From: Isoetes taiwanensis
Lineage: Eukaryota; Streptophyta; Lycopodiopsida; Isoetales; Isoetaceae
Direction: 5' to 3'
NCBI GenBank assembly: GCA_021234155.1
Contig: JAJEKV010000216.1
Location: forward strand, 558,001-622,000
DNA length: 64,000 bases
In this document: one piece after another, positions 1-64,000 of the stretch
How positions within the stretch are numbered: the stretch's first letter is position 1
Layout of the letters: every line of letters starts with the position of its first letter
Notes under the pieces: model-generated
Seen by the model: only the letters and a program-made list of their open reading frames with translations
What the model was told of the DNA's origin: nothing
Databases searched by the model: none
Position numbers and translations under genes: made by a program

Positions 1-956
1 AAACATTGGTTTAATCTTGAACCTCAAAGACATTAGGACGCCTTGTAGAAGTGAACTTGATAGGATTCTCTATGCCAGTGATATGACACTCTAAAGAATC
101 TACAAGAACAAAAGTAGGCACAACTTGGTTAGCAAAGAACAGCTAAACAATCAATTTCCTAAAGACAAATATATTCCTTTAAACATGAATCTATGGTGCA
201 ATTATTTCCCTTGCTACTAGTTTCATTGTTGATGCCATACCTTTTCATCAGAATTAAAAAGTGAATGATCTAAAAACGCCAATGGGTTTTGTGATTGTGC
301 ATTAAATGACAATATTGCAAGTGTCCTAATAATAACTTGCAAATGAGCAGCATCAGTAACAAAGATGATACAAAGACCTCTGGATGAATTTGCATGTGCA
401 TGATGATATATCTTTGCAAGTCTCTGCTTTCATAGTTGGACCCGCAAAAAAACATTATTTGAATATGACGTTATGTATCGCATAGACCGTTGGGGTACAA
501 AAAAAAATTGCAGAAATTTTCATAAACCAAGAAACTCTTAGGATGAATTTGGTCAATTACCAAAGATGCAACATGTTTTCAACCCTTAAAATAGTTGCCA
601 AGAGATTCAAAGTCACAAACCTGCTCAAATTCTAGAATTTCATTTGTCTCAAAGTTGTAAACCATGAAAATTAATGTCCCGTGATATCTCAGATTCGTCA
701 CCCCTAATAATATAAGGAGAATATAAACTCAATGACATTCAAAAGATGTAAATCACCTCCAAGATTTCCAAATCTTATCGACCAAATGATGTTGATCCGT
801 AAACTGCACCTATAAAGGATAATAAAAGCTCTATTTATTTTTTCTCCACATAAATGAGCAAAGTAAAACAAACAAAATACCTTTAGCGCTTGAGTTATTG
901 AGCCTTCTCCAAGCCAAATATCAGTACTCGCAAGTGCCAATAAAACAACCACATTA
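1..956. other. AT-rich stretch, no gene seen
   Basis: Short open frames occur on the minus strand (for example 270-455 and 704-1039), but they show no motif, codon pattern or neighbour that supports coding. I see no RNA gene or repeat structure here. Confidence 0.6.
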
Positions 957-1080
957 CACATGATAGCAGGTTTGAAGCAGTCATTGGCATATTCCTGGCA
1001 TATACTGGCATATACCTGGAATATGCCATAAACCCACATAGACCGAGGCTTGCCTCCCTAGGGGCAACCCAAAAATTCAA
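957..1080 (+). repeat. ~110-bp palindrome-bearing short repeat, copy 1
   Basis: This copy matches 3976-4088 and 15307-15426. Each has a run of GGCATAT-like steps, then a block reading ACAAACCCAC or close to it, then an imperfect palindrome (here 1050-1067, TTGCCTCCCTAGGGGCAA), then ACCCAAAA. The A-rich right end suggests a small retroposed or snapback element. No tRNA-type A or B box is visible, so it is not an ordinary tRNA-derived SINE. Confidence 0.7.
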
Positions 1081-1083
1081 TTA

Positions 1084-1207
1084 AACATGGATAAAATTAC
1101 ACTTGTCGTTGGATGGTGTAACATCTCGATGTCCAAATTAAATATGGGTAAAATTACACTTGTTGCTGAATGGTGTAAGATCTCCATGGTGTAACATCTC
1201 CATGTCC
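1084..1207. repeat. Tandem repeat, ~58-bp unit, about two copies
   Basis: The phrase AAAATTACACTTGT, followed by a GGTGTAA-ATCTC stretch, appears twice at a spacing of about 58 bp. A third, partial copy of the right half ends near 1207. It directly follows the short repeat at 957-1080 and may be a local expansion at its edge. Confidence 0.75.
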
Positions 1208-2240
1208 ATAATGGATCATAAGGGGTAACCATACAGCAATTAAGCATTTACTATTTAGAACGGAGTGAAAAAACGGACGTATATTTCTTGACTTGAGCAC
1301 ATTTGGAATTATATATCAACTAGGGTATCTACTCATGGTTAATTAAGCATGATTGGTCAAAAGGTTGCAACCCACAAGCACCCTGCATGATCTTTTGCAT
1401 AGAGAACTTTGTTTGCCGCGGAAATTGCCCACGTGAACGGCAAAGGGACCCGATCTTTTCAAAATACAAAGGGTATATGGTAGCGAGCCCTATTTCCAGC
1501 CTATTTTCAAAATACAAAAGATGTATAGGAGCCTAGCAAACCTAGACTAAAATAACATATGATTTAATAGCAAGCCCTACTAGCTATTAGCTCCAAACTA
1601 TTGCAAATTTGACCCAACACTCAACACTCAAATGCTCAAAAACTTAGTGGACGAACCCCCTTTGCGATAGCATCTTGTAGCTTTACATCATAAGACTTTG
1701 TCACAAAACTTGACTTGTGGATCTCATATTTCTCCAATGACATGTGATAATAGGCCTATATAATCCTCCTTTACTTTTGTTCAAAAACAGATCCACAAAC
1801 AGTTGTTTTCCGTAGATGTGGGAAAAGTCAAAATTGGAAATGCTACTTTCTAGATAACATCGATATACGCCATATTGGAAGAAGCCTTGTCAAAATAAGG
1901 AATTAAGTCAACAGAGAATTGAGGGGCATTTTGATATTAGTTTCGTTTGATGGATGACTTCAGAGCCAAGAAGCCAATTCGGAGATCAAACTAACAGTTC
2001 TCAATAAGAGGGTAAGTAATGTCCATGTATTTTGGCATGTGCAACGATAATTTACAATACATTTAGGGAACCTTATTAAGGAGGACAAGTGTGTGAACAT
2101 TGAGATTTCTGGCTAAAAAGCGTGCCTTTGTTTAAAGCAGGCCCTGGTTTTGAGTTTGTATGAGTCCCACCGCCCCGGACATGACATAAAATAGATGTCT
2201 TCTATGAGGCGGGGAGGTTTTACAAATCATGCCGCTTCTG
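1208..2240. other. No gene recognised; small 48-bp duplication
   Basis: The only structure I see is a two-copy repeat around 1455-1530, where TTTTCAAAATACAAA recurs at about 48 bp. No coding frame of useful length is supported. Confidence 0.55.
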
Positions 2241-2248
2241 CGGCGTAT

Positions 2249-3007
2249 TTACATGCCTCCAAGTCTGATGTACAAAAGTATAATTACAAATGCAACTTCG
2301 AAAGCACATAAAGAGGACCTTACATCGGAAAAATAGAGCATGCAGCTATGTAGAACGTTATCCGTTTTTGATTTCCACGTAATACCCGACTTTTTGTTGC
2401 CTCCATTTTCTCGCAAAAGATCTTGTATGTCATTGATTAGCCCGGCTTTCATTGAATTGAAATCACCAAGTCCCTCTCAAACATTTGAAGTTCTTCGAGT
2501 CGCTTTCTTCTTCTCTCTTCCACCTCATTTATGTGCAACTTGGTTAACTTGTACTCATACTCCTCATCTATTTTCTCGCATTTAGCCAAAACAATCCTCT
2601 CAGAATGCTTCGCTTTTGTCGCGTGCTTCATCACAAGACGATTTTGAAACATTTGAGCCTCTCGCATGCTTGACCAGCACTATACTTTCAAGTTCCTTGA
2701 TTTCTTCCTTTTGCCTTGCTCTATCATGTCAGATCTCGCAGTTTTCTCAGGCGCTTCTCTTCTAACTCCCGATCATAAGTTTGCAAAGCACTCATGCCCT
2801 ATCTAAGTCAAGAGGGCTCATTTGTCAGAGGCAATGTGACAGATGCACCACTAGATCTGTCGTTGTCGCGATTCTTTGTAGTTTCGAAGGTTGAGCACTT
2901 TTTGTTGCAGTTCCTTGTGATACTTCAATGTCAAGATCTTCATCGCAATCATTTTCATGTTTAACCATACATTCATAAATCATCCTTATAGGAACTACAT
3001 AGAACAA
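2249..3007 (-). pseudogene. Coiled-coil-like coding remnant, family unknown
   Basis: Two adjacent minus-strand frames (2825-3007, then 2449-2667) give a hydrophilic protein rich in Glu, Lys, Arg and Leu. It includes a charged stretch containing EERRRKRLEELQ, which looks like a coiled coil. The first piece has an acidic run near DEDLDIEV followed by a Ser/Thr-rich stretch. Between and after the pieces the frame is interrupted. The layout (acidic linker, then charged helix near the C-terminus) is seen in some plant transposon-associated DNA-binding proteins, but I cannot name the family. I call it a broken coding remnant because the composition is protein-like while the frame is interrupted. 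Confidence 0.35.
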
Positions 3008-3215
3008 ATCAGCTACAAGTACATTTTGTAACTATTAAGAGGTTTTGATTATGGGTACCATAACTTACTAAAGCTCAAGTGCATGCACAACTTACAACTT
3101 CCTCATTAGCAAACAAATGAAGAGCCATTACATAGAATAAAACATGCAAAACCACAAACAAAACTACAAGAGAGCCATACATCCAAAGAGAATCAACCAC
3201 ATAATACCACCAGAA

Positions 3216-3830
3216 TCAATTGAAACTTTTAAAGGCCCGAGCAAGAACATACCAAAGAACTCCGAGCATGCTCTTGCGGACCTTAGAAGTATCCGCCATG
3301 TCCTCTAGCTTAGGTAACAACTGCTCAAACTTTCCAACATAAATGCTTCCCTTTTGTATCTTCACTTTGTTGAAAAATTCTTCTAACGATTCCAGTTCTT
3401 TTTGCAAGTGTTTCCCTCCCCAATCCTTGGCAAAGTTCATGAAAACGTCCTTGACAAAACCAAAAGCTCAGAAGAGGAACCACATCCAATGCATTGAAAC
3501 GCATCCGGGATGCACCGGGGTGCCTCGAGGAGTTATGTAGGACATATTCAGCCCACAATCTAAATGACACCAATGAAGGCAAACATCACAACCAACCCAA
3601 TCGACATGTATTATTGTCATAATCAAACTTAGAGCGGACCACACATGCAAGCACCGCAAAAGCCATTCTTTCCTTCGGAATGATCCGCATTTGAATCATC
3701 ATTTGGGAGTCAGACGACAAAGAATATTGCGGCACCTTGTTTTGTAAGAGGATCTGCGAGAGCTTCTGTCTTAATATTATTGGTGTTCTCAATGAAGCAA
3801 ATAACCTTGAATCCAGTTTTCTGACCACAA
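3216..3830 (-). pseudogene. Unidentified minus-strand coding remnant
   Basis: The frame 3216-3440 encodes a helical, charged segment containing LESLEEFFNKVKIQ and FEQLLPKLEDMAD. Upstream on the same strand, 3586-3828 gives an Arg-rich segment. Both lie upstream of, and on the same strand as, the coiled-coil remnant at 2249-3007, so all could be parts of one decayed gene running leftward from about 3.85 kb to 2.25 kb. No conserved catalytic motif is visible and I do not recognise the family. Confidence 0.3.
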
Positions 3831-3975
3831 AAATTTAATCGAGTCACGATCGCGCCTCGCTAAGCATCGGCTTGACAAATCTGTCCTCCTAAGAAGAACC
3901 CTCGGCGAGGAGGTTTCCCGGTTTCCACCAGTTCCTCCTCTCCAAGCAATGGGGGGCAACCTAACATTTCTGACC

Positions 3976-4088
3976 TATGATGGGTTTTAGCGATCATTGG
4001 CATATTACGGGTATATATTGGCATATACCTAGCATATGCCACAAACCCACCTCAACAAGGGCTTGCCCCTTAGGGGCAACCCAAAATG
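3976..4088 (+). repeat. ~110-bp palindrome-bearing short repeat, copy 2
   Basis: Same family as 957-1080 and 15307-15426. The palindrome here is perfect, TTGCCCCTTAGGGGCAA at about 4063-4079. The left part has the GGCATAT/GCATATACC steps and the right end reads ACCCAAAA. Confidence 0.7.
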
Positions 4089-5140
4089 GCAATAATTACA
4101 AAATTTTGAACAAGGAAATGAGGATGTGGTTTCAACATATATTTCATATCTGGAGGTCAGAATAAACCTATTCAACATGACTTTATCCTTTGCCAAAATT
4201 TTTGAGACAAATCTGAAAGATCTATATGGAAACAATAAGATGGCTTATATAGAAGAAATAATGATTTGATATGTTAGCTTTCATAAGGATTGTAATGCGA
4301 CTAATAAGACTGGATTTTGGGAGAAAAAATATTCTAAGGCACCTCGTAATTTTAAAGGATAGGCATATGGTACACCAAGGATGCCACCTTGGATACCAAT
4401 GACCCTAAAAAAGCTGGTGAGAAAACTCTAAATACAGCAAAGGGATTAGGTGTTAGATTTGGGTATTCATGGGCTCTTTGAAAAGCTTATCGGACCTTTC
4501 CGTCGGGCGTCTGATTTGTATGATGATTCTGTTATTTTAGTGGAAAGAATCCATCTGACATTCTCCGCCCTCTTTTGGCGGTGCTAGGGTTTGGTTGTAA
4601 TTTTCCTTTGGTCATAACTTCTGCACCTGGTGGTAGTTTTGGGTGTATTTGGGCTTCTTGGAAAGCTCTTTGAGCACTTCATCTAGTTGTACTTTATCTT
4701 TTCAAAGATTGGCCTGTTTGGAAGGATTTTTCAGCCTGAAACTTGACCCCCTTTTTTGGTGAAGATGATAAGATCCAGCCAGTTGACCCTCCAAAATGTT
4801 CTTCTGGTAGTTCTAGCATAGTACATAAAGGATTCTCAAAGAATAAGTAAAAGAGATGCACACAAAATGGCTCACGAGGGTGCTCTTTCAGCCCCTCGAG
4901 TTTTTATTTCTTCGGTGCACCTCAATCCTTTTAGTGTTGCACAACATGCCTTCTAATGGCACGAATGGGGCCAGCTCAATTGAGGCAGAGCTCCATCTCT
5001 TTCCTCTTCTCAATTACTTGTTGCAGCTTCTATTCCAAGTGTAGTTGTCTCGACTACAATTCACGCTTCTGCCCATACGTCTGGTAAGAATAGAAGATGT
5101 GTTGAACATGTGCCATTGGGAAACTCTTCTGAGAAAGTTG

Positions 5141-5530
5141 CACACTCCAATGCACATTGGAGGTTCCTCAGTCGTGGTGTGCTCGGTCAATTAGTACTTC
5201 CAACACTCGTTGGAAGCTCTATAGGTCGAGGCAAAATCCTCTTTGTCTGCTGAAGTTGCTTTTGGGCTAGTAGCACCTCCAACACATGTTGGAGGTTCCT
5301 CATGTCAGTTGAGATCTCACGTGCCTGTGGACAGCCCCTTTGGATAGGCTGCACCTAATAGTGTTGCATAGACAGCACCTCCAACACAGATTGAAAGTTC
5401 CTTGGCGCAGAGTAATCTACACAAACTTGGAGGTAGTGCTCGGATGGTGGTGCAATTGGGGTGCAATCTACACAAATTGGTGTACCAGTAGGGCAAGTGG
5501 AACGCCCACACACATTGGAGGTTCCTCGGG
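5141..5530 (+). repeat. Array of palindromic CCAACAC-type motifs in LINE-1 ORF1 region
   Basis: Variants of the palindrome TCCAACACATGTTGGAGG occur at about 5145-5163, 5199-5215, 5278-5295, 5380-5397 and 5505-5521. The spacing is irregular, roughly 55-120 bp, and most are followed by GGTTCCTC or a similar string. The same palindromic core appears twice in the second LINE at 56484-56572. It may reflect a minisatellite in the variable linker of ORF1. Confidence 0.7.
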
Positions 5531-6309
5531 GCAGGAAGAGTTTCCCCCTCTTTTCCCGCGGTAGCCTGAAGTGACGTCCTCTTCCACCCTCGACACGCCG
5601 ACCTCGCCTTGGAGATCATCGACCGGTGGCTCGAGTTACAGGTGTGTGGTTCCTTGAGTGATTGTGCAGGGCTTGCGACTTCCGCCACCTCAGCTCATGT
5701 CTCGAGGTCATTGCCACCATGATGGATAATAACAGGAAAGAAATTGTGTCCTATCTCCAAAGAATTGCAAGCCAAACAAGACTCCATGGATGTCCGGGAG
5801 TGGAACTTTTGAAGAGTGGAACTTTTGAGCATTTTGGGGCTCGAGTAGTGCAGATTAGCCATGAAGTTCATCGGCGACATGTGGAGTAGTTGGTTGCATG
5901 CTCAGTGGTTTGGCGGCTTCACTGACCCTTTCTTGGATCTGAAGCACGTGGGATCTTGGCTATCCGGGTACACCTTCACAAGCTAAGGTTTCACGCTTAT
6001 CAATCTATCAAGCTTGTGGCAAAAGATCAATGTTGCTTTCTTTTGATGTTTGAATCCCTCGAAGCTGGTTGGTCAACTCATAGAAGCGAGGAGTTTATCC
6101 TCTTTGAAAACACTTCTTGCTCTATCAACAATATATTCCCCGATCCTCGCTCGGGTTTGCTATTGAAGATTTCCCTCCAAAGCTACAAGATTCCAAGTTC
6201 ATTTTCTGCCATTACTAATGAGATTGGACTCCATTTACAACACTCTATAATCAATGGCATCACTAAGATTTGTGTTGCAAGGCCTATTCATCGTGATTTG
6301 CTGCCTCAA

Positions 6310-6466
6310 ACATGTTTGGTGGGGACTTGCATGGTGGGGAAGCATGGTTTGTGGGACTTGCATCCACCCATGTCTCCCACCCGATGGTAGTTAGTGGATT
6401 TTGAACCCTTATGGGGTTCACCCCAATCCAAGGCCTTACCACTAGACCACCACTGCGATGGACATT
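6310..6466 (-). mobile_element. tRNA-derived SINE inside LINE-1
   Basis: Read on the minus strand, an A-box-like string TGGTCTAGTGGTAAGG lies at 6434-6449 and a B-box-like string GGGTTCAAAATCC at 6396-6408. The order and spacing fit a tRNA-derived RNA polymerase III promoter. The element runs leftward; its tail end near 6310 is not sharply defined and I see no clear target duplication. Because it lies within LINE-1, it inserted after that LINE. Confidence 0.65.
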
Positions 6467-7984
6467 GTGGTCGCTTTGATATCCGAAACAGGTGGGCTGA
6501 TTTGGTTGATGAGGTTATTGCCATCCGGATGCCCATGAGACAACCTCAAATTCCCTTGAAGCACCAGGAGTGTACTTTCAATTGGCCCCATCACAAGGTC
6601 AATGCGCTTACTTTCATGGAATGTTCAGGGGGTAGCCTCCTCCCCCTCAAACGGGGTCATTATTTCTTTCTATTTATCTAGATTGGATGTTAAGTTTGTA
6701 TGTCTCCAAGAGCATAAGGTCACAAGGGAAATGTATCAAAGCTTGCAAATATGATTGGTGAAGGTTTAATATCCCTATTGCAACGGTGATTACGCTAGTG
6801 TAGGGGTGGTGATAACATGGATTCCTTCCTTGCCGGTCATCTTCACTCATGCTGATTTGGACGTTGGGCCCTAATTGTGTGGCAAGAACATGGGATTAAG
6901 TATGGCCTAATTAATATTTACGCCCACAACATATCGAGAGCTTCACTTTGTGGGCCTCTTTTGCGAGGAAAGGTGCTCAACTTGGCTGCGACATTTCATG
7001 GCTCAACTTGGGTTGCGACATTTCATGGCTTCTTGTTGGGGATCTTAATATGGTGGAAATAGAATACGATCGATTAGGGGCTCTTGCTATAGTGGTGTCT
7101 AGTTTTGAATGCCAAAGAATGGCTGCATGCGCTCCATGACCGCAACCTTTCGGAGATTGATGGTGAAGGTGCCTTTATTTAGTGCAATGGTCGGGGTTGG
7201 TGGTAGTCGTGCAAGCTCTCGTTAGATAGAGCTTATTGGAATGTAGATGCATTTGTGGTACTTCCAGGTCTCTTAGGTTCTCGAGAGTCAACTCAATTTC
7301 GGGCCATCATCCACAATTCCTTTTCGGACAAGCCTTTGTTAAAATGACGACCTAAACGGACATGTTTTTGCTTGAATGTAAAGTTCTTGAAGGATGCCGA
7401 CTTTAAGGAAGGCTGCAAGAACACTTGGACAAATGCCTTCAACTGACATCGAGGCATGGATCGCATAGTGGATGCGATTGCAATAGTCAAAGGCTTTGCA
7501 AAACAAGTGGGGCCGAGAGTTTGCAACAGCAGATTGCACTTTATTGGACACCTTGTATGGGACCTACTCTATTTTTTATTGGAACTTCTTCGGTGTTCAT
7601 GATCGAGATATTCGAACAGGTCCAAGCATTGGAGGAGGAACAAATCCAACAAGCAAAAAGGCGAAGGTAGGTCTGTCTGCCGGTGGTTCCGTAATGGAGG
7701 CCGTTGTATAGGCTTCTTTTTGTGCGGCTAAGAGGCGTTGCATGGCGTCAACTATGTCCTCATTGCCTTTGCGGATGGATCGGTGCTAACAAAGCCAAAA
7801 GAACTCAAGCAATATCTATATAACCATTTTCAGTCTTTTTTCACTAAGAAACATCTTCCTTTCCAATCGTAAATATAAGATACTATTTTGTCTAGGATTT
7901 CCCCATCATCCGGGCGAATTGTGTGTCAATAGAGGCGGCTATGATAGCTGATGATTTAGGTTTGGCGATCTTGAACCGAAAGGA

Positions 7985-8609
7985 TGCAAATGCCTAGGTT
8001 TGGATGGCTTGCCAATTGAGTTCTTCCAGAAGTATTGGGAATGGCTGGAGGCGCATGATGTTGTTAATGGAAATTCATGCGTCGATGTATGTTAAGACTA
8101 GGGTTTGGGGAACAATGCACATCGATATGAAGCCGCATGCCTACGCTTTCGAGGCGATTGTTATGTTCCATGGTGAGCCGTCAGATGCCTTCTCACTTGG
8201 TCGTGGTATTCGCCAGGGATATCCTTTAGCACCACTGCTTTTCACAGTTGTCGCAGAGGCTTTGTCACATTTCACTATTGCAACCATGGAGGGACTTATC
8301 CATGGTCTTGCAATGGAGAATGGCACACAAGTGGTTTGCAATCAATATGCAGATGACATATTCCTCGTCCCGGTCGCTAATGCTGAGAATCTAGAAGCTG
8401 CGAAATTGTTCTTAGACACTTTCTCACGGCTTCCCCGTGTCCTTGTGGGATGGCGGTGTACGACTTTATGGACATTGGATACTCCGACCGGGCGTGTGTT
8501 CATGATTATCCATGGAAATTACTTGCTCATAGACAAGCCATCAAGTTGTGGGGATTCCAATTGGCATCCATGTTCTTCTGGCTGGAGCTGCATGGGAGGA
8601 GATCATTAA
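7985..8609 (+). pseudogene. Reverse transcriptase domain remnant of LINE-1
   Basis: The RT domain starts with a GLDGLPIEFFQKYW block at about 7999-8040 (RT motif 1 of plant L1 elements). It continues in an open frame from 8004 with RGIRQGYPLAPLLF, which is the conserved RQG-PL-PLLF block, and then NQYADDIFLV, which carries the catalytic YADD at about 8347-8358. The open frame runs to 8609, after which the thumb region is scattered over other frames. The stretch upstream of 8004 is out of frame with the rest, so the polymerase cannot be made. In an active element this domain would copy the LINE RNA at a nicked target site. The YADD box and RQG block make the call firm. Confidence 0.9.
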
Positions 8610-9630
8610 GGGTTTGGAGAAGAACTTGTTCTGGTGGTCCACAAGCAAAGTTGTCTCTTGCAGGTCGACATTACAAAGATTGGCCAAGTCAGGTCCTTAG
8701 TAGTACTCATGTCTATACGGCATCCTTACTACTAGCCCCCACGATCAAAGTAGGTGAGCTCATTGCAATAGTTTGAAACTTTATATGGGCGAGTATTGAG
8801 AAAGGTGTTGTGATTAAGGTGGCCTGGTCGAAGTGCTTCCTTCCAAAATGGGCAGGTGGTCTGGGTATGGTGGACAACTTACTGCAGAGCAAAGATCTTA
8901 TTTCAAAGTTCATTTGGAGACTCCTAAATGGTGAAGATGACTCTCCTAATTTAGGCCTTCTTGGACAAGCTCTTGGTCACTATATCCCTCTAGGCAAGAA
9001 GGTAGTCAAACCAGTCTTACCTTGGGCATTATTTCAGCCTCTGCAGCCTTTTTCCAAATGCTTCTCCATTTTTGCATGAATTGTTGACGGCATGGAGGCG
9101 GTCAAACTCAAATACCTCTTTTTGCCATGTCCTTCCATTCACACCCTATTGGAGACTCCATAATGGTGGGCACCACTGCCTCCAAACCCTTAACACCTCC
9201 ACTGGACGCATCAGTTCATCCCCTTACACAGAGACAATGGGTTCTTGCAGGTATTGTCTCTATTCAAGCATGGCATGAAGCTGGTCGCCTACCGCCTGTC
9301 TTGGCTTGAATTTCAGGCAAAGTTCCTGGTCTCTCGTTGGAATGTGTCCGTATGGGAGAAGGTCGCGAGAAAATTTGCCTCTTATAGTGCGAGGTTAGTG
9401 TTACGAAGAAAGGATGCCTTGGGACTGTCATGAAAATATGCACAAAAGGCAAGCACTTTGTCAAATCCAGATATTGCCTTCTTTTAGGATCACAGTCCCT
9501 CCAGGTTGCGGATGAGTGGCATCTGAGGTTCCATAGCCCACTTTGTGTCGCATACATGGCGATGGTCGTGGAATAAGTTGCTCGACCCTAAAGTCTCTAT
9601 ACTATGGTGTAGCAGGTTATCCACGGGTGC

Positions 9631-9894
9631 ATGCGTGTTAATGCTTTCCGACATCATTATGATACTCACATATCCGCAATATGCCCGCTCTGCCTTTTAG
9701 ATGTTGAGACTCTTGAGCACCGTCTCTTCTATTGTCCAGAGGTCGGTCGGCGTGGTTTCGGCTACAAGGTTTGTTTAACGGTGCTTTGGACTACCGATGC
9801 ATCCTCTTGGCATCCTATCCCAATGCATGCATGGCCCTCGACTAAACAGAGGGAATGCTATCTTGGTTCCGGTTGGCTCTCGTGGTTGATATGA
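9631..9894 (+). pseudogene. C-terminal zinc-knuckle (zf-RVT-like) remnant of LINE-1
   Basis: The open frame contains ICPLCLLDVETLEHRLFYCP, the C-x2-C...H-x-C pattern typical of the C-terminal zinc-binding segment in plant L1 ORF2 proteins. The matching part of the second LINE is at about 60.08-60.14 kb. It lies 0.3 kb before the A-tract, the expected place. It is a fragment of the larger, broken ORF2. Confidence 0.8.
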
Positions 9895-10207
9895 GAGCAT
9901 TGGCGGACACCACATCTTTCGGGACATTTATTCATCTACACGTGGTGTTACTACGATGGCCCAGAAAAAGATACTGACAGCTTATGAGTGTTCCTCCCTT
10001 GAGTCAAAAATGACAGAACATATCTGGATTCAGCATCTTCAAATTGATTCTTATCGTTAGTCTCCTATTCCGGAGTAAGTACATTATGCTCCGTGCTCAT
10101 GCTCCTATGGTATCTTTTGTGCCTTACACTGTTAGATGAGACATGTAATTTTTGTACTTTATATCTGATTAATAAACTTTTTGGCTTTCATCCTTCAAAA
10201 AAAAACA

Positions 10208-11750
10208 AGGTGTGCCAAGACGCGGAGGGGTTGCCCTCCATGGCGAGAGGATGAAGTGGCTTAAATCTACCTGAAAGTCATATTTTTACAATCAATCAAA
10301 ATTGCTATTTCAAAACAATGAAGTACTTGATACCGTGACTTTATGAGGATTGGCCTGAAGAGATCTTTGGTGCTTGGGATGGCAGAAGCATAAGGACAAG
10401 TCTAATAGAGGAAAGAATGGAAATACATGTTTTGTTAGCATAGAAATGAGAGAACTCCTTGAAGACCTCTGATTGGTTTTTTGTCATAGAAGGCTTCAAA
10501 CATCTGAGGAGCATGTTTTGTAAATAAAGCATTGATGCATAGCCTAACTCCAAACCTCGCAAGAAAAAGTAAAGCCCAATGATTGCGAATTGAAATGCAA
10601 GATCTGGTGCAACGTTACATACCAAGAATCCTCGTCCCCCTCCCTCCCCCACAAAAAAAAAGCAGAATGATAGCAATATATGAACATTGATGTGCGGGGG
10701 TTCGATAGAATTTGTATGTTTTAAGTTTGTACCAATAAATGTACAAAAAAAAAAAAAACAAACCCAAAAAAAAAAAGGTTCTATATACAAGAAAAAATAT
10801 CATCGCAATTTCCAGTTAGATCCTCTAGTGTAAATCTTGCTGCAATTTCCAAACAGCCAACGGAGCAAAATGGTGCTTAGTTAGCTTGTTACAAACCAAG
10901 GGATCATAAGAACTGGAGCCCAAGCACTTTACTCCATTCGAATAATGTCAAACACCATAAGCAACCCAACAACGGAACAACGTGAAACCAAAATTGTGTA
11001 GCCTTCATTATTCGGCCTCCCTCCCACTCCACGTTAGAAAGTGGATGATGGATTTTATGGTGCTTGGGTTCCTATTTTGGGTTGATTCAGGCTGATGGGT
11101 TTCTCGTCTGCTAGATTCATGTGTTTCCTTGTCTGAATGGGTGTGTTTCTGGTTGGATCAATGGGATTCTGATTGAATCTGTCCAACAAAAGCATTTGTG
11201 AATCAAAAATTAATTACCCCTGATGTGTTATATTCTGTATATGTGGAGGGAAGGGGGTTACATAACAAAGGTCTCCCACAACTTCCATCTTATACCCACT
11301 GTTTCTTTCCTTCATCTTTCTGAACTTTCTTAAGAAGCAGCCTTGTAAAGTGGGGCCTCTTCCAGAAAAGCTTCACAAGATTTAAGTCACAACATGTCGT
11401 CATCATATGGATCGATCTCTACCATATTGCAAAAAGAGCTGCATTAATGCCCCTCATGCAAGGACATGTGCAACCCACCAACCACCATGGGGTAACGAAC
11501 TTAACTATAGGAATCTGTTGTCGTTGATGCCTGCACCCATCTAAGAGTAGTTAAAATTCACACAAAGATTAGATATTAGCAGTGCCCCAAATGGAACAAG
11601 TCCGGACCCAAAGAAATCTAGGGGGGGCAAACATTACAGATTAACACTGCCCCCAATGTAACAAGTTAGAGAGTTTCCAATATAACAGCTTCTGACGCAA
11701 AGAAATGGGATTGTAACACTCAAATATATATATCGACTAAAAGGCAAGCA
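10208..11750. other. No gene recognised; homopolymer-rich
   Basis: This region has several A-runs (10749-10759, 10767-10778) and low-complexity DNA. A minus-strand frame at 10341-10790 is Phe-rich only because it runs through these A-runs, so I do not call it a gene. Confidence 0.5.
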
Positions 11751-11776
11751 TGAAATTTTTCATAAACGAAGGATCA

Positions 11777-12028
11777 TTATGTTGCAGCTTGACCATTCAT
11801 CTCTTTCCTTTGGAAGAAGTACATCAACCTATGACAACTTAAGTTTCTCGTGGCAGGATATATGGATGATGCACAAGTTAATAGATTTGTTGTGATCACC
11901 ATGGATGTCTGCTCTGCATTATGCATCTCGAGATTAAATATAATCGCCGTGTTTTTGCAACCTCCCAAGCATCCGTTTGGTCTCTCTCTGCTGACTCTAA
12001 CATTATCCAAATTCCTTGAGAAAATCAA
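11777..12028 (-). pseudogene. Possible PPR pseudogene tail
   Basis: A minus-strand fragment downstream of the clear PPR remains at 12.57-13.65 kb. It shares with that region a stretch of about 27 bp (plus-strand phrase AGTTAATAGATTTGTTGTGA at 11875 and 12597), so part of it is a local duplication. It contains no complete PPR motif of its own. I join it to the PPR pseudogene only by strand, proximity and the shared stretch. Confidence 0.35.
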
Positions 12029-12566
12029 CTGATGTACCTAAATCGGCACTCATCTATCCTCCACAAATACACGGAAGGTTAACGGCATGGTGGCACAAGC
12101 CCTGGATTTAGCTCCATCCTCGGTCGCAAAACATAGCATATAATATTTATGAACATCAACAATGCATAGAGATTGCTCATACTAGATGTCGCTATGTCGG
12201 CAAATCAATCTATCCAGGTTTAACATGGGGAAAGCGCGAGTAAATTCATGAACAAGGTGGTTCATTTGCCAATTGTTGCTTTTTTTTGAGGCATGGCATA
12301 AATCAGTAACTCTCATTCGTTTAAACATTACCACGTGGTTTTACAACCACCCAAAGAAGGTCATCCAAAGTAATGAATCGAGATTCACGGGGAAGCATCC
12401 GAACTAAAATCCATTGCCTCATCAAGGAACCTGGATGCCCAAGTATAGAACCATAATGCTCGGCGTTGGAATAATGCCATGATCTTGGCATAGGGAAGTA
12501 ATAAAGTGAAAGCGCCCCATGTGACTACATGCCGAAAAAAACACTAACAAAAGTGATGTCATCGGC

Positions 12567-13655
12567 TCAACACCGCCTTGACGATTTGCTGAAATAAGTT
12601 AATAGATTTGTTGTGATGACCATGTTGAGAGCAATTTTGCAAGCATTGCATTGTATGTTTGCCAAATTCCTCTCGTGCATTCTCTCAAACACTTTCGAGA
12701 TGCATAATGCGGACATCCACATTCTTGTACATACATTGCGACAAAGTGATGTTTGCACCATAATATCGATTCTACTTCCTTTGTCTATGATAAGGGAATG
12801 GACTAACATGCCTTCTATCAATAAGTAGAGTGTGGTGCATGCATAAAACACAATAACAAATGCTACTCTATTGGGCATCATACCTTCTTTGTACATTTTC
12901 CAAAAAGAATGAGGGCAGCCTTGGCATGGCCATCTTTGAGAAAAGGTTGCAATCATTGCATTCCATGACACTTGAATCAGAATTATACAGTTTCTGAGGC
13001 ATTCTCTAAACTCCCGGATCTACCGTACATATTTAGAAGGCAATTTCCAATAGCAACAATTATCTCTAGCCTATTTTGTAAGGCATGAGCATGAATCATC
13101 TTGCCGATTGGAAAGTGTTACACTAGAAAAGGAACTTAAAATTTTCATATATGTGATTTGATTTGCTTTTACATATACTATACTCATCGTTTTAAAGATA
13201 TGAAACGCCGCTTCTCCATATCCAATATGGACATATGCCGCAAGCCCCAGCTAGCGTGCATGAAATCATATTTGGTTCTGTGATCCTTACAAAACATCTA
13301 CAAGCACTTTCCAAATCAGACATTTTCCATAAAGATCTACAAGTTAGGACTCCACAACCACATCTTCCCGAAATCTATATGCTAAACACAAGCATGTATA
13401 TGTTTGCCCTCTCCTAAATTTTCCAAGTTGGAGCATGCACAAAGAAGGTCGACAATGGTAAACTTGTTCGGCATTATACCTTCCACATGCATTTGTTGAA
13501 AAAGACCAAAGGGTCTCTTTGCTCTTCCCAAGAAGATCATAAACAAAATCAATGTGCTCCATGAAATGACATCTATCTGCTTTGATTTTGACAAAAACAC
13601 CATATGCACTAAATATGCGACCCACACTTTCCATCACGATATTAATAAAGCGCAT
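12567..13655 (-). pseudogene. PLS-type pentatricopeptide repeat (PPR) pseudogene
   Basis: PPR proteins bind organellar RNA and mostly act in editing, splicing or stability. On the minus strand, the upstream part (13382-13627 and overlapping frames) reads GLFQQMHVEGIMPNKFT then LLCACSNLENLGEGKHIHA. The downstream part (12567-12971) begins SWNAMIATFSQR, then MYKEGMMPNRVAF and a VLYAC-like stretch ending in a MLVHS segment. These are the L and S motif signatures of the plant PLS subfamily (SWNAMI, G-x-x-PN-x-x-T/F, C-x-x-L-G-x-x-IH). Frames change between the pieces and the upstream end is lost, so it is a pseudogene covering only a few repeats of what is normally a 500-900-residue protein. No DYW domain is visible. 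Confidence 0.75.
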
Positions 13656-13659
13656 TTTC

Positions 13660-14440
13660 TAGCACGATATCTAGATCAAATGCATCAATTATGATACAAG
13701 CATGAACAAACTTGCCACATACAAAGATGCATGAGTTGAGTTTATTTATTTCTCTATGATTCCCGATATTTACTAAAGCGTACTTTAATCTAAATGCTTC
13801 TCAAACGTTGCTCCAACACACTTATATAAAGTTCAACGTATAAAATAATCTACACAAGGAATGAACCAAAACAAAACACGGCGAGTTCTTTGCAAAGAAT
13901 AAAAAGTAAGGACCGATAATACAATTCTTACAAAGAACAAGCGAGAGGTCCAATATTACCGAAAAGCGGCTTGCCCAATATCAGGGAAAGGTCTCTAGAC
14001 TGGCTTGCTCTCGAGACAATCATGCAACAACATTCCTGTATAGCAAAAAAATGATAAACTCCACCAGCGAGATTATACCCAACCATCCTCCTTCCTTCAC
14101 AAAGATAAGGAGTTGAGAGAACTCCAACACCGCTAGAACTTTCATGCCCTGTAAACAAAAGCACAACATTCTTCATATGGCATTGCAGCACTTTATACTA
14201 AAATTGGAGGGAAAATAAGAAAGTCGTCAGAGGCTTAAGAAAGTTCTCAGTAGGCTTCCCTATAAGATGAATACTCAAGTTCACTTTAATATTAGGGATA
14301 GTTCCTTGCCATTAAGAGTGGTCTGCATAAAAGTTGCATTGATGTCTCTTTGGAAGCTCTTCATGTATGGCCTTTGCTAGGGGAGCTTTCGGTTGAGACA
14401 TAAGGAGTGGCTGCCATAATTTCCTTCTCGTGTATGAGGG
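13660..14440. other. No gene recognised
   Basis: Only short frames occur, such as 13928-14191 on the minus strand, with no recognised motif. It lies between the PPR pseudogene and an unidentified minus-strand frame. Confidence 0.5.
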
Positions 14441-14444
14441 GCTC

Positions 14445-14850
14445 CTACGCTAAGATGGCTTCCGGTCGAGAAATGGGGCGAAGCTTGAATGATTTGAGTG
14501 AAAATGGTGTTGCCGATGTGGTTGATATTGGATGGGCTGAATATGCTTGAACTTGATGAAGCCAAGTAGTCGAATTGTCCACCGATTGCCCTGCGGCATT
14601 CACAATCACCATGCATTTCATTATCCGGATCATCCAAACTAGCATAACCAAAAAGAAAGAGGACTTCAAAAACATAATTCCTACCAGAACTTTGTGACCA
14701 TTGAGAAGTTGTTGGGGAGAGGCCTCCGATGCATCCGATACATTGGATCTAGCTTCGCTTGAGGAGACATCTCCACCTTCTTCTTCTTCCTCATAGCTCC
14801 CAAAATGAAATGTTGGTGGAGACCTTTTTGGCTTGAACGATATCTAGAAC
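14445..14850 (-). pseudogene. Unidentified open frame with acidic and Ser-rich N-part
   Basis: A minus-strand frame stays open for about 400 bp. It begins near 14845 with a Pro/Lys-rich stretch, then FHFGSYEEEEEGGDV, a Ser-rich segment, LLNGHKVLVGIMF, a short hydrophobic stretch (about 14 residues, LKSSFFLVMLVWMI) that could be a weak membrane segment, and a Ser/Thr-rich tail. It has no start codon at its left edge, and a stop lies just upstream in the same frame. The composition is protein-like, but I do not recognise a family. It could be an exon fragment of a host gene or random. Confidence 0.25.
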
Positions 14851-15306
14851 TCCCCTTTTACGTGGTACATGCATCTTGAAACGAAAAATCTTGAACAAGC
14901 TCAATTATCGGATGTATAAAAGAGGTCCTTGAGTAACAGGAGCATAATCGTCTTGAATGCCTAAGAAACATCCAAATAATCTATGCTATATGTCTCAATA
15001 CTTGATGATAGAACACCCGAGAAAAGCTTGAGGTCGCTTAGATATAAGCATGGATTCACCGTAAAGACGTAAACCTAAGGCAAGGCTATCTATACACGCC
15101 ACGATATGAAGAAACAATTTGAAAAACGAGAACCCGCATTGGATGCTCACCCTCGTTTCTAATTCGAACTCTTTTTTTTCTATATAGCCATAAGCAAATT
15201 TATCGCCTCCCTGGCGTGTGTTCTTATTCATCGATTGAGCTGTTGCCATCTGGCCCGAACATCCTTGATCCACAACGCAAGCCCGACAAGGTGCATTTAT
15301 TGGGGA

Positions 15307-15426
15307 ACAAAGGGTTTTAGTTAATCATCAACATATACCGAGTATATTCCAAAGATATACCAAAGATATCCCACAAACCCACATAAACGAGGGTTTGCCC
15401 CTAGGGCAACCCAAAAAAAAAAAAAA
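15307..15426 (+). repeat. ~110-bp palindrome-bearing short repeat, copy 3, with A-tail
   Basis: Third copy of the repeat at 957-1080 and 3976-4088. The palindrome TTGCCCCTAGGGCAA lies at about 15395-15409. It ends in a run of 14 A (about 15412-15425). This tail is the best hint that the family spreads by retroposition. Confidence 0.7.
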
Positions 15427-17775
15427 CATGGACAACAATATTGTGTATTTTATTTTCACTACATTAATAATGATGTCAATGCCAAGCGCAACACAACAAT
15501 AACATTAGTCACCTAACAACTATGTATTTAATGCCCCTCCCCCTCCTCCATTTTTTACATTCTACATAAGTGCTTCTCGAGCCTATTTAGTAGTCTATTC
15601 ATAATAGTTTGGCAAGGCTATCAAGGCAAGACAAATGAGATGGTCACCAATAGTAGACCATGTGCCAATTGTGGACCATGCAAAAATGGATCACATTTAA
15701 CAACAATGGATCAACACATAAACTATTATCTCAATCTTAACAATTGGATGAAATACTGTTATCTCAATCATAAGTATTTGATGCAATGGACAAAAAATGG
15801 GTTCAATTTTAACCATCCAATCTTGATCCACAATAGGGGCTTACATTCTTTCTATTTCTATTTTAAATAAACATCATAATATTTCATGGAGCCATATCAT
15901 TTTAGTTAGTTATAGTAAAAGAAAATCCGTGAACTCCTGCACTATCAATTTAATGTGCATAGCTCTTGTGGACCCTAAATAGCATTGACTTGAGAGCCAT
16001 CAATGCAGGAATCATCTGCTAAGAATTTGGAGGAACGAGTATACATAGAAGCATTTTTTGAATGAGAAAAACTCACACACAATCTGTTCTCCTCAATTGC
16101 TCGTTTATCGTGTGTTAAGCTAAGTATGGCATTCATCCACAACCGGATGCCAGGAGTTCAAACGTTCCATCTTGAAAATATGATGGCATAGAAACCATCT
16201 ACGAAATCGATAGTAGGGGACGAGATCTACTTTCAATGCAAAGGACAGGCTCATTACAAACTTCAAATTCTTCAATTCAAATGACATCATGCCAGTAGAG
16301 GGCAGTCCTAATTGGTGGAGAATTCTGTGGGGTAATGAGACCAAACTTGATAATTACACCATGTGAGTGATGAAGGAGGAAAGGATTCCTCATGGTTTTC
16401 ATTGCTTGTCCCCAGTTTCTTCAAATCAGGAGATGGTCAAGAGCCTCCAACTCCAAAGGGGGTTGCCGGTCAAGCTCTAGTGAAGAGGGACTATGTCAAA
16501 CACGAAACTAGTAGAAGGTTGCAACGTGTTTGGAATGACAAATACACGTATCGTGGGCACGATGGGACAGAGCTTTTGTTCTCCCAGAGACTTCTTCCTT
16601 TCCTCCTGAAGGGTCCGTTCCCAACATAAACTTTCAGTTCGGCCTTCAGTTCGGGGAATAGTACTTTTGTTACAGCCGGGCCGACATAATTTTCTTTTCT
16701 GCCACATTCTACTAGGTCAGGTGTAAATCTTATTTCTTAGAAGTTTGTGCCATTGGCCTCCACGAGAATGTGACCCACTTTAATTAGATGCTGCTTTCCT
16801 ATTTAATGAACCACTCTTCCTCTCATGAGTCAATGGGCTAATCCATTAGAGAGAAAGATGTGTTATGATCTTTTCCTTTGTATTATCTATATCCTCTACA
16901 AAGTAGCATGAAGATTCATATGTGGTGCAGATGAGCTTTCTATAGGAGTCTTATCATTAACCATTAAGATCTAAGAACCTTTTAATTAATAATTATAGGA
17001 TCTTTGAGTTAAGCTGCAGCTGGTATAGCACTAATACTATCTTTAATGTTATTTTCCCTTTCTATAATGATCCATTTCATCATATATCTTCTTCCTTATT
17101 TTCTTTTTCCTCTGTATTCTTTTGAAGCTTCCATTATCCTATATTGAAGCTTCATTCTCGCCTTCTAGATATTGAAGAAGGTACCTTTAATGGTCATTGC
17201 ACTACTAGTAGGATTTGAGACTATTTATATTCTTTAAACATCCTTATTTTTGGAGCTTGTTGTTGTGAATGTACTTCTTATTGTAGGTGGTTGTTTTCCT
17301 GCGAGATGTCTCCTTAAATTCTGGGCAATTATAACATTGACAACAACATTGTGTATTTATTTTCACTAGACTAATGATGATGCCGATGCCAATCGCAACA
17401 CGACAATAACATTAGTCAACCAACAACTGTGTATTTATCCACCCCACCCACCCACCCCCACCCCAAAGTGCTTCTCGAGCCTATTAGTAGTTTATTCATA
17501 ATTTTTGGCAAGGACATTAGGCAAGACAAATTAGATTGTCACCAATAGTAGACCATGTGTCAATTGTGGGCCATGTAAAAATGCATCCACATTTAACAAT
17601 AGTGGATCAACACATAAACTATTATCTCAATCTTAACAATTGCATGAAATTGATAAAAAATGTGTGCAATCCTAACCATCCAATCTTGATATTTTATTTC
17701 ATGGGACCAATTTTAGCCTGTGGTTATAATAAAAGAAAATCCATGAGCTGTGGCACAATCAATTGAATTCAACTT
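15427..17775. mobile_element. Direct-repeat pair bounding ~1.4 kb; possible small terminal-repeat element
   Basis: The segments 15427-15955 and 17334-17775 are similar along their length and in the same orientation. Both open with GACAACAA-ATTGTGTATTT, share GTGCTTCTCGAGCC-like and ACACATAAACTATTATCTCA strings, and end near an AAAGAAAATCC string. They bound about 1.4 kb without a recognisable gag-pol. They could be the ends of a small non-autonomous terminal-repeat element, or two independent copies of one repeat. I see no certain terminal dinucleotides or target duplication. It is old: the two copies differ at many places. Confidence 0.45.
16363..16629 (+). other. Unidentified 88-codon open frame
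   Basis: An open frame with a protein-like start (acidic, then hydrophobic) and a basic middle including VKRDYVKHETSRRLQRVW. It lies inside the interval bounded by the repeats at 15.4 and 17.3 kb. No family is recognised and there is no evidence of expression. Confidence 0.2.
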
Positions 17776-17814
17776 AATTCTAAAATCAAATCAATTCAAT
17801 TTTGTGGTATTTAT

Positions 17815-18186
17815 ATGAATTTGGCAAAATATCATGACCCACATAACGATGCTCTTAGATGTCGCCAAGAAATTATTGGCTGGCCGGTTTTCTTCAATTG
17901 TTTTTTAATGTTTTCATTCGATTGTATTTTGGCTGAAGGAAAATCCGGCCACAGAAATTTTTCTTGTGTTGCATGGTTTCTTCCGAGGACGATAGATCCG
18001 GGTTCAATCTCGAGGAGGTTATGCGCGCATAAAATTTGCTTTGGGAGTTCAAGCTTAAATCGCCTACATGTCTTTCGATTATTTTACGTCTCAATTCCAT
18101 TTCTTGAGTGCAGATGCCGTTTTCAAACGGAGGTACTTGAAGAACGCATTGGAATGGAAAATTGACCCAGAATTGATTCAAACCGG
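17815..18186 (+). pseudogene. Unidentified coding-like remnant interrupted by a MITE
   Basis: The final part, about 18113-18196, reads DAVFKRRYLKNALEWKIDPE and then a few more residues up to the MITE target site. Reading straight across the MITE (one copy of the 10-bp target duplication removed) gives further open sequence after 18679. The upstream part (17894 on) is Ser/Arg-rich and less protein-like. I do not recognise the family. Confidence 0.25.
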
Positions 18187-18196
18187 AACCTTGAGG
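18187..18196 (+). repeat. Target-site duplication, left copy (MITE-1)
   Basis: AACCTTGAGG here is repeated exactly at 18669-18678, immediately outside the inverted ends of the MITE. A 9-11-bp duplication is the hallmark of Mutator-like transposition. Confidence 0.85.
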
Positions 18197-18668
18197 AAGA
18201 CCAGGATATATCATCAGGGATGTGGTTAACCCGACAAACCGCTATCGCCATTGTGGTTAATCAGGGACCTGTAGGTTTGAAGCCCAAAACCAACCGCTTT
18301 TTGCCCTTTTTTATCGATTACGCTCTATTTCGTCTTAAAATCTCTTCCTCTCTTCATCAATCTAACATAAAGAGGCATACAAAGCGATTGGCATGCTTTT
18401 TAAAGTGGATCAAACCGCTACCTGAGCAGCAAAGAGCGTCGATCAAAATTTATGCCCCCACAAGACAGCAGTTCTACGCTTGGTTTTTGTCCGGATTAAC
18501 CACTTTTTGTCGGGGATTAACCATTTGGGCTGATATCGGATGTCGGGATTAACCACCTCAGGTTGATATCGGATGTCCGGATAAACCACTCGGCTGATCG
18601 GGGATGTCCGGATTAACCACTGCTTTTGTCCGGGATTAACCACATCCGGGATGATATATACGGAGTTC
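18197..18668. mobile_element. MULE-type MITE (MITE-1), 472 bp
   Basis: A non-autonomous DNA element. Its ends are imperfect inverted repeats: ATATATCATC-x-GGGATGTGGTTAA at about 18208-18229 and its reverse complement at about 18635-18660. It is flanked by the 10-bp direct repeat AACCTTGAGG. The left end has two GTGGTTAA-type motifs; the right end has six ATTAACCAC-type motifs, one being ACCAT and one ATAAACCAC. The interior (about 18270-18450) is related to that of MITE-2 at 50094-50548, including the shared strings CTTCCTCTCTTCATCAA and CAACCGCTTTT. No transposase is encoded. The exact target duplication suggests it is younger than the material it sits in. Confidence 0.85.
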
Positions 18669-18678
18669 AACCTTGAGG
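18669..18678 (+). repeat. Target-site duplication, right copy (MITE-1)
   Basis: Exact direct copy of AACCTTGAGG from 18187-18196. Confidence 0.85.
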
Positions 18679-20195
18679 TATATTTTTATTTCTTATGGCA
18701 TAAAGTTGAATGCACTCGTCTGCGATGTAAAACTAATTCAGCTAGAATTACAACTAGATCTTTACAACTAGATGGACCCATTAACGTGGTATTGTGGGTG
18801 TTTACTTGGCATTTAACTAAGATGATCGACTTACTTTACAAGTTTAATATCTAAAGCCATCAATTGCGAGGATGAATTGTGGAAGCTACTTAAACAATTG
18901 AGCCGCCTAAGATCTCGTATGGACCATGTAATTCTCGAAAAGCCCTAAGAAGACAACGAATTTTTACGAGACCGGGAAAGGGATCTCAACATTTGTCGAG
19001 AGAAGCCCAAGATCCGATCGAGCAAGCCATCCCCAACCCTTTAAACCTTTTACAGTGAATTGAGATTAACTCTTTTCTTATTTAGCGCACTAGATCTCTA
19101 ATATGGGAAATTTAGGTCTATCCCGGGCGTAAGATTCTAGGAGAAAAAGGACGAGCTGAAGGCCCTTCATGTTCGTTTGTTTGAAATCGGATTACAGTTC
19201 AAAACTCTTAACAAAGTTATTGAAGTGGAAGCTAAGATAAATTCCTTAGCGACCATGACTTTTCGATTAATTGAAAAGCTCGGAGGAAGGCCTCTTTGAA
19301 AGATCTGGCACACTTAAAGGCACTGACTATTCTTACATTGACTATTATTGACCCCTGGATTAAACAGTAATATGAACTTAATGATTGAAGAATTGAAGCA
19401 TATGTTATCCTTTTTAGACTTTTGACCACATTTTTAAACAAGGTAATATGAACTTAATGATTGAAGAATTGAAGCATATGTTATCCTTTTTAGACTTCTA
19501 TTCTGCATCTCCATGTTTTCGCGGTGTTCGTCCAACATGTGATTAAATTGGTTGCAGCTCACTCTCCACTTCAAAAACAACGGTTCTTGGTCCTTTACTA
19601 TTTGATCTTCTTTGGATCTTTTCTCAAATTTCTTCCCTCTCCACCATGTTTGTATTATGTCATGCCAAAGTCGTGGTTCATATCGGAAGGTTTTACGTCA
19701 GAAGTTACCTAAGACAATGGTTGTGAAAATACTATTGCTCATACCTAATCATTGAGCTTTACAAATTTAATGGTCAAGTGCTTCTTGAATATTTAGAAAG
19801 TAAGGCTATTTTGAAAGCCTTAGAAAAATTACCTATTAGCGTATTTTATGTCGGCCAAATAATTTGAAGCCAAGACTCATTTAAATTCACGGTGCCAAAT
19901 CAACAGACATCAGACATACACATCATAATGAAATTGGTCCATCATTAAGTTGTCGGATCATTAATCCCTAAGGAGTATGAGTCGGTGATATGTATAATCG
20001 TCAATACATTTTAAATCGTGTTATGCTAAAGTAAAATTCCATGGTTCAATATGTTATTTTGTGAGGTTGAATTAAATAATTGTGGCATTGCAAAACCATG
20101 GACATTAAGTTAAATATACAAATTTGCTTAGGTGATTTATGCATAAGATGCTCAATTGGATCTAACAAGTGAGAATTAGATTACTTCATCTAGTA
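18679..20195. other. No gene recognised; 76-bp tandem duplication
   Basis: AT-rich. A block of about 55 bp beginning GTAATATGAACTTAATGA at 19367-19421 is repeated almost perfectly at 19443-19497, a 76-bp period. The near-identity points to a recent duplication. Frames such as 18651-18854 and 19524-19712 show no recognisable motif. Confidence 0.55.
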
Positions 20196-20199
20196 TCAA

Positions 20200-20680
20200 C
20201 CATCATTCAATTAAATTGGGATTATGTCTTAATTTTGGGGCAAATTTCATATTGTATATTTTTAATAGCATATTCAACCCCCAATGATATCATAGCCTTC
20301 TTCCCGACATCATGAGGTATTGTAATTCTCACATTTCTACCGGAGCAGTTTTTGGAGTCCATGAGTACAATACACTTTCAAAGTCTAGCCAAAGATCGGG
20401 ATCACTTTCAGTTTCTCCTCCATTGCTTTGTCCAACAATCTAAGTACCTTTCTTTATTCGATACATTGGTCAACTGATGCACTAGACACAACCATTCTAC
20501 CCGCAAATGGTTGAAGTCAATATTACCTTCTTCTTGCAAATATCGAGATGGTGTACCCCAACCACTTTGGATAGGTGTCTAAATCACGACTTTACTACCA
20601 CAAATTGGTGACATTCCAAGTCAATGGAAGGTTCATAAGCTTCCATGCCTAGAAATTTTGGCCTATTGTTCTTAGGACCA
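20200..20680 (-). pseudogene. C-terminal fragment of the transposase-like protein seen at 22.6-26.0 kb
   Basis: Read on the minus strand, pieces such as GPKNNRPKFLGM, then YLDCWTKQW, then RITIPHDVGKKAM match the order and wording of the C-terminal part of the larger copy at 22.87-23.29 kb (GPKKDRPKYLGM ... VTIPRDVRNKV). The DNA alignment extends past the coding end into the shared plus-strand phrase TTGGGATTATGTCTTAATTT at 20216 and 22645, so the copies arose by duplication of DNA, not of a spliced message. The frame is broken. Only the last ~130 codons remain. Confidence 0.6.
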
Positions 20681-20704
20681 ACATTATTAATGCATTCAAT
20701 GAGT

Positions 20705-20905
20705 TTAAACTTCAAAGTAGCTCAATTCACTTTGGTGTGACTTCAAAGTAGCTCAATTCACGCCGTCGAATTGGGTACAATGGCAAGTCCTCTTAATATT
20801 AATCGAATTAACAATGGGCATAAAGTGCATTTAAATTATAAATGAATGGATTCGCTGCGATGGCGAAAATCACTAAAGTGCATTTAAATTATAAATGAAT
20901 GGAAT
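20705..20905. repeat. Two short tandem duplications
   Basis: CTTCAAAGTAGCTCAATTCA occurs twice (20710 and 20741) and TAAAGTGCATTTAAATTATA occurs twice (20821 and 20874), each with the right flank also repeated. Both look like recent replication slippage or short duplications. Confidence 0.75.
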
Positions 20906-21549
20906 TACTTCGGCAGAAATTAACTCGCTAATATATCGCCCCCCACCTCCCACGCTAACGTTAACTCAAATGATGCCGGGTTGAGCGGTTTGAAACCTGC
21001 GCGGCGTATTCAATTGAAGTTCCTCTGCCCCGAGGAAGGACATGTCTTGCCGGGGCCTATGCCAATCTTATAGTTCGCGTGAAGGTCTTGATATTTACCG
21101 CCATATTAATATGACCATTCTTGGTGAGATGTGGTAGGGGATGGCTACAAGCATAGGCTTATTCAATGAGTTATGTTGTGCTCTGTAGGGCTTGAAATGG
21201 AGAATGCTCACTGAGAAGCAGAGTTGCACCATAGCTGCACCATCTAATTTGGCAGATTCTTGTGTGCCAGCTTCTGTTGTTACAACCTGTGCCATCATTT
21301 GAGACTATTGTGCCAGCATTTGATACTACTGAGGAATAACACACAGAGGAATAACACACAGATCTAATTAAAACAATGTAAAGAGTGTCTAGTATTTTGT
21401 AAATTCATGAATGGTCTGGTCAAGGGCCTTATAGTTTTGAAATTTTGAATGAATGGTCTGGTATGCAAGCATATTACTTTCATACAAATGACAGTAATCA
21501 GCTTGAGCATCTTAGTATATATACTCAATCTACTTCTTCTGACACATCT

Positions 21550-21745
21550 TCCTCTATTTCTTCCGAAAAATGAAACTCACCTTTTTAAGAGAATTATTGG
21601 CCATGCAACAAAGGTTCTGATGCTTTCTCCGACTGTGTCTCCATCAGGATGCCTTCTGGGCAATGCTTCGTCGTTGAAATGGCAACTGGTAACTAGGATC
21701 TTCACATGATCATTTCCAAGAGGAACTCCATGTGAAATCTAATTA
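21550..21745 (-). pseudogene. DUF8039-like transposon protein fragment, copy 1
   Basis: On the minus strand the sequence reads HGVPLGNDHVKILV, then EALPRRHPDGDTVGESI, then TFVAWPIILLKR. The pattern HG-PLG...V-V...LP-P...T-G-A/S...F-AWP is what I know from the C-terminal domain (DUF8039) of plant CACTA/En-Spm-associated proteins. A second copy is at 27560-27730, also on the minus strand. Only this one domain is present, about 60 codons, and the flanks are not recognised. Confidence 0.55.
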
Positions 21746-21829
21746 TGGATTTTATAATACGGCAGTCGTTGAACCATTAAATGCTCATACAATCGCTCTT
21801 GTCCATTAGGTATAATCGTAAGATTGCCG

Positions 21830-22600
21830 ACCGCCGATTTGAAGTCAAAACGAAATCTAAATAACCGGCCGCTTCTATCGGACCGCCGATCTAAAGTCGA
21901 TCCGAATGAAACCCGTCGATCTAAAGTCGAATCGGTTAATCAAACTCGACCGTCGATTGCTTATGGAAATCTATATAAGTTTTGAATTTCATTTCTTGCT
22001 TTTTATTGCAGACTTGCTCAGGAGGTGCTCAAGAATTCAAGAACCCTGAGAGGCAAGTAGAAGAACTTTGAGCGCCAAGATCGTCGGAAGATGCCGCCCA
22101 AAGGTCGTGGTCTTTGCCCGAACTCCGCCGAAAGCCACGAGAAGTTCTTCAAGGTCGCGATTGTTCATCATTCGGTGTCATTCGCTCACCGCTCGATTCT
22201 TTGATGAGTGTTTAGGCTTCGCTCATTGGTCCGATTAATGTGCGGTGTTTGTTCTCAGATTTATCGCCAATAAATCTTCGCCCGCACCGCTCATACTCCT
22301 CGCTCTATCATTTCTCTCGGCAGTGAGTTCAATCTGCCTTTGCATAATTAATGTCCTTCCTGTGTTAAATTGTCATGCCCATGATTAATCGCTCATTTCT
22401 ATAATTTGCCCACTTTGTGAGGTAAATTAGTATGATCGTGTTTAATTGGCCTGCCTTTGAGTGATTGTTCGGCCTTTCAGAATTGTCCGCCTTTTTGAGT
22501 GTGTTTGTAATTGGTGGTTATATGCCATTCTGTATAGTTTAGTCCGCCGAACGTTGACCACTTTCGAAATCGGCTAAGCGTGTATTGCACTCTCGTTTGC
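21830..22600. other. No gene recognised; degenerate tandem motif at 21830-21960
   Basis: The motif GACCGCCGATCTAAAGTCGA and variants recur three to four times between 21830 and 21960. The rest (to 22.6 kb) is T-rich with no coding frame. It resembles 5' leader or intron sequence in composition, but nothing anchors it to a gene. Confidence 0.45.
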
Positions 22601-22619
22601 AGGGAAGAAGAGACAAAAC

Positions 22620-25600
22620 CGATTGGAACCATCAATCAATTAAATTGGGATTATGTCTTAATTTTGGGATAAATTTTATATTGCACTTTTTTAGTAACTT
22701 TGTTAAATTCACTTTTTTAGTAACTTATTTGCCCTTAGACTAGAATAGACGTTAACATATAATCACATGGGGAATATAAATTCACACCTTAACTTCAAAT
22801 TACAAAATCATATAGTACACAACTTTTATTAATCAGAGAAAAGTTACATAGTAACTGTTTTTCATTTTTCCACTAGCATCCCCAAGGATATGAGAACCTT
22901 ATTCCTTACATCCCGAGGTATTGTAACTCTCGGGCATTTGTTTTTACTAGGAATAGTTTTTGGAGTCCACGAGTACAATACGGTTTCAATGTCTAGCCAA
23001 AGATGGGATCACTTGGATTTCTCCTCCACCTCTTTGTCCAACAATCAATATCTTTCTTTATCGGTGACATTACTCAACCGATGTATCGACACCACCATTC
23101 CACGCCGCACCTTATTGAAGTTAACATCACCTTCTTCTTTGCAAATATCCGAGATAGTGTATCCCAACCACACCGGATAGGTCTCTAGATCCGTTGGTTT
23201 TACTACTACAAATTGGTGGCACTCCACGCGTCCAAGAGAAGGTTCATAACAATCCATGCCTAAATATTTTGGCCTATCCTTCTTAGGACCAACATAGTGT
23301 TTATCGATTGAGGAGGAGCATATGCCTTCACAATGCTACTAATGGTACCATCATCTTCCAAGACACCGACTAATGTTTTCCACTTACTTTAGGGAACCAC
23401 CCTTCTAGCGAGCTCTTCGAGGATGTGTCTCTACCTCATCCAACAAGTTGATCACCTTCTTCCAATAATCTATCAATGCACCATTAGTGTCATCCAATTA
23501 GTTTGCCAATGCTTGATGTAGTCATTGATGCCATCCTTAGTCAAGCCCAATTGCTTGACTTCTTGCTTGGTTTTAGAGCTTTTGGTTGACCAGAGGTATC
23601 ATAGGCTTGCCATTTGCATCCCTGGCGCCACGCCCCACCTCTCCACTTCTCCTCCTCAAGGTCTCATTTTCCATTGCATGATTGGAATCCTTCTCTCACC
23701 CAAAAAGTGAATTGAAGAGGTCTAGAATGACCTTCCATGTCGAGAGAGCATAACCATCCACAAAACTCTTCCAATCGGGCACTTCTTCTATGATAGATCC
23801 TATAGGAGATGGATTTGTACATCCATGAAATATTTCCAATAGCACGGGAAAGTTGGTAACTGTCTCATTGTCTCAATACATGACTATATTTTCCAAACAA
23901 TGCATCCACATCCTCATGAGTATGTCCGGGGCATTAGGAACCCCAAATTGACTCTTTCAAAAAATACCCACAATTTGTTAAGTAGGATAGGAAAGAAAAC
24001 ATCCACGATTTCTTATTTTGACCAAAGACAATTATCTAGTTGCAAGAGGAGTCAAGATCTCGAGGTTTAGCGCGAGATGTTGAAGCTCCAACATGTTCAT
24101 TAGGTCCATTCCTCCTAAATCTTGCCTTGCTAAACTTTTCAATACTATTAGGGGTTCCATCCAACAATGCACTATGTAGTGCCCGGCTAGTCATGGGATC
24201 CCTGTAGGTGACCATTGTAACCCTTCTCATAGTTTCTTAAACACCTCATGATATTCCCAATGTGAAAATCTGGACCATCACTCCACAACTCTAAACCGAA
24301 ATGGCCATAATAGGTGCGAGGAGGCGCCCATGCAATATTGCCCCGGTCATTGAAATCACGCAAAGGGTATGATCTTCCACATGACTTAGGAATGTACTTG
24401 AATTGTGGAAGACAAGTCTTCGTTGGTCCATTTTATCATGTATAATACATAGATAGTTCGGGGATTCACCTATATACAATATGGATATGCCATCTGCGTT
24501 ACTAGGGTAGCAAGAAAACCCATAGTATACGGTCCAAAAGAACTAGAAAATTACCCATATAAAAATGTACGGGCTTAAAATATTGCAAAATGTGATAAAA
24601 CCACCCCTTTCCATATATTTTTCGTATTTAAAGCTCTCCAAAAAATAACCCATTTCTTATAACTTAGATGGTTCATACGGGGATTTTGGTGAACCCCCTT
24701 GAGATAGTTATTAGGTTCCATTGCAGATAAGGTCCTCCACATCCAATAAGTTGATCTACATGATAGTTGATCCATCATATGGTCCTTCATATGTTCCCTT
24801 ATCTTTGCCCTTAGACTTGGTTGCACGGGTCTTATCTAGTGTCTCCTTCAAATTTTTTAGCACATAAATTGCACTTGGCAAAGTTGTTTGAAGTTGCTAT
24901 GGTCACATGCTTGAAATGCTTATTCCATAGCCTACTAAACTGGGCTGGGATATAGAGGCCACCCAAGTTCCCGAAGCAATGCATTTATTTCCTCTAATAT
25001 GCTCTTCTCCGGGTACAATGGGATGGCAATCTCTTTTCAACAATAACTCTACCCTGTTCATCCTTCTTACTCTTATGTGGCATGTTTTCTGCATTGAAAT
25101 CCACATATCTTTCAAATATTTCCTTTGCAGCTATAGTTCTTGAGGTAGGCCTTACCAGGCCAGTGTTCCCATGCAATGCAATTTTACTACCATTTTCATG
25201 TCTCTTTTGCCAGTTGTGCCAAGAAGAGGTTGGAATTCCATGTATAGCCATCCATGCTTTTGAACATATCCACTTTCCATTCAATGGGAATCTTTTCTTC
25301 TTTGATCTTTCATCCTGAATTGCATAGCCAAATATGGTGTACATGAAATTCCTCCTGCTATCACACTTATGTTCCTGATATGTAGCTCTTGCTACCACCA
25401 TCTCCTCTATTGTGAACATTCTAATACAGAGGCCCAACAACACTCACTTCCTCTAACCTTCATCAAGGCTTCAGGAGAACAATCATAATCTGACTTGCAT
25501 CTTTTGGTGGGATAATGTTTGAAAGTTGGAAGTGGCCTCTTGCTACACTGTGTGAACATTATTGACAATGGTTCTACATCTATAGGAAACGTGTAGTTCC

Positions 25601-26030
25601 CCTCCAGTTGAATACTGTCCCTAGGCCATGCAACAATAGTTGGAACCTCTAGTTGCTTTCACACAAGCAAAGCATTCTTGTTTGCCTGAACCCTTTTCCT
25701 TCCAATTGTCATATAATTTTGAGATTGCCACACCTAACCTGTCCTCCCCTAATCTTTCATCATTCACTGCATTGATAGGATCTGCTAGAACAATAATCCC
25801 TTCTCCTACTGCCTCTCTGTTGCATGCATGCGGGGATCTTGACCTTTTGTTTTTCCAATCGAACCCGAGTATAAAGTACAATTTCCTTTTCATTTGAGGT
25901 CTTTTCCTTTCCTTTGCCATCATCCTTTTCATTTGAGGTCTTTTCCTTTCCTTTGCCATCATCTTTGTCATCTTCATCCTTTTCATTTCTCGGGTCTTTT
26001 CCTTTCCTTTCCCATCTTCATTAGTTGGGG
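22620..26030 (-). pseudogene. Transposase-like gene remnant (DUF7869-type, tentative)
   Basis: A long minus-strand coding region running from about 26.0 kb down to 22.87 kb. In order: a Lys/Met-rich start (25.9 kb); an acidic region with VGEGIIVLADPINAV; a cysteine-containing segment ECFACVKATRG; an open stretch with GNYTFPIDVEPLS; a block at 25.0-25.4 kb with NFMYTIFGYAIQD, KWICSKAWMAIHGIP and RPTSRTIAAKEIFERYVD; NAENMPHKSKK; further on CIIHDKMDQRRLV at 24.42 kb; and a C-terminal part with GPKKDRPKYLGMDCYEP and YPVWLGYTIS. The DKMD string and this order recall a widespread plant and metazoan protein group (DUF7869) thought to be transposase-like; I am recalling this, not showing it. Frames change several times, so it is broken. 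No inverted ends were found. Confidence 0.55.
25886..25990. repeat. 39-bp tandem repeat within the coding remnant
   Basis: TTTTCATTTGAGGTCTTTTC begins at 25886 and again at 25925, with a partial third unit near 25979. The 39-bp period is a multiple of three and on the minus strand encodes a repeated 13-residue Lys/Arg/Met-rich unit (MMAKERKRPQMKR), at the N-terminal part of the transposase-like remnant. Confidence 0.8.
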
Positions 26031-26129
26031 ATTTACATAAAGTAGTTATTTTACATAAAGCATGTTATTTACTTTTACATGCATCAGTCCTAAACTGACC
26101 TACCACCTTCATATATAGATCCCGCTCTA

Positions 26130-26420
26130 TGATCTTGTTCTCGTGATCTTGCCTATATGATCCGCTCTTATTCTATTTCACCTCTTCCTCTCTATCTGTT
26201 CTAATTAATGATCTAAAATAATGAAGTAAATAATGATCTATGATCTATCTGCTCTCTATGATCTTGCTCTATGATCTATGATCTATGATTTATGATCTAT
26301 CCGCTCTATGATCTATGATCTATCTCTGTATGATCTATCCGCTTCTATGATCTTGCTTATATGATTCTGGCCAGATCCGCTCTTATTCTATTTCACTAGC
26401 TCTTCCTCTATCCGCTCTAA
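26130..26420. repeat. Degenerate GATCTAT low-complexity array
   Basis: The strings ATGATCTATGATCTAT and CCGCTCTATGATCT are repeated irregularly many times, with a larger near-duplicate: GCTCTTATTCTATTTCAC occurs at 26163 and 26380. No coding potential is seen. Confidence 0.75.
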
Positions 26421-26499
26421 ATAATGAACTAAAACAATGAACTAAATATTGAACTAAACAAGGAGTATTATTATTATATATCTGCAATATATGGCTTCA

Positions 26500-26816
26500 T
26501 ATTTTGAATTCTCGTGATTCGCATTTCGCATTATGCATTCTGTTAGAATAATATGTTAGAATGGGAGAAATCGCTTGGCGATTTCTATTTTTGGGTTACG
26601 TTTTCCACTAGGTTAATCAAAGCGCCAGCACGCGTTTTTAGTTTGGCTTTTCTATTTCATACGGCTCTATACAAACGCGCCAGCGGCGTGGTGAAATAGA
26701 TCCGCGGAAAAACAAAGCAAACGCTACCGGGCGCTTTTGAATTATGTATGTTCGTAATCGTTTTATGGGGAGAGTAATATATCATTTGCTAATTACTTAA
26801 TTTTCTCTCGTTCTAG
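26500..26816 (+). other. Intron-like tract with GC-rich palindromic units, ending in an AG acceptor
   Basis: Contains the perfect palindrome GAAATCGCTTGGCGATTTC at 26567-26585 and several GCGCCAGC and CGCTACCGGGCG strings, in otherwise AT-rich DNA. It ends in a pyrimidine-rich tract and TTCTAG at 26811-26816, right before an ATG-containing open stretch. The same kind of filler occurs in the introns of copies A and B (30128-30470, 35283-35733). Confidence 0.5.
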
Positions 26817-27345
26817 TGCCATGGATTTTCCTTATGCATGGACACATGTTTGGGCTGATCCTAGTTCAAATACACGGGCCGGTTCTAGTTCAAATACACT
26901 TCCCCGGACAGACGACCATCAACTCGGACCTCAGACAAGATATTACTTGATTGTGCTGTTCAAAACGCTCAAAGAGAGTTGGAGAATCCATTAGACAATT
27001 TGTATCGGGGGCCATGGGAACACTTCCATCGCGATCTCCCGACATATGCTCCTCATGCTCTTAGTAAGGCTCATGCCAACAAATAAGTAACGAGGATTTG
27101 ATTTATAGTATCAAGGATCGATACAACACTGGGTTTGGAGACTCGACATTCGCAGGGGAAGATGAGGGTGGTTCGTGGGACTTTTTATGAATTGGGCCGA
27201 TGAAGTGGGCCAATGTGTGACATATTGTAGAGATAGAAAGAATTACCGGGCGATTTTTGCGTAAGAAGAAATGTACATATGCTTTTTGAATATGAATACA
27301 AACAAAGAGGCCGGGCGCAATTTTATGCTTATACTTTTCTGTCAT
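26817..27345 (+). pseudogene. N-terminal exon-like remnant, related mobile-element gene
   Basis: Begins at an ATG (26821) just after the intron-like tract and reads MDFPYAWTHVWADPSSN, then a Ser/Thr-rich segment. A shift of frame follows, with RELENPLDNLYRGPWEHFH. Further right, SIKDRYNTGFGDSTFAGEDE is open. The plus strand and the GC-palindrome intron link it to copies A and B, of which it may be the leading exon, but copy B does not carry a recognisable counterpart. Family unknown. Confidence 0.35.
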
Positions 27346-27559
27346 TACTTTATTATGTTTTTTTTTTTTATATGCAATGTCGAAAACATTGAATCCTTTG
27401 ATGCCCTCCGGCCAAGATGACCAACCCCAAGAAACTACATATTTTGATTAATGTGTAGTTTCATGGGGTTGATATGACTGCTAAAGAACATCAAAGAATC
27501 CAAAATTCACAACATCACGCTAGAGATGTTATGATATATTCATTTTTTTAATATCCAAA

Positions 27560-27730
27560 TATACATACCTTTTTCAGACGTTCTTTTGGCCATGCTACAA
27601 ATGTGCCCACGCTTTCACCAATCAGACGCCAGGGATGTCTTCTTGGAAGAGCCTCATCTTCATAATTAGTTTATAATAGAAATCTTACGTAAACTGTTTC
27701 CAAGAGGAACACCATGACACATAGAACTTG
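27560..27730 (-). pseudogene. DUF8039-like transposon protein fragment, copy 2
   Basis: On the minus strand: CHGVPLGNGLRKISI, then EALPRRHPWRLIGESVGTF, then VAWPKERLKK. This matches 21550-21745 and carries the HG-PLG ... F-VAWP signature. The two copies are 6 kb apart and on the same strand, with the transposase-like remnant between them. Confidence 0.55.
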
Positions 27731-27839
27731 GATTCAGATCTTCGATTTTACACAATCCTACCTTGGCCTCAAGTTTGTTGTTAAAAGATAGCATTCTTCT
27801 CCCATTAATCGATAAAGAACCGTAATGCATTGTAAAAAT

Positions 27840-28940
27840 AGAGGACTAAAAATAGAGAACAAGAGAATGCATTCGAATGGAATCACACTCACCATAGTTC
27901 AACAGACATCGAATGGGAATTGAAGGCTCGCTCGATCGAATGGATTGAAGGCGGCTCGACGATCGAATGGGTTTGAACAAATCTTGATCGATCGAACGGA
28001 TCTTGGGGCCCGATAGTCGATTGTTCTTGGGCTCTGATAGTAGGAATGATCTTGGGCCTCGATAGTAGGTATCGATTAGGTGGTAGTAGATTGCCACATA
28101 TGCGTTTCTTTGAAATTAATAATTAATTGTTATCTTGAAATTGCACTAAAAAAGAAAAACACAATTTAAATTTGTAAATGAGCCGGACGGGCGGTTAATT
28201 AAGGCGGTATAAATTTAAAAGGACGAATTTGAATTTACGGTTGTAAATGATGGCCTAGATTATGAACGATACATATAAGTTTAAACCAAAACCCCTGGGC
28301 CTCATACTATCCGAGACTTGAGCTCTATGGTGTCTAGAGGATCCGCCGCCGCCGAGGCGCCGATAGAGGTGGGCGACAGCCCAAAGCACAAATCCCAAGC
28401 CCGGAGGTCATTTTTGGCCGAACAAGCGTAAAGCACAAATCCAACAAGCGCCTCGTAATTGATCCGTTTTTGTTTTGTAATTGATTTACGTGTCCCTTTT
28501 ATTGTTAGGTTTTTAGGATGTTTTCACCCGTGTATTTTCTCGTGTATGCGTGTCTCCGTATTTTCTACCTTTTATATTGTTTCGTGGTCATTTCTAACTT
28601 TGCTTTTACTACCTTGTTTTGTGTGTTTTTGTTATAATCTTCTCCTCAGACTGTGTTTTTTGTTTTGTATTCTCCATTTTGTATAATGTAGACCGCTTAA
28701 TTATAGTTTCTTGTGAGACTTGTTTGTTTATACTTTTGTTCTCAGATTCTCCAGTTCTTTTGACAAGTCTTTTTGTAGCCTAGTATGTCTCTTATAAAAG
28801 AGAAGTGTCTCAGAGGGCCCCCTTCTAAAACGCCTACGTAGCGATTTATAATGTAGAGATGATTGTTTTTGTTATCTCGCTACTTTTCCCCGCGGTACAA
28901 TTTATGTTTTTGAAAGTAAGGCGTCTATCAAAACGCCAAG
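27840..28940. other. No gene recognised
   Basis: Contains a degenerate repeat of ATCGAATGG/GATCGAACGG strings (27865-28080), AT-rich DNA, and further GC-palindrome units (AAAACGCCTACGTAGCGATTT at 28826, split by one base from the usual form; CAAAACGCCAAGAGCGATTT near 28928). No coding frame is supported. Confidence 0.45.
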
Positions 28941-30127
28941 AGCGATTTCATTACTCACCACATGATTGTAACTTCTGTGATCTTCTAAAAATGTGAAAAG
29001 AAAAGTAAAGCCTGCGCAGTGGTCCGTGGACATTTGCACGTAAAAAATCAAGAACGGATGAAGATGTATCGGGCTTGCAGATTTGGCACACGCTAGACCA
29101 TTGACGATAATTGATCGAATAATGAAGGCTCAACTAGAGCCTCCATGTCCGTAAGAAGATCTACCAGAGGGCTCGAATGGTATGTGGAGATCTTCAAGAC
29201 TAGCGGAAAAGACAGATCTGATTTTCATGTCTAGAGTTAAGGAAACAGATCAAATGAAGAAACAAGGTATTCTCGAAAAACATGCGAAGAATGTGACGAT
29301 TCTTACCGTTCCGTATTACTTGAAGCGCCTCCTTTAAGGGGTAAAAAAATAAAAAGTATTGAAGAAGTTAAATTATCTGCAGTGCGGGCCTTTAAAGAGA
29401 CCGCCCCTAAGAACGGATGAGGCCAGCAGATAACCTCTTCAAATTTATTGGTCGTGGTGATCTATTGACACCAAAAACAATATGTGAAGGTCTTTCACCG
29501 AGGCGTGAGAAGAGCAATCAAGATAAGGTCCGTTAGCTAGTCAGACTACCTACAAGCTTTTTAAAAGAGAAGGAAGATGCAAGTTCTAGAGCCGTGGAAA
29601 CACTAGACGCTCTAGGCATTATGATATGACTAGTGATGATGACAAGGCGAGAAGATGTTTTAGAGGCCATGAGCAAACTCAAGAAATATGCCGACAAGTA
29701 TCCACGGGCCTTAGCTTCACGATCCTATCCATGTCGATTGTGCTTTTTCGGGTCCACGAAGGCTATTTTGTCGCCAGAAGATATGACAAGCAAAAGACGC
29801 AATGGAAATAGTCAAAGATGATAGAAAACCGTGTGATGTGCCAATGCCTGCAGATGTGGTGCCTTTTGATATGAAGACTAAGAAGGTGTTGATATGGAAT
29901 AAACTTGAAGATTTAATTGGCAACCTCGATATTCACTTCATGATAATAGATGGCCAAAGATTCAAAGGAGGCTAGAAGGTTTTGATCATCAAGCACAAAA
30001 AACGGAAATCGCTTATTCTATAGATCGTATTCACCGTAAAATTGCCGGTTCCTCGCTGGCTCAACAACGCCAAATTACTAGTCAAATCGCCATCGAATGA
30101 CATGGGAAAGACATTCCTATACAAAAG

Positions 30128-30470
30128 GTATTTTATTTTCCCACACATATGTTCCAAATCAAGACTAAAGATTTTCGCTAATCACGTGATTTACAAAACG
30201 CTACCGCGCGATTTCTTCATATGGCATACATGAAGAGATCGCGCCAGCGCCGCTTTTTTAAATATGTGATTATTTAAAATGCGCCAGCGATTTTATGTTG
30301 TTAGGTGACGGATTTAGAAGAAACGCCCGCGCCGAATTCTTCATCATGAAGAAATCGCCAGCGCCGTTTTGTAAACCGCGGTTAATCTAAAAACGCTACC
30401 GGGCGATTTTTATATTGTTACTACTTACCGCCTTCTGCCATTTTTTTTATCTAACGCCCATATTTTGCAG
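30128..30470 (+). other. Intron of copy A filled with GC-rich palindromic minisatellite
   Basis: Donor AAAAG|GTATTT and acceptor TATTTTGCAG. The interior repeats GCGCCAGC, CGCTACCGGGCGATTTTT and GAAATCGCCAGCGCCG strings. The homologous intron in copy B starts and ends at corresponding codons. Confidence 0.65.
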
Positions 30471-31310
30471 TCCGTGATGTGGAGCAGTTGCGCACGCCAG
30501 AACCAATGGATCGAATATGGAAAACCAATGCCGACTGCATAAGGGCAATCTAAGAGTGTCGAATTCAAATTACTAGAAAGGACATCGCGCCAAACCATAA
30601 TACGTGACAAGACTAAGGGCACTAGATCAAAGAAGAAAAAGGGGATGCACAAGCCGGTACGTAAAAGCAAACGGTGCCAAAGGATGCCCGCAAGATTGTT
30701 TTTTCTTCCCACCGTGTATGGGAAAAGTGGAACGAATTTTGGGACGTTTTATTCGAAAAGAAGTTGCGTGATTCAGATGGCGTGTTTCCTCCGCGAAGAT
30801 ACGCCTATTTTTATATACATATCACGTAAATGAGAAAGGCACAAGGATTGGATGATGCAGAATTAATCTCTATTCTAGATAGTTGCATCGTAAAAGGAAG
30901 TTATCTACAAGAAAACGCCGCAAGCAAAGAAAGCACTTGACATCTTTTCAAGATGCATGCGAATCGATAAAAAATATGAAAGTCCTGAAAAAGTCGCTGG
31001 CTTAAGAACCGCAAAGGCTCTCGGAGACATGATGTTATCGAGATAGGCTTAATGCAAAAGTACAACGTATCTAATGATGACATTAAGAAATATGTATTTT
31101 GGTCAAAAGATTTTGTGAAGCAAAGAAAAGGCTTAAGAATGTGGCAACTCTTAAGGGGATTCACACGAAAAGTTAAGGCCCCGACCTAAAAAAGAAAAGT
31201 TGCTTTGGTGAAGAAGACGGCGCGAAGAGAGGAGTCTCCTTTTTTCTATAAGGTGTCCACCGGTTATAAGTGTGCCATGCCGAGGTGGGTGAAGGGCCAA
31301 CCGACATCAC

Positions 31311-31332
31311 TCTATCTATCTATCTATCTATT
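31311..31332. repeat. (CTAT)n microsatellite
   Basis: Five units of TATC in an uninterrupted run, inside copy A. Confidence 0.95.
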
Positions 31333-32458
31333 TGTTCTTGATAGCCGCGGGTACGAGATGGACACGGGATGATTACAAAGCACCTTCTTCAACACATGCA
31401 AATTGGTTTGACGATCGAGATGCATTATACTATCGCGGGATTTGCCACTTTCCGACATGTCCTACGATATGCACTAGCTGGCCGCAAATGATGTCGAATG
31501 CATTAAAGTGATGAGGCAAGCAAGAATGATAGATGAAAACAAAGATAGTGAGTTTAGTACCGAAAGTAAGATCTCACATGTGCTAGTCCTTATGATAGTC
31601 ATTATGGATGATAAAGAATATGAAAGACTCAAGGGGAAACCGAAGGTGAGAAGATTGTTTGCGCTTGCTATCGGCTAGATGAACCCCTATTGAAAAATAT
31701 TTTTTATGTCGAATCCAATGCTGAAGACAAAGGGAAGGAGACTGCAGATGTGGATGTGGACTTTGAAGAGGACGAAGAGGAAGAGGAAGAAGAAAACTGG
31801 TCGACCCTGTCGCCTTAATTCACCAATCAAGTATGAGCTACCGACTACGATAAGGGGAGGCTGAATAAGCACGGGTTTTTTTGGCCCTTTCGAAGTTTTC
31901 TCGATTGAAGCCTTCTCGCCTTTAGAGTCTACGGTTGGGAGTTTCATGTTGAGGTTATGTCGGGCGGAAGCTCAAGCTAGCTAGGAAATGCCAAAGTGTG
32001 GTCTCTCGATGGTCAAGCCAAGGACTTCCTTGATTTTTTTTCGAGAAAGTGCTAGAGGTGGCACCTAGGGGTCCGCTAGGTAGTGCAAAAAATAAAGCTT
32101 CCAGCTCTAAGTCCGAATTACCTCCAGATCCGGCCGCAGAGCTGGGGAAGAAATGAGAAAGCATCTAGAGGGCATAAAGAAGAATATCGACAAGCAAAGC
32201 ACTTTTAACTATGCCGCCGAGAGCGCGCCTATCATTCCAATCACATTGGAAAATCCGACAAGTGGATGTAGGTAACGCAAAACTAAGAAGACAAAACTCC
32301 TAGATGATACAGCTGGATTCGGAAAGCTCGAGTCGTTAGCATAAAGAGTAATGAAGTATCAACCATAGTTCAAACACTAAGTGATGTGGTTGACACTTGG
32401 GCGTAATCAAGACAACCGAGAGTAAGCTCATCATTGCGGATGTTGAACAGAACCGAAG

Positions 32459-32613
32459 GTATGTTATTCAAACAATGAAAAAATGAAAAATCGCTGCAAA
32501 CAAAAAGCGATTTCAATTATTCAAACAGATTGAAAATCGGCGCCAGGCGCGATTTCAATTTTTTTTTTCCTTGTCTTCACAAGTGTGTGCTTTATTATTA
32601 CGACCTAATCCAG
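32459..32613 (+). other. Second intron of copy A with GC-rich palindromic units
   Basis: Donor CGAAG|GTATGT at 32459. The acceptor is either CTTCACAAG (ending 32583) or AATCCAG (ending 32613). Inside are AAATCGCTGCAAAC, AAAGCGATTTC and GGCGCCAGGCGCGATTTC. Copy B has GC-rich strings of the same kind at about 38048-38096 at the matching place. Confidence 0.5.
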
Positions 32614-35282
32614 GTTTCCAAAAATTCGGTGTTCGATTTGAATGGAGTGTTCTCGCAAAACGTTACCTAAAGCACAATTCCCTTTATCATGGTATGCACA
32701 GTAAACCATTTGAGATATATGCAAAATGGGTATATCCACTACCAGATCCGGAAGGAGATGTTAGACCAAGCTTTCACTTTATTTCACAGCAATTTGGTCG
32801 CCGATGGAGAATAGAAATATACGTGAAGTTTTGAGAGTAGTTCCCGAAGTTACATAGAGATTGGGCATCCGTTTGGGATCGTGAGCAAATGTAAGTCATT
32901 CAATAACCCAAGGATCCCAAGGTAAAAAAATATTTGTGAAATGCTTGAGCGACATGATGGATGACTTGGCATGCTCAGAGAAGGAAGACATCATTATAGT
33001 TGATGATGACGCCTTTGAAGTGTTGCTTTAATCGGGCCATGGGGCCACTACTAAATCCACCATCCTATCATCCCTAAGATTTTGACAAAGATGACTTCCT
33101 CGCTTGCTTTGTCAAGATTGTCTGCACCTAAATAGCTACAGGAAAAATGGTCAAGAGATACAAACACTATACCCAAGAACTTAATCTGGACAGGGAAATT
33201 GACAGGACCTAGAGAAGATCGTTTCTATAAAGGGAACTTTTTTATATATATATGTATACAGAAATACACTTTCCAAAAGTTTTGAATATGAAATATACTT
33301 TACACCAACCTCTTTCAAATATATATTGTGTTCAGATATCAAAGATTATTGGTTCGGGTGGTAACGTATTGTTCTTTTATATTATGTGTATGGTTTGCTA
33401 TACTTGCAATAATTTGTATGTATATACCGGCCAATAATTTAGGTGTCTATAAATACGTATGCATGAAATTGGCAAACCATCGGCTTCGGCTTCCGCTTTG
33501 CCTTTGTTATTATGGCACATTCTATTACCGGGCCAGATGAACCATGCAGACCTCAAGAAAATGCCGCGAGCTAGAAATAGAACTTCGTGGACCGGGCTTG
33601 ATATCATTGCTATGAATCCCGTCCGCTTTTATCCCGATCCCTTTGATGTTGTAATCCATCTTATATGGAATCCAGAGCATGGTTTGTTCATGATCGACAG
33701 ATCTCAAAGACTACCAAGTAAATACCGTCGACGATGATTCGGATTAGTTTTAAAGTTTATGTTCCACTATAATACGTTATTTTATGCGAATAAAATCGGC
33801 GCCACGCCAACATTTGACCTTTTTGAAAAATCTGCTTTGTAGCAACTTGCTTGCCGTTATTTATTCGTAAAACACTACAATTTCAATGTTTAGATTTCGT
33901 TGTCGCCGGTGATTTGTAAACCTAATTAATAAGCAATTTCCTACTTTTATATTGCCAACATTCTTTCATAATATGGGTCATTTGTAACCTAATATTTGAT
34001 GCCTTTGCATTTCAACATAAAATGCATCTTCCTAGCCCTAAAATGAACTCGGTGCAAAAGTGTGGTTAATTCAATATAATGGTCAATAAAAGGCTTTATA
34101 CTGCCAGCGATTTTGGAATAGACATAATCCCAATTTAATTGAATGATGGTTTTGGGAATTGCTACACCTCCTCCTAAGAAAGCAAGAGGCTCTAAAGATA
34201 CCTCGGTGACCTCAAGCTCACGTAAGAAGGGAAAGCATAACGAGGATGCAAAGATATCCTATGCATTGTCGATGGATGATAGCGGACCTATATCGAAGCA
34301 GTATACGTGCATCCTCGATGCCCCGAGGAGAAGATGGATGACAAGCAGCGGAGTGGTATGTTGACGAGGGCAAAACAAATGGTAAGGTAGATCTTGTGTT
34401 ACACTCTAGGAAGAAAGAGACCGATCTTATGAAGAAACAAGGTATTCTTATCACTTGTGAGGAACAGGATGATATATATTGTCAACTTCTAGTGGAGGTT
34501 GTGAAGAACCACAAGAAAGATCTCGTCATATTTACACATGCCAGGGCAACAACTTTCAAAGATGGTTTGATGAAGAAGGATGTGAGTGCTGAGTCATGTT
34601 TCAAGTATGGATGCCCTCAAAATACCGCTTTCACCCAAAGTGTAGGGTGTCCAGAAGTGAGGAGAGCTTTGCGAGGACCTTCTCCAAGTTACTACCTGGA
34701 AGAGTTGAAGCATCAAAATGATATCAGGGATGTACGAAGATTGTTGGACTTAGGAAAAGACATCCCAGCTGCAATAATTGATGGCATGCCGCGTAAAAAT
34801 GACTTCAAAAAAAAAATTGCAGTCGGAGGCAATGAGTAGGTTAGTCGAGTATGCGCACAACTACCCACTTGGCCAATCTTTTACATATCCCATCCATGTT
34901 GACGATACGGTGAGATCACATAAGTCAACATTTGTTAGCAGGAGGTATGACCCCGAAAGCATGCTAGAGAAATCTTGAGGGCTTATGGTGAGGAATCCGT
35001 GCCAAGTTCCTATGCCCCAGACGTGCTTCCTTGGGATAGGAAAGGATGCTCCACTCAAATGGACAATGCTAGAGGAGCTTACAGTGGAGAACCTAAGTGT
35101 ATGCTTCCTTATTATTGACGAACAACATTTTATTGAAGCACACAACGATCCCTATCCAACTAGGCTAAGCAAACAAGACAAATCATGTATCCGCTTCATT
35201 ACAACCACGTGGAGGTGTCGAGAGGACCTCGCAGAGATTAGTGCAACATTGAACTAAACAGAAGAGGCTTTCTGTATAAAAG

Positions 35283-35733
35283 GTTAGTATATTAGGTGGC
35301 CTTTAGTTAAATATATCAAGTAGGAATAACAAAGGTGTTCATAAAGCCGTCGATACCGGCGCCGAATCGTTAGAATGAGGACACGCCAAACGTTTTGAGC
35401 ACGCAGAGATTGCTAGTTCGCGACTGGGCTTAATTGGCACTCCATCGCCCGCCCAAAACGCTTCGGGCGCAGTAGTCATGCTATACTCGCTGACGCCAAT
35501 TGGCAATCTATTGCCGATCAAGAACGTTTTGGACAGCAAGAGATTGCCAATTCGCTACCGGCGCATGGCGCGTGATTCATGCTACGCGCCGGGCGCGAAT
35601 TGGCAATCTATTGCCCGGTCAAAACGTTTCTACGCGTGTATTCACCGCCATCATGCCTACATGCAAGAAACGTTTTGGGCACGCCCGGCTTTGTCCATTT
35701 TCGATTATCCTTTGTGATATGATTTTTTATTAG
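35283..35733 (+). other. Intron of copy B filled with GC-rich repeats
   Basis: Donor TAAAAG|GTTAGTA, acceptor TTTTTTATTAG. Interior strings AATTGGCAATCTATTGCC (35499 and 35599), AATTGGCACTCCATCGCC (35432) and the inverted form AGATTGCCAATTCGC (35542) make a minisatellite with both orientations present. The unit differs from that in copy A's intron, but both are rich in GGCGCC and GCGCCGG. Confidence 0.65.
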
Positions 35734-36484
35734 GCAACCCTTACATAGAACAACTCCATCATGCCCGACCAAAGAATGGATAGAATATGGAAGACCGCTG
35801 CAAACAAAAGGGAGGAGGCAAGTCCGAGGAGTATAAGGCATTGAAAAGACCTGGGCCCGGACTATCATCCAAGATAAGAAACCAAGGCTCAAAAAGACAG
35901 AAAGGAAAGTGGGGAGGAAGCAGCGGGGAGGCGTCAAGCATCTTCGAGGAGGCTCTACAGATGCCCTCTGGGATCATGTTCGCTAAAGACGAAGTCCGGG
36001 CGGCGGAACGAAGTTCAGGATGCTTATGCTCAAAACAAACTGATGCAATGGGAAGAATGCCTCTTCAAGATACTTCAATATTTGATTTGAAGACCACCGA
36101 GATGAGGAACGACTGTGGCCTTCGTGGATGATGAAGACATTTAGTGTTAGATCAATGCATAAACAAAGAAGTTTCGTATAAAAAGGGTTCTTGATTAAGG
36201 ACAAAATGTGCTTCGTTGATGGTTGCACTCATATAAAGGACATGCGAAGTTATGAAGGTAGCAATTGGTCAAGAACTCGAAGCTATCCGGTGGTGTAACA
36301 TTTGCGAACTCGGCCCGCTAGACAAGTATGGCGTGTCTCATCGATGACATCAAGAAATACGCCTTTTGATCCAAGGGCTTTTCGCAAAACAAGAAATCAA
36401 AGAACCAACGACGGTGAACCAATAAAACCAGCCACAAGAATCAAAACCAACTTTTACCTTGGTCTAGACTAGTCTTTTTACAAA

Positions 36485-36700
36485 CTAGCTAGTTTTTTGT
36501 CCCATCGCCAACGAAGCCAAAGTGGAGGACATGTATAAGCTTTTAAGTTCTACCACGCCGGGGATCATCATCGTGATAAATTTAGTAACCAACTTCCAAA
36601 TATAAGTGACATTGGCAAGGTTTGAACCCATGACCAAAGGAACACTTATTTTGGCATTACTAGGCTTATACCAACTCACCACATATCCGTTGGGCAAAAC
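36485..36700 (-). mobile_element. tRNA-derived SINE inside copy B
   Basis: On the minus strand an A-box-like GGTGAGTTGGTATAAGCC (36663-36680) is followed about 32 bp later by a B-box-like TGGGTTCAAACC (36619-36630). It lies between coding pieces of copy B, in a stretch that copy A does not match. The head is near 36690; the tail end is not clear. Confidence 0.55.
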
Positions 36701-38599
36701 TTTGGCATACATGCACACTTTGTAGGCTGGATACAATCCCATCTTGAGGAAGTACTACACTACAAAACTATCGATAAGGTGATGGCTGAGCTGAGAAGAA
36801 AGGTTGTCATCCCGAAGATGCCGGGTGGTGACTTACTCCGCTCCAAAATTGGTCTCTCGGCTATAAAGGTCTGCACTGATACAACATTAGGCCCTCGTAA
36901 TATTTTCTGCTTTCTATTGATAGCGTGATCGCAAAAGGAGAGAAGCCGGATGACTCAAAAAGAGTACATCAGTTTTTTTTACTAGTCGCATAGGCTTAAC
37001 AACCGAGAAGCTCTTTCTTGGGTTGTCATCATATGCCCCCGTGAGAGCCTCATATGTATGCTTTGGTGGCTTCATACGACTTGGAATGCCTAAAGGTCGT
37101 TAGGGAAGGTACTCTTCTCTTTGAGACAAAGGATACTGATTTGAGGATGCGCTTAAAAGCGTCAGATAATCTTCATAATGATATCCCTTGTGCCGCGATG
37201 ATGACTATGAGGTAGCTAAGAGCAAAGGGCATCGATGAAAGTGCATGGCGTTGTTTTCTTTGGATGAATCCAATTTTGAAAAATGCCTTCGCAAAGTAGA
37301 TGATGAGGATGAAGCCTTAATGAATGCCGTGAATTTGATGTTACCGACCTTTACCGAAAGACATCACTCTAGAATTGCCGACAAAAGAAAAGGGTCCCTT
37401 GAATAAACATGGGTTTGCAATCAACTGCAAGCTATCTTGTTGAGGCTTTTGCACCACTTGATACCACTTTGTCAGGAACTTCATGTTGAGGGTATATTGG
37501 TAGAGAAGCCCCAAAGACATCAAGAAGATGTCTATGTTTTCACAACGATGACCACCCAGAATTTCCTTGAAGTGTTTTGCTAAAAAGGTACTAGCCACGA
37601 CCGATTGGGGTCCTCTCAAAGATAAAGACCCGCTGGCTTTGGTACCTTACAAAAAGGGCGAGGTAGACTACTATTTCACAAAAGCCTCCAAGGGCAAGTC
37701 CAGACGTTCAAAAAGCAATGCAACCCCGAGGAGAAGGTCAGAATGCCTGGCACGTGAACGTGAGATCATGGAGCAAAAAATATGGAGTCCGCGGCTTGGT
37801 AATATTCCAATCGGGTAATGTTACACTTGGAGGTACGACCACGGTAGTTCCCCGATACAAGCCAGATGATCATGCAAGCTCGATTCAACCACCGAGGTTA
37901 GGAATCAAAACCCCGAGGTAGCTTTCATAGAAGAGAACGGTCCGAACTAAACCGTGGAGTTGATGCTTCCGGCAAGAAACATTCTGGGAGGAAGTAGCCG
38001 CCACGACTATTGGGGATGACAACGATGATGAAAGATAATTCATGCCAAGCGCGATATGTAGCTTACTTCGACGGACAAAACGCCGCTTTGGTATTGCACT
38101 ATTTTTGTATGGCTAACTTTGTTTTCCATGGTTCGTATTCCACCCGCTTGTGACAAAATCATTGTCTTCGATCCGAATCTGTCCTGGTAAAACGTTAAGA
38201 AGTTTTTTTATTAACAGAGATGACTTCGAAACAAGTCCTCTAGAATTGAATACTAAGTGGATCTATCCCGCCCACACTTAGAAGATATGATGAATGAGGC
38301 ATTCAGATTGTTTCGAGTTGCCATCCGTCCTCAATGGAACACGTAAATATTGATGAAGTTCTTAGGGTGTTAAAAGCCAAACCAGTGTATAAAGTTTCCA
38401 CATCCAAGAGATCCGATGGCAAACAGTCTTCTTGGAAACATCTTGGTATTATGATGGATCACCTGGCATTCAAAAAAGAAAGAGGACATCATAATAGTAG
38501 ATGATGATGCTACTCGCTTAGCTCATAAAGGTAGATAAATTGAAGTGCTAGTTCATATGACATAAATAGCATAAAAATTACAAGAAGTGCAAGACATTT

Positions 38600-39440
38600 T
38601 ACCTCTTGTTATATCTTCAAATGATTGCAATCTAGAAAACTAAGGCATAATGAGGAAAAGCTAATCCGACGCTAATATTTCACGTACATATACAATTCTC
38701 GCCAGATACCCAATTACATTATGCACTATGACTTATCTATACACTCTATTAAATATATTCCCGACAACCATTTCAAGCACCCTCTACATCTTAGCATTCC
38801 CTTCACCTTCATTACATTGCTACCGCAAAAAATATAACCCTAGCCCCATATGTCCATGACTAACCCTAATCCCACACGTCCATGACTAATGCCAAGCATT
38901 GATGGCACGATTTTTAGTAGAATAATAGTAACCATTCTTGGAGAAATAGGGAAGTTTTATATCCAAAAAATGGAAATGGTTTACAACTAAACCAATACCA
39001 ATTGCATTGTGAAAACACCATTAATTTCTCATGTTATCAAATAGGTTAAAGGTGCAAGTCTTTATACTATCTTTATAAAAAACCATTAACAATTAGCCTA
39101 TGTTATAGAAAATCATGCCATTTTGTCTCAAGAACCAACATTGATGCAAACAATTAAAGCATAAAACATTACTACTTAATGACACACACCATCACGTAAT
39201 CAAAAAATAAGCCATTAGTATTAAGTCCATGGTATTAAACCAACCAAACTAACCACCATAGAGGCATGGTATTAAACTGTTGCAAAAATTAGAATAGTAA
39301 ACCATAGAGAAGAGTGGTTAATCAACATATTAACCCACAAAAAATTATTACTTTATTATAGTGGTTTCATAAAAAAATTGTTGTAGAAAACGAATAATAA
39401 TATTTTTTTTGGTAGCCTTGTGAATCGCGCTACAGAAATG
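38600..39440. other. AT-rich, no gene seen
   Basis: A pair of short repeats is present (CATATGTCCATGACTAA and ACACGTCCATGACTAA near 38857-38888). A similar CACGCCCACGACTAATGCC string occurs at 46241. No coding frame is supported. Confidence 0.5.
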
Positions 39441-39446
39441 AGATGA

Positions 39447-39722
39447 ATGAGTTTCGGAAATGCAAAAGACATATTTCTTAGATTAGAGGGGACTTCTGGC
39501 GAAACTGGCAGACCAAAATTAGCCCATGCTACTTTAGAAATGGTCACTTTTCATTCTCCTTTTGGTTTGGCTCTGCACAAGCGGCGTACTCTCAAATGCC
39601 AATATCGCACAATAGAAGCTTTTTTTAGGTTAGGTTTTCCATATTTAGATTCGTCTCAAATTTTTGAACAAAATGATGTAATCTTATCTATTAAAATGCG
39701 ATGGGGTTGGGAACCGCGTTGA
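39447..39722 (+). other. Unidentified 91-codon open frame
   Basis: Encodes a protein-like sequence with TLEMVTFHSPFGLALHKRRTL, one residue short of being quoted further, then a Phe-rich segment and VILSIKMRWGWEPR at the end. Mixed hydrophobic and charged residues and an even composition make it look like a real exon or a domain fragment. I do not recognise it. The downstream frame 40634-40873 has a similar look and may belong to the same unit. Confidence 0.3.
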
Positions 39723-40633
39723 ACGCCAGATGTTACGCCGCATGCGGCATTCCTTTCCCCTTTGCAGGACATATTTTTTATGCGGTGGGGGCCGTCTTCT
39801 TCAATGTGTATTTCAAATTCTAAAATTTATGGGGGAATCTTCAGGGAAGATTGCATTTGTTTGGAGCAGAGGTAGGTAGCGAGGTTAGTCAGAGTTGCAT
39901 ATAATTTGGCGATGTGTTTTTTTTTTTCTCGCTTCAATCTTGCAAGGCCCATCAAAGTCCTGGCCTTCGGCATTAGCGGATCTTGAGTTCATGTTTGAGA
40001 CAGATCGCTTTTTTCAATTGCTTTGATTCGAAGATCGAGCCCCGCTTTTAAATCGACTTGCATTATGCTTTTTTTCCGTGTGTACTATGATGAGTTTACG
40101 CTATGTTTCCTTTGGAGCAAAAAAAGCATTTAACTAAGAGTTGATACCTTCATTTTGCCCTACCCAGGTTTATGATACTTGATTACGTTGTCATTGAGCA
40201 TTTGGATAGTGGCCAGTAATAGTTCTTCAGTAAAACTATAGCATGTTCACAGCCTTAATTTGTACGTGATTGTTTTTTTCTATAAAGAATTCATCATCAT
40301 GCTACTATAAGGGTGATCCTTATGTGGATCCTCAAAGAAGCTTGACTATTTATCCTTATTCTGCTTTCAAGCCAGAAGGGTGCTTATTTTATTTGATATG
40401 TTTTCAGATAAAATAGACTTAAATAATGAAAGGATATTTTTATCTTGAACTGACGTTTATAGCATGTTAACTTCCTTAGCAACATATTCTACCATCGTTA
40501 GCTTCACACAAAATGTAAGATTATGGTTTTACTAGAAAATTTGTAGAGTTAACTAATCTATGAAGCTTTTTTCTACAGGTACCAGGTCCCCCCTGCTACT
40601 CTGAACAATTCAAATCACTTGTGATGTTCAAAT

Positions 40634-40873
40634 ATGGAGATGATGTTAGTCATTCGAGATATTAGTCATTCCGAAAGTAAAGCCTCCATCATAATAGCGG
40701 AGATAAATGTTATGTTTGAGAATGACCAAAGCACACGCACTTTATTTACCATTCCTTTGGATAGGGATAATTATGTGTTATGCTCTACAGAATTTTGCTT
40801 ACAAAGTACGAGAATTTTGCCTCGACAGTTGATGATCCATTGGGAAGGCATTCAGAAAGCAGCAGCCTTTTGA
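40634..40873 (+). other. Unidentified 79-codon open frame
   Basis: Starts at ATG 40634, about 55 bp after a TTTTCTACAG splice-acceptor-like string. It reads as an alternating beta-strand-like sequence (ASIIIAEINVMFEND, then LDRDNYVLCSTEFCL) and ends in a stop at 40871-40873. The acceptor, the composition and the nearby 39447-39722 frame suggest exons of a host or element gene. Family unknown. Confidence 0.3.
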
Positions 40874-41654
40874 GTAGATAAGTATTGCCCTTTCTTATGT
40901 TCTTGTTTAAGCTATGAAGTTTGCTAATGCATTTTTGTTGGATTTTCTAAGATCTTCTGGAGTGTTTCTCAGTGGAAGAATGCGCAAACCTTTGCTCCAA
41001 CAGTTTTGAGTGAGCAACTTCAAAATATTGCATGTTATAAGCATTCTTGAGTCTCATGCAAAGAACTTTTTTTACCTTTGCTGCATGTTCTTGAAGTCCA
41101 CGCTCCTTGATTCAAAGAGTTGAGTGGGTAGTGCAAGAAGAACTGGTCACCATTTAGCATCTGTTTGTCGCAGCTATATCCTTCTTGCCGCCAATAGAGT
41201 TTTTTTGTTGCAATTGCGTGTGGCAATCATATCCTTTTGGCAGCTATTTGGGAATGCTAATGCATAGCAATAAGGTCTTTATGTTGGATATTTGTTAATA
41301 TTTTCTATGATTTGCATCTGCAACTTGGATGTTGTGGTGATTTGGGGAGCAAGACTGGTAGGTACGTTTTGACTGTTTCTATCCTTTTGACCAAATTTGA
41401 AATAGATCTTTCTCTCATCTTCGTTCTTCTTTATGTACAGGCTTGGGAAGCTTGAGATGCGATTTTGTAGATCAATCTTGTTATCTTCTCTCGTTGTTCT
41501 CTTTGTTCTTTCTATTCTTTTCAAATGCCACAATGTTTTAATCTTCAAGTGCATGATTTTCTAGAATATTTATTTTTAGGTCAGAGCAAATCTAATAGCA
41601 AGGCTTCTGCAATGTGATTGAGGGAAGAAGAACTCTTAGACTGGTGCAATTGAA

Positions 41655-42180
41655 ATGATTTACTTCCTTGCATACAAGGCAATGAGTAATAAGATCTAAC
41701 ATTTTTTGGATTTGCATAGTGTGGATGTTGCACAATCTCATCACGTCTCATCATTATTTGCTTCCTTGCATATAAGACAATGAGTTAATAAGATCTAACA
41801 TTTTTTGGATTTGCATAGTGTGGATGTTGCACAATCTCATCACGCCTCATCATTTGATTCTTTGCGCATTGTTTCACCCGACTGATCCGAGATTGATTAA
41901 TATATCGTGGAAAACTGGCTATTCAAGTTCTGAAACAAAGATGAGGTTAGGTTTCTTGCTTGCCTTCATCCAGTCTATTACATGCATGACAAGATGATGC
42001 GTCATCCCGTTTGTTGCATGCATGATAGGTTGAAACACATACAGCTTCGGATATTCTTTCTCAAGCATTCTTTTTGTCGCGTCTCATCATATTTAAGCCT
42101 TTTGCAGATTGTTTCCACCTACACGGACCTGCACATTGTTTAATATAATGTGGAAAAGTGTGTTGAATTTCTGACAAAGA
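41655..42180. repeat. 98-bp tandem duplication and a larger degenerate repeat
   Basis: CTTCCTTGCATACAAGGCAA at 41663 recurs as CTTCCTTGCATATAAGACAA at 41761, with nearly identical flanks over about 98 bp. A third, degenerate block near 42080-42180 repeats the CTCATCAT ... GATTGTTTC ... GTGGAAAA order seen at about 41845-41910. Confidence 0.75.
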
Positions 42181-42720
42181 TGAGTTTGCATTCAAATTTT
42201 GAGTTTTTGTATGCTTATATTAGCAAGGTTATATTCCCCAACGATAAAAAAAAAACATTCAAATACGACAACCTGCTCAAAAAACTATTGCAGGAATTTA
42301 CCAAACTGTAGTAATTGCAGCTATTATTGAAATCGCAATTATCTATTTGAATTGACATAAGAAGAGTCAGACTCTTTGAAGCTATTATATTATCAACAAA
42401 TATGTGAACTATCAAGTTGGTAGTTCTTGATTTTTCCTCAAATAATCATATTGTCAGCCACAATTTGAGATTAGTCTAGGATGTTATCTGTTAGCCTTTT
42501 GCAAACTCAATGTTTGGCAGTAGAATTTTCATTTGTAAATTTGTACATTTTGTAGAGGGAATTTTCCTAGTCCACATTACTTTGAATACTATTTAGTAAA
42601 TTATTCAGTGCATTTGATTTGTAACTATCAAAACATATATAATTCTCCTAGAAAGATGCTTTTGGAATATTCGTCTGTGATGCTTATTTCTGACAATGAC
42701 ACGTAGGTTACGTAGGTTTC
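42180..42720. other. AT-rich, no gene seen
   Basis: No coding frame or repeat structure is supported. Confidence 0.5.
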
Positions 42721-42939
42721 TGAGGAAAAAATAGACATTAAAAAAATATGGAAAAAAAAGGGGACGGATTTGGCCAGGCGCACCCTGTTCTCGCCATTCC
42801 GCCAGATTAGAACAGACGCTTGCTCTGGAGCTCCGGCACAGTAAACAATGGAGTAACAGGCTTAGAACTGCTTGATGGGGCTGGATTCTTGCTAAAGGCG
42901 GCCTTCAATTGATCAGGAAATCGTGTGAAAAAATAAGGT

Positions 42940-43170
42940 ATGAGCTTTTTGTTTCAGCCCATTCCGGTAATCAGATCAATCGTGTGTTGTGCTCAAGCTG
43001 CTCCAGGCTCTGTGCCGGGATTATCAGGCAAAAAGGATGATGTGGGCATCGATCCAAATATGCTTAAAATCATGCACCAGATGAATGCCCAACAGGACTA
43101 TTTCCGCATCCGCATCAAGCACGAGATTTTTGAAGACGCTATGCCTTACTCGCTTCTCAATCCAGGTCAC
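42940..43170 (+). CDS. Candidate first exon of an unidentified gene
   Basis: ATG at 42940 opens a frame reading MSFLFQPIPVIRSIVCCAQ, then a Gly/Ser/Pro stretch, then KKDDVGIDPNMLKIMHQMN and a segment with DYFRIRIKHEIFEDAMPYSL. The first ~30 residues are low in acidic residues and rich in Ser, Ala and Cys, compatible with a transit peptide. A strong donor (CACAGA|GTAAGTGG at 43170/43171) ends the exon; past it the frame soon stops. The 5' side (42.75-42.94 kb) is less AT-rich than its surroundings, as expected for a leader. I found no matching downstream exon. It could be a genuine gene start or an isolated gene fragment. I cannot name it. Confidence 0.4.
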
Positions 43171-43199
43171 AGAGTAAGTGGAGGAGATTCTTCAACTCA

Positions 43200-46100
43200 A
43201 AGCTGAAGTGTTAAGATTTTATTTCTTTGTTGGAGCCCACGAACAGAGCAGAGGCCTGTAGAGGAGGGGCTCAGGGCTGTCAGGCAAGCGACAATGATAT
43301 TTCTCACTAACAGTTTGCAGCGGGGCTTAAACAAAGGCTCTATCTTTTTCCTGCTCCAAAATCCTTCAAAATGGGCTCCTCTAGACGAAGAATCCGCCTC
43401 CTCTGTTCTTCAGATTTGGCAATAATTATTTCTGCAATAATCTATTTAGAAGGACCTATTTTCTTTTTCTTTTGAAAAGCCAAAACAGAGCCTTACCAGC
43501 GACAAGCTGATGCACAGGCGCGGCCTCAAGACCTTGATATTGGCCGGAATGTCCAGAGCTTTTTCACAAAAAAGAAAAATTTCAAAAGAGACCCTGTCTG
43601 GCCTAGCCGCTTCTCTAAGAAAACCAGATCTCAGCAAATACCAAATGGAAAGGACCTCTAGAGACTTCTAGAGGGTCGGCTTGGCAAAGACCTCCAGGGA
43701 ATCGGCTTGGCAGAGAAGTCGGCTTTGAGCAGAGACCTCTATAGGCAGCTTATTAGGCGAAAAAGCCCGGCTCCCACTTCAAAAACTTAGATCAACTTGT
43801 TATCTTCCTGCAGAGGTATTTTCCATTTTTTTTTCCATAATAATTAAGTGCCATACAGCCACAGGAGAACCCATCTTAATACTCGTCCATCAGAAAAATC
43901 TCAAACCTTCATAAGCCCAGGTTTGGACAATTCGGCGACTGCTCTGCATAACTGTTGCAGAGGGAACTGCTTTTCCAACACAAAAGGTCTCTTTTAGGTT
44001 CAGAATCAAACCCGAACAAGTCTACTACAAATCCAGTAGACTCTACAAAGAAGAAAACAAGAAGAAATGAAGACAAGTTAGAAGAAAACAAGAAGAAATG
44101 AAGACAAGTTAACTTTGTACTTTTTATGTGCTTGGTTAGATCTATTGTTGACAGAATGGACCAAATGAAGGTGCAAGTTTGGTTTAAAGTTTGCAAAAAA
44201 TGCCTAGATTTCTCGACTATTCTATACAAAGCCTTCAAAAATGAGTTGGGAAGGAACAAATCAACTCTCAAGCTTTGATCTTACGATTTGCTCCAGCAGA
44301 TTGCGCCCGCCTAGGCAAACGTGTTGTATATGGACTCACATTCTTAGCATGTTTGGGAGGTATAAATTGTAATATCTCTTTGTGGCAGAAGCTGTTTGTA
44401 GTCTGGGGATGTCCTTTCTCGCAAGTGGACTGGAACATGGTTATTTCCTTTTCCATGCAAATCAACTGCAATTATATTCTACAGTGTGCAGTTATATATT
44501 AACCCCCTACAATAGTGAAAATGCGCTCTGCCGAGAACATTGGAAGTAGCTGTTTCGGCATAACATTTGTAGGCACATAATCAGCATGTTCTGGATTCAG
44601 ATTATCAATGGGACTTTCACATGACCTGAAAGAAAGACATAAAGAAAAAATATTATTCCTTTGTACTATAGTCTGTTTTGCCCTAGAAACATACATGCAT
44701 CGAAAGCCGAGTAATGGTTTGCCAGTGAACATTGCATTTTCAACGTCTGATCCTCGAAGATGCGTAGCGACCAGCCGTGCTATTTTCTGCAAAAATTGGG
44801 TCGTGGGTGTTTCTTATTAACACTTTATGCATGGAGTAAGCATGTATAGGGATATTATTATTATTATGCATACGTTCAAGCAGGTTAGAAATATGCCTGA
44901 TATTCCTTCTTATCAGCCTTCTCATTTTTAAGCTTTGATATTGATGCGCATGCCTCCTCAAATTGTTGTCCCAACTCCTCAAGGCCTTGCATCATAAATT
45001 TTGAATAAACTTTGATGTTACATCAATTTGTTCCAAACGTGTTAATAGATTGCATCTTTCAGGATGAATAACACCACACCTTATACTTTCAACATCAAAT
45101 GCCAAAAGCTAATGGAGTATTTGATGGAAAGAGAGATGTATTATTCTTATACCAACACTTAGCAATGGTCGGGGGTAGTAGCATATCAGTAGAGCAAAAT
45201 GGAGCACATAGACAATTGTTGTACATTATTGTTTGAGGGTCATAGTTTTTTAAGCTCTTAAAAACTGAATTCGCCATCCCATTCAATGGTTTCATTGTGT
45301 TTAATGTTTTTGCCTATGAATTAATAGACCGACATTAACTTACTTATCAACAGCATTGTTCAAGAAAAAAAATTATCTTGAAATTCCCTCTATATTACTT
45401 GGATTTTGAATTGCACCAAGCTCGGTAAAGAGAATGTTCCGCGGCGCCTTGGCCGCCGTGGATAAATTTCTTGTATTTGTAATGATTCTATGTCTATATG
45501 TGAAATTGCACTTAAACGAAATTAGCATACATGATTGGTATGTCATACCTCAAATTGAATTAAGTAGATTATTAAAATATTTTCTTCAACTTTCCCGCCA
45601 CTTTTTCAAGTGGATTAGTTATTTGTTGATATGAACATCCTTCTATTTACAAGGTCTATTCTTCAAATTTTAAAATTTACCACTATGTTTTTCTTTATTC
45701 CAATATAACAAACATTCCCTTGCTTAGAATAGATCTATCCACTAATTATGGATTTCGACAAGGTGGATGATAATTGTGCTTATAAGTGGTGATGTAAGCA
45801 TGTGCTCTAATACATTTACCAATTGTAGACTATTAGTTTATAATATATCGTTATATTATGTCCATTTCATGCACCTGCATATCACTCCTTAGATTTTTTT
45901 TTTCTAAACTTTGTTTAACCTGGCCTTTGAGGCATTATATCTATATATTTCATCACAGTTCTATGGAAAATAAGTAGCCACTACCATTGTTTTTTATTTA
46001 CTAGCGCCAACTACGAATCTGCTATCTTCCACAAAACTCTAAATCACTACAAGTACAAACTAATACCCTAAACACTATGCGATCATATAATCTGTGCACT

Positions 46101-46760
46101 CCATCATCTACACATTCTATTCCACCCTACACGTTCATTATTCACTATCATTCCACAGTCCAACCTCAGACCCTTCACACTATGGACACGACATATTTAC
46201 AACTTTACCCATATAGAAACCCTATTATATCTACCCATCCACACGCCCACGACTAATGCCCGACATCTTCTAAAAGACATTTCTAGTTTTTATTATTTTA
46301 TTTTGTTTGGGCTAACGCGTTAGGTAACATGCCTTTACTTAATTTTTATTAGCCCGAACTTGGTACCGTGAGTAAACTCGCGTGGATTCGGCTTTTTATT
46401 GCAAAATTTTACATCCCTTTCTTGGTTGCATGTGAACAATGAGCTGTCTTGCTAAATAAAACAATAAACTGGGCCTTCTAAGAACGATTCACTCTAAGGC
46501 CAATGGTCGGACAAATGTAACTGGCCTAAAGTCTTCTCGAAAATGCGCAGTTTATGGACTCTCCGCATAAAGAAGGAGGAAGATTGGTTTTCTCGATATC
46601 CTCGCTTTCCATCGCTCTTCAAGGGCAAGATGGAGAAGTAGATGATCAATGAGAAGCAATGTTCTCGCGGCTTTGCACATTAGCAGTAGTATGTGGCGTA
46701 TCACGCAAGCAACCGGAGGAATAACCGGGTTTAAGCAGGATTTAAAGTCAAGTTTGGCGT
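43200..46760. other. No gene recognised; small tandem repeats
   Basis: Includes a 32-bp tandem repeat at 44047-44112 (GAAGAAAACAAGAAGAAATG twice) and a patch near 43655-43745 where GACCTCTAGAG/GGGTCGGCTTGGCA strings recur. Minus-strand frames at 44499-44792 and 44740-44982 show protein-like strings (ENAMFTGKPLLGFRC) but no family I recognise. Confidence 0.45.
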
Positions 46761-46768
46761 AGTGTAGA

Positions 46769-48030
46769 GTGGGGATTGAGCTGGTTAAAGGCTTGAGGAA
46801 GGGCCTGCAACTCCTTCGCACTGTGGCCGCAAAGATTCCACCGTTGTTTGGACCATTCTTCGCGGTCTTTGGACCATTCCGAGAGATTATTGAAGATGTG
46901 AGAAGGTACGCCGATAATGAATCGTCTGCTTGGAAATTGTTCGATTTAAAGAAACGAGAAATTGCTGAAATGCTTAAGCATAAGGTAGAGTTTGATTGCC
47001 GAGTTTTGCATACAAGCCTTGAAGACGCTTATCGGCTGGACAGGATCACAATATTAGAGGGCTTCAAGTCATCAAATAATAACGGTTTGCTACTCCACAA
47101 TACCGCTTTCTGTTTGATTTCAATCTTAGACAAAAGATTGCTTTCGGATATTGATGAAAACAATTTAACTGAAATCAAATATTTGGGGCAAGGCAGTTAT
47201 GGATGTGTTATGAAGGCAAAGTTGGATGGATTACCTGTGGCAGTGAAAAGATTCCGCTACAAAGATCATTTTGAGGACGAGCTAAAAATATTCAAGGAAT
47301 TCTTGGAAACGGATTATCCTTCCCATGTTGTGGGAATATTAGGTTGCTCGGAATCGGATAGTAGTATCATCTTAGAGCTTATGGATAAAAATTTAAGTAC
47401 TTTTAGGGACGCCTCACATGTCACCCAAGCAAGTTTTTGCGGATGTCAAGCCATTGAGAGGCTCAAGTGTAAACTCGCTCCAACAGCCTGTGGATGAACG
47501 GCTCAGACGTCAAACCGGGCATCTCAGATGAACTACATGTGAATACTAAAAGATTTACATGTGAGGCGCCTCTTATCCAAGAAGAAAGTGGGCCTTCTTT
47601 GCCATTTTTCTCGAAAGTTAATTGATATTATGATTCAAATTGCAAGAGGGCATGAGATTTTCGCATAGTCACGATGTGATTTATCGAGATTTGACACCGC
47701 CAACGCCTTGATCTGGTCGTGGAGGGTCAAGGTCTTGTCGCCATTGCTGATTTCTTGTATCTAAAGAACATTTTCGCATTTAATCCAACAATACTCCCCT
47801 ACAGAGGTACAAGCTTATATATGGCCCCGAGATGATGCAAGAGGGTCGTAGTAAGTACTCAAGAAAAGTGGACGCCCATAGTTTTGGCATGGTCCGCTGG
47901 GAAATTCTTGTGTAAGCCAACAGATCTAGACCCCAAACAAATGAAGAATGGCAAAAGGCCTCCGCTGCCGAAAAATATTCCAATCGCCTTTGGGAGGTTA
48001 ATTCAACGCTGTCGGACCGTGAGGCTTAAT
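46769..48030 (+). pseudogene. Protein kinase pseudogene with helical N-terminal domain
   Basis: ATG 46769 opens a 242-codon frame. Residues 1-125 are mostly helical and hydrophobic early (LVKGLRKGLQLL), then charged. Then comes a kinase N-lobe: glycine loop GQGSYGCVMKA (about residue 141), VAVKRF with the ATP-binding lysine, and a hinge-like IILELMDKNLS. After 47.4 kb the frame breaks, but later subdomains follow in order: VIYRDL at 47.68 kb (HRD changed to YRD), IADF at 47.73 kb, YMAPEM at 47.82 kb and DAHSFGM at 47.87 kb. The helical domain before a kinase resembles the layout of plant MLKL-like proteins, but that is a guess. It is the first of a row of same-strand gene fragments extending to 60.8 kb. 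Confidence 0.75.
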
Positions 48031-48059
48031 AAACGCCCTAAATTTGAAGAAATCGGATG

Positions 48060-48450
48060 AACCGCGGGTTTGTTAAAGAAAAGTGTCCGACTCGGTTTTG
48101 GGGTTTTAACGCGAAAAATCTAAATTGCTTTGGCGTTGGCCTTGGCGCCAGAAAAGCCCGCGACTTTATTGGCTCTAAAACCGAAGTTCGAAACCAATCG
48201 GGTTCGCTTTTAGGCAAACCCGAAAATTCGCCCGCTTAACCCGGGCTTGAAGACGCATGGCGCCGCTGACACGCGGGTATGTCGCGGTTCGCCTGCCAAC
48301 CCCTAACTGTGGTTATTCAAGGCCGACCGGCCGATCGTATGCAGATGGCAGCGGATGGCGCTGATGGCAAAGGCCTAACGGCTCCGCTTGCTTAACCCAA
48401 CGGGCGGGCCGCACTCCAATGGCATCGCGCAAGGCTGCACCGGCGGCGTG
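48060..48450. repeat. GC-rich block with GGGTTCGC/GCTTAACCC motifs (left of kelch fragment)
   Basis: Strings such as TCGGGTTCGCTTTTAGGCAA, CCCGCTTAACCCGGGC and GCTTGCTTAACCCAACGGG recur. The block is much richer in G+C than the flanks. A similar block lies at 49285-49560, so the kelch fragment is bracketed by the two. Confidence 0.6.
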
Positions 48451-48458
48451 CCTGTGAT

Positions 48459-49275
48459 TGCCGATGGTAGGGCCGCGGATCCTGGCAAGAAATTTGATGG
48501 AAGAGTTGCTTCCTGACCGCCTGGATGATGTGGGTATGCTTTGTTTAGGCCGGTTTCATACCAAGGCCATGCTTCAATGCGTGGAGTTTGCAGGAGATGG
48601 AACAAAATCACAAATAATCCCCCTGTTTTATGAGTATAGATGCAAGTGGCTTCACAACAAAAGGGCTACGATTGTACGTGCAATTCCTACCGCGGAAAGA
48701 ATGGAACGGTGCCACCATTCCGTTTATGTATGCTTGATGCAAAACGGAGTCCGGATATGGCTTCCCCCCATTCGCAGCTTTAAAGCCGCCTTTGTTCCGC
48801 GGAATGCGCTGGGTATGTAAATGGGGATTTGTTTTTGATGGAGGCCGGAATCCCAAAACATATGATACAATTTCTTCGCCTATGCCTTCAATTTTAGGGT
48901 CGGGATGTTGGCGGAAAACCGAGATATAATCAGTCCGCTTTTTTTTGCTTGTAGGGTGTTAGAGGGATGCATAGGGGCCGCCGGAGGCCATGATCCCGAT
49001 AAAAACGCCTTTCTAGTGCAGAAATTTACTACCCAAAGATTGAATGAATGGAAGCCCCTTCCGAATATGAGCCAGAGAGGGATGAAGCCAAAGGAATTGT
49101 TTTGAACGGCAAATTCTATGTACTAGGTGGGTATCCAACTCAATTCCAAGGCGGATTTACAAAGAGTGCAGATATGTTTGATCCAAAAACAGGAATTTGG
49201 GTTAGTATGGAAGAGATTTGGATTGAAGGGGTTGTTCCGAGCACCACGCTTGCTTGGAATGACAAAGCGTGGTAA
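48459..49275 (+). pseudogene. F-box/kelch-repeat (KMD-type) pseudogene
   Basis: Proteins of this group (kelch, F-box; KISS ME DEADLY type in Arabidopsis) are SCF ubiquitin-ligase adaptors. The N-part reads MEELLPDRLDDVGMLCLGR, corresponding to the LIPGLPDDVALLCLARV-like F-box start. LFYEYRCKW and AIPTAER follow with frame changes. A kelch-like AAGGHDPDKNA lies at about 48.98 kb, then EWKPLPNMSQ and, in another frame, ERDEAKGIVLNGKFYVLGGY, FTKSADMFDPKTGIW and a stop-free end at 49275. Three to four kelch units can be followed in order. Several frame changes make it non-functional. The usual length is about 350-450 residues and this covers about 270. It carries no intron, as is usual for this family. 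Confidence 0.8.
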
Positions 49276-49284
49276 TCGTTCTAG

Positions 49285-49560
49285 TTTAGTGGCCCTCTCA
49301 CGGTGGGTTCGCTAGCGAACTCATAGGGGGCTATTAAATGCGGTGGGGTCGATTAAATGCAAGTGGGGTGGCAAAGAACCGGGTTTGGGTTCGCTTTGGC
49401 TAACCCGGTGGATGATGCCACGGAAATGCACCAAGAACGCCCCGCCACATCGGGGTGCGGGTTCGCTTTGGCTTAATTTCAGCCCGCTTGGCAAACCCCG
49501 CTTGGATCTGCCAAGTTCATTTGGGGAGCCATTTGAAGCACCGTGAAAAGCCGCTTTTGA
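49285..49560. repeat. GC-rich block with GGGTTCGC motifs (right of kelch fragment)
   Basis: Contains GTGGGTTCGCTAGCGAACTC (49300), GGGTTCGCTTTGGCTAACCC (49388) and GCGGGTTCGCTTTGGCTTAA (49456). It is the counterpart of 48060-48450 on the other side of the kelch fragment. Together they may be the motif-rich ends of a transposon that captured the kelch gene. Confidence 0.6.
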
Positions 49561-50082
49561 TGCTACCGAGAAAGCCGGGCTATAAAGCCACTCCAGCCTC
49601 TACCCTCCGTAGACGGGACCACTAAGCGATGTTCTTCTTTGAAGAGGCAAGAAAGCGGCCGTGAGTTTGTATCCGCTAAGGGGAATTTTATGTGGATCAT
49701 CCGCTTTGGTGATAGATGTACCAAACGGGTCGAAGCTTGCAGCAGGAGTGGTTACTACATCAGCAGCCGGAATTAAAGTAGCCGGTTATGGAGCAACCGT
49801 TTCGGGAGTAGCCGGGTGGCCGGACTCGAGTACTTGTTGTTGGGGCCGTGGAGGGCTGGGGCTGCTGGGGCTTCGGTGTGGGCCGGGTTGGTCGTTACAG
49901 GGTCGGGTTAGAGTCGCTGCTGAACAGGGCTATAGGTCTTTGCGCCGGTGTTGGAGCGGTGCTTGATTGGTCGGAGCAAGCGTTCTAAAAAGCCACTCCA
50001 GCTCCACCCGGAGAGGACAGACGAGCCAAGCGATGTTCTTCTTAAAAAGGCAAGAAAGCAGATTGGTATTGACCACGCCAAC

Positions 50083-50093
50083 CTTCAACTTTG
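50083..50093 (+). repeat. Target-site duplication, left copy (MITE-2)
   Basis: CTTCAACTTTG is repeated exactly at 50549-50559. Length 9-11 bp, depending on where the inverted ends begin. Confidence 0.85.
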
Positions 50094-50548
50094 GACCGCC
50101 GTATTTAGAGTCCGGATGTGGTATTTTCGACTTTTTGTGGTATTTCCCGCCACCCGTTATCACGCATCAGAACTTCACAGGTTTCAAGCCCGTAATCAAC
50201 CGCTTTTGGGGCATTTTTTGGATCAATCCGGCTCTATCCGGGCTCAAATCGCTTCCTCTCTTCATCAAACTAACGTTAAAAAGGCGGATAAAGGGATTAG
50301 AAGGGCTTTTGAAGCAGTTCAAGCCGGCCCACGAGCTGCAAGAATGATCCGACTAAAGATCTCTCCCGGGCCAGCTTGATTTGGTTTTTGGTTTTTGGCC
50401 GAAATACCACTTTTGGCCGGAAATACCACCCTTTTGGCCAGAAATACCATTTTTTGGCCGTAAATACCACCGGCCGATAATGGATGTCCAGAATACCACC
50501 AAGAAAGTCCCGAAATACCACATCCCAGACTCTAAATACGGACGTCCA
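50094..50548. mobile_element. MULE-type MITE (MITE-2), 455 bp, in the GTPase remnant
   Basis: Inverted ends: CCGTATTTAGAGTC-x-GGATGTGGTATTT at about 50099-50125 and its reverse complement at about 50510-50545. The left end has two GTGGTATTT motifs; the right end has six AAATACCAC-type motifs (one is ACCAT, one GAATACCAC). The interior aligns with MITE-1 at 18197-18668. No coding capacity. Removing the element plus one copy of the duplication restores continuous sequence TPTFNF-AVCGASGVGKS in the host gene. Confidence 0.88.
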
Positions 50549-50559
50549 CTTCAACTTTG
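50549..50559 (+). repeat. Target-site duplication, right copy (MITE-2)
   Basis: Exact copy of CTTCAACTTTG from 50083-50093. The right flank continues directly into the P-loop coding sequence. Confidence 0.85.
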
Positions 50560-50628
50560 CCGTCTGTGGAGCTTCCGGAGTTGGTAAATCCACTTTCATC
50601 AACAGCTTCTTCCAACTCACGGGTGATG

Positions 50629-50700
50629 GTAAGCGCCCTTAAGATTAATTGACTTGCTTTTTCTTGCAAACTCGCTCACCCTTGGGTGAAATTTTGTTAG
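50629..50700 (+). other. 72-bp intron in the IRG-type remnant
   Basis: Donor GTGATG|GTAAGC and acceptor ATTTTGTTAG, with a T-rich interior. Joining the flanks keeps the GTPase frame (FFQLTGD then DAAMVGITE). A retained intron shows that this copy came from genomic DNA and not from a spliced message. Confidence 0.75.
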
Positions 50701-51311
50701 ATGCTGCTATGGTCGGGATTACTGAAACCACTGATAGAATACAACGTTATACGAGTTCTAAATTTCCGGCATTGTTTTCTCGGGACATCCCTCGATGGCG
50801 GCACTTCAAAGCATCTAGCAAGAACTTATTTTAAAGATAAGAAGCTCTACGCTTTCGATTGTATTCTCATTTTAACCAGTGATAGATTCCGGGAGGTAGA
50901 TGTCCAAGTCGCTGTAGAAGCCACGAAATGGAAGAAACATTATGCGATGGTTCGAACCAAAGCAGATGATAGCCTCAGGAACAAAGCCTCGTGATATGAA
51001 ATGGAATGGTCCAATGGCGTAATTAGCTCGTATTTTCCCGAAGAATTGAAGAAAAGCCTTAAAGCCCATGAGAAAGTGCCGGAGGAGGCGATACTCTTCG
51101 CTATATGTTCCCGCATGTTCGTGGGCCGCAAAAATTGGTATGAGAATGGAATGCACCATAGCCTCAAAGGTATGGACGAAGAAGCTTTGTTAGCTCATAT
51201 TCTTCAGTCTGCAAAAGATCGGTTAACTGACCCAATCGAATGGCCTATAGGACACAAATCTGTTTAACCTAGGGTATGGGTAACCAATTGCTTGTTATGC
51301 TGTTAATTTTA

Positions 51312-51422
51312 CGAGGAGGTTAACCCTCGAGGCCGGTAGGCCGAGAGGGTTATTTGCATTACCCCCGAGTACCGCCTCGAGGGTTATTTTGCATAACCCC
51401 CTCGAGGAGGAGGTTGACCTCC
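51312..51422. repeat. Two adjacent hairpins made of CCTCGAGGGTTA-type inverted repeats
   Basis: Hairpin 1 spans 51321-51352 (TAACCCTCGAGGCC pairing with GGCCGAGAGGGTTA). Hairpin 2 spans 51375-51407 (CCTCGAGGGTTAT pairing with ATAACCCCCTCGAGG). Both carry GTTATTTGCAT or GTTATTTTGCAT. The block is bounded on both sides by GAGGAGGTTRACC. It sits between the GTPase and LRR fragments and could be a tiny foldback element. Confidence 0.7.
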
Positions 51423-51557
51423 CTTAACCCCTTGTCCGAGCAGGTTGAAGCTCTACTTAAGCTCGTCTTGCCTTCTATCTATAAGCTTGTCTCCAAGACA
51501 CCTATCTATAAGCTCGTCTCACCACAGATCTGTTCATTTCTCATTTCGGATTCCAAA

Positions 51558-51766
51558 ATGAAAGAATTTTTCTTCTTAGCACTACTTCTGTTATGGTCTG
51601 CTGCACTACCATTTTCTGAGGCAGCTGGAGAATGCTTGGCTTCAGAGTGCCAGGTCCTGCTTAATTTCAAAGCTTAGCTCAAGGCTTTTCCGGATTCTGA
51701 TGGAAATGGAGTTACTTGCAACCCTTCAACAGGCCGACAGGTGTTAAAGCTCGGAATTGGGTGCTA
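51558..51766 (+). pseudogene. LRR receptor-like kinase N-terminal fragment
   Basis: ATG 51558 is followed by a classic signal peptide (KEFFFLALLLLWSAALPF), then ECLASECQVLLNFKA, a stop, LKAFPDSDGNGVTCNPSTGR and LKLGIG. The block LLNFKA-x-L-x-x-FP ... GVTCN-x-x-T-G-x-V-x-x-L is the N-terminal cap (LRRNT_2) that precedes leucine-rich repeats in plant receptor-like kinases. The W-x-GV part is shortened, and no repeats, membrane segment or kinase domain follow. Only about 70 codons of an expected 600-1100 are present. The 5' side has a short duplication (CTATAAGCTTGTCTCCAAGA and CTATAAGCTCGTCTCACCAC). Confidence 0.7.
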
Positions 51767-51779
51767 AAATCACATGGGC

Positions 51780-52780
51780 TTTAACAAATATGTAGGATTT
51801 GAGAAATAGCAAAAAGAGTTTGCATTTGCTTGGTTCTATGATATTTCACAGGCTAAAATATTTCAATCCTTTGCAATCTCACCATCTCTGCACAGAAAAA
51901 TTCCAGTCAAAATCTGAAGCCGAAAGTGCATCCTCGAAAGACTACCAAGATAATGTAGAGCATGGCCATTCAAGGCGAAGTTTTTGTGGTCATTTAAGAG
52001 TTAATAAGCTTATGCACCAGAGCAAAATATGTTTGGCCTCTGAACAAGGATGTTTGGCCGCCGGATCCTCATATATACTTGTCTTGAGGGCTGCCGGATC
52101 ATTTGAAATCAGATCTCCATGTAGATTCGGGGGTGCCGAATCTTCTTCAAGGGACACCGATCACTCTAAGAACAGAGAAACAGAGTTTAAGAACAGAGAA
52201 CAGAGTAAGTAGAACAGAGAATGTAACAAGGCGCCCACTCTAAGAACAGAGAAACAGAGTTGCGAGAAGAAAGGGGGAGAAACAGAGTCATCGATCAAAT
52301 GGAATATTCCTTGTTCATATGGCATATTCGAGTGATTATGATAATAACTACTAGAATATTCTGTAAGGGGAGAATATTCAAGAGTTATGGCAATAATCTT
52401 TAGGATATTCTTTGACAAAAGCATATTTTGAAAGTTATGCATAATAATGTAGCTGCAATCCCGACTGGCCGTGAACTGGCGGATCAGCTTTAACCCGCAA
52501 GGACAAGGGGTTAAAGAGCGTTCACACCACTTATGTAAATTACTAGCACTACGTAATCTGTTAAAACATGTAATTTCTTTTGTTAACTACTAACATAATG
52601 TAATCTGTTAAAGACTTGTTTGGAGAAGAGTTTGTTATGTACTTATTAACATAACAAAATTTGTTAATAATCGCAAATTGTCAAGACTTAAAATTGATCT
52701 ATTAATGGTTGTTCCATTGTTAATGTGTTAATGGTTTCATTGTTAATGTGTTAATGGTCATTTCTACTGTCTGGTTCCAA
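51780..52780. other. No gene recognised; small purine-rich tandem repeat
   Basis: AAGAACAGAGAAACAGAGTT and shorter variants recur at 52169, 52188 and 52241. A ~17-bp duplication, GTTAATGTGTTAATGGT, occurs near 52715-52757. The frame 51799-52212 is not supported by any recognised motif. Confidence 0.5.
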
Positions 52781-52784
52781 GAAT

Positions 52785-52980
52785 TGAATGCGAGTTGTCA
52801 TGCCTTCTTCCCTGTGTATTGGGGCTAGTCCCACGCTTGATTTTGGCTTCGCCTTCTTGGTTTGGTCACGGGCTCTTGGTCCCCGAGTTTCAGCCTGGCT
52901 TTTGCCCTATCTTCAGATAGGGTCCCATAACCCGATTGGGTTCCGTGGACGTTAAAATTTCCTTCCTTCCTTCCTTGGAT
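52785..52980 (+). repeat. GC-richer repeat-like block ending in CTTCC microsatellite
   Basis: A ~190-bp block of distinct composition (GGGCTAGTCCCACGCTTG ... GGGTTCCGTGGACG) that ends in TTCCTTCCTTCCTTCC at 52961-52976. The layout fits the 3' end of a small retroposon, but I cannot assign a family. Confidence 0.35.
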
Positions 52981-53029
52981 ATTATCTTCAAGAGATCTAT
53001 AAACAATTGGAATGGAGCAATCATGTCAT

Positions 53030-53030
<1 letters not shown>

Positions 53031-53062
<32 letters not shown>
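53031..53062 (-). mobile_element. 32-bp poly-T: probable tail of a minus-strand retroposed element
   Basis: An uninterrupted run of 32 T. On the minus strand the sequence before it (right side, from 53063) reads GTTGTTAATATAATCTAGCC and then the A-run, as in many plant LINE 3' ends. No coding part of that element is recognised to the right, so it would be a short, 5'-truncated copy. Confidence 0.5.
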
Positions 53063-53066
<4 letters not shown>

Positions 53067-53589
53067 GCAAGGCTAGATTATATTAACAACTAGCACAAGG
53101 CCCCCAAAATTGAGTTAGTATGAATTTTTTCGAATGGTTTAGTAGTGAAAATCAAACTCAAAAATCAATACGCTTTTTGTGGGCCAAAAAAGTTTACAAA
53201 CCATGTCTAATTATACAATATGGTTCATGAACACAATTTTAGAAGGTAATAAACAAATATTGTTTTTTAACATAGCATTGAAATATGATAATTGTAGTTG
53301 GTCTCCATGATGCCTTAAAGTATATGATGTGTAGTACTAGTTAATATGTCAAGTTTCGAGGAATGATATTTGATCGCATCTATATTTCTTGGTATATTGA
53401 CATGGTAATTTTGAGTGCATAGTCACTCTAATGTTCTATCTTATCTTAACATATATAATTATTGAGGGCGATTCTTCCGAATATTACTTTGAGATTCTTA
53501 CCTTGAATTTTGACACGTTAGCGAATCTTGTGCGCAACACTCCTTCAGAATTTTTTTGACACGCTTCAGATTCTTACCCCGAGCTATGG

Positions 53590-54315
53590 GGTACCTTTCA
53601 TGCCGCATTACGGAGGTCCAAGCCGGTGGAAAAGGATCCGCCATTCAGCCTCCTAAGATTAAAAACTTCCGATTCAAGGAGCTTGAGCATGCTACCGGGA
53701 GGATTTAGCCTCGAGACTCGTTGGGAAAAGGTAGCTATGGTTGGGTTTACAAAGGAACCCTCTTGACGGAATGAAGGCTGCCAGAAACGCGGCTTCATTA
53801 GGGCGCAGGAATTTGCCGGATGAAAATCTTTGAAAACGAGCTCCAAATTTTATCCAAGATCCGAGCTCCGTGCTTGTGAATCTGATAGGTTTTAGCAGAG
53901 ATTGCAAGGAATTGCGCCCGGGTGGTAGAATTCATGGCAAATGGAACTCAGATGATATCTTACATTGCGTGCATGAATCTTTAAGTTGGAATCTTCGTGG
54001 TTCAAATTTTGTTTTTACATGTGTAGCCAAAGCAATCCGAGCTTTGCATTGTGCAACTCCTCCGGTGATTCATCGAGATATAAAATCTTCTAATGTGCTT
54101 TTAGATTCAGATTGGAATGCAAAAGTACATTTTGGTCCGGCATTACGAGGAAGATGTAATCCGCTTGGCCACCCCTTGGGAACAATGGGTTATTTAGATC
54201 CAAAGTTATGTTATTCTACCATTTGAGCACAAAAATAGATGTATTTAGTTTTGGAATTCTTCCGCTTGAGATTATGAGTGGAAGAATTGCTATTGATGTA
54301 CAAAGATCATCCTCC
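53590..54315 (+). pseudogene. CRINKLY4-related receptor-like kinase pseudogene
   Basis: A plant receptor-like cytoplasmic or CR4-related kinase fragment. In order: IQPPKIKNFRFKELEHATG (53.64 kb, the pre-kinase block), DSLGKGSYGWVYKGTL (glycine loop), VLVNLIGFSRDCKE (53.87 kb), AKAIRALHCATPPVIHRDIK with HRD at about 54.07 kb, SSNVLLDSDWNAKV, a degraded DFG-LALRG, LGTMGYLDP (54.18 kb), and then, in another frame, STKIDVFSFGIL-like and EIMSGRIAIDVQ. Several frame changes and stops occur. The kinase sequence ends abruptly at about 54.31 kb, where SEC15 sequence begins. It is truncated before the last kinase subdomains. Confidence 0.8.
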
Positions 54316-54617
54316 AAGCCGCCGATGAGTTGAGGTATGTTTTGGTTGATGCCGAGGAGCTTAAGAATAAACTTGCCGATGGAAATTCTCGATGCAAGAT
54401 GTAGGGAATGCGCTGCTTGTGAAATTAGATGAATTGGCAGAATGCCATAGTGTAAAGAAGAATCTTTATCGAGACGTTGAAGTCTCTTAAGATTTGCACT
54501 ACCGTGCTAGATTTGTGGGTTAAAGTAAATGATTACATGGCAAAGGACAACTATTATCCCGCACTAAAGACTTTAGATGCAATAGAAAAGGATTACCCGG
54601 CGAAATTCCAGCTCGGG

Positions 54618-54675
54618 CATTATCACTGCTTCTTGAGAAGAAGATTCCTTTATTTAGAAGCAGTGATAATGTTGA
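54618..54675. repeat. Short inverted and direct duplication in the SEC15 fragment
   Basis: CATTATCACTGCTTC (54618-54632) is the exact reverse complement of GAAGCAGTGATAATG (54657-54671). TTGAGAAGAAGATTCCTTTA also occurs twice (54633 and 54672). The inner piece looks like a small templated insertion in the SEC15 codons. Confidence 0.85.
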
Positions 54676-54679
54676 GAAG

Positions 54680-54697
54680 AAGATTCCTTTATTTAGA
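54680..54697 (+). repeat. Target-site duplication of LINE-2, left copy
   Basis: AAGATTCCTTTATTTAGA is matched, minus its first A, by 60618-60634 directly after the poly-A of the LINE. Confidence 0.9.
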
Positions 54698-55559
54698 ATT
54701 TAAACAGGGGCGCCGGGCCTGGAGCTAGGGTTCGGCGGCAAAACTTTGATCGGTGATATCTCTTATCCGTGTCGGATTTTGGCGTGCTTGGGCTCGTTGG
54801 AAAGCTTGCTCTGAGCTCTTCCAGTGGTGTATAGCATCAGCTGTTTTGCATGTGATTTGTTGCTGCAAACAGCTGATTTCCGGACTGGTCCGGATGACAT
54901 GGCTCCTGCCAGACAGGCTGATGGGGGCTCGATTGAGCCTCATGGCTTGGGGCTGAAGCCAAGGGAGATGGCGAGGAGAAAGAATCCTCCAATAAAGGGG
55001 AAGGGCGGGTCTCAAAGATGCATAAAGAGGCGCCGGGTCAGAGGGAAGTGGCATGCAATTGGTGGCGTAGATGAGGGAGCTCTTGAATCCCTTAGGTTGA
55101 GAGGTATGTGGATTGCTCTTCCTCTCAATATAATTCTGAGACCCAAGTAGATTGTGTTTTTGAGACTCGGGTCTTGATTCCATCAAGCATGCCCCTTTGA
55201 AACCGGATCTGCGGATGCCCTCTGCCCCTGTGCTTGGGAAGGAATCACTTGTCGGTGATGCGCCTCTTCTAGGGTGCATGTAGCTGATGTGTCTCCCGGG
55301 TGCCTCCGATACCTCTCGTGGTGCCAGGGCGGCAGCCCCAAATCCTGTGGCGCTGGCCTGGCGGAGCAATGATTAATCGCTGTTCGTGATCACTGGCCGG
55401 GTTTTCAGATTGATTGCCGCAAGGCCTTGAGTGTAGAACCGCCTGTTCAAGAAGCTCAAGTTTGTGGAGGATCATCACTGTTGACTTGCGACTCTTCCAG
55501 ACTCCATGGATAGATATTGATCATACTGCATGTTCGTAGACCATTGAGAATCTAGTTTC

Positions 55560-56120
55560 ATTTGCGTGTTGGGCTATTTCACGGGTTACATATTGGACAC
55601 GAGGAGGTTTAGCTCTTGGCTTGCCGGACATCCGAGGCGGATTGGTTTGCCAAGGTATCGACCTCCTCAAATTCTTACCAAATAATTTCTTCCTAATCAT
55701 GTTTGAGGCTGAGTCTTTCAGGCGCAATTGGTTAGTCGGGGGGTGGATACGTTGGGTGATTCATATGTGTTGTATCGATTATACTCCAGCAATGTCCACC
55801 GGTTCTTTTGACAAGCCAGTTAAAATCCCGTGTTGGTTCCAGATTCGTGATCTTCCTCCCCGACCGATGGTGCCCCGATTTCTTGGTTTCTATGGCCAAT
55901 GGCCCGGGTGTATATTTGGCTCATTCTATTGTGCAGTCCCCAAGATCCGTGTTGCTCTGCTGCTGTACTGTGCCCACTTCTCTTCCAAGGCGAGTGGTCC
56001 CCGCATTTTCTTTTCCGATTGAAGCTTTTGAATGGCTCCGAGATTCGGTGGATGTTTCCATCTATTGTGCTACCATTTGACCCTATTGATGATCCCGCTT
56101 CCTGGCTGGTGCTTGTGATG
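55560..56120 (+). pseudogene. ORF1 of LINE-2 with DUF4283-type domain remnant
   Basis: Pieces in overlapping frames read LKFLPNNFFLIMFEAESFRR, then IPCWFQIRDLPPRPMVPRFL, then RVVPAFSFPIEAFEWL. These are the F-x-F-x-x-E ... W-x-x-I-x-x-LP-x-x-x-x ... landmarks of the DUF4283 domain found at the start of plant L1 ORF1 proteins, which bind RNA. The usual zinc knuckle after this domain is not clear. The frame is broken two or three times. Confidence 0.7.
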
Positions 56121-56453
56121 TGGTAGGGGGCTGCGTGTTGATGCAGGGGCCCGGATTCCTCGGTTCGAGGTCACAAAGGCAGGACTCCGTGGTGCAAAGG
56201 AGTGGAGTTGGACGAGGTGGTGTGGTTGGGAGAGGTGGTGTGGGACGAGGCGGGCAAGCTTGCCCTGCCGGCCGCCCTTTGATGGGGGGCTGGGGACGTG
56301 GTGGCTGGGGAGGGCCTCGATGATTTGGTTGTGGCTAGATCCGAGGGATGTGGTTGTGCTTGTGGGTCGGTGATCCTGGCTGGGATGTCCCAAGAGCTGT
56401 GATAAAAAAAAGCATGAGGTGGCTGGAGCAACCCGTTGGAGGTAGAGACTAGT

Positions 56454-56590
56454 GTGGCCCATGACTCTATGGAGGTGCACGGGGACTTCCAACACGTGTT
56501 GGAAGTGGAATATCACGAGTTGTGGCCCATGACTTTGTGGAGGTGCACGGGGACTTCCAACACGTGTTGGAAGTGGAATATCATGTAGAG
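56454..56590 (+). repeat. 68-bp tandem duplication with palindromic core, in LINE-2
   Basis: Two near-identical units begin GTGGCCCATGACT at 56454 and 56522. Each carries ACTTCCAACACGTGTTGGAA (56485-56504 and 56553-56572), a palindrome related to that in LINE-1's ORF1 region. Confidence 0.85.
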
Positions 56591-56700
56591 CGGCCGTGGG
56601 TCACATTGCCGTGATTAATCCTCGGCTCTAGATGCCACTCGCTGGAGTGGGCTGATGGCCCGTGGGTAGGCATGTGGGGCTGGACACTTCTCCCTCCGGG

Positions 56701-57366
56701 ATGAATAGGTCGATCCTCGGTTGGAATGTGCGGGGTGCGGTCCTCTAGTAGTAAGAGGGCCCGTGGTTTCTTTTGGCACTTCGGCAGTTGCATCCCGGAT
56801 ATTGTTTGCATTCGGGAGCATAAGTATCTGGGGATGATATGTCCAGCTCATGAATATGGTTGGTAGGCGTTTGGCTTTATTGCTTCTTCTTCCGGGCGGA
56901 CTAGTGGGGGTACTCTTATTGCTTGGAAGATGGATGTGCAGTCACATACTCTGCAGCTGCATGTGTTTGGTCGGTGGGCAATAATTAAGTGGTTGAGGGC
57001 GGGCAAGAGTGGGGGATTGTTAATTTTATGCCCCTAATCAGCCTTCTCGGGCCGGGTGCTTTGTGGGCCACAGTCCGAATAAGTTCTGTGAGCCCTTGGT
57101 GGGTTGCGGGTTGCTTGGTTGTTGTTAGGGGATTTCAATATGGTAGAGCGAGTAGAAGATCGCCTGGTTTCGCACCCGGCCTTGTGCAGGATTTGAGAGG
57201 GACCAAATTGGTCTGTTTGTTGCAGGATTTGGCCTTGGTTGAGGTCCCAGGGGACTTGTCTTTCACCTATTGTAATAGGCGATTGGTGCGGGCGGGGTAT
57301 GCTAGGCATGACCGGTGCTATGCTTCCCCATGCGATTGGATGGTGTGCCCTCTTTGGCCGGAGTAA
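56701..57366 (+). pseudogene. Endonuclease (APE-type) remnant of LINE-2
   Basis: Starts at 56701 with MNRSILGWNVRGA, the N-terminal W-N-x-RG box of L1 endonucleases. It continues with broken frames and has VVGDFNMVE at about 57.12 kb, the GDFN box. It precedes the RT domain as expected for ORF2. The catalytic core is scattered over different frames. In an active element it would nick target DNA; a T-rich target is consistent with the insertion site found. Confidence 0.75.
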
Positions 57367-58039
57367 CGATACCTTCTACCTCCATTTCTGATCATTACCC
57401 TCGTGTTTTGTCCAAATAAAAGCGGTTGCCTCTCGCCTTCCTGGACGGTGTTCCGTTTGAACACCCGGGCCGGGCCGGAGCGCGGATTTCGGCCCCGCCG
57501 GGAGTTGTGGCTTGATACCTTTTCATCTCCTCAAGGGGTATGTATGGTATGGTGACCGCGTTGGCCGGGGTTGCCGCTTTTGCTAAGGTCTTTGGTAGGC
57601 CGGCGTGGTGCGGCCAGAGGCGAGGAGTTGCATAGTCTTTATCAGAGTTGAGAAGATTCGGCGCAGCGGTACCGATGGCATTAGGGAGAATGCAAAGTGT
57701 TGCAACATATTGTTGCTTTGGAGCAGATTAAAGTGCATGAGGGCTGCGGTGAAGGCTGTAGCCCTTACCTGGTTGAAGGAGGGGGATACAAGTTCGCCTT
57801 GTTCTTGAGCAGCCTAGGCACGCGATATGCAGCATCTATGTATGCCCCTTGCTTTGCCTCGGGATGGCCGGACTTTGGAGGATCCCGCTGAAGTTGCAGA
57901 GGTATGTGCATGCTCATTTCTCGTGGTTTTTGCGCAAGCGCACTCTTCCCTATGAGCAGGAGATGCGGGGAGCTTGTTTTGGGGGTCAAAGCCATCTATT
58001 TTGCCTCACCAACGGAGAGCTTGGAGCAGGAGCTCTCCG

Positions 58040-58830
58040 CAGAGGATTTAGCGGAGGCATGTATGTGCATGGCCAAGGATAAATGTCCCGGGCTGGATGG
58101 CATCCCCTTCGGAGTTCTTTCAGACTTATTGGGAGGGGGCTGGTGAGATGCATGTACTGTGTATCTTGAGTTGCCGATCTTCTCACATGGATAGGATCTT
58201 GAATCGTATGCATTTCCTTTGATTCCTAAGGTTAAGCAGACCTTCTACTATTAATGATTGAGGCCTATATCCTTGTTGTCCTCTCAGGTACAAGATTATT
58301 GGGCGAAAGCCCCGCCGAGAAGTTGAAGCGGTGTTGACTTCTTCCATTAGTAAGGTGTACCGGGTTTGTTCCTGGGAGGAACATTTTGACTAATGTTGCC
58401 GCAGCCTTATGAGGGCCTTTATTGGGCAGGAGAACAGGTCAAGGCATTGCCTATCTTAAGCTTGACTTTGCCAAAGCTTATGATAGTGTCCGTTGGGAGT
58501 TCTTGTCTGCCATGATGTTAGCGTTGGGCTGCGGGTCCACGCCTTTACGCAGACAATCATGAAGCCGCATAGGTCAAAGACGCTACGGTGGTGTGCGTGG
58601 TGAACCCTCCGCCTTTTCTCCTTAGGCGTAGGGTAAGGTCAGGGGTGCCCTTTGGCACCATTTTTGTTTACGATTGTGGGGCGGAGGTAATCGCCTCAGT
58701 TGTTTTGGCTGCAATGGAGGAGGGGGTGGTGGATGGGCTTCGGGATGCGGGGATGGTAGTCAAGCAGATTATTAACCAGGGCCGATGACACTTTTCTCTT
58801 CTTGGTGGCAGAAGAGAGGAATTTGCGGAA
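58040..58830 (+). pseudogene. Reverse transcriptase remnant of LINE-2
   Basis: KDKCPGLDGIPFGVLSD at about 58077-58128 (RT1), FPLIPKVKQ and RPISLLSS near 58.22-58.28 kb (RT2), LDFAKAYDSVRWEFLSAMM at 58463-58520 (RT3, with the first catalytic Asp), the RSGVPFG block at 58637 (RT4 region, normally RQGCPL) and ADDTFLFLVAEE at 58783-58818 (the second catalytic box, with its leading Tyr lost to a frame change). The motifs appear in the correct order over 0.75 kb. Confidence 0.88.
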
Positions 58831-60079
58831 TGTGAAGGGTTTGCTGGATACTTTCTCCTTGGCCTCAGGCATTCTTCTGAATTGGGGTAAATGCTCCGCA
58901 TTATGGGCCCAGTTGACTCCGCCTCCCCCTTGTTTGGCTCTATTCCCTTGGAAGGTGCTTCCAGGTAATGTGTGTACTAAGCTGTTGGGTATTCCCTTTG
59001 GAGGGGATGTTTCCATGGGGAGGGTGTGGGATGAGATTTTGCAGGGGTTGCAGAAACACCTCAATTGGTGGAAGGGTAGCAAGTTGTCCATGGCAGGTAG
59101 GATCACTATTGCCAAGTCAGTACTTTGTAGCACTCATGTGTATACAAAGATCTCGCGATGTTAGCTCCTGAGGGTAAGATACAAGCTTTGGATAAGATTG
59201 TTCAAATTTTGTGTGGGGGGGATGATGAAGGGGCGGTTGTTAAAGTGGCTTGGTGGAAGTGTCTCCGCCCCCGGGAGGATGGGGGCTTGGCCATTCCGAT
59301 TTGGCAATCGCATAGTAAGGTGTTGGTCTCTAAGTTTATTTGGAGCATTCTCGCAGATGGAGCCGTCTTCTCCGGTGCGGCACTATTGTGGCAATCTCTT
59401 CGCCATTGTGTGGCATTTGGAAAGTCGCCTCAGGCATGTAGAGTTGCCCCGGGCACCGTTGTATGGTCTCCGCCTTTCCCACATGCCCCTTTTCTCACGG
59501 GGTGTTATGGCTTGGGATCACGCGCGTGTGCTCTTCGGCCCTAGATTATGCCCTCGCCTTTATCACCACTCTTCTCCTTTCTTGTGGGTTCCTCTACCTC
59601 GCTGCAGACTTGCCCTTGGTCGCCATGCATGCTCTGACCTTGAGCCCGTTGGAGGCGAAGTCAGGCTCACCTTTGGAGGATTGGTATTGGGATGGTCAGC
59701 TAGCTTCGTGGGGAGTTCTTTCGAGCTCGCCACCGGCGAAGGATGGTGACCGGCTATCTCGGGAACAAGTGGCGGGAGTATTCCGCTACATATACCTATA
59801 GTCCCTCGGTGGTGATGTGGTGGCAGGTTTGGAAGGTTCATCCGAGATGTTGTATCTTCTTGTTTTGTGCGGTCTTGTTACCGGGGTGTTGGCATATTCA
59901 TGACACTCGCCCCCCTTCAGGCAAGTGGTCTCGCAGCTTCGGGGTTCTCGATGGCTTCGGTTTGGACGTGGACATGGAGCTCACTTCCCCACCAAGGTTC
60001 GGGTGCTTATGTGGCGGTGTGGTGCATTGCCGCCGGGGTGAATGTCCTTGTGAGTCGGGTTTAGGGCGGGCGTGAGCCC

Positions 60080-60160
60080 TCTTTGCCCTTGTTGTGGCCT
60101 TCATCGTGAGACCGTGGAGCATTGTCCGGTTTTATGCCCTCATTTGCGGGTTGCCCGGGA
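60080..60160 (+). pseudogene. Zinc-knuckle (zf-RVT-like) remnant of LINE-2
   Basis: Reads PLCPCCGLHRETVEHCPVLCP, one residue over a short quote being avoided: key residues are C-x-x-C, then H-x-x-E-x-x-EHC, then C-P. It corresponds to 9688-9740 in LINE-1. Confidence 0.7.
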
Positions 60161-60617
60161 TTGGGTCAGGGCTCTGTTTCGTGAGATTGAATAGCCAACA
60201 ATTGCCGCTTCATGTATCCTCGGTGTTTGGTCTCAGACGGCAAAGCAAGCCTTGCATCCGTGGCGTGGCTTTGGTTGGTGTGGTTGATTTGGAAGCGGCG
60301 GCGGTTGTGGATCTTTCGGGGGGATTCAAAGAAACTGCGGCCTCTCCACATTCCTCGACTCGTACAAGCTATTTCAAAGCTTTTTGGTGTTCCCGGATTA
60401 GTAGAGCCGGAAGTTTTCCATTTGGCGGACTTCTTGGGTGTGGTAGATGGTGATGAATTCGGTTTGTACAAAGCAAAGAGAGTTGCGCTTGTTGTGGAGG
60501 TCGAGGTATCACTGTCTCTTTGGGGCGATTCTCCTTCCTCCTCACTTGCTTTGTAACATTACCATTCTTTTAATATATTCTTGATACGCTTCTTCAAAAA
60601 AAAAAAAAAAAAAAAAA

Positions 60618-60773
60618 GATTCCTTTATTTAGATTATTCATAGAAAAAGGGTGAGCCAAGAATTCAATGACTGGTTAAGATCAGAACAATTTCTAGAGAG
60701 ATTGGACAACTTTCAATTGGTCAAGCATCTTCAAAGACGACAAAGAGAAGAGGAGCTAAGGGCTAAGCATTAA
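60618..60773 (+). pseudogene. Exocyst subunit SEC15 fragment, 3' part
   Basis: Right after the LINE's A-tail the sequence reads KIPLFRLFIEK, then (with one base missing) VSQEFNDWLRSEQF, a short altered stretch, and RRQREEELRAKH followed by a stop at 60771-60773. Plant SEC15 proteins have EKRIPLIKSHIEKKV, FNEWLVQIRS and ARQREEE-x-x-A-x-QR at this place. The segment between DWL and RQREEE is not SEC15-like over about 15 residues, so there may be a small replacement. The first residues duplicate the end of the 5' part because of the target duplication. Confidence 0.85.
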
Positions 60774-60779
60774 TTTTGG

Positions 60780-62040
60780 CCATATATCGGTTATCTAGCC
60801 CCATCCTCCAAATGTTTATGGATGGGACTTCCAATATTTACTAATATTTACTGAGCACCTAGTGGGGCAACCAATAACTCTAGGCCCCCAAATAATTTTG
60901 GAGCTCCCAATAGTAATGAAAGGTCTAATGCATTTGGGAGCACTTGATGGTAACAAATGTCAATAACAAATGTGGGTTCTAGCTAGTTAAATGATGGGCA
61001 TCCCAAATTTTTTATGGTTCAAGTTATGTTAATAACTTCAAACATGTAAGTCTTAGGAGTTTAAAATTTCTTCTTCTTCTTCTCCATTATCATTTTTTTT
61101 TTTACTAATGTTATAATATCCTCCATCGTATTTTCCTGTGGTGAATCCCTTTGCCCTTGATAAGGTGATGGTGTCAAACTCGTGGTTCCAAATTCCTTTG
61201 TTCATTATGAGCTTAGATTGAGTGTCATTAAAATGGAAACATTGTGGTTTACCATGCTTACTTCAGAGACAATAGTTGCTTCTTGAGAAGCTTCTTGCCC
61301 TGCCTCATATGGCCACTCTTGACGCGAAAGTAGATTCTGATTTTTGTCACATTTTTCAAGGACTCATGCCCATCCACTTGGCTAGAGACCCTTAATTTGT
61401 TTCCAGATAAGTGGTCATGTACAAACAAAATCTCGGGACTATAGTTGTATATGAGAATGTACACAAACTATAACTAACTTTGGTATAGGCAATTTGTAAT
61501 ATTCCATTATTTGTGGAGTCTATTATCATTTCACGCCAGCGTTCTAAATTTTTGAGGCCATTAGATTGCAAAAGTAGTTTATGGGGAATATTCTATGTTG
61601 GGCACTCTAGACCATTCCCCAAAGAATATGGGGTCGAACATGCATGTTTTGACTTGCCTCACAAGATGTGAATCGCAATCAACATACATCTCTATCGTTG
61701 CATCTCAAGGATGTCCGAATTGAGATCTAATCGACTTTAGCAAAAAAATTCTTTTGCAAATGGTTGGAGAAGAGAATACCATGGCGGCCGCAAGGTCAGC
61801 GATAAATTTCTTTGTAGTGATTAACATCAATACCATCAAGTGTATATTGACATGATAATTTATAGTGCATAGTTGCTATGTTGTTCTATATTGATTAATT
61901 GTCAATACCATCAAGTGTTAAATAGACTAGTTTGAATTTCTTAATACAATTTTTTTTGACATGATGCCCAAAACCGATAGGAATACATATGATATCTAAT
62001 GGTGATTACTTATGGCAATCGTTACTAATTTCTTTATGGT
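60780..62040. other. AT-rich, no gene seen
   Basis: Shares TATATTGACATGATAATTT-like sequence at about 61842 with 53393 (TATATTGACATGGTAATTT), so the two areas hold copies of one unknown repeat. A minus-strand frame at 61258-61464 has no recognised motif. Confidence 0.45.
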
Positions 62041-62044
62041 CATT

Positions 62045-62165
62045 GCCTTTGCTTTTTGTGGTCTGCAATGAACACGTGGGAGTTGAACCCACAATTGTAC
62101 CATTTGTATTACAATACATGAATTAGAGTCACTAGGTGTGATTTAAAGAATCGAACCCATGAGGA
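62045..62165 (-). mobile_element. Possible tRNA-derived SINE remnant
   Basis: On the minus strand, a B-box-like GTGGGTTCAACTCCCAC lies at 62070-62086, and an A-box-like CACCTAGTGACTCTAAT lies at 62126-62142. The spacing is about 40 bp. There is a second GGGTTCGATTCTT at 62149-62161. The order suits a tRNA-like head, but the match is loose. Confidence 0.35.
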
Positions 62166-62169
62166 AGCA

Positions 62170-64000
62170 AAAGGAAATAAGCATTCAAAAGACAAATTAT
62201 CTTACAAAGAATATGTAGTATCTTTCGAAAAGGATCATCCCAACTCACATATTCAAGTGTGGATGCTCAATTCGTACTCAAGAAACTTAGAGAATATGAG
62301 CAAAGAATCAACCGCAAATGACTCAAGAACTGATCATCAAATTAAGCAAGTACACTTTGAAACATTGAAAATTGGTAATTAATTTTAATTCGGGGAATCT
62401 ATTCATCTACAAAATTGAAAACTCAAGCAGATAAGATCCGAACTTCAAATGACTTCTTGCATGGGATAAACCAAATAACCTCAACATTATGATTGCCCAA
62501 AGGAAATGGAGATGATTGGCAATGAACAAAGTGATTCATACCTTATTTTTGAATACTATGTGTTGCTTAAACCCAGTGCTGCTGTTGAGAAATTTGAACA
62601 AAAAGGACATGCAAAGAAACCACAATAAGCGTAACTGCACGATGAATCGAGTTTGTTGACCGTAAAAACTTTCTTTTTCAGCAGATATATTCTGTCCTCC
62701 ATCATTGTGCATGCAATGCAAAACGTTAAATACATTAGCTAAAAAATATGTTAAAGACAATAAATCAGATGAAAGAGCAAAAAGAAATGTACCCTAACAG
62801 CTTGAGGCAAGAACACGATTAGATGATAAATACTTTTTTAAATAAGAGATACACTCCAATGGTATCACTCCAACCCCGATCTCCATTTCCTTGATCGGCT
62901 CTACGTATCCATGCAAGCACTCTTTGCTACCTTTTCTTTACTTCTACAGAGGAAAACCATAGCATGTGTTCAAGATGGAGGCATTTTCTTCCGAATACAT
63001 CATATCGCCATCATAAGCCAAAGCTTCAAACCGACGAAAAAGATATCAAATATGTACACGCATATCCAACTTCAAAAATTGGGCTCTGCTTGAAACATCT
63101 TGTAGAGTGCAACGCGGTCTGTTTCACAACAACTAAGGTCAATTATATGATAAATGAAGAATGATTGAGCTCTATACCAAGAATTCTTAATTTTAGCAAA
63201 TCTATATAAGATTTACTTTTCTCAGGTTGAATCACCGTAGGCATTTGCTTGGAGATATATCCCTGTTTCAATTGGAAAGAAGTATTAATTAAACCGCAAT
63301 TTTTTTTTTGAGAAGGTTCTCAATTACCTGGCTTGATCTGCAACAAAACTCTGCACGAGCTCCAGTCGCGACATGGAAGAGAACTAGTCGCCGTTTACAT
63401 TAGGATTAGGGTTAGAGATACACGAATTGCCCTAAAGAAATACATTATTTAGGGAAAATTAATAAAGCCCTTACATTTATCTTATTTTTGGAAATTGTCA
63501 AATTGCGCTTTTCGGTTTGACAATTTGACAATGGAGCATGATGCCCTTTCCGGTTTGGAAGGGACCCGCTCCCATGCTCATTCCCAACAACATGGAAGTT
63601 GGGATCCATTTTGGCCCCGATGTTGTTCTTCCGAGCTCCGCTTATGGCATCTGCGGCATTACGTATAAGCAAAACACAGGATGCAAGCACTTTCTCCCAT
63701 ATAGGTATATAAGCCATAGCGAAACCTTGAAAGTCTAGCTTCTTATTTTTGCGGGGAGCTTTGGACAAAATATACCTTTAAAAACAGAGCAGAAAAGACC
63801 TTTAGACTGGACGTGTGTCTTTGGCTTAAGTGGCGATGTTTTCACATTCAAAGGAGCATTTGGCGGTGTAAGTTTCAGCAAAATCTCTCATTAATCTCTT
63901 GTTGGTGATGCACATTAATAATGCCCAGTTAGATCAAACAAATATATCTTCATAGCAACACAAGCTATTCTCATTCCAATAATGCGTAGCTAGTCTCTAG
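62170..64000. other. AT-rich, no gene seen; one perfect hairpin
   Basis: ATTGTCAAATTG at 63494-63505 and CAATTTGACAAT at 63521-63532 form a perfect 12-bp stem with a 15-base loop. Open frames at 63445-63768 (minus) and 63538-63738 (plus) overlap on opposite strands and neither has a recognised motif. Confidence 0.45.

Follow-up and report, generated by a model that had tools for sequence, protein, structure and literature searches.

Two related, putatively Mutator-like MITEs of Isoetes taiwanensis, each repeating its own spelling of a 9-bp end motif

Two short, non-coding elements, M1 (472 bp, positions 18197 to 18668) and M2 (455 bp, positions 50094 to 50548), lie in the window, that is, the whole stretch of 64,000 nucleotides of Isoetes taiwanensis DNA that was analysed. 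They are alignable over almost their full length, and in each a 9-bp motif occurs eight times, twice at the left end and six times at the right. The spelling of the motif is specific to the element: at every one of these sites, at both ends, M1 and M2 have their own version, and the two versions differ at three of the nine columns. We consider it probable, at about 0.65, that the two belong to sister subfamilies of non-autonomous Mutator-like elements, each following its own diverged transposase.

The relationship between M1 and M2 was established by aligning them. The local alignment scored 189, while the maximum reached with 500 dinucleotide shuffles of M1 was 41. The homologous interior, 18273 to 18417 in M1 and 50179 to 50326 in M2 (plus strand in both), is 73% identical across 149 columns in blastn; counted over 150 aligned columns it holds 39 mismatches (p 0.268, JC d 0.332). 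These mismatches show no codon phase, with 15, 12 and 12 per codon position in the phase of M1 and 14, 13 and 12 in that of M2, and the one open frame per element that was compared with Pfam matched no family, so a coding interior was rejected. The initial annotation had described two related MITEs with a common interior and a similar size, and this description was confirmed. M1 is bordered by an exact target-site duplication of 10 bp, AACCTTGAGG (18187 to 18196 and 18669 to 18678), and M2 by an exact one of 11 bp, CTTCAACTTTG (50083 to 50093 and 50549 to 50559); the duplications of about 10 bp claimed initially are thus exactly that in M1, and 11 bp in M2. With borders placed at random 400-499 bp apart, an exact direct repeat of at least 9 bp was obtained once in 200,000 trials. 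The CpG observed/expected ratios are 1.00 in M1 and 1.04 in M2, compared with 0.72 in the window and 0.76 and 0.86 in the flanks, values that are high, not extreme, since 14% and 11% of 470-bp windows are equally high. These high ratios and the exact duplications suggest, as a weak argument, that M1 and M2 are young insertions of old lineages, whose 27% divergence would then be older than their insertion and have arisen in the active parents.

M2 lies within a GTPase-like gene stretch (50542 to 50991, plus strand), of which 50701 to 50991 matches the Pfam family IIGP (E 3e-9). A P-loop-like sequence was seen by eye just past M2, and that 32-aa stretch alone gave no Pfam match. The gene looks decayed, because the frames before and after M2 disagree. 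Protein-kinase fragments flank it, one at 46763 to 47494 (plus strand; Pkinase, E 7e-4, short of the curated cut-off) and one at 53834 to 54223 (plus strand; Pkinase, E 3e-8, above the cut-off). Elsewhere the window holds a reverse-transcriptase fragment (7998 to 8606, plus strand; RVT_1, E 7e-6) and a PPR-like fragment (12570 to 13019, minus strand; PPR_2, E 5e-4), neither of which reaches its curated cut-off; the PPR-like fragment would suit a plant host. Stop-free stretches at 24190 to 25658 (minus strand), adjoined by repeats at 20198 to 20684 and 22627 to 23295, are perhaps, by eye, pieces of one unclassified transposon protein; 24190 to 24432, 24997 to 25443 and 25410 to 25658 matched no Pfam family. 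A duplicated stretch has its copies about 1.9 kb apart (15449 to 15827 and 17356 to 17690, 81-95% alike in pieces), and local tandem duplications occupy 19367 to 19497 (100% alike) and 41687 to 41854 (99% alike).

Being short and non-coding, with inverted ends and exact target duplications, M1 and M2 are MITEs by structure; MITEs also have many uniform copies per genome, and the 64 kb of the window hold two. Their assignment to the Mutator-like class is provisional and is drawn from the length of the target duplication and the layout of the ends alone. Mutator-like elements duplicate up to 11 bp of their target, and the 10 and 11 bp found here, both exact, fall within their range of about 8-11 bp. 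The inverted repeats, imperfect and 52-71 bp long, are shorter than the >100 bp typical of the class. In the accessible part of a study of Aedes aegypti the duplication range is given as 8-10 bp, and shorter inverted repeats also occur there, below 60 bp in 2 of the 14 families (PMC5225508). CACTA elements, which have CACTA tips and a 3-bp duplication, were rejected because the left tips read AAGACC and GACCGC and the duplications are 10 and 11 bp; the same two lengths speak against hAT elements, which duplicate 8 bp. The autonomous partner of a Mutator-like element encodes a MULE-type DDE transposase; no Pfam match to a transposase was obtained in 20 segments of the window (one of 32 aa, and 19 from a total of 148 that are stop-free over at least 80 aa). 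In the viral_contigs collection, the motif-array patterns returned 27 and 103 stretches, 7 of the 130 with an array and an inverted copy within 700 bp; no relatives were seen among these 130 loci, the best blastn E-value to M1 or M2 being 0.010. Exact interior and tip patterns had 0 matches in viral_contigs, and the interior pattern had 0 in genome_contigs, an absence that means little because the patterns were exact and the collections are viral, bacterial and archaeal.

The motif copies were counted on the strand that reads ...ACCAC. In M1 all eight are within one mismatch of ATTAACCAC, five of them exact, and none is within one mismatch of AAATACCAC; in M2 all eight are within one mismatch of AAATACCAC, six of them exact, and none is within one mismatch of ATTAACCAC. 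Across 1000 shuffles of the elements, the counts never exceeded 2 for the own type and 2 or 3 for the other. The left motifs of M1, on the minus strand, are L1 (GTTAACCAC, 18222 to 18230) and L2 (ATTAACCAC, 18253 to 18261). Its right motifs, all on the plus strand and lettered by the class of the spacer that precedes them, are A1 (18495 to 18503, spacer TTTTTGTCCGG), A2t (18516 to 18524, with the CCAT end, ATTAACCAT), B1 (18548 to 18556, spacer GATATCGGATGTC), B2 (18581 to 18589, the variant ATAAACCAC), B3 (18612 to 18620) and C (18635 to 18643), which adjoins the tip and is followed by ATCC. M2 has L1 (50118 to 50126) and L2 (50137 to 50145) on the minus strand, both spelled AAATACCAC, the latter with a spacer resembling class B of M1; on the plus strand follow A1 (50402 to 50410), A2 (50421 to 50429), A3t (50442 to 50450, with the CCAT end), A4 (50462 to 50470), B (50491 to 50499, the variant GAATACCAC) and C (50513 to 50521), again adjoining the tip and followed by ATCC. 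A motif-blind scan of the whole window, which asked for any 8-mer of at least three different letters that occurs at least four times per 250 bp and has an inverted copy no more than 600 bp away, picked out M1 and M2 as the sole places, whereas 20 Markov-2 control windows yielded none. The layout that the initial annotation had reported, with two motifs on the left, six on the right and a single right motif ending in ACCAT, was found in both elements, as was the specificity of the spelling at both ends.

The initial claim that all the motifs had changed together holds throughout each element, but the change itself is partial, because the ACCA of the motif is invariant in the 16 copies and the difference is confined to the three columns. 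Motifs within an element are on average 0.63 apart (maximum 2) and motifs of different elements 3.3 (minimum 2). In all six pairs formed between the elements, columns 2, 3 and 4 differ identically, TTA in M1 and AAT in M2. B3, not B2, was taken into this pairing; the unpaired B2 of M1 (ATAAACCAC) is an exception, with the base of M2 at column 3. Assuming simple substitution at the interior d and an ancestor with uniform motifs, the probability that independent substitution fixes at least three of the nine columns is 3e-21, 6e-13, 8e-9 or 1e-4 for six, four, three or two places, and it is still 3e-6 for three independent places at d = 1.2, all these values being computed post hoc and with the B2 exception uncounted. 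If conversion keeps the two ends alike, about three places count (class A, the inner pair and the tip pair), a number that still excludes chance. The statement that independent mutation would not produce such a change thus stood up, with P about 8e-9 even under the three-place count.

The ends are inverted over more sequence than the 10-12 bp first estimated by eye, an estimate that has to be replaced. In M1 an imperfect repeat at 18206 to 18265 (plus strand), which includes L1 and L2, pairs with 18608 to 18659 (minus strand), which includes B3 and C, at a score of 58 (maximum of 1000 shuffles, 37). In M2 the repeat at 50094 to 50161 (plus strand), with its two motifs, pairs with 50476 to 50546 (minus strand), with B and C, at a score of 75 (maximum of 1000 shuffles, 34). 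The repeats are thus 52-60 bp long in M1 and 68-71 bp in M2, imperfect, with two motifs per end. On the right, two motifs are thus counterparts of the left pair, and the remaining four of the six are extra and present on that side only: A1, A2t, B1 and B2 in M1, and A1, A2, A3t and A4 in M2. GGATGTGGT is common to the four tips, and outside it stand the terminal 12-mers, GGATATATCATC at the left of M1 (18204 to 18215, plus strand), GTATATATCATC, read inward, at its right (18650 to 18661, minus strand), and GTATTTAGAGTC at both ends of M2 (50101 to 50112, plus strand, and 50528 to 50539, minus strand, read inward). The left 12-mer of M1 has 1 difference from the right one and 5 from that of M2. 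The outermost ends do differ between the elements and are inverted within each, as had been described, but the 12-mers are still related, the right one of M1 and that of M2 having 4 mismatches in 12 positions. Capture of donor flank as the source of the outermost 7-9 bp is disfavoured, because the tips share GACC on the left and ACGGA on the right, an argument that is weak with two copies.

To see how the units correspond, the motifs were sorted by the 18 bases that precede each of them. In both elements a class A spacer (TTTTTG.CCG) is closest to the interior, class B (GATA..GGATGTC) comes next and C adjoins the tip. The right array of M1 is made of two A-like units, three B and one C, and that of M2 of four A, one B and one C; the three class B units of M1 are about 31 bp each, and the class A units of M2 stand about 20 bp apart. 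The right arrays therefore grew differently, by class B in M1 and by class A in M2. Compared across elements, the A1 flanks scored 9 (P 0.00035 per comparison, from shuffled 18-mers), the B flanks 7 (P 0.0046) and the flanks of the CCAT units 5 (P 0.04); because 64 cross comparisons were made, the A1 match alone is clearly beyond chance. The C, L2 and L1 flanks did not match their counterparts (scores 1, 1 and 2). Some units match others better: the L2 flank of M2 scored 10, 8 and 4 with B1, B2 and B3 of M1, above the 7 and 7 of the B flank of M2 with B1 and B2, and the A2t flank of M1 scored 10 with A2 of M2, above the 5 with its CCAT partner A3t. The flank of C in M1 is A-like, scoring 8 with both A2 and A3t of M2, and 9 and 11 with A1 and A2t of M1 itself. 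The pairing is thus not unique: it is secure for A1 and reasonable for B, and for the rest it goes by position.

These arrays bear on the question of whether homogenisation without selection could have produced the pattern, by re-amplification of the arrays through tandem duplication and matching of the ends through gene conversion or template switching, so that a single mutant motif came to occupy all the sites of an element. The different expansion of the two right arrays agrees with this, and so does the A-like spacer of C in M1, which looks as though units had been copied around. In addition, the tip-region spacer changed along with the motif at both ends, to TTTGTC in M1 and AAAGTC in M2, as conversion predicts. 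Against it, class A and class B spacers stay distinct within one element (scores 1-5 in M1 and 2-4 in M2), the motif changed in both classes, and the A1 spacer, TTGGTTTTTG.CCG, is recognisable in both elements although the motif next to it differs. A conversion tract would have to span about 9 bp and then stop, and tracts of a few bases are unexpected. Duplication and conversion alone are a poor explanation, because A1, which is present on the right only, changed its motif and kept its spacer recognisable, and we regard homogenisation as unlikely. Inside the inverted repeats, where motif and spacer changed jointly, conversion and selection are both possible. The initial annotation had offered the two as alternatives; either fits the inverted repeats, but the A1 unit means that they are not equal.

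Less probable still is a chimaeric origin, in which the interior would be common through recombination or capture and the ends would derive from two transposon families that were never united. In its favour, the interior is the sole blastn match between M1 and M2, and the left ends align poorly across the elements, their score of 24 being no higher than shuffles can reach (maximum 28). Against it, the right ends do match, with a score of 54 and a shuffle maximum of 28, and both elements have in common the spacers of A1 and B, the CCAT variant, the GGATGTGGT of the four tips and the order of the parts. That the motif is instead the site of a host factor, for instance a trihelix GT factor, that silences or drives the element and whose changes the motif tracks, is improbable: its ground is a resemblance, the opposite strand of the M1 motif (GTGGTTAAT) containing GGTTAA, a GT-1 core, whereas GTGGTATTT in M2 departs from that core in eight equally uniform copies, and a host factor would not readily account for the change in the terminal 12-mers.

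Under the reading of two transposase-matched subfamilies, M1 and M2 would descend from one ancestral cut-and-paste element in which this layout was already in place. The 9-bp motif would be the site bound by the DNA-binding domain of the transposase, as the initial annotation had proposed and as comes naturally by analogy with the hexamers of Ac and the repeats at the left end of Hermes. With two copies per inverted end and four more in the right-only array, the right end would be conspicuous and the element asymmetric. Once the subfamilies had separated, two transposase lineages would have come to prefer different bases at columns 2-4, the ACCA core keeping its role, and in each lineage only copies with sites that fit the current enzyme would have kept moving. 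The sites and the terminal 12-mers would then converge on one spelling because ill-fitting copies stopped moving, and later local tandem duplication would have reshaped the arrays, through class B units in M1 and class A units in M2. The homology, the layout, the uniform motifs, the identical three-column change in the pairs formed and the borders are what the analysis shows directly; from there we infer a transposase-site role of the motif, a probable pair of transposases and a motif change driven by selection for mobility.

Similar patterns are on record in CACTA elements, which makes the surprise smaller than the initial annotation held (PMC2613891, PMC8978399, as far as their accessible parts go). 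In the accessible part of the soybean study, Tgm1 and Tgmt* are likewise two subfamilies of one genome separated by their repeated subterminal motifs, which differ at 6 positions, with a parallel divergence of the transposase, and coevolution of the motif and the DNA-binding protein is posed there as a question (PMC2613891). As in M1 and M2, motif numbers are asymmetric in Tgmt*, with 4 on the left and 24 on the right; unlike our pair, the soybean elements have CACTA ends, a 3-bp target duplication and motifs of 17-20 bp, and a putative autonomous element is known (PMC2613891). The Chenopodium CACTA elements called Jozin also keep a single motif spelling per element. The four elements described in the available text each repeat one 12-bp motif 19-23 times, in copies that are 83-100% alike, the motif being of the type TATTTGTAAC.. 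in two and TATTTGCGTC.. in the other two, and by our own reading the terminal repeats end in letters that match the motif in 2 of the 4, C. pamiricum (TTTGTAAC) and C. iljinii (TTTGCGTC) (PMC8978399). Unlike M1 and M2, Jozin is a CACTA element, was compared across species and has roughly equal motif numbers at both ends (PMC8978399).

Among Mutator-like elements, the Muta1-14 families of Aedes aegypti resemble M1 and M2 in having short subterminal repeats, in tandem and of 9-15 bp in 10 of the 12 families with long inverted repeats, and they include many non-autonomous derivatives, with a repeat number that varies in those of Muta1 (PMC5225508, accessible part). They differ in their target duplications of 8-9 bp and in inverted repeats that exceed 100 bp in 12 of the 14 families, and the available text notes no paired switch of motifs; Muta1 has been studied in a yeast assay (PMC5225508). 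The ends of hAT elements also carry short repeated motifs: in the accessible parts of the sources, those of Ac/Ds have AAACGG hexamers bound by the Ac transposase (PMC3260210), and Hermes has subterminal repeats, bound by its transposase at the left end and arranged differently at the two ends (PMC10368747). The hAT motifs and ends are other than those of M1 and M2, and the duplications of Ac/Ds are 8 bp (PMC3260210, PMC10368747). No Mutator-like pair of this kind was present among the literature matches listed, in which subscription journals are thinly covered. M1 and M2 add no new kind of element, the pattern being already on record in other plant transposons.

In this pair the motif and its spacer are partly separable, and A1 points to selection on the site, not to homogenisation of a repeat. 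It is conceivable, and we hold it only tentatively, that M1 and M2 are the record of a single Mutator-like lineage whose transposase has fully switched its specificity, with three bases replaced at every site and at both ends, at least partly without the spacers, leaving two incompatible subfamilies in one genome. If this is true, the order in which an enzyme and its many sites change would be open to study.
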